DNA of 64,000 bases from the NCBI GenBank assembly GCA_031262085.1, contig JAISIN010000042.1, positions 18,049-82,048 on the forward strand, read 5' to 3'. This stretch comes from Prevotellaceae bacterium (GTDB lineage: Bacteria; Bacteroidota; Bacteroidia; Bacteroidales; Bacteroidaceae). The notes beneath the pieces are model-generated. The model was given only the letters and a program-made list of their open reading frames with translations. It had not been told where the DNA came from and made no database searches. The position numbers and the translations under genes are program-made. Shown piece by piece: positions 1 through 64,000 of this stretch (its first letter is position 1; every line of letters begins with the position of its first letter).

Positions 1-2
1 AT

Positions 3-812
3 TTTGCAGCCGATAAGTATTCACAGAACTGCATCGTTTTCCTTTTAGAGGGAGAATTGCTCATCAACAGCAACGAGTATCCGGGCACAACTCTAAAGAG
101 CGGACAATTCATCCTGCAAGCCATCGGCTCTAAAGGAGAATTATTGGCTCTAACCGATGTGAAGTATGTCTTGTATTGGTTCACCGAACCACCCGTGATC
201 TGCGAAGAAAGATATCACGAAGTACTCGAACGAGCTTCCATGCCGGTGAATTATGTGCCGCTCACCATCAGTCCGGCACTCGATTACCAATTAAAGGGAA
301 TTGTAAATTACCTCAGTGAAAAAATCTCACCCTGCGGAAAACTGATCGATCTGAAATGTCAGGAACTGATGTATCTCCTCATCAGTTATTATCCCATGCA
401 ACAACTCAGCATGTTCTTCTACCCCATCAGCACCTATACGGAAAGCTTCCACTACTTCGTCATGCAGAACTACGACAAGGTTAAAAACGTAGAAGAGTTC
501 GCACACATGGGCGGATATACCACCACCACCTTCAGGCGCCTATTCAAAAACATGTATGGCATGCCTGTATACGAGTGGATTCTCGACAAGAAACGGGAAG
601 GCATCCTCAACGACCTGCAATTTACCCGACATCGCATATCCATCATCAGCGCACGATACGGATTCGATTCGCTCTCGCACTTTGCACACTTCTGCAAAGA
701 TTCCTTCGGTGACACCCCTCGAGCGCTCCGGCGAAGAGCAGCAGCCGGAGAGAAGTTGCACGTTATCAAAGCGAAAAAAGAAACGTCTGCAGAAGAAGAC
801 GAAGAGGAATAA
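3..812 (+). CDS. AraC family transcriptional regulator (5' truncated by window edge)
   Basis: Frame is open from window start (FAADKYSQNCIVFLLEGELLINSNEYPG...); C-terminal AraC-type HTH (GGYTTTTFRRLFKNMYGMPVYEWILDKKR...SLSHFAHFCKDSFGDTPRALRRR). Confidence 0.85.
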   Translation, partial: FAADKYSQNCIVFLLEGELLINSNEYPGTTLKSGQFILQAIGSKGELLALTDVKYVLYWFTEPPVICEERYHEVLERASMPVNYVPLTISPALDYQLKGIVNYLSEKISPCGKLIDLKCQELMYLLISYYPMQQLSMFFYPISTYTESFHYFVMQNYDKVKNVEEFAHMGGYTTTTFRRLFKNMYGMPVYEWILDKKREGILNDLQFTRHRISIISARYGFDSLSHFAHFCKDSFGDTPRALRRRAAAGEKLHVIKAKKETSAEEDEEE

Positions 813-816
813 TTCG

Positions 817-824
817 TACTTTTG
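817..824 (+). promoter_or_regulatory. Bacteroidetes-type -7 box TACTTTTG upstream of gcvH
   Basis: TAnnTTTG match ~95 bp before the gcvH ATG. Confidence 0.5.
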
Positions 825-918
825 CAACCGCAACCCGCTAGGGTAGACCCAATGACTACCCGCCAGGTTGAAAAACGAATATAACCAAAGAACTCGCAAA
901 CTTAAAAAACTGAAAGTT

Positions 919-1299
919 ATGAATTTACCCGAGAACGTAAAGTACACCAAGGAGCATGAATGGATTCGCTTGGAAGGAGACACCGCTTATGTAGGTATTA
1001 CCGACTATGCACAAGAGCAATTGGGAGACATCGTATTCGTCGACATCCCAACCGTTGGCGAAACGCTGCAAGCCGACGAAGTCTTCGGAACCATCGAAGT
1101 AGTAAAGACCATCTCCGACCTCTTCCTTCCGGTAGCCGGAGAAGTGATCGAACAGAATCAGGCACTCGAAGAGCAACCCGAATGGGTCAACAAAGACCCG
1201 TATGGCGAAGGTTGGCTCATCAAAATGAAGCCCGCAGCCGATGCCAACTTCGACGAATTGCTCGACGTTGCCGCCTACAAAAAGCTTATCAACATCTAA
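919..1299 (+). CDS. gcvH: Glycine cleavage system H protein
   Basis: MNLPENVKYTKEHEWIRLEGDTAYVGITDYAQEQLGDIVFVDIP...; lipoyl lysine context EVVKTISD. Confidence 0.95.
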   Translation: MNLPENVKYTKEHEWIRLEGDTAYVGITDYAQEQLGDIVFVDIPTVGETLQADEVFGTIEVVKTISDLFLPVAGEVIEQNQALEEQPEWVNKDPYGEGWLIKMKPAADANFDELLDVAAYKKLINI

Positions 1300-1369
1300 A
1301 TCAACCGGCAGTCGCAGGGGCGGAACAGAAGTTCGCCCCTGATTGCTTATAGCCACCCCTATCCAAACA

Positions 1370-1879
1370 ATGACCCCCATCGTAAGTATCATCATGGGCA
1401 GCACCTCCGACCTCCCTGTCATGGAGAAAGCAGCCGCCCTGCTCAACGAAATGCACATCCCCTTCGAGATGAATGCGCTCTCTGCCCATCGCACCCCCGA
1501 AGCCGTAGAGAACTTCGCCTGCAACGCACGCGCGCGCGGCATCCGGGTAATTATTGCCGGCGCCGGCATGGCAGCCGCACTGCCCGGAGTGATTGCCGCC
1601 AACACCACACTGCCTGTCATCGGAGTACCCATTCAAGGAGCGACACTCGACGGCATCGACGCCTTGTACTCCATGGTACAAATGCCGCCGGGCATACCCG
1701 TTGCCACCGTGGCCATCAACGGAGCCATGAACGCAGCCATCCTCGCCGTACAGATACTCGCCTTGACCGACAACGCCCTTGCCGACGCCTTTTCAGCCTA
1801 CAAGGAGGGACTGAAAAAGAAAATAGAAAAAGCCAATACCGAACTTCACGCAGTGAAGTACGAGTATAAAATAGGATAA
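1370..1879 (+). CDS. purE: 5-(carboxyamino)imidazole ribonucleotide mutase
   Basis: MTPIVSIIMGSTSDLPVMEKAAALL...SAHRTPE...IIAGAGMAAALPGVIAANTTLPVIGVPI; ORF track start 1343 is likely too early. Confidence 0.95.
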   Translation: MTPIVSIIMGSTSDLPVMEKAAALLNEMHIPFEMNALSAHRTPEAVENFACNARARGIRVIIAGAGMAAALPGVIAANTTLPVIGVPIQGATLDGIDALYSMVQMPPGIPVATVAINGAMNAAILAVQILALTDNALADAFSAYKEGLKKKIEKANTELHAVKYEYKIG

Positions 1880-1918
1880 AAAGAGTACGAAAATAGTACC
1901 CGCATCAAACAAAAGTAC

Positions 1919-1926
1919 TATTTTTG
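1919..1926 (+). promoter_or_regulatory. -7 box TATTTTTG upstream of rubrerythrin
   Basis: TAnnTTTG match. Confidence 0.5.
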
Positions 1927-1946
1927 CATTATTATTATTACCGAGT

Positions 1947-1966
1947 AAGCCCTCAATGGGCTTTTT
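1947..1966 (+). terminator. Terminator-like hairpin AAGCCC-TCAAT-GGGCTT-TTT
   Basis: 6-bp stem, 5-nt loop and T-run, lying between the -7 box and the rubrerythrin ATG. Confidence 0.6.
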
Positions 1967-1996
1967 CGTAATTCACTAACTATAACATCTGATTTT

Positions 1997-2575
1997 ATGG
2001 CAAAAAGTATTAAAGGAACTCAAACAGAAAAGAATCTGTTGACCTCATTTGCAGGAGAGTCACAGGCACGTATGCGCTACACCTACTTTGCAAGCAAAGC
2101 AAAGAAAGAAGGCTACGAACAAATCGCTGCCATCTTTACGGAGACAGCCGATCAGGAGAAAGAACACGCCGAACGCATGTTCAAGTATCTGGAAGGCGGA
2201 ATGGTAGAAATCATGGCGTCTTATCCCGCCGGAGTGATCGGCACCACCTTGGAGAACCTGCAAGCTGCTGCTGCCGGCGAACACTCCGAATGGTCGCACG
2301 ACTACCCCCACTTTGCCGACGTAGCCGAAAAAGAAGGATTTCAAGAGATCGCGCTCATGTATCGCAACATCTCCGTAGCCGAAAAAGGACATGAAGAGCG
2401 TTATCTCGCTTTCGTAAAGAACATCGAAAACGCCAGCGTATTCGCCAAAGAAGGCGAAGTAGTATGGCAGTGCCGTAATTGCGGATTCATCTTTACCGGC
2501 AAAGAAGCACCCCAAGTATGTCCGGCTTGTCTGCATGCACAATCGTACTTCGAGGTAAAGAAAGAAAACTGGTAA
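1997..2575 (+). CDS. Rubrerythrin
   Basis: Ferritin-like diiron EX6Y/EEKEH motifs plus C-terminal rubredoxin-type WQCRNCGFIFTGKEAPQVCPAC. Confidence 0.95.
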   Translation: MAKSIKGTQTEKNLLTSFAGESQARMRYTYFASKAKKEGYEQIAAIFTETADQEKEHAERMFKYLEGGMVEIMASYPAGVIGTTLENLQAAAAGEHSEWSHDYPHFADVAEKEGFQEIALMYRNISVAEKGHEERYLAFVKNIENASVFAKEGEVVWQCRNCGFIFTGKEAPQVCPACLHAQSYFEVKKENW

Positions 2576-2612
2576 TGCTTTCAGAAGTCTGTACATAGCC
2601 AGACACACGAAT

Positions 2613-2651
2613 AACGGGTTGACAGAGCGCTCTGAACAACCCGTTCTTTTT
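2613..2651 (+). terminator. Intrinsic terminator after rubrerythrin
   Basis: AACGGGTTG...CAACCCGTT 9-bp stem followed by CTTTTT. Confidence 0.8.
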
Positions 2652-2686
2652 AGCCTACATATTCAGTTAGACGTCGACCACATCAC

Positions 2687-3604
2687 ATGCAAGCGAATTC
2701 ATCACCCTGTCCCACGCTCGTCTTTCGCGACGTAGCGCCCGAATACAAAGCACTCATCACCTCCTATACGTTTAACAGCCCGTGGCAAAACTGCGACCTG
2801 TCGTTCTCAAACCTATGCAGCTGGAGGTTTATGTATAACACCTTGTTTGCCGAATACAACGGATTCCTCATACTCAAGTTCAAAGCCGATAACGAACTGG
2901 CATACATGTATCCCGTCGGACAAAGAGAAGTAACCGTCGACCTGCTTCGCACACTGCAAGCCGATGCTGCCCGCGAAGGCGAACCGCTCCGATTGATGGG
3001 ACTATGCCAAGAGATGAGCGCCACGCTGGAACGCATCATGCCCGGACAGTTCCGCTTTGAGGGCGACCGCGACTTTGCCGACTATCTGTATCTCCGCACC
3101 GACCTTGCCACCCTGGCAGGCAAAAAGCTTCAGCCCAAGCGGAATCATGTCAACAAGTTTATGCGTACCTACCCCTACGATTATGCCCCACTCACCTCTG
3201 ATCTCATACACGAATGCCTCGACCTCGAAGCCGAATGGTGCAAGCAGAACCACTGCGACGAACACCAAGGCATGGGATTTGAACGGCGCGCCATGGTATA
3301 TGCCCTCTTCAACTACGACGCTTTGGGGCTTTCGGGAGGCATCTTACGTGTCGACGGTAACATGGTAGCATTCACCTTCGGTGTACCTATCAACCGAAAT
3401 ACCTTCGGCATACACGTAGAGAAAGCCGATACCCACATCGAAGGTGCGTATGCCATGATCAACAAAGAGTTTGCTTCCCACATACCCGAACAATACACCT
3501 ATCTCAATCGGGAAGAAGATTTAGGTATTGAAGGGCTGCGCAAAGCCAAGCTCTCCTATCAACCGGTAGCGCTGATCGACAAAGGAATGGCTATACTGAT
3601 ATAA
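2687..3604 (+). CDS. DUF2156-type (phosphatidylglycerol lysyltransferase C-terminal-like) protein
   Basis: YTFNSPWQNCDLSFSNLCSWRFMYNTLFAEYNGFLILKF...FGIHVEKADTHIEGAYAMINKEFASHI. Confidence 0.75.
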   Translation: MQANSSPCPTLVFRDVAPEYKALITSYTFNSPWQNCDLSFSNLCSWRFMYNTLFAEYNGFLILKFKADNELAYMYPVGQREVTVDLLRTLQADAAREGEPLRLMGLCQEMSATLERIMPGQFRFEGDRDFADYLYLRTDLATLAGKKLQPKRNHVNKFMRTYPYDYAPLTSDLIHECLDLEAEWCKQNHCDEHQGMGFERRAMVYALFNYDALGLSGGILRVDGNMVAFTFGVPINRNTFGIHVEKADTHIEGAYAMINKEFASHIPEQYTYLNREEDLGIEGLRKAKLSYQPVALIDKGMAILI

Positions 3605-3627
3605 AACAACCTATCAAAGAACAAACG

Positions 3628-4680
3628 ATGTATAATAACATTGCCTCACAAACCCGCAAGCTATGGACAATCTGCTTCAACGACAATCCCAAGTTCGTCG
3701 ACATGTATTTTCAAAAACGATACAGCGACGAGAATAATATCACACATATACAACACCGCAAAGTCGTTGCCGCCCTACAAACGATGCACTACCCCATGAC
3801 CGCTTTCGGAGGCATCATCGACACATCGTATATCTCGGGCGCCTGTACACACCCCGATTATCGCAACCAAGGAATAATGCGCCGGTTGCTGCAACGTGCT
3901 CTTCAGCAGACTTGGATACGTGGGGCACCTCTCAGCACCCTGATCCCTGCCGAGCCGTGGTTGTTCGATTACTATGCCCGCATGGGCTATGCACCGATAT
4001 TCTATGTTCATCGTTACACATTCGACCGGAAGGAGCATGATCGGTACGGAGAATGCGCCCCCTCCGAAAAGTTGCAACGCCACCAGAGCTTCGAACCGGC
4101 AGTCTATCAATATCTGAACAGTCGGCTGATGCAGCGCCCCTGCTGCATACAACATTCGGAAGAGGACTTTCAGGTGATACTTGCCGATCTGGCGGTGAGC
4201 GATGGCTATCTGTTTACACTTGCCGACCACTACGCCACGATTCGTGCGCTTGCCATTCTATATACCGACCATGCCACCCACACGCTGCGTGTCGACGAAC
4301 TGATAGCCGACACGCCTTCGATGGCCAATCGCTTGCTTGCCGCTATCTGCTGCGAACGAAACGTCGACACGCTGGAGGTAACGACGCCGCCGCTGTCCGC
4401 CGCTAAGACCGATCCTTACCCACTGGGCATGGCACGCATCATTCGTCCGTTGCTGTTGCTGCGCCGGTATGCCGCGACTCACCCCACCGTTCATCAATCC
4501 ATTGCGCTCACCGACCTGCAACTACCTGTCAACGACGGCTACTACACCCTTGCAGACGGGCAATGCACATATAGTCCACAAGCGACAACCGACGAATCTT
4601 ACGATCCTTACAGCATCGCACAACTCACTGCCAAGCTGTTTGCCGACGAAATGCCGTATATGAGTTTGATGCTCAACTAA
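3628..4680 (+). CDS. GNAT family N-acetyltransferase
   Basis: ISGACTHPDYRNQGIMRRLLQRAL acetyl-CoA binding motif. Confidence 0.85.
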   Translation: MYNNIASQTRKLWTICFNDNPKFVDMYFQKRYSDENNITHIQHRKVVAALQTMHYPMTAFGGIIDTSYISGACTHPDYRNQGIMRRLLQRALQQTWIRGAPLSTLIPAEPWLFDYYARMGYAPIFYVHRYTFDRKEHDRYGECAPSEKLQRHQSFEPAVYQYLNSRLMQRPCCIQHSEEDFQVILADLAVSDGYLFTLADHYATIRALAILYTDHATHTLRVDELIADTPSMANRLLAAICCERNVDTLEVTTPPLSAAKTDPYPLGMARIIRPLLLLRRYAATHPTVHQSIALTDLQLPVNDGYYTLADGQCTYSPQATTDESYDPYSIAQLTAKLFADEMPYMSLMLN

Positions 4681-5828
4681 GCCTGACGACCCTTCTTCAA
4701 CTCCACCCGAAACGTTGTTCCCCGTCCCAGCTCCGAACGTAAGACAAAAATTCGTCCGGAGTGATACACCTCTATAATACGCCGTGCCAGCGACAAGCCC
4801 AGCCCCCATCCGCGCTCCTTGGTGGTATAGCCGGGTTTGAAGACATCGTGATAATGACGCCGGTCGATGCCCTTGCCCGTATCCTCTACATCCAGATGCC
4901 AAGTACGTGCCGTCTGCCCCACGCGAATGGTAAGACACCCCACGCCATTCATAGCGTCGACGGCATTCTTACAAAGATTCTCCACCACCCATTCAAAGAG
5001 CGATTCGTTGAGACGTGCCACCGGTAATATATCAGGCAGTTCGATCTTCACGACCACCTTCGACGAGCTGCGTCGCGCAATATACGCTACCGAGTGGGTA
5101 ACAAGCAATCGCAAGTCGACCACCTTCAACTCGGGCACGGAACCTATCTGCGAAAAGCGGTTAGCAATCAACCGGAGCCGCTCCACATCTTCGTTCATGG
5201 CAGGCAACAAGCGGTCGTCGGGATACTGCACGCGCAACAGCTCCGTCCATGCCATCAGCGACGAGATGGGAGTACCCAGTTGATGCGCCGTCTCCTTCGA
5301 TAGCCCCACCCACACCTTGTTCTGCTCGGCTCTCTTGGCGCTAAGCAAGCCGTAGAGGGCTATCCCGACAAATATCAGCACCACCGTGAGCTGAATATAC
5401 GGGTAAATCGCCAAGCGAGTAAGCATTGACGAGGTGTCGTAATAGACCACAAGTGTGTCGTCGCCGTTCAATCGGAGCAGAATGTGGTTGCCGCTCCGCT
5501 TCATCTCCTCCAATCGGCGACATAGCGAGCCGACGCTGTCGCCGACAGCCACACGGATGTTGCGATAGGTCTGTATTTCTCCCAACCTGCCTACGACCAT
5601 CACGGGGATGGTGTGATTGGCGTTCAACACCTTCAGCGCCATAGACAGATCGGTCTGTTCGTCTGCCGTTTGCAGGTTTCGCATAGCCTCCGCCCAAACC
5701 TCCATGCGCACCTGCTCTTCCTTGTACAGATCACCGACCAGTACATGCGACACATAGAGCGAACCGACAGCGATCAACACAGCCGATACGACCAACCAAA
5801 AGCGGGCAGAATAACGAAACTTAGTCAA
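4677..5828 (-). CDS. Sensor histidine kinase
   Basis: N-terminal TM; H-box KETAHQLGTPISSLMAW; N/G boxes ENLCKNAVDAM, DTGKGI, GWGLGLSLARRI. Confidence 0.9.
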   Translation of the reverse strand: MTKFRYSARFWLVVSAVLIAVGSLYVSHVLVGDLYKEEQVRMEVWAEAMRNLQTADEQTDLSMALKVLNANHTIPVMVVGRLGEIQTYRNIRVAVGDSVGSLCRRLEEMKRSGNHILLRLNGDDTLVVYYDTSSMLTRLAIYPYIQLTVVLIFVGIALYGLLSAKRAEQNKVWVGLSKETAHQLGTPISSLMAWTELLRVQYPDDRLLPAMNEDVERLRLIANRFSQIGSVPELKVVDLRLLVTHSVAYIARRSSSKVVVKIELPDILPVARLNESLFEWVVENLCKNAVDAMNGVGCLTIRVGQTARTWHLDVEDTGKGIDRRHYHDVFKPGYTTKERGWGLGLSLARRIIEVYHSGRIFVLRSELGRGTTFRVELKKGRQA

Positions 5829-5971
5829 CTTTTACGGTTTTGATATCATCCATGCAGATGCTGCGCATGGTCAGATTATATCTCTCGTCGCAAATGTAGA
5901 GCTATTTTTGGGGAAAAGCCTATGATGAACCAATATTAACGTTATTATTAGAGGACGCGAGAAAAAGTTGA

Positions 5972-5979
5972 TACCTTTG
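5972..5979 (+). promoter_or_regulatory. -7 box TACCTTTG upstream of GH5 gene
   Basis: TAnnTTTG match. Confidence 0.45.
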
Positions 5980-6030
5980 TCGTACTTATCACAATAGATA
6001 CCATCATTCAAACGAATCACTAATCCCCCC

Positions 6031-6999
6031 ATGAAGATGAAACAGATTTCTCTTTACCTCTGCTGCCTCGTGATGCTATTTGTCGGCTGCAAGCCGTCGC
6101 ATGCGAACAAAGCTACCCCCTCAACGAGCGTACAAGCGCTCTCTGTAAAAGGTACCGCCTTAGTCAATCCGCAAGGCGATACCGTAGTACTACGCGGCGT
6201 AAGCTATGGCTGGCACAATTGGTGGCCTCGCTTCTACAATGCCTCTACCGTAGCCTATTTTGCCGACCCATGGCATGCCTCCGTGGTACGTGCAGCGATG
6301 GGCATTGAACCCGACGGCGGTTATCTGCAAGATTCCGCCCGCGCAGTCAACTGCGTGCAAACAGTGGTCGACGCCGCCATAGACAACCACCTCTACGCCA
6401 TCATCGACTGGCATAGCCACCACATCCATCTGGAAGAAGCCAAAGCCTTTTTCCGACAAATGGCTACCCGCTACAAGGGGGTTCCAAACGTGATTTATGA
6501 ACTCTACAACGAGCCGGTAGACGACACTTGGGAGGCGGTAAAAGCTTATTCGATAGAACTGATTCGGGTCATTCGCGCCATCGACAAGGATGCACTCATC
6601 CTGATTGGTTCGCCTCATTGGGATCAAGACATCCACATAGCTGCCGACAGTCCCATCACCGGCTACTCCAACCTGATGTACACACTGCACTTCTACGCCG
6701 CCACCCATAAACAGGAGCTGCGCGACCGTGCCGACTACGCCCTCGGCAAAGGGCTGCCGCTGTTTGTTTCCGAATGTGCGGGCATGGAAGCGTCGGGCGA
6801 CGGACCGATCGACCGCGCCTCATGGAACGAATGGGTAGCGTGGATGAATTATCATCACCTCAGCTGGGCAGCGTGGTCGGTATCCGACAAGGACGAAACC
6901 TGCTCTATGCTACTGCCTGCCGCCGCCTCCGAAGGAGGATGGGGCGACGACGTCATTAAAGAATGGGGAAAGATTGTACGCAGCGACCTTAGTCGATAA
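6031..6999 (+). CDS. Glycoside hydrolase family 5 (cellulase-like) lipoprotein
   Basis: Lipobox LVMLFVGC; YELYNEP acid/base motif; FVSECAG nucleophile region. Confidence 0.88.
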   Translation: MKMKQISLYLCCLVMLFVGCKPSHANKATPSTSVQALSVKGTALVNPQGDTVVLRGVSYGWHNWWPRFYNASTVAYFADPWHASVVRAAMGIEPDGGYLQDSARAVNCVQTVVDAAIDNHLYAIIDWHSHHIHLEEAKAFFRQMATRYKGVPNVIYELYNEPVDDTWEAVKAYSIELIRVIRAIDKDALILIGSPHWDQDIHIAADSPITGYSNLMYTLHFYAATHKQELRDRADYALGKGLPLFVSECAGMEASGDGPIDRASWNEWVAWMNYHHLSWAAWSVSDKDETCSMLLPAAASEGGWGDDVIKEWGKIVRSDLSR

Positions 7000-7972
7000 C
7001 CCAGCCTTTGTAGTAAGGTACCGTTTTCCGCGGATCGTAAGTCAAACCCTCGGGAAGCGGTATCTTCAACACATAAGTACGTCCGCTCCTGTTTTGCAAG
7101 AACGTATCGCGCAGCCAAGGGTTGAAATCTTTCAGTTGGGCATACGTCAATCCGTTATCTTTGGCAAACTTCACCAGATCATCGATGCCGGTAGTAACGG
7201 TCACCTCTTTATAAGGTATGCGCGGATAGAGTTGTTCGCGTTTCATCAGAAAGCCGTAACGTTCGGGCGAGCCGAGAACCGCTTTGGCAGCCAGCAGTCT
7301 GAACATGTAGCGCGATGTCTCTTCGACCAACCAAAGATCGACGGCACGGTCAACCTGCTGCTTGGCTTTTTCGGATGTGATACGTCCCTGACCACCATTG
7401 TACGAGGCTGCCACGCACAACCAGTCACCATACTTCTCGTATGCTTTCTTCAAATACGTGCAGGCTGCATGGGTCGCTTTTTCTATGTGGTAGCGTTCGT
7501 CAATGTTGTCGTTCACCTCCAACCCATATTCGCGCCCGGTCTTGGGCATGAACTGCCACATCCCGCAAGCACCCGCACTGCTGCGGGCAAGGGGAGACAG
7601 CGTGCTCTCGATGACTGCCAGATACTTCAAGTCGTCGGGTATTCCCTCCTCTTTTAATATCGGTTCGATAATCGGGAAGAAACGATTGGCACGCTTAATA
7701 GCAAGCATCGTCGAAGCGTGCATGTAGGTAAACGACATCAATTCGCGATCCATCCGCTCGCGATGGTCGTAGCGTTGTAGGTCTATCTTCTGACCGGCAA
7801 AAGTGACAGAAGCCGGCACCTCGGGCGAGGTCACGCCATAAGGCACTTCCGACTTGACCGAATGTTGCTGCCGGTCGAACACATCGTTACCCCATAAGAA
7901 GGGCACAGCCACCCCGCAACCAAACACAGCGAGGAGAATCAGAACAGTATGCGAAAAGTTTTTTTTCATCAA
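6989..7972 (-). CDS. Lytic transglycosylase (MltD/SLT-like)
   Basis: AVIESTLSPLARSSAGACGMWQFMPKTGREYGL...AASYNGGQGRI; C-terminal LysM-like region. Confidence 0.88.
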   Translation of the reverse strand: MMKKNFSHTVLILLAVFGCGVAVPFLWGNDVFDRQQHSVKSEVPYGVTSPEVPASVTFAGQKIDLQRYDHRERMDRELMSFTYMHASTMLAIKRANRFFPIIEPILKEEGIPDDLKYLAVIESTLSPLARSSAGACGMWQFMPKTGREYGLEVNDNIDERYHIEKATHAACTYLKKAYEKYGDWLCVAASYNGGQGRITSEKAKQQVDRAVDLWLVEETSRYMFRLLAAKAVLGSPERYGFLMKREQLYPRIPYKEVTVTTGIDDLVKFAKDNGLTYAQLKDFNPWLRDTFLQNRSGRTYVLKIPLPEGLTYDPRKTVPYYKGWVID

Positions 7973-8093
7973 GTGCAGTACTTATAATGTTTGAGAGATT
8001 ATTAAGAGCGCAAAAGTAAGCAGTTTTTCGACGTTTTACTCCCTTTCAACAAAAAAATATGCAGCGAAATTTCGTTGATACCCATAAATAACT

Positions 8094-8101
8094 TACTTTT
8101 G
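8094..8101 (+). promoter_or_regulatory. -7 box TACTTTTG upstream of TPR gene
   Basis: TAnnTTTG match. Confidence 0.45.
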
Positions 8102-8150
8102 CGCGGCGAAATCGCTAAGGATATGAATATTAAAATAATAATTAAATAAA

Positions 8151-8870
8151 ATGGCTGTAGATAAGAAAAACCATTCCAACAAAATGGCAGGAGACAAGAA
8201 AAATCATCACGAAGTGCTGAATGTGGAAGATGCACTGACACAATCGGAAGCGTTCCTCATTAAAAACAAAAAAGCTATTATCGGCGTCATTGTAGCCATC
8301 ATAGTAGTCATCGCTGTCGTATTGATGTACAAGAATCTGTATGAAAAACCCCGTGAAGAAAAAGCACAGATAGCCTTGTATAGAGGACAAGGGTATTTCG
8401 ATGCCTCCAACTATGAGTTGGCGCTCAATGGCGACAGCCTCGGATTTATCGGCATGATTAAAGTAGCCGACCAATATAGCGGAACAGCCGCCGGTAATCT
8501 GGCAAAAGCTTATATGGGACTGTGCTATGCACATTTAGGGCAGTATGATGCTGCCATCAAGGCGCTCGATAGCTTCAGCGGGAAAGACCAAATGGTAGCG
8601 CCTGCCATCAAGGCTGCTATCGGTAACAGTTACGCCAATCTGGGACAGCTCGACAAAGCCGTGTCTTATCTGCAAAAAGCTGCCGACGAAGCCGACAACA
8701 ACTCACTCAGCCCCATCTGTCTGATGCAAGTAGGAGAGATACAGACCCGGCAAGGTCAGTTCGATGCCGCCATCAAAACCTACACCACCATCAAAGAGAA
8801 ATATGCACGCTCCTATCAAGCTATGGATATAGACAAGTATATCGAGCAAGCTAAATTAATGAAGAAATAG
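8151..8870 (+). CDS. Tetratricopeptide repeat membrane-anchored protein
   Basis: Single TM IIGVIVAIIVVIAVVLMY; TPR-like AYMGLCYAHLGQYDAAIKAL... and SYANLGQLDKAVSYLQKA. Confidence 0.8.
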   Translation: MAVDKKNHSNKMAGDKKNHHEVLNVEDALTQSEAFLIKNKKAIIGVIVAIIVVIAVVLMYKNLYEKPREEKAQIALYRGQGYFDASNYELALNGDSLGFIGMIKVADQYSGTAAGNLAKAYMGLCYAHLGQYDAAIKALDSFSGKDQMVAPAIKAAIGNSYANLGQLDKAVSYLQKAADEADNNSLSPICLMQVGEIQTRQGQFDAAIKTYTTIKEKYARSYQAMDIDKYIEQAKLMKK

Positions 8871-8871
8871 T

Positions 8872-9378
8872 ATGTCGACAGCGTTGTACGCTCCCCCGAC
8901 CCATGGCGACCTGCACATAGAGAGCGACATCTCTACGATGAAAGTCGCCATCGCCGTATCCGACTGGAATCCCAACGTGACCCACCTCATGCTGAACGAG
9001 GCGAAGCAAACGTTGCTCCACTATGGCGTACAAGCGGGAAATATTCACATTGCTCACGTACCCGGTAGCTTCGAGCTTGTCTATGCTGCCCATGCCTTCA
9101 TCGAAGGCATACCTACCGACGGGGCGATTGATGCCGTTATCGTGCTGGGATGTGTTGTGCGGGGCGGCACCCCCCACTTCGAATATGTGTGTCAAGGCGT
9201 AACGCAAGGCATTGCCTACCTAAACAGTACAGCCAAGTATCCAACCATTTTCGGCGTGCTCACCACCGATACCATGGAGCAAGCCGAAGAGCGTGCCAAC
9301 GGAAAAACAGGCAATAAGGGCGCTGAATGTGCCGTAGACGCCATAAAAATGATTGATTTTGTTTGGCGTTTAAAATAA
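8872..9378 (+). CDS. ribH: 6,7-dimethyl-8-ribityllumazine synthase
   Basis: VAIAVSDWNPNVTHLML...HVPGSFELVYAA...DAVIVLGCVVRGGTPHFEYVCQGVTQGI. Confidence 0.95.
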   Translation: MSTALYAPPTHGDLHIESDISTMKVAIAVSDWNPNVTHLMLNEAKQTLLHYGVQAGNIHIAHVPGSFELVYAAHAFIEGIPTDGAIDAVIVLGCVVRGGTPHFEYVCQGVTQGIAYLNSTAKYPTIFGVLTTDTMEQAEERANGKTGNKGAECAVDAIKMIDFVWRLK

Positions 9379-9384
9379 TAGTAT

Positions 9385-9392
9385 TACCTTTG
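9385..9392 (+). promoter_or_regulatory. -7 box TACCTTTG upstream of tRNA pair
   Basis: TAnnTTTG match about 50 bp before tRNA-Tyr. Confidence 0.55.
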
Positions 9393-9442
9393 CCCCGCAT
9401 TTGAAGGACGAGCACACCGGAAGTTTCAACCAACAGAAGCAT

Positions 9443-9525
9443 GGGCAAATACCAGAGTGGCCAAATGGGGCAGACTGTAAATCTGCTGGCTTACGCCTTC
9501 GGTGGTTCGAATCCATCTTTGCCCA
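9443..9525 (+). tRNA. tRNA-Tyr (GTA)
   Basis: 83 nt; acceptor GGGCAAA/TTTGCCC, anticodon loop ctGTAaa, long variable arm, T-arm GGTTCGAATCC. Confidence 0.95.
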
Positions 9526-9540
9526 CAACAAAGACATATT

Positions 9541-9613
9541 GCGGAAGTAGCTCAGTCGATAGAGCATTAGCCTTCCAAGCTGAGGGTCGCGGGTTTGAGC
9601 CCCGTCTTCCGCT
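9541..9613 (+). tRNA. tRNA-Gly (TCC)
   Basis: 73 nt; acceptor GCGGAAG/CTTCCGC, anticodon TCC (ccTTCCAAg), T-arm GGGTTTGAGCCC. Confidence 0.93.
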
Positions 9614-9621
9614 CTTAGAGA

Positions 9622-9656
9622 TCCCCCGATAATCGAAAGATTGTCGGGGGATTTTG
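9622..9656 (+). terminator. Intrinsic terminator after tRNA pair
   Basis: TCCCCCGATAATC-GAAA-GATTGTCGGGGGATTTT. Confidence 0.85.
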
Positions 9657-9688
9657 CTTCCACACAACAAAATCTCCCGAAATCTGCG

Positions 9689-9696
9689 TACATTTG
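9689..9696 (+). promoter_or_regulatory. -7 box TACATTTG upstream of recF
   Basis: TAnnTTTG match. Confidence 0.45.
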
Positions 9697-9723
9697 TCCA
9701 TTCATAAAGTACAATATCGGTAT

Positions 9724-10818
9724 ATGATACTCAAACGAATATCCATTCTCAACTACAAGAACCTCGAACAGGTAGAACTATCCTTTTCGCCCAAGCTGAA
9801 CTGCTTTTTCGGGCAAAACGGCATGGGGAAGACCAACCTGCTCGACGCCATCTACTTCCTCTCCTTTTGCAAGAGTGCGGGCAATCCCATCGACTCGCAG
9901 AACATTCGCCACGACAGCGAATTCTTTGTGATTCAGGGATTCTACGAAACAGCCGCATGCGGACAAGAGGAGATCTACTGTGGCATGAAGCGCCGACAGA
10001 AGAAGCAGTTCAAGCGAAACAAGAAAGAGTACTCGCGCCTCTCCGACCACATCGGCTTCATTCCGCTGGTAATGGTCTCTCCTGCCGACGCCGAACTCAT
10101 TTCCGGCGGCAGCGACGAACGGCGGCGGCTGATGGATGTGGTCATCTCACAAAACGACAAAGAGTATCTGGAAGCGCTCATCCGCTACAACAAAGCGCTG
10201 ATGCAACGCAACATACTCCTGAAAAGCGAAACGCCTGTCGAGGAGGAGCTATTCCTGGTATGGGAGGAGATGATGGCACAAACCGGTACACTCATCTATC
10301 AACGGCGGGAAGCATTTATTAAAGCATTCATACCCATCTTTCAATCATTTTACGCCACCATCTCGCAAGACAAAGAGCAGGTATCGCTCAACTATACCTC
10401 GCACGCACGCGACGCCGCGTTGGCTGAAGTGCTGAAAGAGAGCCGACCGAAAGACGTCGTCGTGGGCTATTCGCTACACGGCATTCACAAAGACGAGCTG
10501 GTGATGACATTGGGCGATTACCCCATCAAGCGTGAAGGGTCGCAGGGACAAAACAAGACCTATCTGGTTGCGCTCAAGCTGGCACAGTTCGACTTTCTGA
10601 AGCGAACAGGCAACACCACTCCCCTACTCTTGCTCGACGACATCTTCGACAAGCTCGATGCCAACCGCATGGAACAGATTATCAAATTGGTGGCAGGCGA
10701 CCGGTTCGGACAGATCTTTATCACCGATACCAACCGCGAACACTTAGACCGCATCCTGCAACAGGTAGGCGGCGACTACAAGATGTTTCACGTAACCGAC
10801 GGAGCTATCACAGGATGA
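9724..10818 (+). CDS. recF: DNA replication/repair protein RecF
   Basis: MILKRISILNYKNLEQVELSFSPKLNCFFGQNGMGKTNLLDAIYFLS...KREGSQGQNKTYLVALKLAQ...PLLLLDDIFDKLD. Confidence 0.95.
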   Translation: MILKRISILNYKNLEQVELSFSPKLNCFFGQNGMGKTNLLDAIYFLSFCKSAGNPIDSQNIRHDSEFFVIQGFYETAACGQEEIYCGMKRRQKKQFKRNKKEYSRLSDHIGFIPLVMVSPADAELISGGSDERRRLMDVVISQNDKEYLEALIRYNKALMQRNILLKSETPVEEELFLVWEEMMAQTGTLIYQRREAFIKAFIPIFQSFYATISQDKEQVSLNYTSHARDAALAEVLKESRPKDVVVGYSLHGIHKDELVMTLGDYPIKREGSQGQNKTYLVALKLAQFDFLKRTGNTTPLLLLDDIFDKLDANRMEQIIKLVAGDRFGQIFITDTNREHLDRILQQVGGDYKMFHVTDGAITG

Positions 10819-11105
10819 AACGCAATCAAGCCCAATCCATCGGCGACCTGATTCGCATCTATCTGCGTCAGGAATCACTGGAAACACCGCTCAACGAGCA
10901 ACGCCTCATCAACGCATGGGGTGAAGTAATGGGACCTGTGATTGCCTCGTACACCCAAGGATTGTTCATTAAGAATCAGGTATTGCATGTGCATCTCACC
11001 TCAGCAGCCCTCCGGCAAGAGCTGATGATGGGACGCGACATGCTGGTACGCAACCTGAACCACCATGTGGGGGCGGCAGTCATTACGAATATCGTATTCA
11101 GATGA
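10815..11105 (+). CDS. DUF721 family protein
   Basis: Overlaps recF stop (ATGA); GDLIRIYLRQESLETPLNEQRLINAWGEVMGPVIASYTQGLFIKNQVLHVHLTSAALRQEL. Confidence 0.85.
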   Translation: MKRNQAQSIGDLIRIYLRQESLETPLNEQRLINAWGEVMGPVIASYTQGLFIKNQVLHVHLTSAALRQELMMGRDMLVRNLNHHVGAAVITNIVFR

Positions 11106-11118
11106 ATGATGAAGCACA

Positions 11119-12759
11119 CTATGACTGTGCTTCATCCTCTTTCGTAGGATAAGCCTCGCCATTTCGCAATAGCTTCAGCGCTTCCTGTACGGTATTATCG
11201 TTTTGGTTGGAATATCTGACAGCCTCCTCTCGTCCCAATATGTTATATATAATATTGGTGCACAAGTTGTTCTCTAATATCTTATACGACCGGTGAATGA
11301 GTATATTGCGGCGTTTCACCCCCTTACTTGAAGCAAAGCGGACAAACTGCTCCACAATGCCCTCGCCTTGCAGGTATGCGGTCAGCTTCTCCTGACTGTC
11401 GTACTTGCCCAAGCGTGCGCGGTTGTTGTCGCTATACCTGAAAGCAAACTGCAACAGCAATCCTTTGTTGAGCACTTCCATCCAGTACGACGATACGCCG
11501 GTGGTATCTTGGGGCACAAACACATCGGGCATGATACCTCCACCGCCATACACCGGTCGTCCCAGCAATCGGGTAGAGTAGCGCACACTTTCGTCGAGCT
11601 TGATGCTGTCGCGGGAGAAGTATTCGCCGTGCTGGTAGCGGGTAATCAAGTCCATCTCGTATTGATAATCCTGTCCACTCGTATAAGGTCGCTGAATGCA
11701 ACGTCCCGAAGGCGTGTAGTAGCGGGCAATGGTCAGCCGCATACCCGATCCGTCTCCGAATTCGAAAGGCTGCTGCACCAATCCCTTGCCAAACGAGCGC
11801 CGCCCGACAATCATACCGCGGTCGTTATCCTGAATGGCTCCGGCAAAGATTTCACTGGCAGAAGCCGATCCTTCGTCGGTGAGCACCACCAGCGGCATAT
11901 CCTGACAACTGCCGCCGCCATTGGCATACTCGTCGGTACGCGGATAGTGCACACCCTGTGCATAGACGATGAGTTCGCCTTCGGGCAGAAACTCGTTCAC
12001 CATGCGCACGGCAGCTTCCATGTATCCGCCGGTATTGTCGCGCAAGTCGATAATAATACCTTTGCACCCCTTGTGATTGAAGCGGGCTATGGCGCTGAGC
12101 AGTTCGGCATGTGTGGTACGTCCGAACTTGGATATCTGCACATATCCGTATCCGTCGTCGGTGAGATAAGCTGCATCGACGGTGTTTTGCGGGATGTCAC
12201 CCCTTACGATGTCGAAGCTCAGCAACTCACGCTCGGTAGCCCGCTTGATGCCCAGCTTCACATGGCTGCCCTTAGGACCCTTCAGGGCACGCATCACCTT
12301 ATCGTTGGTCAACCCGATGCCGGCGAAAAGGCTGTCGTTCACGGTCACGACGCGGTCACCTGCCATCAATCCCACCTTCTCGGACGGTCCTCCTGCCACC
12401 ACAGCATTCACATTGATGGTATCTTCCTGAATGGTAAACTGAATGCCGACACCGCTAAAGCTCCCTTCCAGTTCGGAGGCAACCGCTTCCAGATCTCTGG
12501 CAGGGATATAGATGGAGTGAGGGTCGAGTTCGCCCAATATCTGCGGTATGGCTTTCTCGACGATATCTGCCAAATGGACGGTATCGACATAATCCGTCTG
12601 GATGGTGTGCAGCAGTGCATCTAATTTGACTGACGATGCGCCGCCAATGGCATTTGTCTCTATCTTGTCTTTCGTATAAGAGATGCCGATTACGACGCCG
12701 GTAATGATACTGACGGCAATGATAAGTATAAGATGCGGGGTAGATTTCTTTGTATCCAT
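11119..12759 (-). CDS. S41 family C-terminal processing peptidase
   Basis: PDZ domain plus KGIIIDLRDNTGG and DEGSASASEIFAGAIQDNDRGMIVGRRSFGKGLVQ. Confidence 0.93.
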   Translation of the reverse strand: MDTKKSTPHLILIIAVSIITGVVIGISYTKDKIETNAIGGASSVKLDALLHTIQTDYVDTVHLADIVEKAIPQILGELDPHSIYIPARDLEAVASELEGSFSGVGIQFTIQEDTINVNAVVAGGPSEKVGLMAGDRVVTVNDSLFAGIGLTNDKVMRALKGPKGSHVKLGIKRATERELLSFDIVRGDIPQNTVDAAYLTDDGYGYVQISKFGRTTHAELLSAIARFNHKGCKGIIIDLRDNTGGYMEAAVRMVNEFLPEGELIVYAQGVHYPRTDEYANGGGSCQDMPLVVLTDEGSASASEIFAGAIQDNDRGMIVGRRSFGKGLVQQPFEFGDGSGMRLTIARYYTPSGRCIQRPYTSGQDYQYEMDLITRYQHGEYFSRDSIKLDESVRYSTRLLGRPVYGGGGIMPDVFVPQDTTGVSSYWMEVLNKGLLLQFAFRYSDNNRARLGKYDSQEKLTAYLQGEGIVEQFVRFASSKGVKRRNILIHRSYKILENNLCTNIIYNILGREEAVRYSNQNDNTVQEALKLLRNGEAYPTKEDEAQS

Positions 12760-12783
12760 TCGTTGTTTCTATATTTATTAGTT

Positions 12784-13245
12784 TTAAAGTTCTTGATTCA
12801 GACGTACTACATCGATGCCTGCCCTGACAAGTAGCTCAACGCCATCTTCCAGCCTGTAAGGTTCCGAGTAGACCACCCGTTTGATACCTGCCTGAATAAT
12901 CAGTTTGGAGCACTCCAGACAAGGAGCTGCCGTGACGTATAGTGTAGCCCCGTCGCTACTGTTGCCCGAGCGTGCAATCTTGGTGATGGCATTGGCTTCG
13001 GCATGCAGCACGTAGGGTTTGGTAAGCCCATTCTCATCCTCGCATACGTTCTCGAAGCCCGACGGTGTGCCGTTGTATCCGTCGGAGATAATCATCTTCT
13101 CCTTCACGATAAGCGCGCCTACGCGTCGGCGCAGGCAATAGGAGTTTTCAGCCCAGATGGCAGCCATACGCATATAGCGATGGTCTAATGCCGTCTGCTT
13201 TTCTACGGCTGTATGATTGGTTACTGTTTCTTTACTGTTGTTCAT
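12784..13245 (-). CDS. dCMP deaminase family protein
   Basis: YVLHAEANAI...LYVTAAPCLECSKLIIQAGI zinc deaminase motif. Confidence 0.92.
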   Translation of the reverse strand: MNNSKETVTNHTAVEKQTALDHRYMRMAAIWAENSYCLRRRVGALIVKEKMIISDGYNGTPSGFENVCEDENGLTKPYVLHAEANAITKIARSGNSSDGATLYVTAAPCLECSKLIIQAGIKRVVYSEPYRLEDGVELLVRAGIDVVRLNQEL

Positions 13246-13248
13246 CCG

Positions 13249-13791
13249 TTATGGGTTACTCTTTTGCGGCTTGAAAGCCATGAACATGACGTTCTGCCCG
13301 CTATGATAATAAAGGTATAAATTGTCATTGTCGCCCTCGTATCGAAAGCTGTTCTGTACTCCGATCATAAAAGCTTTAGCCAGCACATCTTGTTCGTTGC
13401 CTGCCTGTTTGACCGACAGGGTTATGTTGCGACTTCCTTCGCTGACGCTCCAACGGCTGTCGGCGCCAAGTGTAGCCAATACTCCTCTTCCGCCCACGGT
13501 TCCGGTAACGTTTCCGTTGAGATTGGCTCCTTCGAACGTTAACACAAAGTTGTTATCGGCTTTCAACAGTGCCATGCTGGCAGCAAACAAGGTGCCATCC
13601 TTATCCTCGCCCCAGAAGTTAAACATCTTGTGACTTCCTTCGGTAGCGATGTATGTCAGCTTCCATTTCTTTCCGGTAAAAATACTGATAACATCGTCTG
13701 TCTGGCTGCATCCATTGATAGCCAACAACAGGACGAAACAGATCACTCCTTGCATAGCGCAATCTTTCAAATGTTCGAGTTTTTTCTTCAT
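13249..13791 (-). CDS. Small lipoprotein (DUF4847-like)
   Basis: Lipobox LLLAINGC; KKWKLTYIATEGSHKMFNFW; family assignment tentative. Confidence 0.55.
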   Translation of the reverse strand: MKKKLEHLKDCAMQGVICFVLLLAINGCSQTDDVISIFTGKKWKLTYIATEGSHKMFNFWGEDKDGTLFAASMALLKADNNFVLTFEGANLNGNVTGTVGGRGVLATLGADSRWSVSEGSRNITLSVKQAGNEQDVLAKAFMIGVQNSFRYEGDNDNLYLYYHSGQNVMFMAFKPQKSNP

Positions 13792-15854
13792 TTCTTTATT
13801 TCGTTTCTAATCAGTAAAGCATCGATGGCAGGTTCTTGTCCGCGAAAGCGTTTATAGAGCGTCATCGGATATTCGGTTCCTCCTTTGGAGAGTATGTTCT
13901 CCCTGAAAGAGGCTGCAGTTGCCCGATCGAAGCTGCCGCGTTGTTCAAAGAGCGAGTACGCATCGGCATCCAGTACCTCCGACCATTTATAACTGTAATA
14001 TCCGGCAGCATATTCGCCCGAGAAGATATGTCCGAACTGGGCGCTTACGCATACCTCTTTCACCACGGGCAACACTTGTACAGGCGCCATTACCTGCTGT
14101 TCGTAAGCTACCACATCGTCGTCGAAAAGGGTGGTGCGTGTGTGCCATGCCATATCGAGGAAGCCGAAGCCCAGTTGTCGCAGACAGGCATAGCCGGCAT
14201 TAAAGTTCGACGAAGCAATCAGTCGGTCTATCCATTCGTCGGGTATCGGTTCGTCCGTTTGATAGTGGCGTGCAAAGGTATGCAGAAACTCCTTATTTGC
14301 GGCATAGTTTTCCATAAATTGTGACGGCAGCTCTACAAAGTCGTAGTAAACGCCGGTTCCGCTCAATGATTTATAAGTAACATTAGAGAAGATACCGTGC
14401 AGCGCGTGTCCAAATTCGTGCAGAAAAGTTTTCAACTCATCGAATGTAAGCAACGTCGACCGATCGCCCACCGGTCGGGTAAAGTTCATTACTAACGAGA
14501 TGTGCGGACGACTGTCGGTACCGTCGGCATTGCGCCACTGGGTTTTATAACAGGTCATCCAAGCACCTTGTCGTTTGCCGGGACGTGGGTAGAAATCGAC
14601 ATAGAGCACTGCCAGAAAGGTTCCGTCTTGGTCGTACACCTCGAAAGCTTCCACCTCCTTATGATATACGGGTATATCGGGATTCTTGCGAAACGTAATG
14701 CCATACAGGCGGGTAGCCAGTCCGAATACGCCCGCTATCACACGGTTCAGTTCGAGATAAGGGCGCAGTAGCTCGCTGTCGAGTTTATACTTCTGCTTCT
14801 TGAGTTTGCTTGAATAGTATGCCCAATCCCAAGGCATCACCACAAACCCGTCGCCCTCTGTTTGCTGCGCCAGGGCTTGTACCTCCCGGTATTCTTCCCG
14901 CGCAGTCGGGGCGTAGGCATCGAGCAGTTGGTTGAGCAGGCTGTACACCTCCGTGTTGCTTTGCGCCATGCGTCTTTGCAGTTTATACTGCGCATAGTCG
15001 GTGTATCCCAACAGTTGTACTATTTTCATGCGGGTGTTGACAATCTTCTTCACCACATCGAGGTTATCCCACTGATTGCCGTGCATACATCGGGTGCCGA
15101 ATCCCATGTAGAGCATCCTCCGCAGTTGTCTGTCGTCGGCATACGTCATGAACGAGTTGTAGCTGGGAGCTTGTAGTGTGATCATCCATCCGCTCTCTCC
15201 GTTCTCGCGTGCTGTCTGTGCGGCAGCATCGACGGCGCTCTGCGGCAATCCCGACAGCTGGGCAGCCTCATCGAGTATCATGCGGAAGGCATGGTTTTCT
15301 GCCAGATTATTATCGAGGAATTGCAACTGAAGCAAGCTGAGTTGGCGGTTCAATGCGCGGAACGTTTCTTTGTCTTCGCCCTGCAGGTTGGCACCTCCGC
15401 GCATAAAGCTATCGTATAGATTCTCCAACAGTTGTCGCCGCTCGGCGTCGAGGTTGCCCGACGCCGGATCGTTGTACACGGTACGAACCCGCTCAAAGAG
15501 GGCTTCGTTCAGAAAGATGCTATCAACATGCTCGCTGTACAAAGGCACCAGCGAACGCGCCAAGCGTTGCATCTCGACGGTTGTTTCGGCGCTAAGTAAA
15601 TTGTCGAATGTGGCTTCTACCCGGTCCAACAATTGACCCGACCGTTCATACGCCACAATGGTATTGTCGAATGTAGGCGCTTCGGGGTTGCCTACGATGG
15701 CGGATATCTCTTCGTTTTGTCGGCAAATCCCTTCCTTCATGGCAGACTCATAGTGTTCTACGCATATCCGGTCAAACGGTGTTGTCGCATGTGGAGTAGT
15801 ATATTCCTCCAAAAACGGATTGGGGTGCCGGTTGTTTGTGTCTATAATATTCAT
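13788..15854 (-). CDS. M3 family metallopeptidase (dipeptidyl carboxypeptidase/oligopeptidase-like)
   Basis: TFLHEFGHALHGIFSN zinc motif; NPFLEEYTTPHATTPFDRI N-terminus. Confidence 0.93.
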   Translation of the reverse strand: MNIIDTNNRHPNPFLEEYTTPHATTPFDRICVEHYESAMKEGICRQNEEISAIVGNPEAPTFDNTIVAYERSGQLLDRVEATFDNLLSAETTVEMQRLARSLVPLYSEHVDSIFLNEALFERVRTVYNDPASGNLDAERRQLLENLYDSFMRGGANLQGEDKETFRALNRQLSLLQLQFLDNNLAENHAFRMILDEAAQLSGLPQSAVDAAAQTARENGESGWMITLQAPSYNSFMTYADDRQLRRMLYMGFGTRCMHGNQWDNLDVVKKIVNTRMKIVQLLGYTDYAQYKLQRRMAQSNTEVYSLLNQLLDAYAPTAREEYREVQALAQQTEGDGFVVMPWDWAYYSSKLKKQKYKLDSELLRPYLELNRVIAGVFGLATRLYGITFRKNPDIPVYHKEVEAFEVYDQDGTFLAVLYVDFYPRPGKRQGAWMTCYKTQWRNADGTDSRPHISLVMNFTRPVGDRSTLLTFDELKTFLHEFGHALHGIFSNVTYKSLSGTGVYYDFVELPSQFMENYAANKEFLHTFARHYQTDEPIPDEWIDRLIASSNFNAGYACLRQLGFGFLDMAWHTRTTLFDDDVVAYEQQVMAPVQVLPVVKEVCVSAQFGHIFSGEYAAGYYSYKWSEVLDADAYSLFEQRGSFDRATAASFRENILSKGGTEYPMTLYKRFRGQEPAIDALLIRNEIKK

Positions 15855-15914
15855 AAGTCATTTACAATTACTAAACTCTTTTACATCGGTTCTCATGGCA
15901 CCATCAGACGGGGG

Positions 15915-17801
15915 TTATTCTTCTCTTCTCAGAACGATTCGACCGGTGTATTGACGGTCTACATTTTTTCTAAATTCCTGAAAAGCGGTATACTGTTCTT
16001 TAGGATAAGTGTCTTGTCGATAGAGCAATCGGTGTACAAGGTGCAACACATCATCTCCCTCTTGCTCTACGGAAGCGTGAAAGGTTCCGAAAGGGGTCGA
16101 CAGTTCGGTTGGATCCGGCAATGCTTCTATCCGGTAACCTTCGGGTAGCCGGAAGGTGATGCTGTCGACGTCCAAATAGCCGTAGGTGGTGCGTATATCG
16201 TGTGTACGTTCGCCTTGGGTAGGGGTATAGAAGCCTTTATGAAAGATATTCAGCGGCACAAAGAGGCGTTTGCCGGTTCGGCTGCCATATTGCCCGCTGT
16301 CGACGGTGTATCGGATGTTCATTTGGGGCGTGCTGCTTTTCTGTTCATCCAGACTGACATCTTTGACACGGGCTTGCGTCAAGTTGATGGTTTCGCGCAA
16401 GTTGTCTCTCTGTTTGTCGGGCGTCAGATAGAGCAGATGCAGTTTATCTTCGTACTGAAACAGACGCGACGATTGCTGCACGTCAATCTGTGCCGTACCG
16501 TCGGGCTGAAGGGTGACGGTTGCACGGTTGACCTGCGTATTCAACGAATCGGCGTAGGTCGGCAGTCGGCACAGTTGTCCGCCTTCGGGAGTAATCAGTA
16601 CGGCGTCATTGCCTGCAATGGAGTGATGTACATATCCCATAGGCAAACGCGGGTTGGTACATTCCAGCCAAAGGGTATCTCCGGGCAGTGGTACCTGCAG
16701 GATAACGTGATTGGCTTGTCCGAGCGAAGCAAAGTCGGGTAACATCCGCTTCCGGTCGGTGTGAATAATGGTGTAGACAGACGGAATGCCCAGTTCTGCC
16801 AGCATGGCACGAGCATAGTTCGACAATCCTTTGCAGTCGCCGAAGCCGGTGCGACACACTTCATCAGCCGGAATCGGTTGCAACCCTCCTATCCCCAACT
16901 GAATGCTGACATAACGGGTGGTCGTCTCCAACAGCCGGTAGACGACAGCCACCTTTTCACGGGGTGTGGCGCAGTGGGCTGCACGTTTCAACAGCTCCTC
17001 TTTCAGTGTCGGCGGCAGTTGGTCGCGTCCCTGCAACAAGCCATACTGCCAGTTGCCGAGGGTATGCCAGTCGGTCATTTCACCTTGGGTACCTTCAAAG
17101 ACAAAGTGTTGAGGGGTGAAATAGATGCAAGGTAACAACTCGGTCGACGGAGCGCTGTAAGGTTCCCACTGTACGGGCGGGAGCGACCGTATGTCGACTT
17201 TGGTTTGCCGACTGCCGTCGGCGGTTGTTGTTTGCGTCAAAGCGTCGGACGGTATGCCCCTCAAACGATAACGACAAGGATAGTCGGCAGGGGTGGTCAG
17301 GCTATAAGTGGCTCGGGTAACCGACTGGTTGAATGCGTTGTACGGATGGAAGGTCGGGAAGGAGACGATTCCATCACTCCATTTCAACTCCCATTCGTAG
17401 GAGATGGTCACGGGATAGCGCGGCGGCATGTAGTCCAACAGATAAACATAATCGTCGGATGCCAGATGCTCGGAATATTCGGTGGCTTGCAGGTCGCTCT
17501 TCTTTAATTTGCGTATGACATTGCCTCCGGCATCGCGTACTTCGCCTGCAAATTTCTTCAGAGAGCTGAAACGGTCGCAATAGCACACAAAACGGGCTTG
17601 GTCTCTTCCTTTTTCATTCAGGATCTCTATCACCCGCCGCTCTTTTACGGTGGCGTCGACGGGCGAGGTGCAGACAATCTCGGTAGAAGCATCGCGCACG
17701 ACCGACCAGCAATCGACCGGCGCCGATTGCGCACAAAGCGGCGACAGGCACCCAACAACAGCCTCCGTTACCATGAACAATATACTTATGCTTATCCTCA
17801 T
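15915..17801 (-). CDS. DUF3857 and transglutaminase-like domain protein
   Basis: Signal peptide; EKVAVVYRLLETTTRYVSIQLGIGGLQPIPADEVCRTGFGDCKGLSNYARAML. Confidence 0.85.
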   Translation of the reverse strand: MRISISILFMVTEAVVGCLSPLCAQSAPVDCWSVVRDASTEIVCTSPVDATVKERRVIEILNEKGRDQARFVCYCDRFSSLKKFAGEVRDAGGNVIRKLKKSDLQATEYSEHLASDDYVYLLDYMPPRYPVTISYEWELKWSDGIVSFPTFHPYNAFNQSVTRATYSLTTPADYPCRYRLRGIPSDALTQTTTADGSRQTKVDIRSLPPVQWEPYSAPSTELLPCIYFTPQHFVFEGTQGEMTDWHTLGNWQYGLLQGRDQLPPTLKEELLKRAAHCATPREKVAVVYRLLETTTRYVSIQLGIGGLQPIPADEVCRTGFGDCKGLSNYARAMLAELGIPSVYTIIHTDRKRMLPDFASLGQANHVILQVPLPGDTLWLECTNPRLPMGYVHHSIAGNDAVLITPEGGQLCRLPTYADSLNTQVNRATVTLQPDGTAQIDVQQSSRLFQYEDKLHLLYLTPDKQRDNLRETINLTQARVKDVSLDEQKSSTPQMNIRYTVDSGQYGSRTGKRLFVPLNIFHKGFYTPTQGERTHDIRTTYGYLDVDSITFRLPEGYRIEALPDPTELSTPFGTFHASVEQEGDDVLHLVHRLLYRQDTYPKEQYTAFQEFRKNVDRQYTGRIVLRREE

Positions 17802-17815
17802 ATCGTTTCAACCTT

Positions 17816-19825
17816 CTATATTTCGCTTTTCTTCAGTACCATCATCTCTGTATTCTTTCCTGCCATCGCCTCCCAGAACCGCTGTATATTTGCATATTTC
17901 TCGGGCATGAAAAGCTGTTCGTTCAGGTTGAACAGATAACGCACAATGACCGTGTTGTCACTGCGCGTGACGAGGTAGCGCAACGTGACACTATTGGTCT
18001 CGTCGGCACTCATCTGCACGCTTTGAGGTAGCTCATCGATAACATATCCCTCCGGAATTGTCAGGCTGACGGTGAGCGATACATTGTTCGTAAAGGCAAA
18101 CTCTACCGGCAATCGCCGTTCGGCTTGTTTGAAGGGCGATTCTGAGGTATGCAGAAAGATGAGTGGGTTGATGTAGATATAGTCGCCGTTTACTTCGCAC
18201 TGCTTTTCAAAATCCATATCCTCCTGCATGCGGGGCGAGAAGGTCTTATGTCCTTTCCATTGCAGGGCGGTGAGTTTGATTTGCCGGTCGTCTTCCAGCT
18301 TGCGAATATACTCCGTACTGTCTTTGGCTTGGCGGATATTCTGTTTGAGTTGGGCAGAGAACTGTCCTTCGCGTAGCGTCTGCCGGTGTCCGGTCATGGT
18401 GCCTTCGGGCGAGATGGTTGCGGTTACGACCGAGCGCAGCGAGTTTTTACCTAACTTGCGCAAGTCGACCCACGCTGCGGCAGCACCCGGTTTCAATCGT
18501 CGGGCGCGATCGACCATGAAGTTCGGCGGCAACACATTGAGGTATCCGTCTTCTACCGAACCGTCTATATAGGCAGCCGTGCTGTCATTAAGAGCAACCC
18601 CTACGATAAACGTATTGAGTTTCTGAATGCTGGGATGCAGCAAGGGCAGTCTGCCGTTCGTGCGGGTGCTCATCAGTACAGGCCAGGCAGTAATGTTGGC
18701 ATCGCGCAGCATGCTGAGCAATACGAAGTTAATATCGGCGTTATCGCCCGTACCCTCCTTGAGTAGTTGTCGGGCAGAGTTTCCTTGCAGGGCATACCGT
18801 CCGTTCCAGCGCAGTTTGCTTTTGAGCAATTGGTAGAGGGCACATACTTTATCTGCCGTACTCTCATACTTGTCGAGCGACAAGGTAGCCATTTCTGCCT
18901 TGAGCGGATTGTTCATGCGCAGTCGTCCGCCGAACGATTCGCTGTTCATCAACACTTCGTCGATATTTGTCCAATTTTGGGTATAGCTTTTATAATACGA
19001 ACCCGGTATCTCAATGCGCGAAAGTTCAAAGGCTACTTGGGTGCAGAAATCATCAGCGCACCACACATAGCTGTCGCCTTCGAGCGCCGGCAACTGTTCG
19101 CCAATGAAGTAATACTGTTCGCCGGAGCATCGCAGTGTCTCCGCACCGATAGGAAGATTGATGCTGACACCCTTGCGATCCATCTTCAGGGAGTTCCATC
19201 CTTGCGTATTGACATTGAACTGAAAATATTCGGGTACGGTAATCTCATAGTCTGTATAAAGTACCGGAATATCTTCTTGAGCTTGCCAGTTAGCTATTTC
19301 AAAATAGAAATCGGAGTAGCACCGGTAGGAATATTCGAAGACCGTTCCCTCTTTCACCTGCGGAACGGAGAATTTGAGTTGCATGTAGTAATCGTTAGCC
19401 CGCTCGCGAAACACCTCATCATCTTTCATCTTGGTGCGGATAATCTTTCCGTTTTCCAGATTGTAAGCCGAAGCGCTGAGGTTTGCGATGGCTTCGCGTT
19501 CTCTGCTCCCTCCTTTCTTGTCGTAATAGGGCAAGACGATGTCGGCATGCGAAACACCTTCGGGTTTGAGTATTTTCACCTTTACTTTATATTCGTAAAG
19601 TAACCGGAAGTCGTCGGCTCCCCATATATAAGAAACGACGGCTTGACGGCACAACACAACGGCAGCTGCCGACGAATCGGGAGCATAAGTCGTCATGGAT
19701 AGCTCTTCCATGTTGGGCTTACCAAATTTCAGATTCGGCGTAACATTTTGTGCAGAGGCGGATAACTTGCTCATCCCGACCATACAACAGGTCAATAGTA
19801 GTGCTTTCGATAATAAATGTTTCAT
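17816..19825 (-). CDS. DUF3857 domain protein, paralogue of the adjacent gene
   Basis: MKHLLSKALLLTCCMVGMSKLSASAQN signal; VFEYSYRCYSDFYFEIANWQAQEDIPVLYTDYEITVPEYFQFNV. Confidence 0.82.
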   Translation of the reverse strand: MKHLLSKALLLTCCMVGMSKLSASAQNVTPNLKFGKPNMEELSMTTYAPDSSAAAVVLCRQAVVSYIWGADDFRLLYEYKVKVKILKPEGVSHADIVLPYYDKKGGSREREAIANLSASAYNLENGKIIRTKMKDDEVFRERANDYYMQLKFSVPQVKEGTVFEYSYRCYSDFYFEIANWQAQEDIPVLYTDYEITVPEYFQFNVNTQGWNSLKMDRKGVSINLPIGAETLRCSGEQYYFIGEQLPALEGDSYVWCADDFCTQVAFELSRIEIPGSYYKSYTQNWTNIDEVLMNSESFGGRLRMNNPLKAEMATLSLDKYESTADKVCALYQLLKSKLRWNGRYALQGNSARQLLKEGTGDNADINFVLLSMLRDANITAWPVLMSTRTNGRLPLLHPSIQKLNTFIVGVALNDSTAAYIDGSVEDGYLNVLPPNFMVDRARRLKPGAAAAWVDLRKLGKNSLRSVVTATISPEGTMTGHRQTLREGQFSAQLKQNIRQAKDSTEYIRKLEDDRQIKLTALQWKGHKTFSPRMQEDMDFEKQCEVNGDYIYINPLIFLHTSESPFKQAERRLPVEFAFTNNVSLTVSLTIPEGYVIDELPQSVQMSADETNSVTLRYLVTRSDNTVIVRYLFNLNEQLFMPEKYANIQRFWEAMAGKNTEMMVLKKSEI

Positions 19826-19959
19826 AAATCTGCGGGCTTTAAATAATTGCAAGAAAGAAGTGCGCAAAGGAACTACTTAATCTGAAGAACACAAAATTTT
19901 TTAGTACTAATTTAATATTCACCCGCATGGATACGCGTGCTTTTACGGATTGGGTTGGA

Positions 19960-20865
19960 CTATTCCCCTATCTCCCCAATCTCCTTATCCATATACCGCT
20001 TGCGATATTCCTTGGGTGTCAGCTCCATTTCCTTGTGAAAGGCTTTGGAGAAGTGGAAGGGGTCATAATAGCCCAATCGGAAGGCTATCTCTTTGATTTT
20101 ATGGTCGGAGAACTGTAGGTAGCTGCAGGCACGCTGAATGCGCAACTGATTGTAGTATTCCATGGGCGAGAAGGAAGTGCGCTGCAAGAATAAGGTATTG
20201 AATCGCGAAGCGGAATAGCCCACGGCGCGGGCAATGTCTTCCAGCACAATCTTTGTTTCAAGGTTCTCTTTCATGAAGAGAATACTGCGTTCCACGATGT
20301 CACTCTCCTTGATTTTCTTGATTTCGCGGTATTGGGGGATGTACTTTAAGGATGCCAGAAAGTGCATCAGACAGAAGCTGATGTACTCCATATTCTCGGG
20401 GTTGTAGCCCATTTCGAGGTTGCGATACATCTCTTCGAAGAGTTGCATGCGTTCGAAGAGGCGGTTTTGGTCGGAGGCATTGACGTGGATGAGCTTGCCG
20501 ATGATGGAGTGAAACATGTCGACATGCTCGCCCTTGAAGTGCAGCCAGTAGATGCTCCACGGCGCACGGGCATCGGCTCCGTAGGCATGTTGTTCGTTGG
20601 CAGGGATAATGAAGAAGCTGTTGTCGGTGAGTTGCACCCGTTCGCCGCGGCACTCAATCCATCCCTTTCCTTTTTCGCAATAGATAAGAATGTGTTCGGG
20701 AGCACCCGTCTTGCGCACCCGATAATGATATTTGGCATCGGGATAATAGCCGATATGCGTCACATAGAGTTGCTTTGTAATCTCGTTTTGCGCCTGATAG
20801 GTGCGTACACTGTAGGGCGTAACAATGGCTTTTTCGCCTTTAAAACCGTCGGCAAGTTGTTCCAT
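19960..20865 (-). CDS. AraC family transcriptional regulator (cupin sensor plus HTH)
   Basis: HILIYCEKGKGWIECRGERVQL...; DIARAVGYSASRFNTLFLQRTSFSPMEYYNQLRIQRACSYL...IAFRLGYYDPFHFSKAFHKEMELTPKEYRKR. Confidence 0.92.
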   Translation of the reverse strand: MEQLADGFKGEKAIVTPYSVRTYQAQNEITKQLYVTHIGYYPDAKYHYRVRKTGAPEHILIYCEKGKGWIECRGERVQLTDNSFFIIPANEQHAYGADARAPWSIYWLHFKGEHVDMFHSIIGKLIHVNASDQNRLFERMQLFEEMYRNLEMGYNPENMEYISFCLMHFLASLKYIPQYREIKKIKESDIVERSILFMKENLETKIVLEDIARAVGYSASRFNTLFLQRTSFSPMEYYNQLRIQRACSYLQFSDHKIKEIAFRLGYYDPFHFSKAFHKEMELTPKEYRKRYMDKEIGEIGE

Positions 20866-20897
20866 GAAATATAGATTGGGAATTTATGCCGCAAAGA

Positions 20898-20936
20898 TAG
20901 TTGTATTTTACATGCTTTACACACGATTTTGCATTT
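20898..20936 (+). promoter_or_regulatory. Putative AraC operator, two half-sites ATTTTACAT / ATTTTGCAT 21 bp apart
   Basis: 32/39 identical to 28994-29032 with conserved distance to the -7 box. Confidence 0.6.
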
Positions 20937-20956
20937 CCCTATACATTGAAAGCCAC

Positions 20957-20964
20957 TATTTTTG
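20957..20964 (+). promoter_or_regulatory. -7 box TATTTTTG upstream of MFS transporter
   Basis: TAnnTTTG match. Confidence 0.5.
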
Positions 20965-20994
20965 CAACATCATTTAAACGTAATACTTTTGTTT

Positions 20995-22368
20995 ATGAAC
21001 ACATACAAGAAATCTTATCTATTGCTTATCACCTTCGTATCTGCCATGGGCGGATTGCTTTTCGGTTACGATTGGGTGGTGATTGGCGGAGCTAAAATCT
21101 TTTACGAACCCTTTTTCGGGCTTGAAGGCTCGGCAGCCTTGCGCGGCTGGGCAATGAGCAGTGCCCTGATAGGTTGCTTAGTCGGTGCACTTTTAGCCGG
21201 ACTGTGGAGCGACCGTTACGGGCGCAAGAAGATGTTAATCGTGGCGGCGGCACTCTTTACGGCATCGGCTTACGGCACCGGAGCGGTAGATAATTTCTAC
21301 TGGTTCATCTTCTATCGCATATTGGGTGGCTTTGGAATAGGTATTGCCTCCAACATCTCGCCTATCTATATTGCGGAAGTATCACCTGCCCGGGTGCGCG
21401 GAAAGTTCGTCTCGCTCAACCAGCTCACCATCGTGTTGGGCATACTGGCGGCACAGATAGCCAACTGGCTGATTGGCGACTCTTACATGACAGGCGGCGA
21501 TGCGGTTTCGCCCGACGGCATCCGGTGGGCGTGGCGATGGATGTTTTGGGCAGAGCTGGTACCTGCCGTGCTTTTCTTTGTGCTGGCGTTTATCATCCCC
21601 GAAAGCCCCCGCTGGCTGGCTATCAACCGTCAAAAAGAGCATGCCCGACGCATCTTTGCCCACATCGGCGGCGACGAACATGCCGAGGCAGAGCTACGCG
21701 AGGTAGAGGCTTCGCAGCACAAGCAGGAGCAAACCAACTGGCGGGCGCTGCTGCGACCCGATGTGCGCAAGGTACTTATCATCGGCATCGTACTTGCCGT
21801 GTTCCAGCAATGGTGCGGCATCAACGTCATCTTCAACTATGCACACGAAGTATTTTCGGCAGCAGGCTATGCCGTTTCGGATGTGTTGATGAACATTGTG
21901 GTGACAGGTGTGACCAATGTTATCTTTACTTTCGTGGCAATATTCACCGTCGACCGCTGGGGACGCAAGGCACTGATGTACACCGGTTCGGCGGGACTTG
22001 CCGTCATCTACCTGTTGCTGGGGGCAGGCTATTTCCTCGGGTGGAGCGGACTTCCCATGCTGATACTGGTGGTGCTTGCCATTGCCTGCTATGCCATGTC
22101 GCTCGCGCCGGTGGTGTGGGTGGTGCTTTCCGAGATATTCCCCAACCGCATACGGGGTGCAGCCATGGCGGTATCCACCTTCTTTCTGTGGGTGGCAAGC
22201 TTCCTGCTGACCTACACTTTCCCCATTTTAAACGAAGCATTGGGGGCATCGGGAACCTTCTGGATATACGGCGGCATCTGCCTGGCAGGGTTCTTGTTCA
22301 TCCGCTCGTGGTTGCCCGAGACGAAGGGAAAATCATTGGAGGAGATAGAAGAGGAGTTGATAATATAA
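20995..22368 (+). CDS. Sugar porter family MFS transporter
   Basis: MGGLLFGYDWVVIGGA; GLWSDRYGRKKML; IPESPRWLAINRQ; SEIFPNRIRGAAMA; LPETKGKSLEEIE. Confidence 0.93.
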   Translation: MNTYKKSYLLLITFVSAMGGLLFGYDWVVIGGAKIFYEPFFGLEGSAALRGWAMSSALIGCLVGALLAGLWSDRYGRKKMLIVAAALFTASAYGTGAVDNFYWFIFYRILGGFGIGIASNISPIYIAEVSPARVRGKFVSLNQLTIVLGILAAQIANWLIGDSYMTGGDAVSPDGIRWAWRWMFWAELVPAVLFFVLAFIIPESPRWLAINRQKEHARRIFAHIGGDEHAEAELREVEASQHKQEQTNWRALLRPDVRKVLIIGIVLAVFQQWCGINVIFNYAHEVFSAAGYAVSDVLMNIVVTGVTNVIFTFVAIFTVDRWGRKALMYTGSAGLAVIYLLLGAGYFLGWSGLPMLILVVLAIACYAMSLAPVVWVVLSEIFPNRIRGAAMAVSTFFLWVASFLLTYTFPILNEALGASGTFWIYGGICLAGFLFIRSWLPETKGKSLEEIEEELII

Positions 22369-22395
22369 CTTACTATTACGCATGATGACCTACCA

Positions 22396-22436
22396 CCCCG
22401 TCCCATACGGGGCACCCCTCCTCCCGGGAGGAGGGG
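22396..22436. repeat. Paired palindromes (CCCCGT-cccat-ACGGGG and CCCCTCCTCCC|GGGAGGAGGGG), REP-like
   Basis: Perfect 22-bp palindrome at 22415-22436 and hairpin at 22396-22412 in an intergenic gap. Confidence 0.7.
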
Positions 22437-22517
22437 AATTGGGATAGTCATTACTTTACTGAACACGTTGCAGAGACAGAGACAAAGAATGAAGCATATT
22501 CAATAACAATATACTGT

Positions 22518-25500
22518 ATGGAACAGATTACGAATTATCTTATACAACCCACCGTTTCCGAAGCAGGCATTGTGCGTGCTTGGGAGGAGACGGTACAGTT
22601 GCCCACCTACGAGACAGGCACGCCCGAAAAAAATCCTATCTTCCTTGAAAAGCGCGTTTATCAGGGCAGTTCGGGGGCGGTCTATCCCTATCAGGTGATA
22701 GAGAGCGTGGCAGACGAGAAGCACGACCGTCCCTATCGGGCATTCTTTTTAGAGAACGAATACCTCAAAGTGATGATACTGCCCGAATTGGGCGGACGCA
22801 TTCAGATGGCTTACGACAAGGTGCGTAGCCGCCATTTCGTCTACTACAATCAGGTGATTAAGCCGGCACTGGTGGGTCTCACCGGTCCTTGGATATCGGG
22901 CGGCATTGAGTTTAATTGGCCGCAGCATCACCGTCCCGGCACCTTTCTGCCCACCAATTGCTGCATAGAGCAGGGCGCAGACGGCAGTTTTACGGTGTGG
23001 TGCAGCGAGGTGGAGCGCATGTCGCGTACCAAAGGGATGCAGGGCTTCACGCTCTATCCGGGCAAAGCCTACATCGAGATTAACGTGAAGGTGTACAACG
23101 GCACCGTCTCTCCGCAGACCTTCTTGTGGTGGGCAAATCCCGCAGTAGCCGTGGGCGACCATTATCACTCCGTCTTCCCGCCCGACGTACATGCGGTTTT
23201 CGACCACGGCAAGCGCGACGTCTCCAATTTCCCCATCGCCACCGGCATCTACTACAAACAAGATTACTCGGCAGGCGTAGACATTTCGAAGTACAAAAAC
23301 ATCCCCGTACCTACGTCGTACATGGCGGTAAAGTCGAAATACGACTTCGTGGGCGGCTACGATGAGTGCGAGCAGGCAGGCTTGTTACACGTGGCAGACC
23401 ACCACCTGTCGCCCGGCAAGAAGCAGTGGACGTGGGGCAATGGCGACTTCGGACAGGCGTGGGACAGGAACCTGACCGACGAAGACGGACCCTACATCGA
23501 ACTGATGACAGGCGTATATACCGATAATCAACCCGACTTCTCGTGGCTACAGCCCGGCGAAGAGAAGTCGTGGAAGCAATACTTCATGCCATACTCCGAA
23601 GTGGGCTATGTGAAGAATGCTACGAAAGAGGTGATTGTCAACGTAGAGGTGAGCGACGGAAAGGCACATCTCATTGTATATGCCACCTCCGAATTGCCAC
23701 TCGACGTGCAGTTGAAGGATGCGGGCGGATGCCTCTATCTCGACGAAAGCATCACGGCATCGCCTGTCCATATCTACCGCAAAGAGGTAGCCGTGGGCAC
23801 TTGTAAGGCCGAAGAGGTGTGCCTCACGGTGATTCACGAAGGGCGAACCCTGCTGACCTATCAAGCGGATAAGCCCCGCATCGAACCAATCCCCGACCCG
23901 GCAAAAGCAGCCAAACGTCCGCACGAGATAGCATCGATAGAGCAGCTCTTCCTCACCGGTCAGCACTTGGAGCAATACCGACATGCCACTTACAACCCGT
24001 TGGACTATTACGAAGAAGCCCTGCGCCGCGAACCGACCGACATCCGATGCAACAATGCCGTCGGGCTGCTGCTGCTTCGCAAAGGGGCTTTTGCCGAAGC
24101 TGAGCCGTACTTCCGGCGTGCCATCGCTACGCAAACCGAGCGCAATCCCAATCCCTACGATGGCGAACCGTCGTACAATCTGGGCAGATGCCTCAACATG
24201 CTGGACCGGCGCGACGAGGCATACGATGCCTTTTACAAAGCCACTTGGAACAGCGCGTGGCAAGACGCGGGCTACTTTGCCTTGGCACAAACAGACTGCC
24301 TCCGCCACGATTGGGAGACAGCACTCGAGCATATCGACCGCTCGCTGCTGCGCAACTACCACCATCACAAAGCCCGACACCTCAAAAGCGTCGTCCTGCG
24401 CAAGCTGCAATATACGTCTGAAGCCATGGATTGGATCGAAGAATCCCTGACGATAGACCGCTTCAACTTAGGCTGCCTTCTCGAGAAACTGCTGCTTACC
24501 GGCACGGACGAACTGCCCGAAAGCACCATTCATACCACCATGGAGTATGCCTTCGACTATGCTGCCGCCGGACTTTACGACGAAGCATCCCGACTATTGC
24601 TCCATGCCGGAGGCACCTATCCGATGGCACACTACGCACTGGGCTACTTTGCCTCGCGGGCAGGTCACCACCGGCAAGCGCTGAAGCACTATCGTGAAGC
24701 CGCCGCACTGCCTGCCGACGGCTGTTTCCCCAACCGTCCCGAAGAGGTGTGTATTCTGCAAGATGCCATCCGCGTGTGCCCCGACGATGCGCTTGCACAC
24801 TACTATCTGGGCAACTTTTGGTATGCTGCCCGCCGTTACGACGAAGCCCGGTCGTGCTGGGAGCAATCCGTCGCACTCAACCGTCGCTTCCCCACCGTGC
24901 AACGCAACCTTGCATTGGTCTACTTCAATAAATTCAATCGCAAAGAAGAAGCTTGTGCCTTGCTGGAATATGCCTTCGCCTTGGATACAACCGATGCCCG
25001 CATCTTTATGGAACTCGACCAGCTTTACAAACGGATGGGGATGGATATTGCGCTCCGCTTGGAGCAGTACGAACGCCATCCGGCACTGGTGGAACAACGC
25101 GACGACCTCTGCATCGAACGCATCACCCTGCACAACCTGCTGGGTAATCACCGCCAAGCACTGCAACTGATTGCTGCCCGACAATTCCATCCGTGGGAGG
25201 GAGGCGAAGGCAAAATAACCAAGCAATATGTGGTGTGCCACTTCCAACTGGCGCAGGAAGCGATGGCAAACGGCGATTACGAACAAGCCCTCGCCCTGCT
25301 GGATGCCACCGACCGCTATCCGCACAACTTGGGCGAAGGCAAGCTCATCAATGCCGAAGAGAACGACATCAATTACCTCAAAGGCATGGCTTACCGCGCT
25401 TTGGGACGCGAAGAGGAGGCGCTCCGTTATTTCCGCCAAGCGACTGTCGGCTCGTCGGAACCCTGCCAAGCCTTCTACTACAACGACCAGCAGCCCGACC

Positions 25501-25823
25501 AAATCTACTATCAGGGCTTGGCACTGCTGGCACTGGGCGAGACCGACCACGCCAAAGGGCGTTTCAACCGCCTCATCGACTACGGCAAACAGCACCTCTT
25601 CGACGATTGCCACATCGACTATTTTGCCGTCTCACTGCCCGACCTTGCCATTTGGGAAGACGACCTCAACCTGCGCAACCGCCTGCATTGTTATTACCTC
25701 ATCGGCTTGGGCGAGCAGGGACTGGGGCACACCGACGAAGCACGCACCTATCTTGCCAAGGCGCTGGAGCTGGACAACAGCAACATGGACATCCTGTTTC
25801 ACTTCAACAAACTAACACCATGA
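22518..25823 (+). CDS. DUF5107 domain plus tetratricopeptide repeat protein
   Basis: FFLENEYLKVMILPELGGRIQMAYDKV...WISGGIEFNWPQHHRPGTF; extensive TPRs in the C-terminal half. Confidence 0.88.
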   Translation: MEQITNYLIQPTVSEAGIVRAWEETVQLPTYETGTPEKNPIFLEKRVYQGSSGAVYPYQVIESVADEKHDRPYRAFFLENEYLKVMILPELGGRIQMAYDKVRSRHFVYYNQVIKPALVGLTGPWISGGIEFNWPQHHRPGTFLPTNCCIEQGADGSFTVWCSEVERMSRTKGMQGFTLYPGKAYIEINVKVYNGTVSPQTFLWWANPAVAVGDHYHSVFPPDVHAVFDHGKRDVSNFPIATGIYYKQDYSAGVDISKYKNIPVPTSYMAVKSKYDFVGGYDECEQAGLLHVADHHLSPGKKQWTWGNGDFGQAWDRNLTDEDGPYIELMTGVYTDNQPDFSWLQPGEEKSWKQYFMPYSEVGYVKNATKEVIVNVEVSDGKAHLIVYATSELPLDVQLKDAGGCLYLDESITASPVHIYRKEVAVGTCKAEEVCLTVIHEGRTLLTYQADKPRIEPIPDPAKAAKRPHEIASIEQLFLTGQHLEQYRHATYNPLDYYEEALRREPTDIRCNNAVGLLLLRKGAFAEAEPYFRRAIATQTERNPNPYDGEPSYNLGRCLNMLDRRDEAYDAFYKATWNSAWQDAGYFALAQTDCLRHDWETALEHIDRSLLRNYHHHKARHLKSVVLRKLQYTSEAMDWIEESLTIDRFNLGCLLEKLLLTGTDELPESTIHTTMEYAFDYAAAGLYDEASRLLLHAGGTYPMAHYALGYFASRAGHHRQALKHYREAAALPADGCFPNRPEEVCILQDAIRVCPDDALAHYYLGNFWYAARRYDEARSCWEQSVALNRRFPTVQRNLALVYFNKFNRKEEACALLEYAFALDTTDARIFMELDQLYKRMGMDIALRLEQYERHPALVEQRDDLCIERITLHNLLGNHRQALQLIAARQFHPWEGGEGKITKQYVVCHFQLAQEAMANGDYEQALALLDATDRYPHNLGEGKLINAEENDINYLKGMAYRALGREEEALRYFRQATVGSSEPCQAFYYNDQQPDQIYYQGLALLALGETDHAKGRFNRLIDYGKQHLFDDCHIDYFAVSLPDLAIWEDDLNLRNRLHCYYLIGLGEQGLGHTDEARTYLAKALELDNSNMDILFHFNKLTP

Positions 25824-26995
25824 TACAGATTAAAAAACTACGCAGCATAGCCTATTCGCTGCTCTTCCTTGCCCTCGCCGCTTGCGGAGGCAATCATTCG
25901 AACGAACCGGATAACCCCACGCCGGAAGCTACGGTGATGCTCCGTGGCGGCGACCTCTCGGAACTGACCTACATCGAACGCATGGGAGGCAAGTTCTACG
26001 ACAACGGTGTAGCGCAGGATTGCATCGAGATACTCAAGCGCTACGGCTTCAACATCGCCCGCCTCCGCCTCTACAACGACCCGGGCAACCCTGCCTTCTC
26101 TCCTTCTAACCGCTTGCCCGCAGGCATTCAGAATCCCGAAGACATCTTACGTCTTGCCCGCCGCGTCAAAGCTGCCGGCATGCAGATTCAGCTCACTTTC
26201 CATTACAGCGACTACTGGACTAACGCCGGCGAGCAAACCAAGCCGCACGAATGGGAGGGACTGAGCTACGCCGCCCTGAAGCAGGCGGTGTACGATTTCA
26301 CGTTCGACTTCATGTCGCAGATGAAAGCCCAAGGCACCACCCCCGAATACGTTTCGCTGGGCAATGAAACCGGCGGCGGACTGCTCTTCCCCGACGGCGA
26401 CTACAACCACTTCGCCCAAATGGCAGAACTGTTCAACCAAGGCTACGATGCTGTGAAAGCCGTTGCACCCGATGCCATAGTTATCATCCACTTGCCCGAT
26501 GCCGGCAATCGCGACACCTTCGACTGGTTCTTCGGCGAACTGAAAAAGCACGGCGGTAAGTACGACATGATCGGCGCTTCGTACTATCCCTTCTGGACGA
26601 AGAAGACGGTGGACGAGATGCGCTCGTGGGCAGACTATATATCTACCAAATGGAACAAAGAGATCTTTATCATGGAGACAGCTTACAAGTGGCACCCCAC
26701 CCTGCCCGACGGCGTATCGCCCGGACAGTTGGTCGACAACGGTCCCTACGAAACCATCTATCCCTCCTCGCCGCAGGGACAGCACGATTTTATGGTCGAG
26801 TTGGTAGCGGGTATCAAGAAGGTGGCAGGCGGTCGCGTGAAAGGGTTTCTTTATTGGGACCCAATCATGATTGCCGTGCCCGGCGTAGGCTGGGAGCTGG
26901 GCGGACCGAATGTGGTGAGCAACGCTACGCTCTTCGATTTCGACGGTCGGGCGCTACCGGCGCTGGAGGTGTTTGGGAATGATTTTTTTGAATAA
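25820..26995 (+). CDS. Glycoside hydrolase family 53 (arabinogalactan endo-beta-1,4-galactanase) lipoprotein
   Basis: MIQIKKLRSIAYSLLFLALAACGG lipobox; RGGDLSELTYIERMGGKFYDNG; YVSLGNETGGGLLFP; FIMETAYKWHP. Confidence 0.92.
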   Translation: MIQIKKLRSIAYSLLFLALAACGGNHSNEPDNPTPEATVMLRGGDLSELTYIERMGGKFYDNGVAQDCIEILKRYGFNIARLRLYNDPGNPAFSPSNRLPAGIQNPEDILRLARRVKAAGMQIQLTFHYSDYWTNAGEQTKPHEWEGLSYAALKQAVYDFTFDFMSQMKAQGTTPEYVSLGNETGGGLLFPDGDYNHFAQMAELFNQGYDAVKAVAPDAIVIIHLPDAGNRDTFDWFFGELKKHGGKYDMIGASYYPFWTKKTVDEMRSWADYISTKWNKEIFIMETAYKWHPTLPDGVSPGQLVDNGPYETIYPSSPQGQHDFMVELVAGIKKVAGGRVKGFLYWDPIMIAVPGVGWELGGPNVVSNATLFDFDGRALPALEVFGNDFFE

Positions 26996-27005
26996 AACAA
27001 ATCAG

Positions 27006-27141
27006 GGCAACCCCACGTCCGAGCGCAACAAATATATGGTGTTGCGACTTGATTTCTCCAAACTACAAGTAGGAGATACGATGGGGGATATGAAAGAGAA
27101 CTTCAACAAATTAGTTTGCCCGCTGCTTAAAGGTTCTAAAG
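27006..27141 (+). pseudogene. Possible fragment of an AAA-ATPase gene
   Basis: In-frame remnant NKYMVLRLDFSKLQVGDTMGDMKENFNKLVCPLLKG truncated at the start of the inverted-repeat-bounded array. Confidence 0.4.
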
Positions 27142-27364
27142 TTTCGCAAGTATCTCAGTAGATATAACAGATTGTCCTGCGGCAGAAAAAGAATTGTCCT
27201 GCGGTAGAAAAAGAATTGTCCTGCGGCAGAAAAAGAATTGTCCTGCGGCAGAAAAAGAATTGTCCTGCCGCAGAAACTTTTTTGTCCTGCGCGGGAAAAA
27301 AAAATTTCCCGCTGGAGAAAATAAATTTTCCCGCGCGGGAAAAACAGAAAAGATACTTGCGAAA
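27142..27364. repeat. Inverted-repeat-bounded array of 8 x 22-bp dyad-containing units
   Basis: TTTCGCAAGTATCT (27142-27155) / AGATACTTGCGAAA (27351-27364); ttgtcctgcggcagaaaaagaa units starting 27172, 27194, 27216, 27238, 27260, 27282, 27304, 27326. Confidence 0.9.
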
Positions 27365-27580
27365 GCTCAGAAAGGTTTTATGCACGGAAGTCTCGGCTAT
27401 CTCGTCTGTTGTTACGGGTTTGCCCACGGTTACCGATTGCGGTTACGCATGAACTCTATGTGCGGTAACATTCCGTCTTGCCATCGGTAACGATATTCGT
27501 TAGGGGGGTCTCCATTAGCGTTAGTGGAGAAGCACTGTCTGAAAAGCGAGGCTCTACGGCGTGGATCAACTGCGTGATTA

Positions 27581-27645
27581 CGCCAATTACTAAAGTGAAA
27601 ACGCGCCAATTACTAAAATAAAAACGCGCCAATTACTAAAACTCC
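27581..27645. repeat. Three 23-bp direct repeats cgccaattactaaaryraaaacg
   Basis: Copies begin at 27581, 27604 and 27627, just upstream of the -7 box of the DUF4143 gene. Confidence 0.85.
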
Positions 27646-27657
27646 AGATATCTTCGT

Positions 27658-27665
27658 TACATTTG
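27658..27665 (+). promoter_or_regulatory. -7 box TACATTTG upstream of DUF4143 ATPase
   Basis: TAnnTTTG match. Confidence 0.5.
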
Positions 27666-27686
27666 CAGCCCAAAAATAAGATATAA

Positions 27687-28955
27687 ATGGCTGAATCTAA
27701 GTATTATCCTCGCACATGCGACCCTTTGGTAAACATGAAGCTATCTTCTTCGGGCGCATTGCTTATTGAGGGACCGAAATGGTGTGGAAAAACCCGAACA
27801 GGGCTACACGCGTCGAAAAGCGCTCTCTATATGCAAGATCCCGACAAAGGTGCCGGATATTTGCATTTGGCAGATACCATGCCGTCGCGTCTTCTGGAAG
27901 GAGCTAAGCCACGTCTGATAGACGAATGGCAAGAAGCTCCCGTTTTGTGGGATGCCATCAGATTTGATGTCGACCGAACAGGCGAATGGGGTCAATACAT
28001 ATTGACCGGTTCTGCTGTTCCCCGCGACGACCGGAAGCCAAAGCATACGGGTACGGGACGAATATCACGTCTCCGTATGCGTCCCATGTCATTGTTCGAA
28101 TCGGAGGAATCAACCGGTAGCGTCTCGTTGAAAAGTTTGTTTGAAGGACAAGCAGAGATTGTCGGTGAAAGCCTATTGACCATCCCCGACATTGCCGAGA
28201 TTATTTGCAGAGGCGGATGGCCGGAAACCGTAGTCAAAGGTAGCCGTTCGGAACAGGTTGCTCGCAACTATATTGATGCCGTTATTAATATGGATGTACA
28301 GAGAGTGGACGGGATCGACAGAAACCCGCAACGGGTACGGCAGCTATTGCGCTCGTATGCCAGAAATATATCAACCCTCGCAACCCTATCGACCATACTT
28401 AATGATGTCAAATCGAACGATACCACATTCTCCGAGCCAACTATGTATAGCTATCTTAATGCCCTCCGTCGAATATTCCTGATAGAAGATATTCCGGCGT
28501 GGAAGCCATCCTTACGATCGAAATCAGCCATTCGTGCTTCCGATAAGCGCCAATTTGTCGACCCGTCCATCGCCACTGCCGTTATGCTTACCAACGCGGA
28601 TACGATTCTCGATGATTTTGAATATTTCGGCTTTCTTTTCGAATCGCTTGTTGCCAGAGACTTGCGCATTTATTCACAAGTAATAGACGGCGAAATATAC
28701 CACTATCGGGATAAAGATAAGCTCGAAGCCGACCTGATTATCCGCTTGTACGACAACCGTTGGGCTGCCGTTGAAGTCAAACTGGGCAATAAAGGAATTG
28801 AAGAAGGAGCTAAGCATCTCTGCGAATTACGGCAAAAAGTGGATACCTCAAAAGTAGGAGAACCGGCATTCTTGATGATCGTAACCGGTGGACAATTCGC
28901 ATACAAGCGCAAAGATGGTGTGCTGGTGGTACCCATAGGCTGCCTGAGGGAGTAA
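27687..28955 (+). CDS. AAA ATPase with DUF4143 (PD-(D/E)XK-like) C-terminus
   Basis: GALLIEGPKWCGKTRTGLHASKS; RLIDEWQEAPVLWDAIRFDVD; LTGSAVPRDD; SIATAVM...FLFESLVARDLRIYSQ; EADLIIRLYDNRWAAVEVKLG. Confidence 0.9.
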   Translation: MAESKYYPRTCDPLVNMKLSSSGALLIEGPKWCGKTRTGLHASKSALYMQDPDKGAGYLHLADTMPSRLLEGAKPRLIDEWQEAPVLWDAIRFDVDRTGEWGQYILTGSAVPRDDRKPKHTGTGRISRLRMRPMSLFESEESTGSVSLKSLFEGQAEIVGESLLTIPDIAEIICRGGWPETVVKGSRSEQVARNYIDAVINMDVQRVDGIDRNPQRVRQLLRSYARNISTLATLSTILNDVKSNDTTFSEPTMYSYLNALRRIFLIEDIPAWKPSLRSKSAIRASDKRQFVDPSIATAVMLTNADTILDDFEYFGFLFESLVARDLRIYSQVIDGEIYHYRDKDKLEADLIIRLYDNRWAAVEVKLGNKGIEEGAKHLCELRQKVDTSKVGEPAFLMIVTGGQFAYKRKDGVLVVPIGCLRE

Positions 28956-28993
28956 GTCAACATTGTGAAAGGTTGCAATTCTTTTAATGATTA

Positions 28994-29032
28994 TAGTCGT
29001 ATTCTACATGCTTTGCCCCCAATTTTACATTT
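28994..29032 (+). promoter_or_regulatory. Second copy of putative AraC operator (ATTCTACAT / ATTTTACAT, 21-bp spacing)
   Basis: 32/39 identical to 20898-20936. Confidence 0.6.
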
Positions 29033-29051
29033 TTCATCGCTGCGAATGCAC

Positions 29052-29059
29052 TACTTTTG
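29052..29059 (+). promoter_or_regulatory. -7 box TACTTTTG upstream of GH35
   Basis: TAnnTTTG match. Confidence 0.5.
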
Positions 29060-29110
29060 TCTCCCGTAAACAACATATTATTATCATCCTTTCACATACT
29101 GCATACGCTT

Positions 29111-31468
29111 ATGACAACGAAAAGAACTTTCCTCCTTCCGGCTTTGAGCCTGTTGTGCGGCACACTTGTCGCACAGACGGAATACTCCGTCGACATTCCC
29201 CGCGTGCCGCACACCGTCACTTCGGGACACCTCAACCTCGGTGGCACCAGCCCCACGGGCGGTAGCATCGACTTCAACAGTTTCTATATGAACGTCGACG
29301 GACAGCCGTTCATCCCCATCATGGGCGAGATACACTACTCCCGACTGCCACATCAATATTGGGAGGAGGAGATTCTGAAGATGAAATCGGGCGGCATCAA
29401 CGTCATCGCGACGTATGTCTTCTGGAACATCCACGAGACAAACGAAGGCGTGTTCGACTGGACGGGCGACCGCGACGTGCGCCGGTTCCTCGAGCTGTGT
29501 CGCCAACACGATATGTACACGCTGGTGCGCATCGGTCCCTTCTGCCACGGCGAGATACGCAACGGCGGACTGCCCGATTGGATCTACGGTCGCCCCTTTG
29601 AGGTGCGCTCCAACGACGAGGGCTACCTCTACTACGTCAAGCGCCTCTATCACCACATCGCCGGTCAGCTGCAAGGATTGTACTACAAAGACGGCGGCAC
29701 CCTCATCGGCATCCAACTCGAGAACGAGCTGCAACACTCCGCCGCCCCGTGGTCGTTCGCCTACACCGGACAGCAGACCGAAAGCACCGTCGCCGACTAC
29801 GACGATGCCCTCACCCGCGTCGGCGTGAGCGTGCAGACCGCCCGCAGTGCTTATGCCGAGCAGGGGTCCGAACACTTGGCGATGCTCAAGAAACTTGCCC
29901 GCGACGAAGGTATCATCGCACCCCTCTACACCGTCACCGGCTGGGGCAATGCTGCCATACTGGAGAATGAGACCATCCCCGTCACCTCCGCCTACCCCTA
30001 TCCGTTCTGGGCAGAGCCGTCGCTGTCGCCCTTCTTCCTCTTCAAAGACATACAGCGCAACCCCGACTATGCCCCCGTGCGCTACGACGGCGCGAAGTAC
30101 CCCTCGTTTTGCGCCGAGATGGGTGTGGGCATACAGATAACTTACGCCCGTCGCCCGCGTGTGGCGCCCGAAGCCTCCGAAGCGCTGATGCTACGAACCT
30201 TAGGCTCGGGCAGCAACGGCATCGGCTATTATATGTATCACGGCGGACTGACCCCCCAACGCCCCGGAGGCGGTTTCTTTAGCGACGAACCGATGGGCGT
30301 GCCTAAAATATCTTATGATTTCCAAGCCCCTATCGGTGAGTATGGCAAGGTGAAACCGTCGTATCGCTACCTTCGCATCATCCATCTCTTCTTGGAGAAT
30401 TTCGGCAGCCGACTGGCGCCGATGGGCGTGGTGTTGCCCGAAACAAACGCCGCCATCACTCCCGACAACCGCGAGACGCTGCGCTATGCCGTGCGCTCGG
30501 ACGGACAATCGGGCTTCGTCTTCCTGAACAACTTCCAAGACCACGACACCCGCATCGACCAGCCGGTGAGCGCACTGAACATCAAGCTGACCGGCGAAAC
30601 CATCCGTTTCCCCGCCTTTACGTTGAAACAGGGGGTAAGCGCCATTCTTCCTTTCAACCTCAGCATGGAGGGTGTGTTGCTGAAATACACCACAGCCCAA
30701 CCGCTCGCCAAGGTGCAAACCGACGGCATGGCGCACTACATTTTTTATGCCCACGAGGGCATGGTACCGGTTTATCTGTTTGAAGGGAAAAGTCTTCGCC
30801 GCATCACACCGGGTCTACGGAGTTCTTTCACCATGAAGGGCAATGACGGAAAGAGATTCATTGTCACCACCCTCACCCGGGAACAGGCTTTGAACTTCAA
30901 CCAATGGGAAGAGGGCTTCTGCATCACCGATGCCACGCTACTGCAAGCGGATAATACCATTCGGCTACAAGCTACCAACAACCGCTTCCATTGCATTATC
31001 TCGTCCGACGAGAAGCCGAATTTCGGTCAGTTGAAGCCCACCATTAAGAAACAAGGTCTCTTCACCGAATACACCGTCGAGGTGCCTGCCGTACAGCCTC
31101 GATATGAGGCGAAAGAGGTGAGCAGTCGTCGTTACACCTTCGCCATGAGCAAGACACAATTCACCGAAAACGTGAGCGACCTGCTGCTCGACATCGACTA
31201 TGTGGGCGATAATGCGGTAGCTTTCATCGACGGGCACATGATAAACGACCATCTCTACTACGGCAACTCGTGGCAGATTGGATTGAAACAGTACGCCGAA
31301 ACACTCGATGCCAAAGGTATGTATTTCTATTTCCGTCCGATGCCCCGCAATGCTTCTTACCTGATAGACTTCGATGCCGATAAGCAGCCCGTCTTTGAAG
31401 GACAAACACTGTGTAAAATCAATGGATTGAAGGTAATACCGGAGTATGAGATAAGGTTGGAGATGTAG
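29111..31468 (+). CDS. Glycoside hydrolase family 35 beta-galactosidase
   Basis: PFIPIMGEIHYSRLPHQYWEEEILKMKSGGINVIATYVFWNIHE; LIGIQLENEL; FCAEMGVG. Confidence 0.93.
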   Translation: MTTKRTFLLPALSLLCGTLVAQTEYSVDIPRVPHTVTSGHLNLGGTSPTGGSIDFNSFYMNVDGQPFIPIMGEIHYSRLPHQYWEEEILKMKSGGINVIATYVFWNIHETNEGVFDWTGDRDVRRFLELCRQHDMYTLVRIGPFCHGEIRNGGLPDWIYGRPFEVRSNDEGYLYYVKRLYHHIAGQLQGLYYKDGGTLIGIQLENELQHSAAPWSFAYTGQQTESTVADYDDALTRVGVSVQTARSAYAEQGSEHLAMLKKLARDEGIIAPLYTVTGWGNAAILENETIPVTSAYPYPFWAEPSLSPFFLFKDIQRNPDYAPVRYDGAKYPSFCAEMGVGIQITYARRPRVAPEASEALMLRTLGSGSNGIGYYMYHGGLTPQRPGGGFFSDEPMGVPKISYDFQAPIGEYGKVKPSYRYLRIIHLFLENFGSRLAPMGVVLPETNAAITPDNRETLRYAVRSDGQSGFVFLNNFQDHDTRIDQPVSALNIKLTGETIRFPAFTLKQGVSAILPFNLSMEGVLLKYTTAQPLAKVQTDGMAHYIFYAHEGMVPVYLFEGKSLRRITPGLRSSFTMKGNDGKRFIVTTLTREQALNFNQWEEGFCITDATLLQADNTIRLQATNNRFHCIISSDEKPNFGQLKPTIKKQGLFTEYTVEVPAVQPRYEAKEVSSRRYTFAMSKTQFTENVSDLLLDIDYVGDNAVAFIDGHMINDHLYYGNSWQIGLKQYAETLDAKGMYFYFRPMPRNASYLIDFDADKQPVFEGQTLCKINGLKVIPEYEIRLEM

Positions 31469-31521
31469 GATAGAACTGAACGATGCGTGCAACAATAACG
31501 CTATTGCAGGTTCGTCAATAG

Positions 31522-31557
31522 AAATCCCTGCAACTCTCATCAGAGTAGCAGGGATTC
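31522..31557. terminator. Bidirectional terminator between convergent genes
   Basis: AATCCCTGC-A-ACTCT-catc-AGAGT-A-GCAGGGATT long stem between + GH35 and - GGGtGRT genes. Confidence 0.75.
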
Positions 31558-31584
31558 TTTATAAGAAAAACAATTATGTTACAA

Positions 31585-32595
31585 TTACTTGTTCAGCGCC
31601 GTTGCCACATCTACCGCACAAGCCACGGTACAACCTACCATCGGGTTGTTGCCGATGCCGAGGAAGCCCATCATCTCCACGTGAGCGGGAACCGACGAAG
31701 AGCCGGCAAACTGTGCATCCGAGTGCATACGTCCCATGGTGTCGGTCATGCCGTAAGAGGCAGGACCGGCTGCCATGTTATCGGGATGGAGTGTGCGACC
31801 GGTGCCGCCGCCCGAAGCTACCGAGAAATAGGGCTTGCCTGCTTGGATGCGCTCTTTCTTATACGTACCTGCCACGGGATGCTGGAAGCGGGTAGGATTG
31901 GTAGAGTTACCGGTAATCGACACATCAACACCCTCTTTCCACATGATGGCTACTCCTTCGCGCACGTCGTCGGCTCCGTAGCAGCGCACCTTGGCGCGCG
32001 GACCGTCGCTGTAAGCAATTTCGCGAACCACCTTCAGCTCGCCGGTGTAGTAGTCGAACTCCGTCTGCACATACGTGAAGCCGTTGATGCGCGAGATAAT
32101 CATCGCAGCATCTTTGCCCAGACCGTTGAGGATGCAACGCAACGGCTCTTTGCGCACCTTGTCGGCTTTGGCTGCAATCTTGATGGCGCCTTCGGCAGCG
32201 GCAAACGATTCGTGACCGGCGAGGAAAGCGAAGCACTTGGTCTCCTCGCGCAGTAGCATGGCAGCGAGATTACCGTGTCCGATGCCCACCTTGCGGTCGT
32301 CGGCTACGGAGCCGGGAATACAGAACGACTGCAGACCGATACCGATAGCCTCGGCAGCTTGGTCGGCGTTCTTGCAACCCTTCTTGATGGCAATGGCACA
32401 GCCTACCACGTATGCCCACTTGGCGTTCTCGAAACAGATGGGTTGGGTCTCTTCGCACGTCAGATAAGGATCGATACCTGCGGCGTCGCAGAGGACGTTA
32501 GCCTCTTCGATGTCTTTGATTCCGTTCTCGTTCAGCACAGCAAGAATCTGCTTGATGCGACGGTCTTGACTTTCAAATTTCACTTCTCTAATCAT
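31585..32595 (-). CDS. GGGtGRT family protein
   Basis: Signature SVASGGGTGRTLHPDNMAAGPASYGMTDTMGRMHSDAQFAGSSSVPAHVEMMGFLGIGNNPMVGCTVACAVDVA. Confidence 0.9.
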   Translation of the reverse strand: MIREVKFESQDRRIKQILAVLNENGIKDIEEANVLCDAAGIDPYLTCEETQPICFENAKWAYVVGCAIAIKKGCKNADQAAEAIGIGLQSFCIPGSVADDRKVGIGHGNLAAMLLREETKCFAFLAGHESFAAAEGAIKIAAKADKVRKEPLRCILNGLGKDAAMIISRINGFTYVQTEFDYYTGELKVVREIAYSDGPRAKVRCYGADDVREGVAIMWKEGVDVSITGNSTNPTRFQHPVAGTYKKERIQAGKPYFSVASGGGTGRTLHPDNMAAGPASYGMTDTMGRMHSDAQFAGSSSVPAHVEMMGFLGIGNNPMVGCTVACAVDVATALNK

Positions 32596-32613
32596 AATAC
32601 TTTCCTCCTTCTG

Positions 32614-33315
32614 TTATTCGTGACGTGGATCGATATGTTTCACTGCTCCCTGCTCGGCTGTAACGCGACCATACGTGCCGGTTACCTTTTTCAATGCCTC
32701 GTTGGCATCGGTGCCTTTCTTAATCTCGTCCATGAACTTGCCCAGATGCACAAATTCGTAGCCGCAGATTTGGTCGTCCTTGTCGAGGAAGATTTGCTTG
32801 ATGTAGCCCTCTGCCATCTCCAGGTAGCGGGGTCCTTTGGCAAGCGTGCCGTAGAGCGTGCCTACCTGACTGCGCAACCCTTTGCCCAGGTCTTCCAGTC
32901 CGGCGCCGATGATGAGACCGCCTTCCGAGAAAGCCGACTGCGTGCGTCCGTAGACGATTTGCAGGAACAGCTCGCGCATGGCAGTGTTGATGGCATCGCA
33001 CACCAGGTCGGTGTTCAATGCTTCGAGAATGGTTTTACCCGGAAGAATCTCCGAAGCCATGGCAGCCGAATGGGTCATGCCCGAGCAGCCAATCGTTTCA
33101 ATCAAAGCCTCCTGAATGATACCCTCCTTGACGTTGAGGGTGAGTTTGCAGGCGCCCTGTTGGGGAGCGCACCAGCCTACACCGTGTGTTAAACCCGAGA
33201 TATCGACAATCTCTTTTGCCTTTACCCATTTACCCTCTTCGGGTATCGGGGCAGGTCCGTGGTTGGGACCTTTCTTCACAACACACATGTGTTCCACTTC
33301 GTGTGAATAAGTCAT
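32614..33315 (-). CDS. NifU-like iron-sulfur cluster assembly scaffold protein
   Basis: GVGWCAPQQGACKLTLNVKEGIIQEALIETIGCSGMTHSAAMASEILPGKTILEALNTDLVCDAINTAM. Confidence 0.85.
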   Translation of the reverse strand: MTYSHEVEHMCVVKKGPNHGPAPIPEEGKWVKAKEIVDISGLTHGVGWCAPQQGACKLTLNVKEGIIQEALIETIGCSGMTHSAAMASEILPGKTILEALNTDLVCDAINTAMRELFLQIVYGRTQSAFSEGGLIIGAGLEDLGKGLRSQVGTLYGTLAKGPRYLEMAEGYIKQIFLDKDDQICGYEFVHLGKFMDEIKKGTDANEALKKVTGTYGRVTAEQGAVKHIDPRHE

Positions 33316-33432
33316 AATTACTTTTTTTGATATGGATGTATGTACTAAATATAATGAGTTCACAGCTTGAAAAAGCCGGGCGCAAAGGTAGCTTTTTTTT
33401 GTATTAGTTGCTTGTGCATTAAAATCTTTCTA

Positions 33433-33440
33433 TACCTTTG
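33433..33440 (+). promoter_or_regulatory. -7 box TACCTTTG upstream of the cobalamin riboswitch
   Basis: TAnnTTTG match. Confidence 0.5.
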
Positions 33441-33640
33441 CCGCCGGTTTTGTTGGATATACATCCTTCGATGTACATTCCTGAAAAGGGAATCGGGTGA
33501 AACTCCCGAACAGTCCCGCTGCTGTGAACTCCAACATGATGCACCTGTCCATATACCCTGTGCCACTGCCGTAATCGACGAACGGTGGGAAGGCGGACAA
33601 ACGTGCGGAGTAAGTCAGAAGACCTGCAAAACCTATTCAA
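33440..33640 (+). ncRNA. Cobalamin riboswitch
   Basis: AAGGGAATCGGGTGAAACTCCCGAACAGTCCCGCTGCTGTGAA...GTGCCACTGCC...GGTGGGAAGGCGGACA...AGTCAGAAGACCTGC. Confidence 0.93.
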
Positions 33641-33704
33641 GCAACTGCCTTCGTGGAAAGGGCACGCGCGACGAACAGCATCATTGCCTCGTTTTTTTTC
33701 GAGT

Positions 33705-35702
33705 ATGACTTGTCAGATAGGAAAAGGAGTTCTGCTCCTGCTATTGTGCAGCATCAGCATGGGTACATACGCCCAGCAGCCGAATGACACCCTTGCCGGT
33801 CAGCTGCATCAACTGCCCGAAGTATCGGTGCGGGCGCCGCGTGTCATGCCTGCCCTCACTGCCACCGCACCCCTGCAACAGCTGCGGCGCACGGCGCTGG
33901 AGCGGTTGGGCGTCACTGCCGTGGCGGATGCCGTGCGACACTTTGCCGGTGTGAGCGTGAAGGACTACGGCGGCATCGGCGGGCTGAAGACCGTCTCCGT
34001 GCGCAGCCTCGGGGCGCAGCACACTGCCGTGAGCTACGACGGCGTAGCAGTGAGCGACGTTCAGTCGGGACAGGTCGACATCTCCCGCTTCTCGCTCGAC
34101 AACGTATCCGCCCTCACCCTGACCATTGGGCAGAACGACGACATCTACCGCACCGCACGCATGTTTGCCGCTGCCGGCGTGCTCAACATCGAGACCCAGC
34201 AACCGGCGTTCGACCGACTGCCGTTCAGCCTGGCAGTTCACCTCAAAGCGGGTTCCTTCGGCTACGTCAACCCCTCGCTCATGCTGGCGCAGCGCGTCAG
34301 CCGGCGCGTCAGCCTCTCTGCGTATGCCGACTACCTGCGTGCCGACGGCAACTACCCCTTCAAGCTGTGGAACGGCAACAAGCTGATCGATGCGCGCCGC
34401 AACAACAGCGACATCGACACGTGGCGTGCCGAGCTGAACCTGTTTGCCGACCTGAGCGACAGGCAGACGCTCAAAGCCAAGCTCTACCTTTTCGATTCGG
34501 GGCGCGGGCTGCCCGGCAGCGTCATCTACGACAACCCCTATGCTGCCGAGCGCCTCTACGACCGCAACTACTTTGCCCAGCTGAGCTACGAGCACCGTTT
34601 CTCCGCCCGTTGGAAGCTGAAAGCTGCCGGCAAGTTCAACTATACGTGGAACCGCGACTACAACGACCAGTCGTCGGGCATCACCGATAACCGTTTCCGC
34701 CAGCGGGAGGGCTACCTGTCGGCAGTGTTGTGGGGAGCACCGGCAACGCATCTCTCCTTTTCGCTGGCGCAAGACGTCGCCTATAACACGCTCTCGAACA
34801 CCTTCCCCAACTGTCGGTTCCCGCGGCGCCTCACCTCCCTCACCGTGCTTGTCGGGCACTACCGCCTGTCGCGCTTCACTGCCACCGCCTCTCTGCTCAA
34901 CACCTACATCACCGAGCGTGTGCGCACCGGTGCGGCAGTCCCCGACCGCAGGCGGCTGTCGCCTGCCGTCAGCCTGTCGTGGCTGGCGCTGCCTCGTGCG
35001 GGGGTACGGCTGCGCGCCTCCTATCAGGACATCTTCCGCACCCCCACGTTCAACGACCTCTACTTCCTCTCGTCGGGCAGTCGCAACCTGCGCCCCGAGA
35101 CCACCCGGCAGTTCAACGTCGGCGCCACGTGGAATGCCTCCGCACTGTTGCCTGCCGACCTGTTCACCCTCTCGGTGGACGGCTATTATAATCAGGTGAA
35201 GGATAAGATCGTGGCAGTGCCCACCCTGTTTGTCTGGCAGATGATGAACGTAGGCGAGGTGCAGACGTTCGGCATCGATGCCAACCTCAACGCCCAATGG
35301 CAGTTGGCATCCCGCTACCGGCTCTACCTCACCGGCGCTTACAGCTTCATGCGCGCCATCGACACCACCGACCCCGAGAGCAAGACGTGGCACAACCAGA
35401 TTGTCTATACCCCCCGACACTCCGGCTCAGCCAGCCTCACAATAGAGAACCCCTACGTCAATCTCACCTACAACCTGACGTACGCCTCGGCACGCTACAC
35501 CATGGCACAAAACCTGCCCGAAAACCGCATCGCACCCTACACCGACCATGGCATCTCGCTCTCGCACACCTTCCGTTGGAAACGACAGTCGCTCCGCGTG
35601 CAGCTCGATGCACTCAATCTGGGCGGAAAGAATTATGAAATTATACGTTTCTACCCCATGGCGGGACGGAACTATAAGATAAGTATCAACTACAAATTGT
35701 AA
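33705..35702 (+). CDS. btuB: TonB-dependent outer-membrane receptor, BtuB-like
   Basis: Downstream of B12 riboswitch; plug LERLGVTAVADAVRHFAGVSVKDYGGIGGLKTVSVRSLGAQHTAVSYDGVAVSDVQSGQVD; C-terminal beta-barrel NYKISINYKL. Confidence 0.88.
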   Translation: MTCQIGKGVLLLLLCSISMGTYAQQPNDTLAGQLHQLPEVSVRAPRVMPALTATAPLQQLRRTALERLGVTAVADAVRHFAGVSVKDYGGIGGLKTVSVRSLGAQHTAVSYDGVAVSDVQSGQVDISRFSLDNVSALTLTIGQNDDIYRTARMFAAAGVLNIETQQPAFDRLPFSLAVHLKAGSFGYVNPSLMLAQRVSRRVSLSAYADYLRADGNYPFKLWNGNKLIDARRNNSDIDTWRAELNLFADLSDRQTLKAKLYLFDSGRGLPGSVIYDNPYAAERLYDRNYFAQLSYEHRFSARWKLKAAGKFNYTWNRDYNDQSSGITDNRFRQREGYLSAVLWGAPATHLSFSLAQDVAYNTLSNTFPNCRFPRRLTSLTVLVGHYRLSRFTATASLLNTYITERVRTGAAVPDRRRLSPAVSLSWLALPRAGVRLRASYQDIFRTPTFNDLYFLSSGSRNLRPETTRQFNVGATWNASALLPADLFTLSVDGYYNQVKDKIVAVPTLFVWQMMNVGEVQTFGIDANLNAQWQLASRYRLYLTGAYSFMRAIDTTDPESKTWHNQIVYTPRHSGSASLTIENPYVNLTYNLTYASARYTMAQNLPENRIAPYTDHGISLSHTFRWKRQSLRVQLDALNLGGKNYEIIRFYPMAGRNYKISINYKL

Positions 35703-35719
35703 ACTAAAAAAAAGAACGT

Positions 35720-36805
35720 ATGAAAACAAAATTCTACACAAAGCTCTTCATGGGATTGGCAACCGTGTGCCTGCTTGCCACACTCGCTGCCTGCGACAAA
35801 GACGACAAACCCGAGTTGCCGGACGTTGAGCCGGTCGAACCCGTTCAGGGTTGCTACATTCTCAACACGGGCAACTGGGGACAGAACGATGCCTCCGTGC
35901 TCTGGTATGAGGCGGACGCCGATGCGACCAGCGCCGACCTCTATGCCGAAGCCAACGGAGAGAATCTGGGCGACGTGGCGCAAGACCTTATCGTCTACGG
36001 CTCGAAGGTCTATATTGCTTGCAACGGCTCTGCCAAATTGGTGGTGGTCGACAAGCGCGACTTCAAACTCCTCCGAAACATTCCGCTACTGAACGAAATC
36101 GGGCAACCCGTCAATCCCAACTACCTTACGGCAGCCGACGGCAATGTCTACTTCACCTCAAACGACGGTACCGTGACCCGCTTGGATACCCTGTCGCTCG
36201 ACATCACAGGCAAACTCACCCTCGACGGATTTCCGGCGGCGCTGACCTCGGCGGCAGGCAAGCTCTACATCAACATGAACGACTATAATTTTGACTACAC
36301 AGGAAAGCAAATCGCCGTGGTGAATATTGCCTCGTTCAACCAACCCAAATACTTGGATGTCGTGCTCAACCCCTACGATGTGTGTCTGACCGGCAGCGAC
36401 GGAAACGTCTACTTCATCTCGCAGGGACACTCCGACGGCAACCCGCCGCACACCCTCCAACGCATCGACCCTGCCACCGACGAGGTGACGGTGCTGTTGG
36501 AGGCGAGCAAGATGGCGATGCACGGCGACCTCATCTACTATTACTACGCCGAGTACGGGAAGCCGTTGGAACACATCTCCGTCTACAACATCAAGACCCA
36601 AACGACAACCGAATTTCTCTCGAAAGCGCAACTCGTCGACATCTCCGCGCCCCTTTTTATCGCGGTAGATCCGCATTCGGGCGATGTCTACTTCGGCAAC
36701 TTTAGATATGACTCGAAAGATGACCTCTATATTTATGCTGCCGACGGCACCTTCAGACGGAAAGTCGAATCCGGTGTCTACGTTACAAAGGTAGTATTCC
36801 CATGA
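35720..36805 (+). CDS. Beta-propeller surface lipoprotein, BtuG-like (YncE/DUF5074-type)
   Basis: Lipobox LATLAACD; propeller repeats; position immediately after btuB. Confidence 0.75.
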   Translation: MKTKFYTKLFMGLATVCLLATLAACDKDDKPELPDVEPVEPVQGCYILNTGNWGQNDASVLWYEADADATSADLYAEANGENLGDVAQDLIVYGSKVYIACNGSAKLVVVDKRDFKLLRNIPLLNEIGQPVNPNYLTAADGNVYFTSNDGTVTRLDTLSLDITGKLTLDGFPAALTSAAGKLYINMNDYNFDYTGKQIAVVNIASFNQPKYLDVVLNPYDVCLTGSDGNVYFISQGHSDGNPPHTLQRIDPATDEVTVLLEASKMAMHGDLIYYYYAEYGKPLEHISVYNIKTQTTTEFLSKAQLVDISAPLFIAVDPHSGDVYFGNFRYDSKDDLYIYAADGTFRRKVESGVYVTKVVFP

Positions 36806-37977
36806 AACGGAAAGGTCATGCTTTCATGAACCGGCGTCATCCGGCGGATATATGTCATCATCTGCTCCTGCTGCTCCTCCTGTTCCTTGCCTCCTGCTCC
36901 GGAGGCGGCAGGGGCGGGCAACATACCACATCGGGCGGCGACACCCTCTGCTTGCGCTATGCCGACTACCTGCGCCTCGTCGACTACCCCGACTACACCG
37001 TGGCAGAGCTGCGCAACCCGTGGGACACCACACGTCTGCTGCACACCTATATATTAGTAGATGTCGCCGACACGCTACCCGTAGCCAATCTGCCCGAAGG
37101 CACCGTGGTGCGTACACCCCTAAATCGTACCCTCATCTACTCGTCCGTCCACCTGAGCCTACTCAAAGACTTAGACGCACTCGCTGCCACTGCCGGCGTG
37201 TGCGACCTGAAATACATTCGCATGCCGGAGATTCATGCTGCCGTTCGGAGCGGAGCCATAGCCGACTGCGGCGACAGCATGAATCCCGACATCGAACGGG
37301 TCATCTCCCTGCATCCCGACGCCATCCTGCTATCGCCCTTCGAGAACAGCGGCGGCTACGGGCGTGTGGAGAAGCTGGGCATCCCCCTGATAGAGTGCGC
37401 CGACTACATGGAGCGTAGCCCGCTGGGACGCGCCGAGTGGATGCGCTTCTACGGCCGCCTCTACGGACGGGCGGCGCAAGCCGACAGCCTCTTTGCCGTG
37501 GTGGAGCAGCGCTACCATGCCCTGAAGGAGCAGGCGGCTGTCACCTCCTGCCGCCCCTCGGTGATGTGCGACCTCCTCACCGGCAGCACCTGGTACACCC
37601 CCGGCGGACAGAGCACCGTTGCCCGCCTCTATGCCGATGCCGGTGCCCGTTACATCTTCGCCGACGACACCCACACCGGCTCCCTGCCCTATACCTTCGA
37701 ACGCATCTACGACCGCGGACGCGACGCCGACTACTGGCTGATACGTTATAACCAGCCTGCCGACAAGCGCTACCCCGAGCTGGCGTCCGAGTTTGCCGGC
37801 TACCGCGGCTTCCGTGCCTTCCGGGAGCGCAACATCTACGGCTGCAACACGGGCGTAACGCCCTTCTACGAGGAGGTGCCGTTCCATCCCGACCGCTTCC
37901 TGCACGACCTGATTCTCATCTTCCACCCCGAGCTGCTGCCCGACAGCACGCTGCGATACTACCGGCGGCTGCCGTGA
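36802..37977 (+). CDS. ABC transporter substrate-binding lipoprotein, BtuF-like
   Basis: Overlaps previous stop; LLFLASCSGGG lipobox; NPDIERVISLHPDAILLSPFENSGGYGRVEKLGIPLIECADYMERSPLGRAEWMRFYGRLYG. Confidence 0.85.
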   Translation: MKRKGHAFMNRRHPADICHHLLLLLLLFLASCSGGGRGGQHTTSGGDTLCLRYADYLRLVDYPDYTVAELRNPWDTTRLLHTYILVDVADTLPVANLPEGTVVRTPLNRTLIYSSVHLSLLKDLDALAATAGVCDLKYIRMPEIHAAVRSGAIADCGDSMNPDIERVISLHPDAILLSPFENSGGYGRVEKLGIPLIECADYMERSPLGRAEWMRFYGRLYGRAAQADSLFAVVEQRYHALKEQAAVTSCRPSVMCDLLTGSTWYTPGGQSTVARLYADAGARYIFADDTHTGSLPYTFERIYDRGRDADYWLIRYNQPADKRYPELASEFAGYRGFRAFRERNIYGCNTGVTPFYEEVPFHPDRFLHDLILIFHPELLPDSTLRYYRRLP

Positions 37978-38005
37978 AAAGCAACGCCCGAAGAAATTCT
38001 GTTTT

Positions 38006-38013
38006 TATCTTTG
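38006..38013 (+). promoter_or_regulatory. -7 box TATCTTTG upstream of sigma factor
   Basis: TAnnTTTG match. Confidence 0.45.
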
Positions 38014-38062
38014 TCACTATCCGCTCCCCCCTGCGACTAACGGTTCAAAAAAGGCAATTAAA

Positions 38063-38563
38063 ATGATGAACAAGCAAGAACAACAAGCTTTGGAGGCTGA
38101 CTTCATCGGGATGATACAAGCGCATCGGCGAATCATCTACAAGGTCTGCTCCTGCTATGTCACCGACCGGTCGCCGTTGGAGGATCTGTATCAGGAATCG
38201 GTACTGAATCTGTGGAAGTCCTATCCGAAGTTCCGTCGGGAGAGCGCGCCTTCGACGTGGATCTACCGGGTAGCGCTGAACACCTGCATCTCCGACTTGC
38301 GGAAGAACGACAAGTTCCGCCGGCATGTGCCGCTCGCGTGCTCTGCCGAGACAGCCTTCGAACAGGAGAGCATCGAGGAGGAACTCAAGGAACTCTACCG
38401 CTGCATCCGACAACTCAAGACCCTGGAACGTGCCATCATCTTGCTCTATCTGGAGGAGAAATCCTATCAGGAGATTGCCGACATCACCGGCTTGTCGCGC
38501 GACTGTGTCGCCACACGGCTGCGGCGCATCAAGGTGAAACTGAAACTCATGTCGAATTACTAA
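38063..38563 (+). CDS. RNA polymerase sigma-70 (ECF-type) factor
   Basis: PLEDLYQESVLNLWKSYPKFRRESAPSTWIYRVALNTCISDLR; AIILLYLEEKSYQEIADITGLSRDCVATRLRRIKVKL. Confidence 0.92.
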   Translation: MMNKQEQQALEADFIGMIQAHRRIIYKVCSCYVTDRSPLEDLYQESVLNLWKSYPKFRRESAPSTWIYRVALNTCISDLRKNDKFRRHVPLACSAETAFEQESIEEELKELYRCIRQLKTLERAIILLYLEEKSYQEIADITGLSRDCVATRLRRIKVKLKLMSNY

Positions 38564-38576
38564 AAACAGAAAAGAA

Positions 38577-39170
38577 ATGGAAGTTGATGAATTGAAATCA
38601 CTGTGGGCTTCGCTCGACAGCCGTCTGAGCAAGCAGGAAGAGCTGAAAGCCAGCCTCATTCGGAAGATGATCGATGCCAAATCGGGGCGCTCGCTCCGCC
38701 AACTGATTACCTCGGAAATTGTCAGTGTCATGGTCATGCTGATAGTCCTCCCATTCCTCGTTTTCCTTTGGAAACAATGGGACAGCACGCACATCGCCGT
38801 TCATGCGCTGTTGACGCTCGCCTTTGTGGCTTGCGCATGCTATCTGCCGCTCATACTCTATCGCATCCGCCTGTTGCTGAAGATAGATTTTGCCGACAAC
38901 AACCTCAAGACAAACATCCTGCACATCCAACGCTTCAACAAGCTGTGGCAATGGGAGGTGTTCTCCATACGTCTGTGGCTTCCCGTGTTGCTCCTGCTCA
39001 TGGTGTGGCATTTCATAGAAGCCAAAGCGTCCGTGATAGGATGGACAGCGCTTGCCTGCTGCCTGGTGGCAGCCGCACTCTATACTTATTGGTCGTATCA
39101 AAGGGTGTACAGCAAAAACATCGCCACCATCCGCGACAACCTGGCTGAGCTGGAAGAGAGCAAGGAGTAA
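38577..39170 (+). CDS. Membrane protein co-transcribed with sigma factor (possible anti-sigma)
   Basis: Four predicted TM stretches; 13 bp after sigma gene. Confidence 0.55.
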   Translation: MEVDELKSLWASLDSRLSKQEELKASLIRKMIDAKSGRSLRQLITSEIVSVMVMLIVLPFLVFLWKQWDSTHIAVHALLTLAFVACACYLPLILYRIRLLLKIDFADNNLKTNILHIQRFNKLWQWEVFSIRLWLPVLLLLMVWHFIEAKASVIGWTALACCLVAAALYTYWSYQRVYSKNIATIRDNLAELEESKE

Positions 39171-39188
39171 CCCCCCAAACAACACCCG

Positions 39189-40205
39189 ATGAAAAGATTT
39201 TCCACCTGCTGGCTAACGGCGCTTGTGAGTTGCCACCTCCTCCTGTACGGACCGGACAGGAGCAACGCCGACACCTTGCGCTTCCGCGTGGTGAGCTATA
39301 ACGTGGAGAATCTTTTCGACTGCCGACACGACACGCTGAAGGAAGATACCGACTTCCTGCCCGGTGCCGTCCGGCATTGGAATGAGTCCAAGTACCGCAA
39401 GAAGTTAGACCGGATAGCCCGTGTCATCACTGCCGCAGGCGGCTGGACGCCTCCCGCCCTGGTGGCGCTCGAGGAGGTGGAGAACGACAGTGTGCTGCGC
39501 GACCTCACCCGCCGTTCGGCGCTGCGCGAAGCCGGCTACCGCTACGTGATGACACAGTCGTCCGACCACCGGGGCATCGACGTGGCGCTGCTCTACCAGC
39601 GGGGCATGTTCAAGCTGCTTGCCACGCAGCACATCCCGATACCCCCGACCGACGGCACGCATCACTTCCGCCCCACGCGCGACATCCTGCACGTCAGCGG
39701 ACTGTTGCCCACGCTCGACACGCTCGATGTCTTTGTCTGCCACTTCCCCTCCCGTGCGGGCGGCGCCGCGCAGACGGAGCCTTACCGGCAGCTTGCCGCG
39801 CGACAGCTCTCTGCCGCGATAGACAGCCTGTTCGGTTGCCGCCGCCATCCGCAGTTCCTGATCATGGGCGACCTCAATGCCGACTGCCGCCTGCTCAGCC
39901 ATCCCCGCCTGCACCACCTGCTGGACAACCGGGCGGAGTTCAGGCAGCACCGTTTCGGCAGCTATCGCTACCGGGGCGAGTGGGAGCTGATCGACCACAT
40001 CATCGTCTCCGATGCCTTGCTGCAACCCGACGCCCCCCTGCACGCCGACCGCCGCCACGCCGATGTGTTCCGTGCCCCCTTCCTGCTGCGCCCCGACAAG
40101 CAGTATGGCGGCAAGCAACCCTTCAGGACATACAACGGCATGCGCTACCAAGGCGGATACAGCGACCACCTGCCTGTATGGGCGGAGCTGAGGCTGGTGT
40201 ATTGA
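39189..40205 (+). CDS. Endonuclease/exonuclease/phosphatase family protein
   Basis: VSYNVENLFD; VALEEVEND; FLIMGDLNADC; GYSDHLPVWAEL. Confidence 0.9.
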   Translation: MKRFSTCWLTALVSCHLLLYGPDRSNADTLRFRVVSYNVENLFDCRHDTLKEDTDFLPGAVRHWNESKYRKKLDRIARVITAAGGWTPPALVALEEVENDSVLRDLTRRSALREAGYRYVMTQSSDHRGIDVALLYQRGMFKLLATQHIPIPPTDGTHHFRPTRDILHVSGLLPTLDTLDVFVCHFPSRAGGAAQTEPYRQLAARQLSAAIDSLFGCRRHPQFLIMGDLNADCRLLSHPRLHHLLDNRAEFRQHRFGSYRYRGEWELIDHIIVSDALLQPDAPLHADRRHADVFRAPFLLRPDKQYGGKQPFRTYNGMRYQGGYSDHLPVWAELRLVY

Positions 40206-40218
40206 AAACAGGCGTTAC

Positions 40219-40457
40219 TGTCCAGCGTCGTTGGACAGGCTGTCCCGAGTCTTTGGACAAGGTTGAAGGTGTGTCAAAAGCCCCTTTTTGGACTACGACC
40301 CTAGTCCACCCTGGACTACGACCTAGTCCACCTCTGGACTACGACCTAGTCCACCTCTGGACTACGACCTAGTCCACCTCTGGACTACGACCTAGTCCAC
40401 CTCTGGACTACGACCTAGTCTGCCTCTGGACTACGACCCCAGTCCGATTTTGACACA
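40219..40457. repeat. Array of 23-bp hairpin units (7 copies ggactacgacctagtccacctct) bounded by 10-bp inverted repeat, with two diverged 22-bp units upstream
   Basis: Units start 40290, 40313, 40336, 40359, 40382, 40405, 40428; TGTGTCAAAA (40270-40279) / TTTTGACACA (40448-40457); TGTCCA..TGGACA at 40219-40237. Confidence 0.92.
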
Positions 40458-40528
40458 TCCTCCAGTACGTTATTTTTTCCGCGCCGCCATATTCATCCGT
40501 CCCGTTGCTCGAAATAGAGAAAAGCCAC

Positions 40529-40536
40529 TATCTTTG
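40529..40536 (+). promoter_or_regulatory. -7 box TATCTTTG upstream of AAA-ATPase/DUF1703
   Basis: TAnnTTTG match. Confidence 0.45.
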
Positions 40537-40567
40537 TGCCGTCGAACCCACTAATAATTAGAACAAT

Positions 40568-42127
40568 ATGCAAGCAACGCCGCGTATCTTCCCCATCGGG
40601 ATACAAGACTTCGAGCAACTACGTACACTCAACAATGTGTATGTAGACAAGACCGACTTGGTGTATCAATTGGTCAAATCCAACCACACCTGCTTCCTGA
40701 GCCGCCCCCGCCGCTTCGGAAAGAGCCTCCTGCTCTCCACGCTGCGTGCCTACTTCGAAGGCAAGAAGCACCTGTTCGAAGGGCTTGCCATGGAGCAGTT
40801 GGAAACGGAGTGGACAGCGCATCCGGTGCTGCACATCTCCTTTGCCGGTTCCAAATACATCGAAGTGAAGAACTTGCAAGCGCTTCTGAACGATACGCTC
40901 GCCGGATGGGAAGCTATCTACGGAAGCAGCCCTACGGAAGAAACCTTCAACCTGCGCTTCAAGGGCGTCATCCGCCGTGCCTGCGAGCAAACGGGTCAAC
41001 AGGTGGTTGTACTGATCGACGAATACGACTCGCCCATCCTCAGTGCCATGGGCGCCAGCATGGAAGAGCGGCGCACCGAGCTACGCGGCATCATGCGCGA
41101 CTTCTTCAGCCCGCTCAAGGACAGCGGCGTGTACATCCGCTTCCTCTTCCTGACGGGCATCACCAAGTTCAGCCAGCTGAGCATCTTCAGCGAGCTGAAC
41201 CACTTGGAAAACATCAGCATGTTGCCCGATTACAGCAGCATCTGCGGCATCACCGAAACCGAACTGCTCACACAGTTCAAGCCTGACATCGCAGCCTTGG
41301 CAGCGCGCAACGGCGAGACCTATGAGGAAGCCTGCGCCCACCTCAAACAACTGTACGACGGTTATCATTTCTGCGAAAACACAGAAGAGATCTACAACCC
41401 CTACAGCATCATCAACGTACTGAAAAACAGGAAATACGACAGTTACTGGTACTCCACCGCCACTCCCACCTTCCTCATCGAACTGCTCAAGCACAGCAAC
41501 CTGATTCCCGAAGAGCTGGAGGGTTGCAAGGCTGTCGCCGATGATTTCAACACGGCAATCGATACCTTGACCGACCCCATTCCGGTGCTTTACCAGAGCG
41601 GCTACCTCACCATCAAGAACTACAGAAACGGCATCTACACGCTGGGTTATCCCAACGATGAGGTGCGCATCGGGTTTGTCCGTTCGCTGATCCCTTCAGT
41701 CATCGGGAGTGACGTGCAGAAGAGCAGCATGAGCATCATCGCCATGGCTGAAGCCCTCGACACCGGCGACGTGGAAACCTGCATGAAGCGGATGCGCGCC
41801 TTCATCGCCTCCATCCCCTATGAGCGGAAGAGCGACAACGAGTCGCGCGCCGAACTCATCTTCTACATGCTCTTCACGCTGATGGGACAGTTCACGCAGA
41901 CGCAGGTGCCAACCGCCATCGGTCGTGCCGACGTGGTCATCAAGAACAGGCAATACATCTACATCTTCGAAATCAAGGTGCACGGCACCGCCGACGACGC
42001 CCTCGAGCAGATAGAACGCCAACACTACGCTGTGCCCTACGAGACAGACCCGCGGCAGGTGGTGCGCATCGGCGTGACCTACGACGCGCAGACCCGCGGC
42101 ATCACCGACTGGAAAGTGGAGCGGTAA
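40568..42127 (+). CDS. AAA-ATPase-like/DUF1703 (PD-(D/E)XK nuclease) protein
   Basis: IFPIGIQDFEQLRTLNNVYVDKTDLVYQLVKSNHTCFLSRPRRFGKSLLLSTLRAYFEGKKHLFEGLAME; C-terminal GRADVVIKNRQYIYIFEIKV. Confidence 0.93.
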   Translation: MQATPRIFPIGIQDFEQLRTLNNVYVDKTDLVYQLVKSNHTCFLSRPRRFGKSLLLSTLRAYFEGKKHLFEGLAMEQLETEWTAHPVLHISFAGSKYIEVKNLQALLNDTLAGWEAIYGSSPTEETFNLRFKGVIRRACEQTGQQVVVLIDEYDSPILSAMGASMEERRTELRGIMRDFFSPLKDSGVYIRFLFLTGITKFSQLSIFSELNHLENISMLPDYSSICGITETELLTQFKPDIAALAARNGETYEEACAHLKQLYDGYHFCENTEEIYNPYSIINVLKNRKYDSYWYSTATPTFLIELLKHSNLIPEELEGCKAVADDFNTAIDTLTDPIPVLYQSGYLTIKNYRNGIYTLGYPNDEVRIGFVRSLIPSVIGSDVQKSSMSIIAMAEALDTGDVETCMKRMRAFIASIPYERKSDNESRAELIFYMLFTLMGQFTQTQVPTAIGRADVVIKNRQYIYIFEIKVHGTADDALEQIERQHYAVPYETDPRQVVRIGVTYDAQTRGITDWKVER

Positions 42128-42457
42128 CGCCCTAAACCTCGGGCTTGATTGGCTGCTTCGCATTTTTCTTTCCTATTGCTTTGTGAATCTGATTATTCTT
42201 CTCACCTTTGCACGGAATAATCAACTAAATGTAAATGCTTCGGATACCCACTTCCCCTGTCACCGGCTTCCTGCTGCCTGCCTCCCGCTCCCTTTCGGCG
42301 AGAGGAATCGTTGATTTTACCCCCCCCATAAACATTTATTAACAACCATGCGGATATATTCACATGTTCGGGACGCGATGCTTCGCGCCCCGCGAAGTCG
42401 TGTGCCCGTATATTAACCAATCTATTCATCCATTAATCACTCTCTAAAACAACAAGT

Positions 42458-44395
42458 ATGAAAATGAAGAAATGTATTTATCGAAAGCCTGCTGTCGATG
42501 CCATTCCGGTGGAGAATGAAGGCGTGATGGCTGCCAGCCAATTGAGAGACATAAATCCCGGCAAACGTTATGGCATGGAGACCAATGAAAGCCATTTGCC
42601 TGTCGCTCCTCCCCGCTTGGGTTGCCGGATGAGAAACCTGTTCCCACTCCTAAGCGGATTGACTCTACTTATGCTTGCATCGTGCAGTAACAGCGACGAG
42701 CCGACCGCGAATGATAGCCAGGAAAAGTTTCGGCTAACTGTCACTGCCAATCGCGGCGGGAGCAATACCCGTACCGAATACGAAGACCGAAACGACAACA
42801 AGATGCTTGTCTATTGGAATGACCCTGCCGACGAAGAGCCACTCCGGCAGAGCGAAACAATCAACGTGATTCGCTATGAGAATGACCTGCCGTACATAGG
42901 CACGCCGACCGACGACTCGAAATACTCTTTTGTTACACTCACCGGCACGGCGGCCACAGCAAAAAGCGTATCAATGGATTTTGCGGGTACCGTCAGTGCC
43001 AGTACCGGAACCTACCTCGGGGGCAAATACAACTATGTCTATCCTGCACAAACGGGTAGCTCTACCGTATCAGATACCATCAGCTACCGTTTTACCGGTC
43101 AGCAGCAGACTTGTATCTCCGGTCGGGAGACCAATCATTTGCAGGACTACGACGTCATGTACACCCCGCAGGCTGTCGATGCGACCTTCGACGCAGGAGG
43201 CAACCTGACCTCATCGTTCACCTTTAGCCATGCTGCCGCCTTACTGCGTTTCCGCCTGACATTGCCCGAGCCTAAAACCATCGCTGCCATCCGCCTGCAT
43301 ACCACCGATGGGACAACGCCATTCTATCCCGAGCTGACGTTGACCTGTCAGTCCGACAATATCGGCACCGTATCGCCAACAAACAGTGGAACCCCTGACA
43401 ATGCTGCCACACTCACCCTGACCAGTGCCGGGGCAAGCACGGTGGTGACTGGCTATCTGATGTCGCCTCCCGTAGATTTTGACGGGACATCTTTCGAAGT
43501 CTTAGCTGCCGCCACCGACGGCATTCAATATGCTTACAGGGCTACTGCCGCAGCAGACGACCGTCTCGAAGCGGGTACCTGCAATACTTTCGACCATAAC
43601 GATGTGGCGCTCACACGACGTAGCCTCACGTGGGCAGGCAGCAACATCTATTGGGATAAAGAGAACAACCGGCTAACTTTTGCCGAACCCGGTACTACCG
43701 ACAAACAGCAGTATCAGGGCGTTTTGTTCAAGTATGGCAGCCTCGTTGGCATCTCGCCTTATTACAACGGCTCTACGACCTTCGACATCACGGTTACTCC
43801 GCTTTTTGTGCCGACGGACTTCTCCGAAGGTCTCTGGGCAGAGGTAAAAGAGGCGGGGGAGACTCCGTGGGAGACATATAGCACCATTCCGGTAGTAAAC
43901 ACCTCTACGATGGACGACCACATCAGCGGATTAATCGAAGAGAATAAGGATTGGACAGACTACAAGGGAGACATCTGTGCCTACCTGAGCGGGAAAAGCG
44001 GAGTACCCGAGGGGACATGGCGAATGCCGACATTCAATGAATGGAATCCTACCTGGCTACCCACACGCTCATCAGACACTTCGCCGGCAACAAGCTACTC
44101 AGCCACAGGTGTGTGGAATGGAAATATCACCGCAAGCAATAAGTTCGAACAAGCCAACCAAACCGACGGCACAGCCATTATCAGCGGATATGCCACGCAT
44201 ACGGTGAGTGGTACGTTGATACCGGCATCGGGTTATCGCAATTCCACTGGTGAATTGAGCTATGTAGGCAGACGTGGATGGTATTATGCTGCCAATGGCA
44301 AGCGCATCTACTTCAGCGCTTTAGGGTATATGCCCTTCGTTGCCGGTCAGGGCAATGTAGCCAATCCGGTGCGGTGCGTCAAGGTGGAAGAATAA
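42458..44395 (+). CDS. Fimbrillin-like surface lipoprotein with C-terminal FISUMP/sulfatase-modifying-like region (alternative start 42629)
   Basis: Lipobox LTLLMLASC at the internal start MRNLFPLL; FTFSHAAALLRFRLTLPE; EGTWRMPTFNEW...GNVANPVRCVK. Confidence 0.7.
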   Translation: MKMKKCIYRKPAVDAIPVENEGVMAASQLRDINPGKRYGMETNESHLPVAPPRLGCRMRNLFPLLSGLTLLMLASCSNSDEPTANDSQEKFRLTVTANRGGSNTRTEYEDRNDNKMLVYWNDPADEEPLRQSETINVIRYENDLPYIGTPTDDSKYSFVTLTGTAATAKSVSMDFAGTVSASTGTYLGGKYNYVYPAQTGSSTVSDTISYRFTGQQQTCISGRETNHLQDYDVMYTPQAVDATFDAGGNLTSSFTFSHAAALLRFRLTLPEPKTIAAIRLHTTDGTTPFYPELTLTCQSDNIGTVSPTNSGTPDNAATLTLTSAGASTVVTGYLMSPPVDFDGTSFEVLAAATDGIQYAYRATAAADDRLEAGTCNTFDHNDVALTRRSLTWAGSNIYWDKENNRLTFAEPGTTDKQQYQGVLFKYGSLVGISPYYNGSTTFDITVTPLFVPTDFSEGLWAEVKEAGETPWETYSTIPVVNTSTMDDHISGLIEENKDWTDYKGDICAYLSGKSGVPEGTWRMPTFNEWNPTWLPTRSSDTSPATSYSATGVWNGNITASNKFEQANQTDGTAIISGYATHTVSGTLIPASGYRNSTGELSYVGRRGWYYAANGKRIYFSALGYMPFVAGQGNVANPVRCVKVEE

Positions 44396-44468
44396 AGGAT
44401 TCATTCGCTTTCATCTCCCTATTCTTCCTTTTCCCTCCGCCGTTCGGCGAGGTAAGCGGGCGATTCCC

Positions 44469-44484
44469 TAAGTTTGTGCACAAA
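44469..44484 (+). promoter_or_regulatory. -7 box TAAGTTTG overlapped by palindrome TTTGTGCACAAA
   Basis: TAnnTTTG at 44469-44476; perfect 12-bp palindrome 44473-44484; next ATG at 44498. Confidence 0.45.
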
Positions 44485-44497
44485 TGGTCTGTCTTCA

Positions 44498-45250
44498 ATG
44501 AACGAACAACATATCGCCCCGCAAAACATCATACTCTGTATCTGTGCCGGTCGCACGCTGATTGACCGGACAAAGGCGTTGCGCATCGCTGCCGCGTTGC
44601 GGGAAGCCGGACACCGCGTCACCCTGAAAGCCGATCTGTGCCAAGAGGTGATGTGCGACCGATTGACTGCGGACGAACGCTCCCCGCACACCATCCTTGC
44701 CTGCTACCCCAGAGCCGTCCGGTCGCTGCTGCAATGGAAGGGGCTGGAGGCGGCATCCTGTATAGATATACGCAACGGCGAACTGCCGGAAACGCTCTGC
44801 CCGACAGCCGTTCCGTCGGAAGGGTTGCCTCAGGGCGCCGTTGGGCAGGAGACGCCGCCCATCGAACAGCCCGAAGCCTGGTTCCCCGTCATCGACAAGG
44901 AGCGGTGCACCGATTGCGGCAAGTGTCACGACTTCTGCCTCTTCGGTGTCTATGCCAAGAGTGCTGAAGGACAAGTCTGCGTGGTGCAACCGCAAAACTG
45001 CAAGAACAACTGCCCGGCATGTGCCCGGGTCTGCCCCTCGCGGGCTATCATCTTCCCCAAGTACGACAAGTCGCCCATCAACGGCGGACTGACCGACGAG
45101 GAGACCTTCGCCCCACAGGAAGCCGACCGCCTGTACCGCGAACGGCTACGCTACAAGTTGCAACAGCGCAGCGCAGGCATCCCGCTCACCAAAGCCGATG
45201 TGCCGCTTACCAAAGCCGATGTCCCACTCCCCAATCCCGATCCCGTATGA
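44498..45250 (+). CDS. 4Fe-4S ferredoxin-domain protein (HdrA-like N-terminus)
   Basis: NIILCICAGRTL...; ERCTDCGKCHDFCLFGVYA and NCKNNCPACARVCPSRAIIFP. Confidence 0.75.
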   Translation: MNEQHIAPQNIILCICAGRTLIDRTKALRIAAALREAGHRVTLKADLCQEVMCDRLTADERSPHTILACYPRAVRSLLQWKGLEAASCIDIRNGELPETLCPTAVPSEGLPQGAVGQETPPIEQPEAWFPVIDKERCTDCGKCHDFCLFGVYAKSAEGQVCVVQPQNCKNNCPACARVCPSRAIIFPKYDKSPINGGLTDEETFAPQEADRLYRERLRYKLQQRSAGIPLTKADVPLTKADVPLPNPDPV

Positions 45251-46464
45251 AATTCAGTGACTACACCGCCACCCTTGCCGCCGCCCTGCGCGTCCCCCGC
45301 GAATCGACCTGGCGACTGACCGGCAAGTTCCTCTACACCTTCGGCTGGAAGAGCATGCGTAACATGCACCGCTTCATGCGCCGCCAAGCCCGCGGCAAAC
45401 CCTTCTTCCCCGCCTTTGTGATGGTATCGGTCACCGAGCAGTGCAACCTTGCCTGCACCGGTTGCTGGGTATCGAAGGGCGGACGCCGGCAGCTCACCCT
45501 CGACCAGCTGGAGGGCATCATCCGCAGCTGCAAGCAGAACGGCTCCTACTTCTTCGGCATCCTGGGCGGCGAGCCGCTGCTCTACCGCGGGTTGCTCGAC
45601 CTCTTCGAGCGCCACACCGATTGCTACTTCCAGCTCTTCACCAACGGCATCCTCCTCACCGACGACACCTGCCGCCGCCTGCGCCGCGCCGGCAACGTCA
45701 CTCCGCTCATCAGCATCGAAGGGCTGGAGGAGGAGAGCGACCGGCGGCGTGGCGGCAAAGCGGTGTTCGACCGCACCCTTGCCGGTGTCAGGGCGTGCCG
45801 CAAGGCAAAGCTGATCTTCGGCGTGGCGGCAAGCATCTGCAAGAGCAACTATAGCGAACTGGTGAGCCGCGACTACATCGACCGCATCGCCCGTGAGGGA
45901 GCGCACTACCTCTGGTACTACCTCTACCGTCCCGTGGGCGCCGATGCCAACCCCGCCAACGCCTTGGAGAAGGAGGAGGTGACCGCCTTCCGCCGCTTCA
46001 TCGTGGAGCAGCGCAGGAACGCCCCGCTCTTCCTCATCGAGACCTACTGGGACGACAAGGGCAACGCCCTCTGCCCGGGCGCTACCGGCATGAGCCACCA
46101 CATCGCCCCCTCGGGCGCCATCGAGTTCTGCCCCCCCATACAGCTGGCGCGGGAGCAGCTCAACACCGCGGGCGACAACCTGACCGACGTCTTCCACCGC
46201 TCCGCCTTCCTCGCCGACCTTCGCCGGCTTACTGCCCAAAGCTCCCGTGGCTGCATCCTCCTGGAAGACCCGCAGAAGCTGGCTGCCTTCCTGACGGCGC
46301 AGCAAGCCGTCGACACCACCTCGCGCCACAGCGTGTTGCAGGAGTATGCACAGATGACGCCCCTTGCCGGACACAACCAGCAGGGCGCCGAGATACCCGA
46401 GCAGAACCCCTTCTACCGCTGGGTGAAGAAACACTATTTCTTTGGATTCGGCGCTTATGGATAA
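45247..46464 (+). CDS. Radical SAM protein
   Basis: VSVTEQCNLACTGCWVSKGGRRQLTLDQL (CX3CX2C); GILGGEPLLY; ATGA overlap with previous gene. Confidence 0.88.
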   Translation: MKFSDYTATLAAALRVPRESTWRLTGKFLYTFGWKSMRNMHRFMRRQARGKPFFPAFVMVSVTEQCNLACTGCWVSKGGRRQLTLDQLEGIIRSCKQNGSYFFGILGGEPLLYRGLLDLFERHTDCYFQLFTNGILLTDDTCRRLRRAGNVTPLISIEGLEEESDRRRGGKAVFDRTLAGVRACRKAKLIFGVAASICKSNYSELVSRDYIDRIAREGAHYLWYYLYRPVGADANPANALEKEEVTAFRRFIVEQRRNAPLFLIETYWDDKGNALCPGATGMSHHIAPSGAIEFCPPIQLAREQLNTAGDNLTDVFHRSAFLADLRRLTAQSSRGCILLEDPQKLAAFLTAQQAVDTTSRHSVLQEYAQMTPLAGHNQQGAEIPEQNPFYRWVKKHYFFGFGAYG

Positions 46465-47962
46465 GATCGGACAAACGACACCCATGGACAAGCGGCACTA
46501 CCACATCCCGCCCGACGAAGCCACCCGCAACCGGTTGCGCGCGCTCATCGCCGACACCTTCAGCGGCGAAGAACGGTTGGTGCCGCCCGTGGCACAGGAG
46601 CGGCTCGACCGCCTCTCCGACCGCTTCATCGCCGAGCACCGCCTCTCGCCCTCGTGGAAGGCATGGCTCATGGTGGAGCTGCACAACCGCGCCTGGCGCG
46701 ACACCGTGGCTGCCATCCCTGCCGACAAGCGCATCCTGCTGATGCCCAAGTGCATGAGCCGCACAGGCGCCTGCCGCGCCGAGGTCGACGAGCTGGGACT
46801 GCTCTGCCGCCGCTGCATGAGCTGTACCATCCCCGAGCTGCAAGAGAAAGCCAATGCGCAAGGCACCCTCAGCATGGTTGCCGAAGGCTTCACGTCGGTC
46901 ATCCCGCTCATCGAGAACCGCGTGGTCGATGCCGTCATCGGCGTGGGCTGCCTCGATTCCTTGGAGAAAGCCTTCCCGTTGCTCATCAACCATGCCGTGG
47001 CAGGACTGGCGGTGCCGCTCAACAGCGACGGGTGCCGCGACACCACCGTCGACACCGCCCACCTCTCCACCCTGCTCACCATGCAAGCCTCCCGCGAGGC
47101 ATACCTGTTGGATTACGATTCCCTCAAGAGCGCCGTCCGCACGTGGTTCGAGCCGGCGAACCTGCAAGCCTTGCTCACCCCGGGCGATGACCCCACCGCC
47201 ACGGCAGCGCGCCAATGGCTGGGCGGCGACGGCAAGCGCTGGCGCCCCTACCTGCTGGCAGCCGTCTACCTGGCGCTTACCGAAAGCCACACCCTCCCTG
47301 TGGAAGTACAGCGGGCTGCCGTGGCAGTGGAGTGCTTCCACAAAGCCTCGCTGGTGCACGACGACATACAGGACAACGACGCCCTGCGCTACGGCACGCC
47401 CACCGTACACGCACAGTACGGCGTTCCCATCGCCATCAACGTGGGCGACATCCTGCTGGGCGAGGGCTACCGCCTGCTTGTCGCCACGGGCAGCATGGAG
47501 CTGCTCCGCCTGGCAGCTGGGGCGCACATCTCGCTCTGCCAGGGACAGGGCATCGAGCTGGCAGGCAACGATGCCTCCCGCCCACCCACCATGGCGTTCA
47601 TCCTCGACATCGTGCTCCGCAAGACCGTGCCCGCCTTCGAGGTGGCACTGCTCATGGGAGCCGTCTGTGCGGGCGCCGATGCCGCCTTGCAAGCCGTGCT
47701 GAGCCGGTACGCCCGTGCCTTGGGCATCGCCTATCAGCTACAGGACGACCTGGAGGATGCAGCCAAAGACCATTGCCCCACCGCCGTGCAAGCCGCCCTC
47801 TCGGAGCCGGGCGTCACCTCGCTCGCCGCAGCCGAGGCGCATGTACGCACACTCATCGCCAGCTATCACCGGCAGGCGCTGGAGGTGCTGGACGAACTGT
47901 CGAACATAGAGCTGAAGCGGTTGCTCTTCCGCATCACCCAACGCATCTTGAAAAGTGAATGA
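46457..47962 (+). CDS. DUF116-polyprenyl diphosphate synthase fusion
   Basis: N-term LMPKCMSRTGACRAEVDELGLLCRRCMSCTIPELQEKANAQGTLSMVAEGFT (DUF116 Cys pattern); C-term HKASLVHDDIQDNDALRYG and AYQLQDDLED (two Asp-rich motifs). Confidence 0.85.
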   Translation: MDKIGQTTPMDKRHYHIPPDEATRNRLRALIADTFSGEERLVPPVAQERLDRLSDRFIAEHRLSPSWKAWLMVELHNRAWRDTVAAIPADKRILLMPKCMSRTGACRAEVDELGLLCRRCMSCTIPELQEKANAQGTLSMVAEGFTSVIPLIENRVVDAVIGVGCLDSLEKAFPLLINHAVAGLAVPLNSDGCRDTTVDTAHLSTLLTMQASREAYLLDYDSLKSAVRTWFEPANLQALLTPGDDPTATAARQWLGGDGKRWRPYLLAAVYLALTESHTLPVEVQRAAVAVECFHKASLVHDDIQDNDALRYGTPTVHAQYGVPIAINVGDILLGEGYRLLVATGSMELLRLAAGAHISLCQGQGIELAGNDASRPPTMAFILDIVLRKTVPAFEVALLMGAVCAGADAALQAVLSRYARALGIAYQLQDDLEDAAKDHCPTAVQAALSEPGVTSLAAAEAHVRTLIASYHRQALEVLDELSNIELKRLLFRITQRILKSE

Positions 47963-47963
47963 C

Positions 47964-48767
47964 ATGACAGCGCCCGACACGATCTCCCTGCGTATGCTCC
48001 AATGCCTGCAGACAGCCAAAGAGCAACTCTCCGACGCGGCACGCGACCGGATAGCGGGTTATGTGCGGTCGCAGCAGACTGACGAAGGCTCGTTCGTCGA
48101 CCGCAACGGCTCTGCCGACCTCTACTACACCCTCTTCGGCTGCATGTTGGCATTTGTGCTCGACATCCCCCTCCGGCTCCCATCCCTCACCGCCTACCTC
48201 CACCGGTTCGACGTGGAGCGGCTCGACTTTGTGCACTATGCCGCCTGCCTGCGTTGCCGCCTGATGACCGACCCCGCCTTCACCCCCACGGTCAGGGCAC
48301 CCGAGACCTTCCCGCTCCTGCCGCACCACGACCGGCAGTCGCCCTACACCCGCTTCCTGTGGCTCTCGCTGCTCGAAGATACGGGCGGCGTCCCGGAGCG
48401 CGAACAGTTCCTGCCCGCTGCCGAACCGTCGTACGACAGCGTGACCAACCTCGCCGCCGCCCTGCTGGTGCGCGGACAGCTCGACGGTTACCTGCCGCCG
48501 CCCCTGACGGAGCAGTTGCGCCGCCGCCAGCATGAGTGGGGCGGCTTCCCTGCCTCCCCCGGATTGTTCCCGGCAGACCTGCTCTCCACCGCCACCGCCC
48601 TCTTTGCGCTGCATAGCTGTCAGGTGGCTCCGCTCTACGACCCTTACCCCTTTATCACCGCGCACTGGCAGGAGAACGGCGGGTTCACCGCCACCCTCGA
48701 CAGCGAGGCGTGCGATGTGGAGTACACCTTCTACGGATTACTTGCGCTTGGGACAATTAAAAATTAA
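47964..48767 (+). CDS. Prenyltransferase/squalene-oxidase-repeat (alpha/alpha toroid) protein
   Basis: SQQTDEGSFVDRNGSADLYYTLFGCMLAFVL; ENGGFTATLDSEACDVEYTFYGLLAL; ORF track start at 47955 is GTG. Confidence 0.68.
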   Translation: MTAPDTISLRMLQCLQTAKEQLSDAARDRIAGYVRSQQTDEGSFVDRNGSADLYYTLFGCMLAFVLDIPLRLPSLTAYLHRFDVERLDFVHYAACLRCRLMTDPAFTPTVRAPETFPLLPHHDRQSPYTRFLWLSLLEDTGGVPEREQFLPAAEPSYDSVTNLAAALLVRGQLDGYLPPPLTEQLRRRQHEWGGFPASPGLFPADLLSTATALFALHSCQVAPLYDPYPFITAHWQENGGFTATLDSEACDVEYTFYGLLALGTIKN

Positions 48768-48785
48768 AAGTTAAAAATTAAAAAC

Positions 48786-50822
48786 TTGGAAGAAGTGGAA
48801 GAGACAGTAAATAGAGCGTTCGGTAACGGGCGATGCGATGAGACCACCGCAAAGCCAAACAACAATGACACCACCGCAAGTTCAAGCAGCGATGGCGCGC
48901 AGCCCACTTTCAATGTTCAATTTTTAATTTTTAATTTATCGAATGCGCTGCTCAGCCGACCGCGCAGTGCCGACGGTCTATGGACGGGCTGCCTCTCCTC
49001 CAGCCCCATCTCCACCGCGGTGGCTGTTTTTGCCCTGCACACCATCGACCGTGCGCGTTACGCCGAGCCGATCCGGAACGGTGCGGCATGGCTCCTCGGC
49101 GAGATGCGCGCCGACGGCTCGTGGGGCGATTCGCCCGAAAGCCCCTCCAACCTCACAGCCACGCTGCTCACCTATGCGGCGCTGACCGCCGTGGGACAAT
49201 TGCCCGCGCAGAGCATCGCCTACCTGGAAGCGCGCTTCGGCGGCTCCGACGAGCAACATCTCATCGAAGGTGTGCTGCGCTACTACGGCAAAGACCTCAC
49301 CTTCTCCGTGCCGATACTGGTGATGTGCGCCCTGGCAGGCATCATCCGTTCGTGGAAGGCGATACCGCGCTTCCCTTTCCAAGCCGCCCTCATCCCCCAG
49401 CGCTTCTTCCGCTACCTGCGCCTGCCGGTGGTGAGCTACGCCATCCCCGCGCTGATCGCCGTGGGCATCCTGCAATACAAGCGGCACAAGGTCGAACTGT
49501 TCCAGAAGCATCACAAGCGGAGACCCCTGTCGCGTGGTCAGTTGCAACGCATCGATCGCGCCCTGACGGTGTTGCAACGCTTGCAACCTGCCGGCGGAGG
49601 CTTTCTCGAGGCGCCGCCGCTCACGGGCTTCGTGTCGATGTGCCTGAGCGCTGCCGGTTACTCAGGCATCCCTGCCGTGCAGGCTTGTGCCGACTTCCTG
49701 GTGCGCACCGTCCGCCCCGACGGCTCCTGGCCTATCGACACCAACCTCTCGGGCTGGGTCACCTCCCTGAGCGTACGCGCCTTGGGCGCCGACACCCCCA
49801 ACCCCGAAGCCCTGGCAGAGACGATTATTAACAATGCCTTCCGCCACAAGCACCCCTTCACGGGCGCCGCTCCGGGCGGATGGGGCTGGACGAACCTCTC
49901 CGGCGCCGTGCCCGACGGCGACGACACCGCCGGCGCCCTGGTCGCCCTGCACATCCTGCTCAAAGGCGCTTACCGCCCCGAGATAGGCAGCGGCATCGAG
50001 TGGCTGCTGGGCTTGCAGAACAGCGACGGCGGCATGCCTACCTTCTGCAAGGGATGGGGCAAGCTGCCTTTCGACCGCAGCAGCGCCGACATCTCCGCGC
50101 ACGCCCTGTGCGCCTTCCGCCTCTGGGCAGCTGTCCTGCCCGACAAGCTGCAACGGCGGGTAGCGCGCGCCACCCGGCGCCTGCTCCGCTGGATGAAGCA
50201 GCACCGCGCCGCCGACGGCTCGTGGACACCCCTCTGGTTTGGCGATCAGGATGCGGCGGACGAGCAGTCGCCCGTCTACGGCACAGCCACCACCATCGCC
50301 TACCTTGCCGCAGGGACATGTCCCGATGCGCAGGGATGGGCTGCCGATGCGCAAACCTTGATTGCCGACGGCATCTCTTACCTGCTCACCGCACAGAACG
50401 TCGACGGCGGATGGGGTGGGGCAGCGGGCGCTCCCTCCAAGGTCACACTGACTGCCCGCGCCCTCTGTGCGCTTGCCTCCTGCACCGTCTTCCGAGGGGA
50501 AGACGGTTCGTCTTTCGAGGGGAAGACGGTGCGTCTTTCGAGGGGAAGACGGTTCGTCTTCCGAGGGGAAGACGGTTCGTCTTCCGAGGCGGAGACGGTT
50601 CGTCTTCCGAGCGAAAGACGGTGCGTCTCCTGCGAACAATGGGAGAACGCCGTACAGCAGGCAGTCGACTACCTCCTCCGTGCCCATCAGCGCGGCGCCT
50701 TGTATCAGCCGGAGCCTATCGGCCTGTACTTCTCCCGCCTGTGGTATTCGGAGGAGCTGTACAATCTCACCTTCGTACTGGAGGCGTTGAAGAAATTAAA
50801 AATTGAAAACCCCATCGCATGA
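48786..50822 (+). CDS. Class II terpene cyclase (squalene-hopene cyclase superfamily); true start uncertain
   Basis: DxDD motif SGAVPDGDDTAGALVAL; QW-like repeats RADGSWGDSP, QNSDGGMPTF, AADGSWTPLWFG, QNVDGGWGG; C-term GLYFSRLWYSEELYNLTFVLEAL. Confidence 0.85.
   Translation: MEEVEETVNRAFGNGRCDETTAKPNNNDTTASSSSDGAQPTFNVQFLIFNLSNALLSRPRSADGLWTGCLSSSPISTAVAVFALHTIDRARYAEPIRNGAAWLLGEMRADGSWGDSPESPSNLTATLLTYAALTAVGQLPAQSIAYLEARFGGSDEQHLIEGVLRYYGKDLTFSVPILVMCALAGIIRSWKAIPRFPFQAALIPQRFFRYLRLPVVSYAIPALIAVGILQYKRHKVELFQKHHKRRPLSRGQLQRIDRALTVLQRLQPAGGGFLEAPPLTGFVSMCLSAAGYSGIPAVQACADFLVRTVRPDGSWPIDTNLSGWVTSLSVRALGADTPNPEALAETIINNAFRHKHPFTGAAPGGWGWTNLSGAVPDGDDTAGALVALHILLKGAYRPEIGSGIEWLLGLQNSDGGMPTFCKGWGKLPFDRSSADISAHALCAFRLWAAVLPDKLQRRVARATRRLLRWMKQHRAADGSWTPLWFGDQDAADEQSPVYGTATTIAYLAAGTCPDAQGWAADAQTLIADGISYLLTAQNVDGGWGGAAGAPSKVTLTARALCALASCTVFRGEDGSSFEGKTVRLSRGRRFVFRGEDGSSSEAETVRLPSERRCVSCEQWENAVQQAVDYLLRAHQRGALYQPEPIGLYFSRLWYSEELYNLTFVLEALKKLKIENPIA
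50486..50628. repeat. Intragenic array of six exact 23-bp units (cgtcttccgaggggaagacggtt) with internal dyad
   Basis: cgtct starts at 50486, 50509, 50532, 50555, 50578, 50601, 50624; AAGACG-GTT-CGTCTT dyad. Confidence 0.95.
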
Positions 50823-52252
50823 AGCGAAAGAGAGATACCGTTACCGCCGTCACTGCCGCCGTGGCAGTGTGCTACCTCCTGCTGCTGGTGGGCTGGCACC
50901 TCTATGTGCCGTCGCGCCCGCTGGAAGTGCAGGCGCCGGGCGCGGACAACCGCCCCGTCGGTACGGAGCGGAAGGCGGATGAGGTGCGCATCGGCGAGTT
51001 TTTCATGGCTTACGACGCACAGGTGCAACCCGCAGGCACCGACAGCTGGAGCTGCTTCCGCGGCGACCGCTTCGACAACATCGTACACACCCGCGCGGCG
51101 ATACGCACCGACGAGGCGCCCTATCCCCTGCGGTGGCAGGTTGCCACGGGCGAGGGACATGCCGCGCCTGCCATCCGTGCGGGGCGGGTCTACCTGCTGG
51201 ATTACGACGAATCGCTGCAATCGGATGCCCTGCGCTGCTTCGACCTCGACAGCGGCAAGGAGCTGTGGCGGCGGTGGTACCGGGTGCCCATCAAGCGCAA
51301 CCACGGCTTCTCGCGCACCGTGCCCGTGGTGGGCGACGGCTATGTCATCACCATCGGCCCCGAAGGGCATGTGATGTGTTGCGACCCGCTGAGCGGCGCG
51401 TTGCTGTGGAGTCTCGACATGCAGCAGGTGTACGGCACGGAGGTGCCCTTCTGGTACACGGGGCAATGCCCGCACGTCGATGGCGGCACGCTCATCCTGG
51501 CGCCCGCCGGGGAGAAGGCGCTGCTGGCAGGCATCGACTGCCTCACGGGCAAAGAGCTGTGGCACACGCCCAACACGCCCCAATACAAGATGTCGCACTC
51601 CAGCGTCATGCCCATGACGCTGCTGGGCAAGCGCACCTACGTCTACATGGGCATCGGCGGGCTGTGCGGCGTCTCTGCCGAACCGTCCGACCGCGGCACG
51701 CTGCTGTGGAGCACGGGCACCTGGCAACCCTCGGTGGTGGCACCCTCGCCCTTGCAGATCGGCGACAACCGCATCCTCGCGGTGGCAGGCTACGGCAGCG
51801 GCGGGGCGGTGTTCGAGGTGAGCCGCACCGGCACCGGATGGCGCGCGGCGGTGACGGACAAGTTCAAGCCCAATGAAGGCATTGCCTGCGAACAGCAGAC
51901 GCCGCTCTATCATAACGGAATGGTCATCAGCGTGCTGCCCAAGGATGGCGGCGTCAACCGCAGCAAGCTGGTCTGCTATGCGCCCGGCAACCTGCGTACC
52001 CCCCTCTGGAGTTCCGATGCCGACGAGCGCTTCGGGCTGGGACCTTACTTCATCATCGACGGCAAGCTGGTGGTGCTCAAGGACACGGGAGAGCTGTATG
52101 TCTATCAAGTGGAACAACGGGGCATGAAGCTGCTCAAGCATCAGACCATCATCGAAGACGGTGCCGATGCCTGGGGGCCGCTGGCGTATGCCGACGGCAG
52201 GTTGCTGCTGCGCGATGCCCATCAACTAATATGTCTTCAAATTGAGCATTGA
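50819..52252 (+). CDS. PQQ-like beta-propeller repeat protein, membrane-anchored N-terminus
   Basis: TM AVTAAVAVCYLLLLVGWHLY; repeats FDLDSGKELWRRWY, CDPLSGALLWSLDM, CLTGKELWHTPN. Confidence 0.85.
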   Translation: MKRKRDTVTAVTAAVAVCYLLLLVGWHLYVPSRPLEVQAPGADNRPVGTERKADEVRIGEFFMAYDAQVQPAGTDSWSCFRGDRFDNIVHTRAAIRTDEAPYPLRWQVATGEGHAAPAIRAGRVYLLDYDESLQSDALRCFDLDSGKELWRRWYRVPIKRNHGFSRTVPVVGDGYVITIGPEGHVMCCDPLSGALLWSLDMQQVYGTEVPFWYTGQCPHVDGGTLILAPAGEKALLAGIDCLTGKELWHTPNTPQYKMSHSSVMPMTLLGKRTYVYMGIGGLCGVSAEPSDRGTLLWSTGTWQPSVVAPSPLQIGDNRILAVAGYGSGGAVFEVSRTGTGWRAAVTDKFKPNEGIACEQQTPLYHNGMVISVLPKDGGVNRSKLVCYAPGNLRTPLWSSDADERFGLGPYFIIDGKLVVLKDTGELYVYQVEQRGMKLLKHQTIIEDGADAWGPLAYADGRLLLRDAHQLICLQIEH

Positions 52253-52254
52253 AT

Positions 52255-53292
52255 ATGGAAAAGGAGAAAGATAGGGAACGGTCGATGTCGCGTCGGCAGT
52301 TCATTCAGACCTGCGGCGGCATCGTGGCAGGCGTCGGCATGGCAGGAGCACTGGGCTATGCCTTTCACCGCAGCCTGACGGCGCCGACGGGGAGTACGAC
52401 ATCTTCATTCGGAGGCGGGGCAATCGCTCCATCGGGCAGTACGGCGCTACGCTCGCCCTACAAGTTGGTGAGCGCCCTGCACACACCGGCAGCGATTGAT
52501 GCGCTGGAGGTGGGCGACAACCGGATGGTGGTCGCTGCGGGCGGGCAGGTCATTGTCTACGACTTCACGGGCAAGGAGTTGCAGCAGTTTGCCGTGGCAG
52601 GCACGGTGCGCGACCTTGCGCTTGCCGACGGATTGCTCTATGTGCTCCATCCCCAATCGGTGAAGGTTTATCGCGACGGCACTTGGGTGAGGCAGTGGGA
52701 GACGTGCGATTCCGAATCGGACTACTGCTTCATGGCGCTCTCGCCCGAGGCTGTTTATGTAACCGATGCCGCCCGCAAGAATATTTGCCAATTCACCCGC
52801 GACGGTGAACTCGTGCGCTTCATCGAAAGTCCCGACGGCTTCATCGTCCCCAGCTACTCCTTCGGCATCGCCTTTGCCGGCGGCACGCTCTACTGCTCCA
52901 ACCCGGGCAGGCACCGCGTGGAGAGCTACCAACCCGACGGCACGTTCATCGCCTCGTTCGGCAAGCTGGGCAACGACCCCGGCAGCTTCTGCGGCTGCTG
53001 CAACCCCGTACACCTCACCGTGACGGCAAGCGGCGACCTCCTCACCTCCGAGAAGGGCATCCCCCGCATCAGTTGCTACAGCCCTAAGGGCGAGTATCGC
53101 ACGCTCCTGCTCGACAGCCCGATGCTGGGCGGCGGCAACAGCGCCTACGACGTCAAGGCTTTCGCCGACCGCCTGGTGGTGGCTGGGAAGGACAAACTCA
53201 TGACCTTCCGCTACGACGCCGCCACGGCAGACCGCACGGCGTGTGCCGGTTGTACCCAATCCTGCCCGCTGCGTGCCGGCATAAACCTTTAA
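52255..53292 (+). CDS. NHL/6-bladed beta-propeller protein with Tat-type signal
   Basis: SRRQFIQTCGGIVAGVGMAGALGYA; CQFTRDGELVRFIESPDGFIVPSYSFGIAFAGGTLYCSNPGRHRVESYQPDGTFIASFGKLGNDPGSFCGCCNPVHL; C-terminal CAGCTQSC. Confidence 0.8.
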   Translation: MEKEKDRERSMSRRQFIQTCGGIVAGVGMAGALGYAFHRSLTAPTGSTTSSFGGGAIAPSGSTALRSPYKLVSALHTPAAIDALEVGDNRMVVAAGGQVIVYDFTGKELQQFAVAGTVRDLALADGLLYVLHPQSVKVYRDGTWVRQWETCDSESDYCFMALSPEAVYVTDAARKNICQFTRDGELVRFIESPDGFIVPSYSFGIAFAGGTLYCSNPGRHRVESYQPDGTFIASFGKLGNDPGSFCGCCNPVHLTVTASGDLLTSEKGIPRISCYSPKGEYRTLLLDSPMLGGGNSAYDVKAFADRLVVAGKDKLMTFRYDAATADRTACAGCTQSCPLRAGINL

Positions 53293-53295
53293 GCG

Positions 53296-53895
53296 ATGGC
53301 ACGGAACGACGAACCACGCAACTCCCCCGAACGGGACAACAGCCGGCGCACCCCCCTGGAACGCCGCCGCTTCCTCCGCACGCTGGGCGCCCTCCTTGCC
53401 GGCGGCAGCCTGCTGGCTGTGGCAGGCGCGGCGGGACGCCGGACGAGCGCGGCGCGGGGCGATGCCTACTGGCAGATAGATCCCGGCAAATGCACCCAAT
53501 GCGGCAGGTGCGAGACCCACTGCGTACTGCCCGTGTCGGCGGTGAAGTGCTTCCATGCCAACCGCGTCTGCGGCTACTGCGACCTGTGCGGTGGCTACTA
53601 CCGCAGCAATGTGAAAGAGCTGAACACAGCTGCCGAGAACCTGATGTGCCCCACCGGCGCCATCGCCCGCCGCTACGTGGAGGAGCCTTACTTCGAGTAC
53701 ACCATCGACGAAGCCTTGTGCAACGGATGCGGCAAGTGCGTCAAGGGGTGTACCTCCTTCGGCAACGGCTCGCTCTACCTGCAAATCAACCGCGACCTGT
53801 GTACCGACTGCAACGCCTGCCGAATAGCCGACGTATGCCCGTCGGACGCCATCAGCCGCGTACCCGTGAGCCATCCGTATAACCTGAAAGAATAG
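53296..53895 (+). CDS. Multi-cluster 4Fe-4S ferredoxin with Tat-type signal
   Basis: ERRRFLRTLGALLAGGSLLAVAGAA; CTQCGRCETHC; CGYCDLC; CNGCGKCVKGC; CTDCNACRIADVCP. Confidence 0.85.
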   Translation: MARNDEPRNSPERDNSRRTPLERRRFLRTLGALLAGGSLLAVAGAAGRRTSAARGDAYWQIDPGKCTQCGRCETHCVLPVSAVKCFHANRVCGYCDLCGGYYRSNVKELNTAAENLMCPTGAIARRYVEEPYFEYTIDEALCNGCGKCVKGCTSFGNGSLYLQINRDLCTDCNACRIADVCPSDAISRVPVSHPYNLKE

Positions 53896-53905
53896 CACCG
53901 GACGT

Positions 53906-55168
53906 ATGACACCCAACCGCTTCCCCAAGCCCGACTTTGAATCGGGCTATCAATATCCCGACATCACCTATCCGGTGCCCGACGAGGCGCTCTGGACAAC
54001 GGTCGACCTGCTGATGCTCGTGCTGCTGATGGGCATCGTGGCGTGGGCGGTCGTCAAGCGACAGAGCCGCCGGCAGGTCGTCCTCGTCTCCCTGCTCTCC
54101 GTGGGCTACTTCGGCTTCTTCCGCCAAGGGTGCGTGTGCAGCATCGGCAGCATCCAGAACGTGGCGCTGGCGCTGGCGGATGACAGCTACGTGCTGCCGC
54201 TGTCGGTGCTCCTCTTCTTCGGCTTGCCGCTGCTGTTTGCCTTCCTCTTCGGCAGGGTCTTTTGTGCGGGTGTCTGCCCGTTCGGGGCATTGCAGGAGCT
54301 GCTGCTCATTAAGAACCACCGCCTGCCGCGCCCGCTGTCCACGGTGCTGGGCATGATACCGTGGATCTACCTCCTCTTTGCGCTGCTCTATGCGGTGACG
54401 CGCAGCAGTTTCCTGCTGTGCCGGTTCGACCCCTTCGTGCCCATCTTCCGGTTGGGCGGCGACTTGGGCATGCTCGTGTTCGGCGGCGCGCTGTTGCTCG
54501 TTTCGCTCTTTGTGAGCCGTCCCTTCTGCCGCTTCCTCTGTCCCTACGGCGCGCTGCTGGGGGTGTTCGCCTCGGTGTCGCTGTGGCGGGTCAAGATTAC
54601 TAAAAAGGAGTGCATCAACTGCGAGCTGTGCCACCACGCCTGCCCCGTGGATGCCATCCTGCCTCCCTACGCCAACCAGGTCAAGGAGAGCCGTGCGCAG
54701 GGCGTGCGGCGGGTGCTGGCTTACGCACTGCTGCTGCCGCTGCTCATGGCGTGCGGCGCGCTGCTGATGTACCTGGCAAGCGACAGCCTGAGCCGCGCCC
54801 ACAAAGAGGTGCGGCTGTACGACCTCTCGGTGCAGTATGCCGACGCACAAGCCACGCTCCCGATAGAGCTGGAGACCTACTATGCGCAGGGCGGCACGGC
54901 AGAGGCGGTGGCAGCGCGCTACGCCGACATCCGCGCCGGCTTCCGCCGTTACGGCACACTGACGGGCGCACTCATCGGGTTGGTCATCGGCATCACCCAA
55001 ATCCGCCTCTCCACCAAACGAAGCCGCAAGCAATACGCCATCGACCCCGCCGCCTGCGTGGCGTGCGGCAGGTGCTTCGGCTACTGCCCGCAGAACATAG
55101 CCGCCGGTAAACAGCCCCCCTCCGCCGACGGACTACACCTATCCACCCCTAACAAACGACAACCATGA
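53906..55168 (+). CDS. NosR/NapH-like membrane polyferredoxin
   Basis: Multiple TMs; GRVFCAGVCPFGALQELLL; SRPFCRFLCPYGALLGV; CINCELCHHACPVDAI; CVACGRCFGYCPQNI. Confidence 0.85.
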   Translation: MTPNRFPKPDFESGYQYPDITYPVPDEALWTTVDLLMLVLLMGIVAWAVVKRQSRRQVVLVSLLSVGYFGFFRQGCVCSIGSIQNVALALADDSYVLPLSVLLFFGLPLLFAFLFGRVFCAGVCPFGALQELLLIKNHRLPRPLSTVLGMIPWIYLLFALLYAVTRSSFLLCRFDPFVPIFRLGGDLGMLVFGGALLLVSLFVSRPFCRFLCPYGALLGVFASVSLWRVKITKKECINCELCHHACPVDAILPPYANQVKESRAQGVRRVLAYALLLPLLMACGALLMYLASDSLSRAHKEVRLYDLSVQYADAQATLPIELETYYAQGGTAEAVAARYADIRAGFRRYGTLTGALIGLVIGITQIRLSTKRSRKQYAIDPAACVACGRCFGYCPQNIAAGKQPPSADGLHLSTPNKRQP

Positions 55169-57000
55169 AGAAAGCCCTCTTCCGCAACATAGCCATCGTG
55201 TCGGCACTCTTTGCCGTCGTACTCTCCGTGATGTTGGTGACCAACTACTTCCAGGTACGGAGCACCACGCCGCTGCAAAGCGAGGTGATCGAGACCCTCA
55301 AGCAACTGAACGACCAGCAGGGAGGCAACGCCGAACTTCAGGAGCAGATACGGCAGATCGACCTGCTGGCGCGCCGCGCCTACTTTGTCAACGTCGACCA
55401 CCTGCGCACCGGCATCTACCTGCTCATCGGCATGGTGCTGGTGTTCGTGGTTTGTGCCCGTCTCTACGTGGCTCGGGAGAAGGATATTCCCGGCAAGGTA
55501 GTCAGTCCCATCGACGAGTGGGCGATCAAGAGCCGGGCACGTGCTTACGTGGCTTGGACGGTGGGGGGAGTGACGGCTGCGGCACTGCTTTTTGCGCTCT
55601 TGACCTCGCCTTTGTTGAAATCATCGTCGAAGCCCGACGAGGCAGCAGTGCCGACCGAACAGAGCGCCGAGTACATTGAGTTTCCGGATATGGGACTCGA
55701 TCCGGGCGAGACATCTCCGGCTTCCGAAGAGGTTGAAGCGGTGGCAACGACCTCCGAACACTTCGAAGAAGTACCGGCTACCTCCGAACAACCCGTTGCC
55801 ACAGCACCGACAGCTGCCGATACCACTGCCCTGACTGCCACTGCCCCGCCTGTCTCCAAAGTCACCTCCAACGCCTTCCGCGGCAACTACGGCACCGGCA
55901 TCTCCGCCGCCAAGGGCATCCCCACGGAGTGGAACCTGCAAGCAGGCACCAACATCGCCTGGAAGCAGGACAATCCGCGCCAAGGTTACAACTCCCCCGT
56001 CATCAACGCCGGTCGCGTCTTCTTCACCGGCGCCGATGCCGAAGCGCGCGAACTCTACTGCTACGACCTCGCCACCGGCGAGCAGCTGTGGAAGTTGGCT
56101 GCCACCGGCATCCCCGGTTCGCCCGCGCAAATGCCCGAGACCACCCCCGACACTGGCTTGGCTGCCTCGACCGTTGCCACCAACGGGCGGCAGGTGTGCG
56201 CCATCTTTGCCACGGGTGACATCCTCTGTGCCGACACATCGGGCAAGCGCCTCTGGGCTAAGAACCTCGGCGTGCCCGACAACCATTACGGCTACGCCTC
56301 GTCGCTGCTCATCTATGGCACTAGCGTCATCGTGCAGTACGACAACCAGACCCACCCGCGCATCCTGGCGCTCGACCTGGCCACGGGCAGCGAACGGTGG
56401 AGCGTCGCCCGCCAAGAGAAGATAGCCTGGAGTTCGCCCGCCCTGGCAAGGGTAGGCGACAGCTACCAATTGGTCATCACCGGCAACCCCGCCATCACCG
56501 CCCTCGACCCTGCCGACGGCAAGCAGCTCTGGCGCGTGGCTTGCCTGAGCGGCGAGGTAGGTGCCAGCCCTTGCAGCGCTAACGGCATCGTCTACGGCGC
56601 CAGCGAATATGCCAAGCTGACCGCCATCAATGGCGCCGACGGCACTACGCTGTGGGAAGCGAGCGACTACCTGCCCGAAGTCTCCAGCCCCGTGGCCACC
56701 GCCACCAGCGTCTACCTCGCCACCAGCTACGGCGTGGTGGCAGTCTACGACGCCAAGACGGGTGCCCTCCGCAAGGCGCACGAGCTGACGGCCGAGTTCT
56801 ACTCCTCGCCCGTCATTGCCGACGGCAAGGTCTACCTCTTCAGCAACGACGGCAAGGCGTTCATCTTCGCCGCCAACGACGACCTCACCCTCTTGCAGAC
56901 CCTCGAGACGGGCGAACGCACCTTTGCCACACCCGCCTTCACCGACGGCTGCATGGTGGTGCGTACCGAGAAGAGCATCTACTGTGTACGAAAGAAATAA
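55165..57000 (+). CDS. PQQ-like beta-propeller repeat protein, membrane-anchored
   Basis: Two N-terminal TMs; YDLATGEQLWKLAATG, LDLATGSERWSVARQ, LDPADGKQLWRVACLSGEVGASPC, INGADGTTLWEASDY. Confidence 0.88.
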   Translation: MKKALFRNIAIVSALFAVVLSVMLVTNYFQVRSTTPLQSEVIETLKQLNDQQGGNAELQEQIRQIDLLARRAYFVNVDHLRTGIYLLIGMVLVFVVCARLYVAREKDIPGKVVSPIDEWAIKSRARAYVAWTVGGVTAAALLFALLTSPLLKSSSKPDEAAVPTEQSAEYIEFPDMGLDPGETSPASEEVEAVATTSEHFEEVPATSEQPVATAPTAADTTALTATAPPVSKVTSNAFRGNYGTGISAAKGIPTEWNLQAGTNIAWKQDNPRQGYNSPVINAGRVFFTGADAEARELYCYDLATGEQLWKLAATGIPGSPAQMPETTPDTGLAASTVATNGRQVCAIFATGDILCADTSGKRLWAKNLGVPDNHYGYASSLLIYGTSVIVQYDNQTHPRILALDLATGSERWSVARQEKIAWSSPALARVGDSYQLVITGNPAITALDPADGKQLWRVACLSGEVGASPCSANGIVYGASEYAKLTAINGADGTTLWEASDYLPEVSSPVATATSVYLATSYGVVAVYDAKTGALRKAHELTAEFYSSPVIADGKVYLFSNDGKAFIFAANDDLTLLQTLETGERTFATPAFTDGCMVVRTEKSIYCVRKK

Positions 57001-57028
57001 CCGCAACGCCATAAATAAGAGACACCCC

Positions 57029-59431
57029 ATGGACTGCCACTGCACCCCACCCGCCGAAGCCCGCGCCGCGATGATGGCACGCACGGATGCCGTCATCGAC
57101 CGCATCGGCACCTCCCGGCAGGACATCATCTCGCTCTTGCAAGCGTTGCAGGCGGAGTTCAACTACCTGCCGGGCGATGCCATGAGCCGCCTCTGCGAAC
57201 GCACGGAGATAGACCGGGCGCAGTTAGTCAGCGTATCCACTTTCTACTCGCAGTTCCGCCACATCCCCTACGGCAAGCACCTGATCAAAGTATGCACCGG
57301 TACCGCCTGCCACGTCAAGGGGGCGGGCAACGTCTACGATGCCTTCCGCCGCGAGCTGGGGATGACCGGCGACGCCATCACCACCGATGACCGCCGCTTC
57401 TCCATCGAGAAGATAGCCTGTCTCGGATGCTGCACGCTGGCTCCCGTGGTGCAGATCGACGAACGCATCTACGGACACGTGCAACCCGGCAAGGTGAACG
57501 AGGTGATCGACACCTTCCTCGCCGAGCAGCAGACAGCCGGTCGGGAGAGCGAATGCCGCAACCGGAGACGGGTGGCAGGCGAAGTGCGCCTCGGCATGGG
57601 ATCGTGCTGCCAGGCAAGCGGCTCTGCCGACATCTACCGCGAACTGGCACGCGCCGCCGCCGAGCTGGGCATCGAAGTGGACATCAAGCCGGTGGGCTGC
57701 GTGGGGGTATGCAACAAGGTGCCGCTCATCGACGTGGCGCTGCCCGACGGCACCGTGACCCGATACCCCAACGTGAAAGCCATCGAAATCAAAGAGATAC
57801 TCCATCGCCACTTCCGCCCCGCAGGGTTGTGGAAGCGGTGGCAGAACCGCCTGCTCAACGAGGTGGACACCTACCACACCGACCTCACCTGGAACAACGT
57901 GGTGTGGCAGTCCGAGAACGAGCGCACCGCCCTCATCGACACCTTCCTCGCCGGGCAACAGCACATCGCCACCGAAGGGTTCGGCTTCCTTACCCCGCTC
58001 AACCTCGACGAGTACCGCGCCTACCGCGGCTTTGAAGCCTTGCGCACCCTGCTCGAGCACCACACGCCGCCCGCAGCGGTGGCAGACGCCGTGCTCGCTT
58101 CGGGCTTGCGCGGACGGGGCGGCGGCGGCTTCCCCACGGGCAGGAAATGGCAATTGGTAGCCGCCTCGCCCCAAGCGGAGAAGTACGTGGTATGCAACGG
58201 CGACGAGGGCGACCCGGGCGCCTTCATGGATCGCATGATGCTCGAATCCTATCCCTTCCGCATCATCGAGGGGATGCTCATCGCCGCCTACGCCGTGGGC
58301 GCCACCGAAGGCATCTTCTACATCCGCGCCGAGTACCCCCTTGCCGTGAGCCGCATCCGCAGCGCCCTCGAGCTGTGTGCCGGACAGGGGCTGACGGGCG
58401 ACCGCATCCTCGGGAGCGACTTCTCGTTCCACATTCGCGTGTTCGAGGGGGCGGGCGCCTTTGTCTGCGGCGAAGAGACGGCACTGATCGCCTCCATCGA
58501 GGGCGAACGCGGCTTCCCCCGCCAGCGCCCGCCCTATCCTGCCGTGGCAGGACTGCACGGCAAGCCTACGCTGGTCAATAATGTAGAGACGCTCAGCCAA
58601 GTGCCCTACCTCCTGCGCCAAGGGGTCGAACACTACCGGCAGACCGGCACCGACGGCAGCAAGGGCACCAAGGTGTTTGCGCTGGCAGGCAAGATACGCC
58701 ACGGCGGGCTGGTGGAGGTGCCGATGGGCATCACGCTCCGCCGGATCATCGACGACATCGGCGGCGGCGTGGAGGGAGGCGAAGCGCTCAAGGCGGTACA
58801 GATAGGCGGCCCGTCGGGCGGCTGCATCCCCGCCGAACTGTGCGACCTGCTCGTGGATTTCGATGCCTTGAGCCGCGTGGGCGCCATGATGGGATCGGGC
58901 GGATTGGTCGTATTGAGCGAGAGCGACTGCATGGTCGACGTGGCGCGTTACTTCCTCAGCTTCACCTGCGAGCAGTCGTGCGGTAAGTGTACCTTCTGCC
59001 GGGTGGGCATCCGCCGCATGCTCGACATCCTCGACCGCCTCTGTTCGGGCAAGGGCGAAGCCGCCGACATCGACAAGCTGGAAGAGCTGGCGTTGCAGGT
59101 CAAGCAGGCTTCCCTGTGCGGGCTGGGCAAGACCGCCCCCAACCCCGTGCTCACCACCCTGAAGTACTTCCGCCACGAATACGAGATGCACCTGCAAGGC
59201 ATCTGCCAAACCGGCACCTGCAAGGAGCTGGTCAAGTATGTGGTGACCGGCGACTGTATCGGCTGCACCAAGTGCGCCAAAGCCTGCCCCGTGGAGGCCA
59301 TTCCTTACACCCCCTACGAGGTACATGCCATAGACACGGCGCTGTGCGTGCAGTGCGGCTTGTGCCTCGACGAATGTAGTTATAACGCGATACGCAAAAT
59401 ACCCAAGCATCATGCAGATACGCCTGAATGA
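57029..59431 (+). CDS. NuoE/NuoF-like fusion (NADH-binding flavo-iron-sulfur subunit) with C-terminal 2x[4Fe-4S]
   Basis: CTGTACHVKGAGNVYDAF...CLGCCTLAPVVQID; GLRGRGGGGFPTGRKWQL; CEQSCGKCTFCRVGIRRML; CIGCTKCAKACP; CVQCGLCLDECS; start 57029 rather than 56816. Confidence 0.9.
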   Translation: MDCHCTPPAEARAAMMARTDAVIDRIGTSRQDIISLLQALQAEFNYLPGDAMSRLCERTEIDRAQLVSVSTFYSQFRHIPYGKHLIKVCTGTACHVKGAGNVYDAFRRELGMTGDAITTDDRRFSIEKIACLGCCTLAPVVQIDERIYGHVQPGKVNEVIDTFLAEQQTAGRESECRNRRRVAGEVRLGMGSCCQASGSADIYRELARAAAELGIEVDIKPVGCVGVCNKVPLIDVALPDGTVTRYPNVKAIEIKEILHRHFRPAGLWKRWQNRLLNEVDTYHTDLTWNNVVWQSENERTALIDTFLAGQQHIATEGFGFLTPLNLDEYRAYRGFEALRTLLEHHTPPAAVADAVLASGLRGRGGGGFPTGRKWQLVAASPQAEKYVVCNGDEGDPGAFMDRMMLESYPFRIIEGMLIAAYAVGATEGIFYIRAEYPLAVSRIRSALELCAGQGLTGDRILGSDFSFHIRVFEGAGAFVCGEETALIASIEGERGFPRQRPPYPAVAGLHGKPTLVNNVETLSQVPYLLRQGVEHYRQTGTDGSKGTKVFALAGKIRHGGLVEVPMGITLRRIIDDIGGGVEGGEALKAVQIGGPSGGCIPAELCDLLVDFDALSRVGAMMGSGGLVVLSESDCMVDVARYFLSFTCEQSCGKCTFCRVGIRRMLDILDRLCSGKGEAADIDKLEELALQVKQASLCGLGKTAPNPVLTTLKYFRHEYEMHLQGICQTGTCKELVKYVVTGDCIGCTKCAKACPVEAIPYTPYEVHAIDTALCVQCGLCLDECSYNAIRKIPKHHADTPE

Positions 59432-61574
59432 TATTTCCGTGGAGGTACAGCCCGGCGAAACGGTGCTGCAAGTAGCCCGGCGGATGGGCGAAGAGATTCC
59501 CACCCTGTGCCATGCCGAGGGACACGCGCACAAAGCGTCGTGTATGCTCTGTGCCGTGATGAACCGCGCCAACGGGCAGGTGATGCCGTCGTGTACCACC
59601 CTGGCTGCCGAAGGCATGGACGTGGATACCCGCAGTCCGGAGGTCATCCGGTTGCGCCGCGGCGCGTTGGAACTGCTGCTGAGCGACCATCGTGCCGACT
59701 GCCAAGCACCCTGCTCCTTAGTCTGCCCCCACGGCATGGAGGTGGCAGAGATATTGCGCCGCTACGATGCGGGAGCCTACGCCGCGGCGCGCAGCCTGCT
59801 GCCCGGCACGCTGCCTTGCGACGCTTGCAAGGCGCCCTGCGAGAAAGCCTGCCGCCGCGGAACGGTGGACAGCGCGGTGCAGATACGGGCGATGCTCAAG
59901 GAGTTGCAACAGCCCGAAGTCCCGCAGCCTGTCCCGACTGCTCCGACTGCCTCGACCGCTCCGACCGCCTCGACCGCTCCGCAGCCGGAAGCCCCCCGCT
60001 TCCACTCCCGCCTCGGACGCTTCACCGCTGCCGAGAAAGCGCGGCTGCAAGCCACCGTCGCCACTCCCTCGCGCTGCCTGCACTGTGCCTGTGACGGCGC
60101 TGACGGTTGCAAGCTGCGCCGTTACGCCGACGAGCTGGGCATCACCCGATCGCGCTACGGCACATCGTCGGCATGCCCCACCGCACAGGAGCGGCAGGTC
60201 GTTGGCGGCACGCTCTGCTTCGAGCCTGCCAAGTGCGTGCGCTGCGGGCTGTGCGTCTACAACACCACCGACGGCTTCACCTTCCGCGACCGCGGCTTCG
60301 GCATGCAGGTGGTGCTCCCCGCCGAAAGCCAATCACACATCCCCCCGCAGACGGCAGACCTCTGCCCCACGGGCGCCCTCTACCGGCTGAAACAGTTGCC
60401 CACCCTGCTGTTGCCGCTCTTCCTCGTTCTCTCCCTCTTTCTCTTTGCGGCGTGCGGCCACCGGGGCGGCTCCTCCGGTGCGGAGAGCCTGAACTGGCAC
60501 CTCTTCCGCGCCGACGCCACCCTGAGCGGATATACCGGCACGCCGCTGCCTGCCCGCCCGGCGCTGCTGTGGAGCTACCGGAGCGATGTCCGCACGGTGG
60601 CTTCGCCCGTGGTCGACGGCGGAACCACCTACTGGTGCGACCGCAAGGGCACCGTGCGGGGCGTAGGCCTCGGCGGGCGGCTCACCTTCGAATACGCGCT
60701 GCAAACGCCCGTCGAAGCCACGCCGATGATACACGATTCGGTGCTCTACATCGGACGCATCGACGGCATGCTCACCGCCCTGTCGCTCGCTCGGCGCGAC
60801 ACGCTCTGGAACTACCCCACCGAAGGACAGATCTCCGCATCGCCCAACTTCCTGGAGTTCACGGGTCGCGAAGCGGTCATCGTGGGGAGCTACGACAACT
60901 ACCTCTACTGCCTCGATGCCCGCCGCGGCACGCTCATCAGCCGCTTCCCCTCCGGCTATTACCTCAACGGCGCCGCTGCCCTGTGGCACCACTACGTCGT
61001 CTTCGGCGGGTGTGATGCTTGGCTGCGCATCATCGACTGCCGCACGGGCACGCCCACCGATTCCCTGAAACTCGATGCCTACATCCCCGCCTCGCCCGCC
61101 ATCATGGGCGACTACGGCTACGTGGGCGACTACTCGGGCAACATCTACAAGCTGATGCTCGACGGCGGGCACATCGTGCGGCACCGCAAGATCGTCTGCG
61201 AAGCGGACGCCGCAACGGCAGAAGAGGGTTCGTACATCTCTGTCCCTGCCGTCTCCGACGATACCTTCTACTACTTCTCCGGTCGACGACGACTGCGGGC
61301 GGTGAACCGCAAGGACGGCAGTGTGCGCTGGGACTACCTGCTGGGGGGCGACTGCGGCGAGAGTTCGCCCGTGGTGTGCGCCGACCGCCTGCTGGTCTGC
61401 ACCAAGACAGGCATCGTCAGCATCCTCGACGCCGACACCGGTACCCTGCTGTGGGAGTATGACGCGGGAGAGCAAATCATCGGGTCGCCCGCCGTGATAC
61501 GCGGGCACTTCATGGTGCTCACTTCGCGCGGCACCCTGCTCTGCTTCGGCAATGAACAACGGAATAATAATTAA
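59412..61574 (+). CDS. NuoG-N-terminal-like 2Fe-2S/4Fe-4S ferredoxin fused to PQQ-like beta-propeller
   Basis: ISVEVQPGETVLQVARRMGEEIPTLCHAEG...SCMLCAV; CQAPCSLVCP...CDACKAPCEKAC; CVRCGLCVY; TM LLLPLFLVLSLFLFAAC; then propeller VRTVASPVVDGGTTYWCDRKG... Confidence 0.85.
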   Translation: MQIRLNDISVEVQPGETVLQVARRMGEEIPTLCHAEGHAHKASCMLCAVMNRANGQVMPSCTTLAAEGMDVDTRSPEVIRLRRGALELLLSDHRADCQAPCSLVCPHGMEVAEILRRYDAGAYAAARSLLPGTLPCDACKAPCEKACRRGTVDSAVQIRAMLKELQQPEVPQPVPTAPTASTAPTASTAPQPEAPRFHSRLGRFTAAEKARLQATVATPSRCLHCACDGADGCKLRRYADELGITRSRYGTSSACPTAQERQVVGGTLCFEPAKCVRCGLCVYNTTDGFTFRDRGFGMQVVLPAESQSHIPPQTADLCPTGALYRLKQLPTLLLPLFLVLSLFLFAACGHRGGSSGAESLNWHLFRADATLSGYTGTPLPARPALLWSYRSDVRTVASPVVDGGTTYWCDRKGTVRGVGLGGRLTFEYALQTPVEATPMIHDSVLYIGRIDGMLTALSLARRDTLWNYPTEGQISASPNFLEFTGREAVIVGSYDNYLYCLDARRGTLISRFPSGYYLNGAAALWHHYVVFGGCDAWLRIIDCRTGTPTDSLKLDAYIPASPAIMGDYGYVGDYSGNIYKLMLDGGHIVRHRKIVCEADAATAEEGSYISVPAVSDDTFYYFSGRRRLRAVNRKDGSVRWDYLLGGDCGESSPVVCADRLLVCTKTGIVSILDADTGTLLWEYDAGEQIIGSPAVIRGHFMVLTSRGTLLCFGNEQRNNN

Positions 61575-61593
61575 ACGATAACACCCCAAGCGT

Positions 61594-62265
61594 ATGTCAC
61601 TGATAGCACTGAAAGGAATCACCAAGTACTTTGCCGACGGCGAACAGCGGCGCAACGAGGTGTTGCGCGGCATCGACCTGCAAGTCGGGCGCGGCGAGTT
61701 CGTCGCCATCCGCGGCGCTTCGGGCGCAGGGAAGACCACCCTGCTCTCCATCCTCGGCACCCTGCTGCTCCCCGACAGCGGCAGCTACCTGCTCGACGGC
61801 GAAGAGATGACCAACGCCGCCACCGACCACTCGACGGTGCGCAACCGCCGCATCGGTTTCATCTTCCAAGACCACCGGTTGCTGCCGCAGCTCACCGTGC
61901 TGGAGAACATCCTGCTGCCCGCTCTTGCCGCCAAAGATCGGGCAAGCGACGAGGAGACGGAGTACGCCCGCTACCTGATGAAGCTCACCGCCATCAGCCC
62001 GCTGGAACGGCGCTACCCGCACGCCCTCTCGGGCGGCGAAGCCGGCAGGGTGGCTGTGTGCCGCGCCCTGCTGATGCGCCCGCTGCTGCTGCTGGCCGAT
62101 GAACCGACGGGACAGCTCGACGCCGACAACGCCCGCGGCATCACCGCCCTGCTCACCCAAGTCAACCGGAGCCTGGAGACCACCATCGTCATGGTGACCC
62201 ACTCCGACCGGACAGCTGCCGCCGCGCAGCGAATAGTCACCTTACAGGAGGGCGTACTGCAATGA
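61594..62265 (+). CDS. ABC transporter ATP-binding protein (LolD/MacB-type)
   Basis: IRGASGAGKTTLLSILGTLLLPDSG; Q-loop FQDHRLLPQLTVLENILLP; LSGGEAGRVAVCRALLMRPLLLLADEPTGQLD. Confidence 0.93.
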   Translation: MSLIALKGITKYFADGEQRRNEVLRGIDLQVGRGEFVAIRGASGAGKTTLLSILGTLLLPDSGSYLLDGEEMTNAATDHSTVRNRRIGFIFQDHRLLPQLTVLENILLPALAAKDRASDEETEYARYLMKLTAISPLERRYPHALSGGEAGRVAVCRALLMRPLLLLADEPTGQLDADNARGITALLTQVNRSLETTIVMVTHSDRTAAAAQRIVTLQEGVLQ

Positions 62266-64000
62266 AACACCCCGACGTGACGCCCGCCGCAAAGCGCCGC
62301 GACATCATCCGCGCAGGCAGTCGCTACTACCGCCGCTACTACCGCTTGGTGGCAACGGCGACCCTCATCACCGTGGCAGTCATCACGGGAAGCCTGGTGG
62401 TGGGCGACTCGGTACGTACCACGCTCGTCCGCCGCGTGGCGGAACGGCTGGGCGACACGGAAAGCATCCTTTTTGCCCGCCGCTCGTTCCTTGACGAGGA
62501 GTTTGCCGCCAAGTGGCCCGCCGCCCGCGGCGTGCTCATGGTGGACGGCTTTGTGGCGCACGACGGCAAACATACGCCCGTCACCGTGTGGGGCGTAGAC
62601 GACGCCGCCGTCCCGCGGGGCAGCGTACACATCAACGCGCCGCTGGCACGCGAGCTGGACATGAAGCCCTCGGCACGCCGCCCGGTCGACCTGGTGCTCC
62701 GCCTCCCCGCCGAAGGATTGGTGCCGTCGGGGTCGCTCTTCGTCACCGACACCTACACCACCTCCCTGCGCTTACAGTGCGACAGCCTCCTGGATGCCCG
62801 CCACGGCGGCAACCTCAGCCTGCGCAACGAGCAGACACTGCCCTACAACCTCTTTGTGAACCGCGCCGAACTGGCAGAAACCTTGGGCGCCAAAGGCAAA
62901 ATCAACCTGCTGCTCAGCCCCCGGAAGCTCACCACCGCCGACCTGCACGCGGCATGGAACTACCGCATGAGCGGCATCACGCTGCACCACGGCAACGGCT
63001 TCACCGAGATCGCCGCCGACCGTCTCTTCCTGCCCGACGAGGTGACCCGAAGCATCACCACGCGCAACCATGCCCCCAACCGCCTCTTCTCTTATCTGGC
63101 AAACAGCTTGGAAAGTCTACATAGCGCCGATGCCGTCCCCTACTCCTTTGTCACGGCGCTGGACACCTACGACGGCGAGCCACTCGAGCCGGGTGACCTC
63201 ATCCTTGCCGACTACACCGCCCGCCGCCTGCGCGTCGGCGTGGGCGACACGGTGCGGATGAGCTTCTTCACCGCGGGCGACCTCAAACGGCTGCGCACCG
63301 ATTCCGTGGCGCTGCGGGTCAAGCGCATCGTCCCCCTCGCCGACTTGCAGGCGGACAGCACGCTCACCGCCCGCTTCCCCGGCATGACCGACGCCACGCG
63401 CTGCACCGACTGGAACAGCGATCTGCCCATCGACATGGGTCGCATCACCGCCGAGGACGAGCTTTACTGGGAACGCTACCGCACCACGCCCAAAGCGCTG
63501 GTGAGCTATGCCGGCCTCGCCCCCCGCTGGAGCAATGCCTACGGCAACGCCACCGCCGTGCGCGTGGCCGACACGCAGCCCGACCTCTCCCTGCTCCGCC
63601 CGGAGATGATGGACATCCACCTGGTTCATCCGCGTGAAGCGGGCATCTATGCCGCCCGCAACGGGGTGGATTTCGCTGGGCTGTTCCTCGCGCTGGGCTG
63701 CTTCATCATTATATCGGCACTGCTGCTGTCGGTCATCCCGCTGGCAGAGATGCTCTACCGGCGGCGCGGCGAACTGGCGCTGCTCACCCACCTGGGCTAT
63801 ACCCCCCGGCGCATCACCGCGCTGCTCTGGCGCGAAGCCTCTCCGGTGGTGGCCGTGACCGCCCTCGGTGGCGTGGTCGTGGGATTGGGCTACACCACGG
63901 TCATTCTATGGCTGCTGGGCAACGTGTGGCAAGGGGCTACCCATACGGACGGCTTCTCCGTCTACCCTGCGCCGCTCACCATAGCCGTCGGGCTGACCGT
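62262..64000 (+). CDS. FtsX-like ABC transporter permease (3' truncated by window edge)
   Basis: ATGA overlap with ATPase; TM after N-term, large extracytoplasmic domain, then LFLALGCFIIISALLLSVIPLAEMLYRRRGELALLTHLGYTPRRITALLWREA. Confidence 0.9.
   Translation, partial: MKHPDVTPAAKRRDIIRAGSRYYRRYYRLVATATLITVAVITGSLVVGDSVRTTLVRRVAERLGDTESILFARRSFLDEEFAAKWPAARGVLMVDGFVAHDGKHTPVTVWGVDDAAVPRGSVHINAPLARELDMKPSARRPVDLVLRLPAEGLVPSGSLFVTDTYTTSLRLQCDSLLDARHGGNLSLRNEQTLPYNLFVNRAELAETLGAKGKINLLLSPRKLTTADLHAAWNYRMSGITLHHGNGFTEIAADRLFLPDEVTRSITTRNHAPNRLFSYLANSLESLHSADAVPYSFVTALDTYDGEPLEPGDLILADYTARRLRVGVGDTVRMSFFTAGDLKRLRTDSVALRVKRIVPLADLQADSTLTARFPGMTDATRCTDWNSDLPIDMGRITAEDELYWERYRTTPKALVSYAGLAPRWSNAYGNATAVRVADTQPDLSLLRPEMMDIHLVHPREAGIYAARNGVDFAGLFLALGCFIIISALLLSVIPLAEMLYRRRGELALLTHLGYTPRRITALLWREASPVVAVTALGGVVVGLGYTTVILWLLGNVWQGATHTDGFSVYPAPLTIAVGLT

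Follow-up and report, generated by a model that had tools for sequence, protein, structure and literature searches.

A tandem array of 23-bp hairpins between IS1182-type ends: a probable MITE with a minisatellite interior in a Bacteroides-related genome

The window analysed here, a stretch of 64,000 nucleotides from a Prevotellaceae bacterium, contains a short series of 23-bp hairpin units that lies between two genes and is enclosed by a perfect inverted repeat. The source assembly is a 3.18 Mb draft (90.6% complete), the named relatives of which are mainly Bacteroides. A sequence-only reading had described the series as MITE-like and had likened its layout to the BrickBuilt MITEs of Porphyromonas gingivalis. 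The locus thus raises the question of whether the array belongs to a mobile element and, if so, to which kind. Our results suggest that it is probably a non-autonomous IS1182-type mobile element (MITE), the interior of which has turned into a minisatellite. The features of the locus are as follows.

39189-40205, plus strand: upstream gene, endonuclease/exonuclease/phosphatase family protein (Pfam PF19580, E 3e-69), with its 3' end toward the element
40218-40259, no strand: two diverged 22-bp hairpin units (TGTCC..GGACA) found by TRF, abutting the left end of the element
40265-40279, plus strand: left terminal inverted repeat GAAGGTGTGTCAAAA, matching the termini of MITEs and of IS1182-family elements from other Bacteroides
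40280-40288, no strand: spacer GCCCCTTTT from the left arm to the array (9 bp on the left, none on the right)
40289-40447, no strand: seven tandem 23-bp hairpin units, the final one of 21 bp and ending at the right arm
40448-40463, minus strand: right terminal inverted repeat TTTTGACACATCCTCC
40505-40536, plus strand: candidate Bacteroides-type promoter of the downstream gene, TTG..TATCTTTG (TATCTTTG at 40529-40536), read from the sequence and outside the element
40568-42127, plus strand: downstream gene, AAA-ATPase_like and PDDEXK_9 protein (Pfam PF09820 and PF08011)

The motif GGACTACGACC begins at positions 40290, 40313, 40336, 40359, 40382, 40405 and 40428, that is, in six exact steps of 23 bp, and the period and the number of units were therefore as the sequence-only reading had given them. 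Its statement that every unit contains the dyad GGACTA-CGACC-TAGTCC needs correction, however, since the exact dyad is found in only four of the seven. These four (units 2-5) are identical to each other (TGGACTACGACCTAGTCCACCTC), and the remaining three are diverged: unit 1 has an additional C in the loop and CCC at its end, unit 6 has TAGTCT and unit 7 has CCAGTCC. Identical inner units with diverged units at the edges are the usual pattern of expansion in place. The TRF score of the array (270) is far above chance, as 1.85 Mb of Markov null sequence did not contain any 22/23-bp array. As RNA, the array was predicted to fold at about -77 kcal/mol on the plus strand (z -7) and about -106 kcal/mol on the minus strand (z -10.5); such folding of both single strands, far above shuffled sequences, is expected from repeated hairpins. 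A second copy of the array was found neither in its own genome and the genomes of the family nor in plasmids, phages and viral contigs.

The perfect 10-bp core of the inverted repeat, TGTGTCAAAA (40270-40279) and TTTTGACACA (40448-40457), lies where it had been reported, and the element measures 188 bp from arm end to arm end, being short, non-coding and without a transposase gene. The arm sequences are absent from the rest of the window. Taken alone, a 10-bp inverted repeat of this kind is close to chance: the window contains 15 perfect ones with a span of 170-210 bp, and shuffled sequences contain 0-8. The significance of the arms comes solely from the homologous ends in other genomes. Readers of genomes should give little weight to a short perfect inverted repeat alone, even where it encloses an array, and much weight to homology of the ends to an insertion sequence.

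When the element was compared by BLAST with 301 genomes of the family, matches elsewhere were essentially confined to the arms, which recurred in 22 of 30 genera and several times as inward-facing pairs. Further copies exist for the arms but not for the array. The pattern GGTGTGTCAAAA was present in 52 of the 61 Bacteroides genomes, and a reversed control pattern was rare. One genome (G030) has ten identical copies of an IS1182-family element, the transposase of which matches NF033551 (473 bits, 1e-141), and in most of them GGTGTGTCAAAA lies 189 bp from the transposase gene (178 bp on the other strand). An IS1182 copy (L224/L307) ends in exactly the sequence of the right arm and the bases adjoining it (ATTTTGACACATCCTCCA). 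In other Bacteroides, GAGGGTGTGTCAAAA ends bound intact IS1182-family insertion sequences, multi-copy MITEs (131-236 bp) and internally deleted hairpins. Several MITE families of 171-188 bp with these ends are common to different Bacteroides species, and one genome has a multi-copy family of 133-143 bp along with internal deletions of 39-50 bp, in which both ends were kept. Judged from these homologies, the arms are very probably IS1182-type terminal repeats. The description as MITE-like is supported by the arms, given their match to the termini of multi-copy MITEs and IS1182-family elements in other Bacteroides; the array is single-copy and gives no sign of dispersal of this exact element. 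The host genome also has further elements with the same ends and other interiors, and three short hairpins (C73, C131 and C20) are best read as small IS1182-type relics.

No IS1182 transposase above the cut-off was found in the 90.6% complete assembly, and one was present in 7 of the 12 genomes searched. The sole weak match in the assembly (23.7 bits) resembles another transposase family. Note that a relic MITE does not require a partner transposase in the same genome.

The element shares with the IS1182 family (NF033551), of which IS1272 is the studied member, the ends (GAGGGTGTGTCAAAA/TTTTGACAC(A)CCTC in Bacteroides) and the lack of a target duplication, and the flanks of its relatives tend to be complementary; it differs from the family in having no transposase and an interior composed of a 23-bp hairpin array. 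Three IS1182-type MITE families, alpha, beta and gamma (L271-L282, L285-L305), are common to Bacteroides species and often interrupt palindromes. They resemble the window element in their ends, size range and intergenic site, whereas their interiors are non-tandem and multi-copy and that of the window element is tandem and single-copy. Among the listed elements bounded by terminal inverted repeats, only the window element has a tandem interior, so that two ends may possibly have captured an array that existed before.

The flanks of the relatives were consistent with a known mode of transposition. In 44 distinct elements, the left and right flanks were complementary at positions 3, 4, 6 and 7 beyond the core to a greater extent than in all 500 shuffles, and long flank palindromes were seen in single cases (L212, L260 and L294); one IS1182 copy lies within AATGATATAAAAAG..CTTTTTATATCATT. 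This complementarity agrees with the transposition of IS1272, which replaces stem-loops without target duplication and favours terminators (PMC5678879, PMC4923244). For the window copy, neither a target duplication at the element nor a target palindrome in the flanks, beyond the end sequence itself, was found; a duplication is not expected under IS1182/IS1272-type transposition.

We propose that an IS1182-family transposase, supplied elsewhere or since lost, would have recognised the GAGGGTGTGTCAAAA ends, and that, at the 3' end of the endonuclease gene, the element would have inserted into a stem-loop and taken the place of part of it without target duplication, as IS1272 does. An interior hairpin may then have been amplified in place to seven copies, probably by slippage or unequal exchange, in the same process that would have produced the other 22-23-bp arrays of the genome. 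On balance, we infer that the array moved with the element or arose by growth inside it. The likely effect is passive, the element presumably giving the upstream gene a 3' end rich in hairpins, before the own promoter of the next gene. The promoter consensus of Bacteroides has -33 and -7 elements, the latter being TAnnTTTG, and we take TTG..TATCTTTG to be a candidate promoter by its likeness to this consensus. As it lies outside the element, any transcription of the element would be as the 3' end of the transcript from the upstream gene.

Outside the assembly, the nearest relatives of the genes have 69% protein identity and do not share the gene order; no relative that keeps the gene neighbourhood of the element was found. 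The upstream gene has a second copy (G000:C44:590-1570, L128), 81% identical and with another neighbour, which is either a paralogue or from a contig of another strain within the bin.

Accidental nesting should also be considered, in which IS1182-type ends, for example from two solo elements or by partial replacement, would have hit an array of 22/23-bp hairpins located where the endonuclease gene has its 3' end, the array itself never having been part of a mobile unit. Such arrays are frequent in the host (90 in 1.85 Mb), and two 22-bp hairpin units lie just beyond the left arm. These units, suspected from the sequence, are real (TRF, 40218-40259, 1.9 copies) and may be the remnant of a hairpin array hit by the insertion of the element; however, no sequence identity was detectable between them and the inner 23-bp units (P 0.14), which speaks against nesting. 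Hairpins are IS1182 targets, and four of the six such ends in the host genome have another 22/23-bp array no more than 75 bp away, with P 0.006 against random intergenic positions for a threshold that was set after the data were seen; this closeness counts for the proposed insertion as a MITE as well as for nesting. In contrast, the distance of 188 bp from arm to arm is that of ordinary MITEs in the 171-188 bp class, and we consider nesting unlikely.

A nature of the arms other than transposon ends, namely that of an outer stem in a conserved transcription terminator, with the whole acting as a terminator or as a stabiliser of the mRNA 3' end, is quite improbable. The site directly after a stop codon, the many relatives at gene ends with terminator-like inner hairpins, and the very stable predicted folding would suit such a role, but ends of the same kind also delimit multi-copy MITEs and whole IS1182 copies, in the latter with a constant spacing to the transposase. 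Moreover, a consensus scan of the site found neither an intrinsic terminator nor a sigma-70 promoter, and no Rfam family matched the element.

Membership in the BrickBuilt family, which in P. gingivalis has IS5-type ends GAGACCTTTGCA, a 23-nt unit AGAYCATARTATCCTCTCRTRTG, a leader and a tail, and 19 copies (PMC4596501), was rejected on sequence and is hardly credible: the likeness of layout stands (23-bp tandem repeats within short inverted repeats, intergenic, in Bacteroidales), but the ends are not of the GAGACCTTTGCA type, the units match at 11 of 23 positions, no better than shuffles (P 0.76), and the window array abuts its arms, with neither leader nor tail. Another element of the host (L198:14230-14425, L326:19835-20000 and L349:1-109), with a leader and/or a tail in common and a 23-bp array TCGGCACTTTTTAGACCGCTCGT of varying copy number, is closer to the leader-array-tail layout of BrickBuilt than the window element is, without having the BrickBuilt sequence.

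To place the array among others, we refer to a TRF census of 1.85 Mb of the host genome, taken in stretches (L128-L205, L318-L357 and the window) with crude ORF calls as genes. Among the 123 intergenic arrays, 90 have a period of 22, 23, 44 or 46, against two with period 21 and three with period 24; the periods of coding arrays lean to multiples of three. The same-length Markov null and 200 kb of E. coli contained no 22/23-bp arrays. In 636 kb of other Bacteroidales loci, including Parabacteroides and Phocaeicola, period 22 was the top long-period class. By the sequence of their units, the 90 arrays sort into about 40 unrelated families, 22 of which were encountered a single time, and the families have no common motif above shuffles. 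Representatives of 12 of the 40 families are significant hairpins, the window unit being the second strongest. Other 22/23-bp arrays of the host thus share the period class with the window array, and some share its hairpins, whereas these arms are missing from the large multi-copy families and from almost every other array. The window array is thus an ordinary member of an unusual array class.

Hairpin formation was rejected as an explanation of the fixed unit length, since only 12 of 40 families fold better than shuffles. A strong bias in the orientation of arrays relative to genes was likewise rejected, the counts (tandem 26, convergent 9, divergent 7, against 84/34/62) showing a weak one under crude gene calls. 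As our own suggestion, 22-23 bp, which is about two turns of supercoiled DNA, may be the basis of the unit length. Tentatively, a process in Bacteroides, and possibly in Bacteroidales, may generate or maintain 22-23-bp arrays whatever their sequence, whether hairpins, non-hairpins or arrays inside transposon ends, so that the window element and BrickBuilt would both be length-locked minisatellites; we regard this as possible but rather doubtful. If the length rule is real, BrickBuilt would fall within a wider phenomenon, and the arrays would offer a testable system for the birth of bacterial minisatellites and their fixed unit length. The window element connects stem-loop-targeting IS1182 elements and MITEs with genome-wide 22-23-bp intergenic arrays, which were unlinked in the papers searched. 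This literature, outside which most subscription papers lie, described neither IS1182-type MITEs nor 22-23-bp array classes for Bacteroides, a weak sign of novelty.

Several other arrays were observed. In the window, intergenic arrays of the 22-23 bp class are also present at 27171-27344 and 27581-27641, and a 23-bp hairpin array CGTCTTCCGAGGGGAAGACGGTT lies at 50486-50628, in frame within an ORF (48786-50822) that we presume, from its sequence, to encode a squalene-hopene-cyclase-like protein. A unit much like CGTCTTCCGAGGGGAAGACGGTT recurs next to the IS1182-type relic C73. Elsewhere in the host genome, an element of roughly 450-490 bp with several distinct 22/23-bp mini-arrays occurs at two loci (L158:9700-10160 and L355:10800-11290), and at L167:1530-1805 a 22-bp array lies between inverted copies of another 22-bp array, so that the arms themselves are built of arrays.
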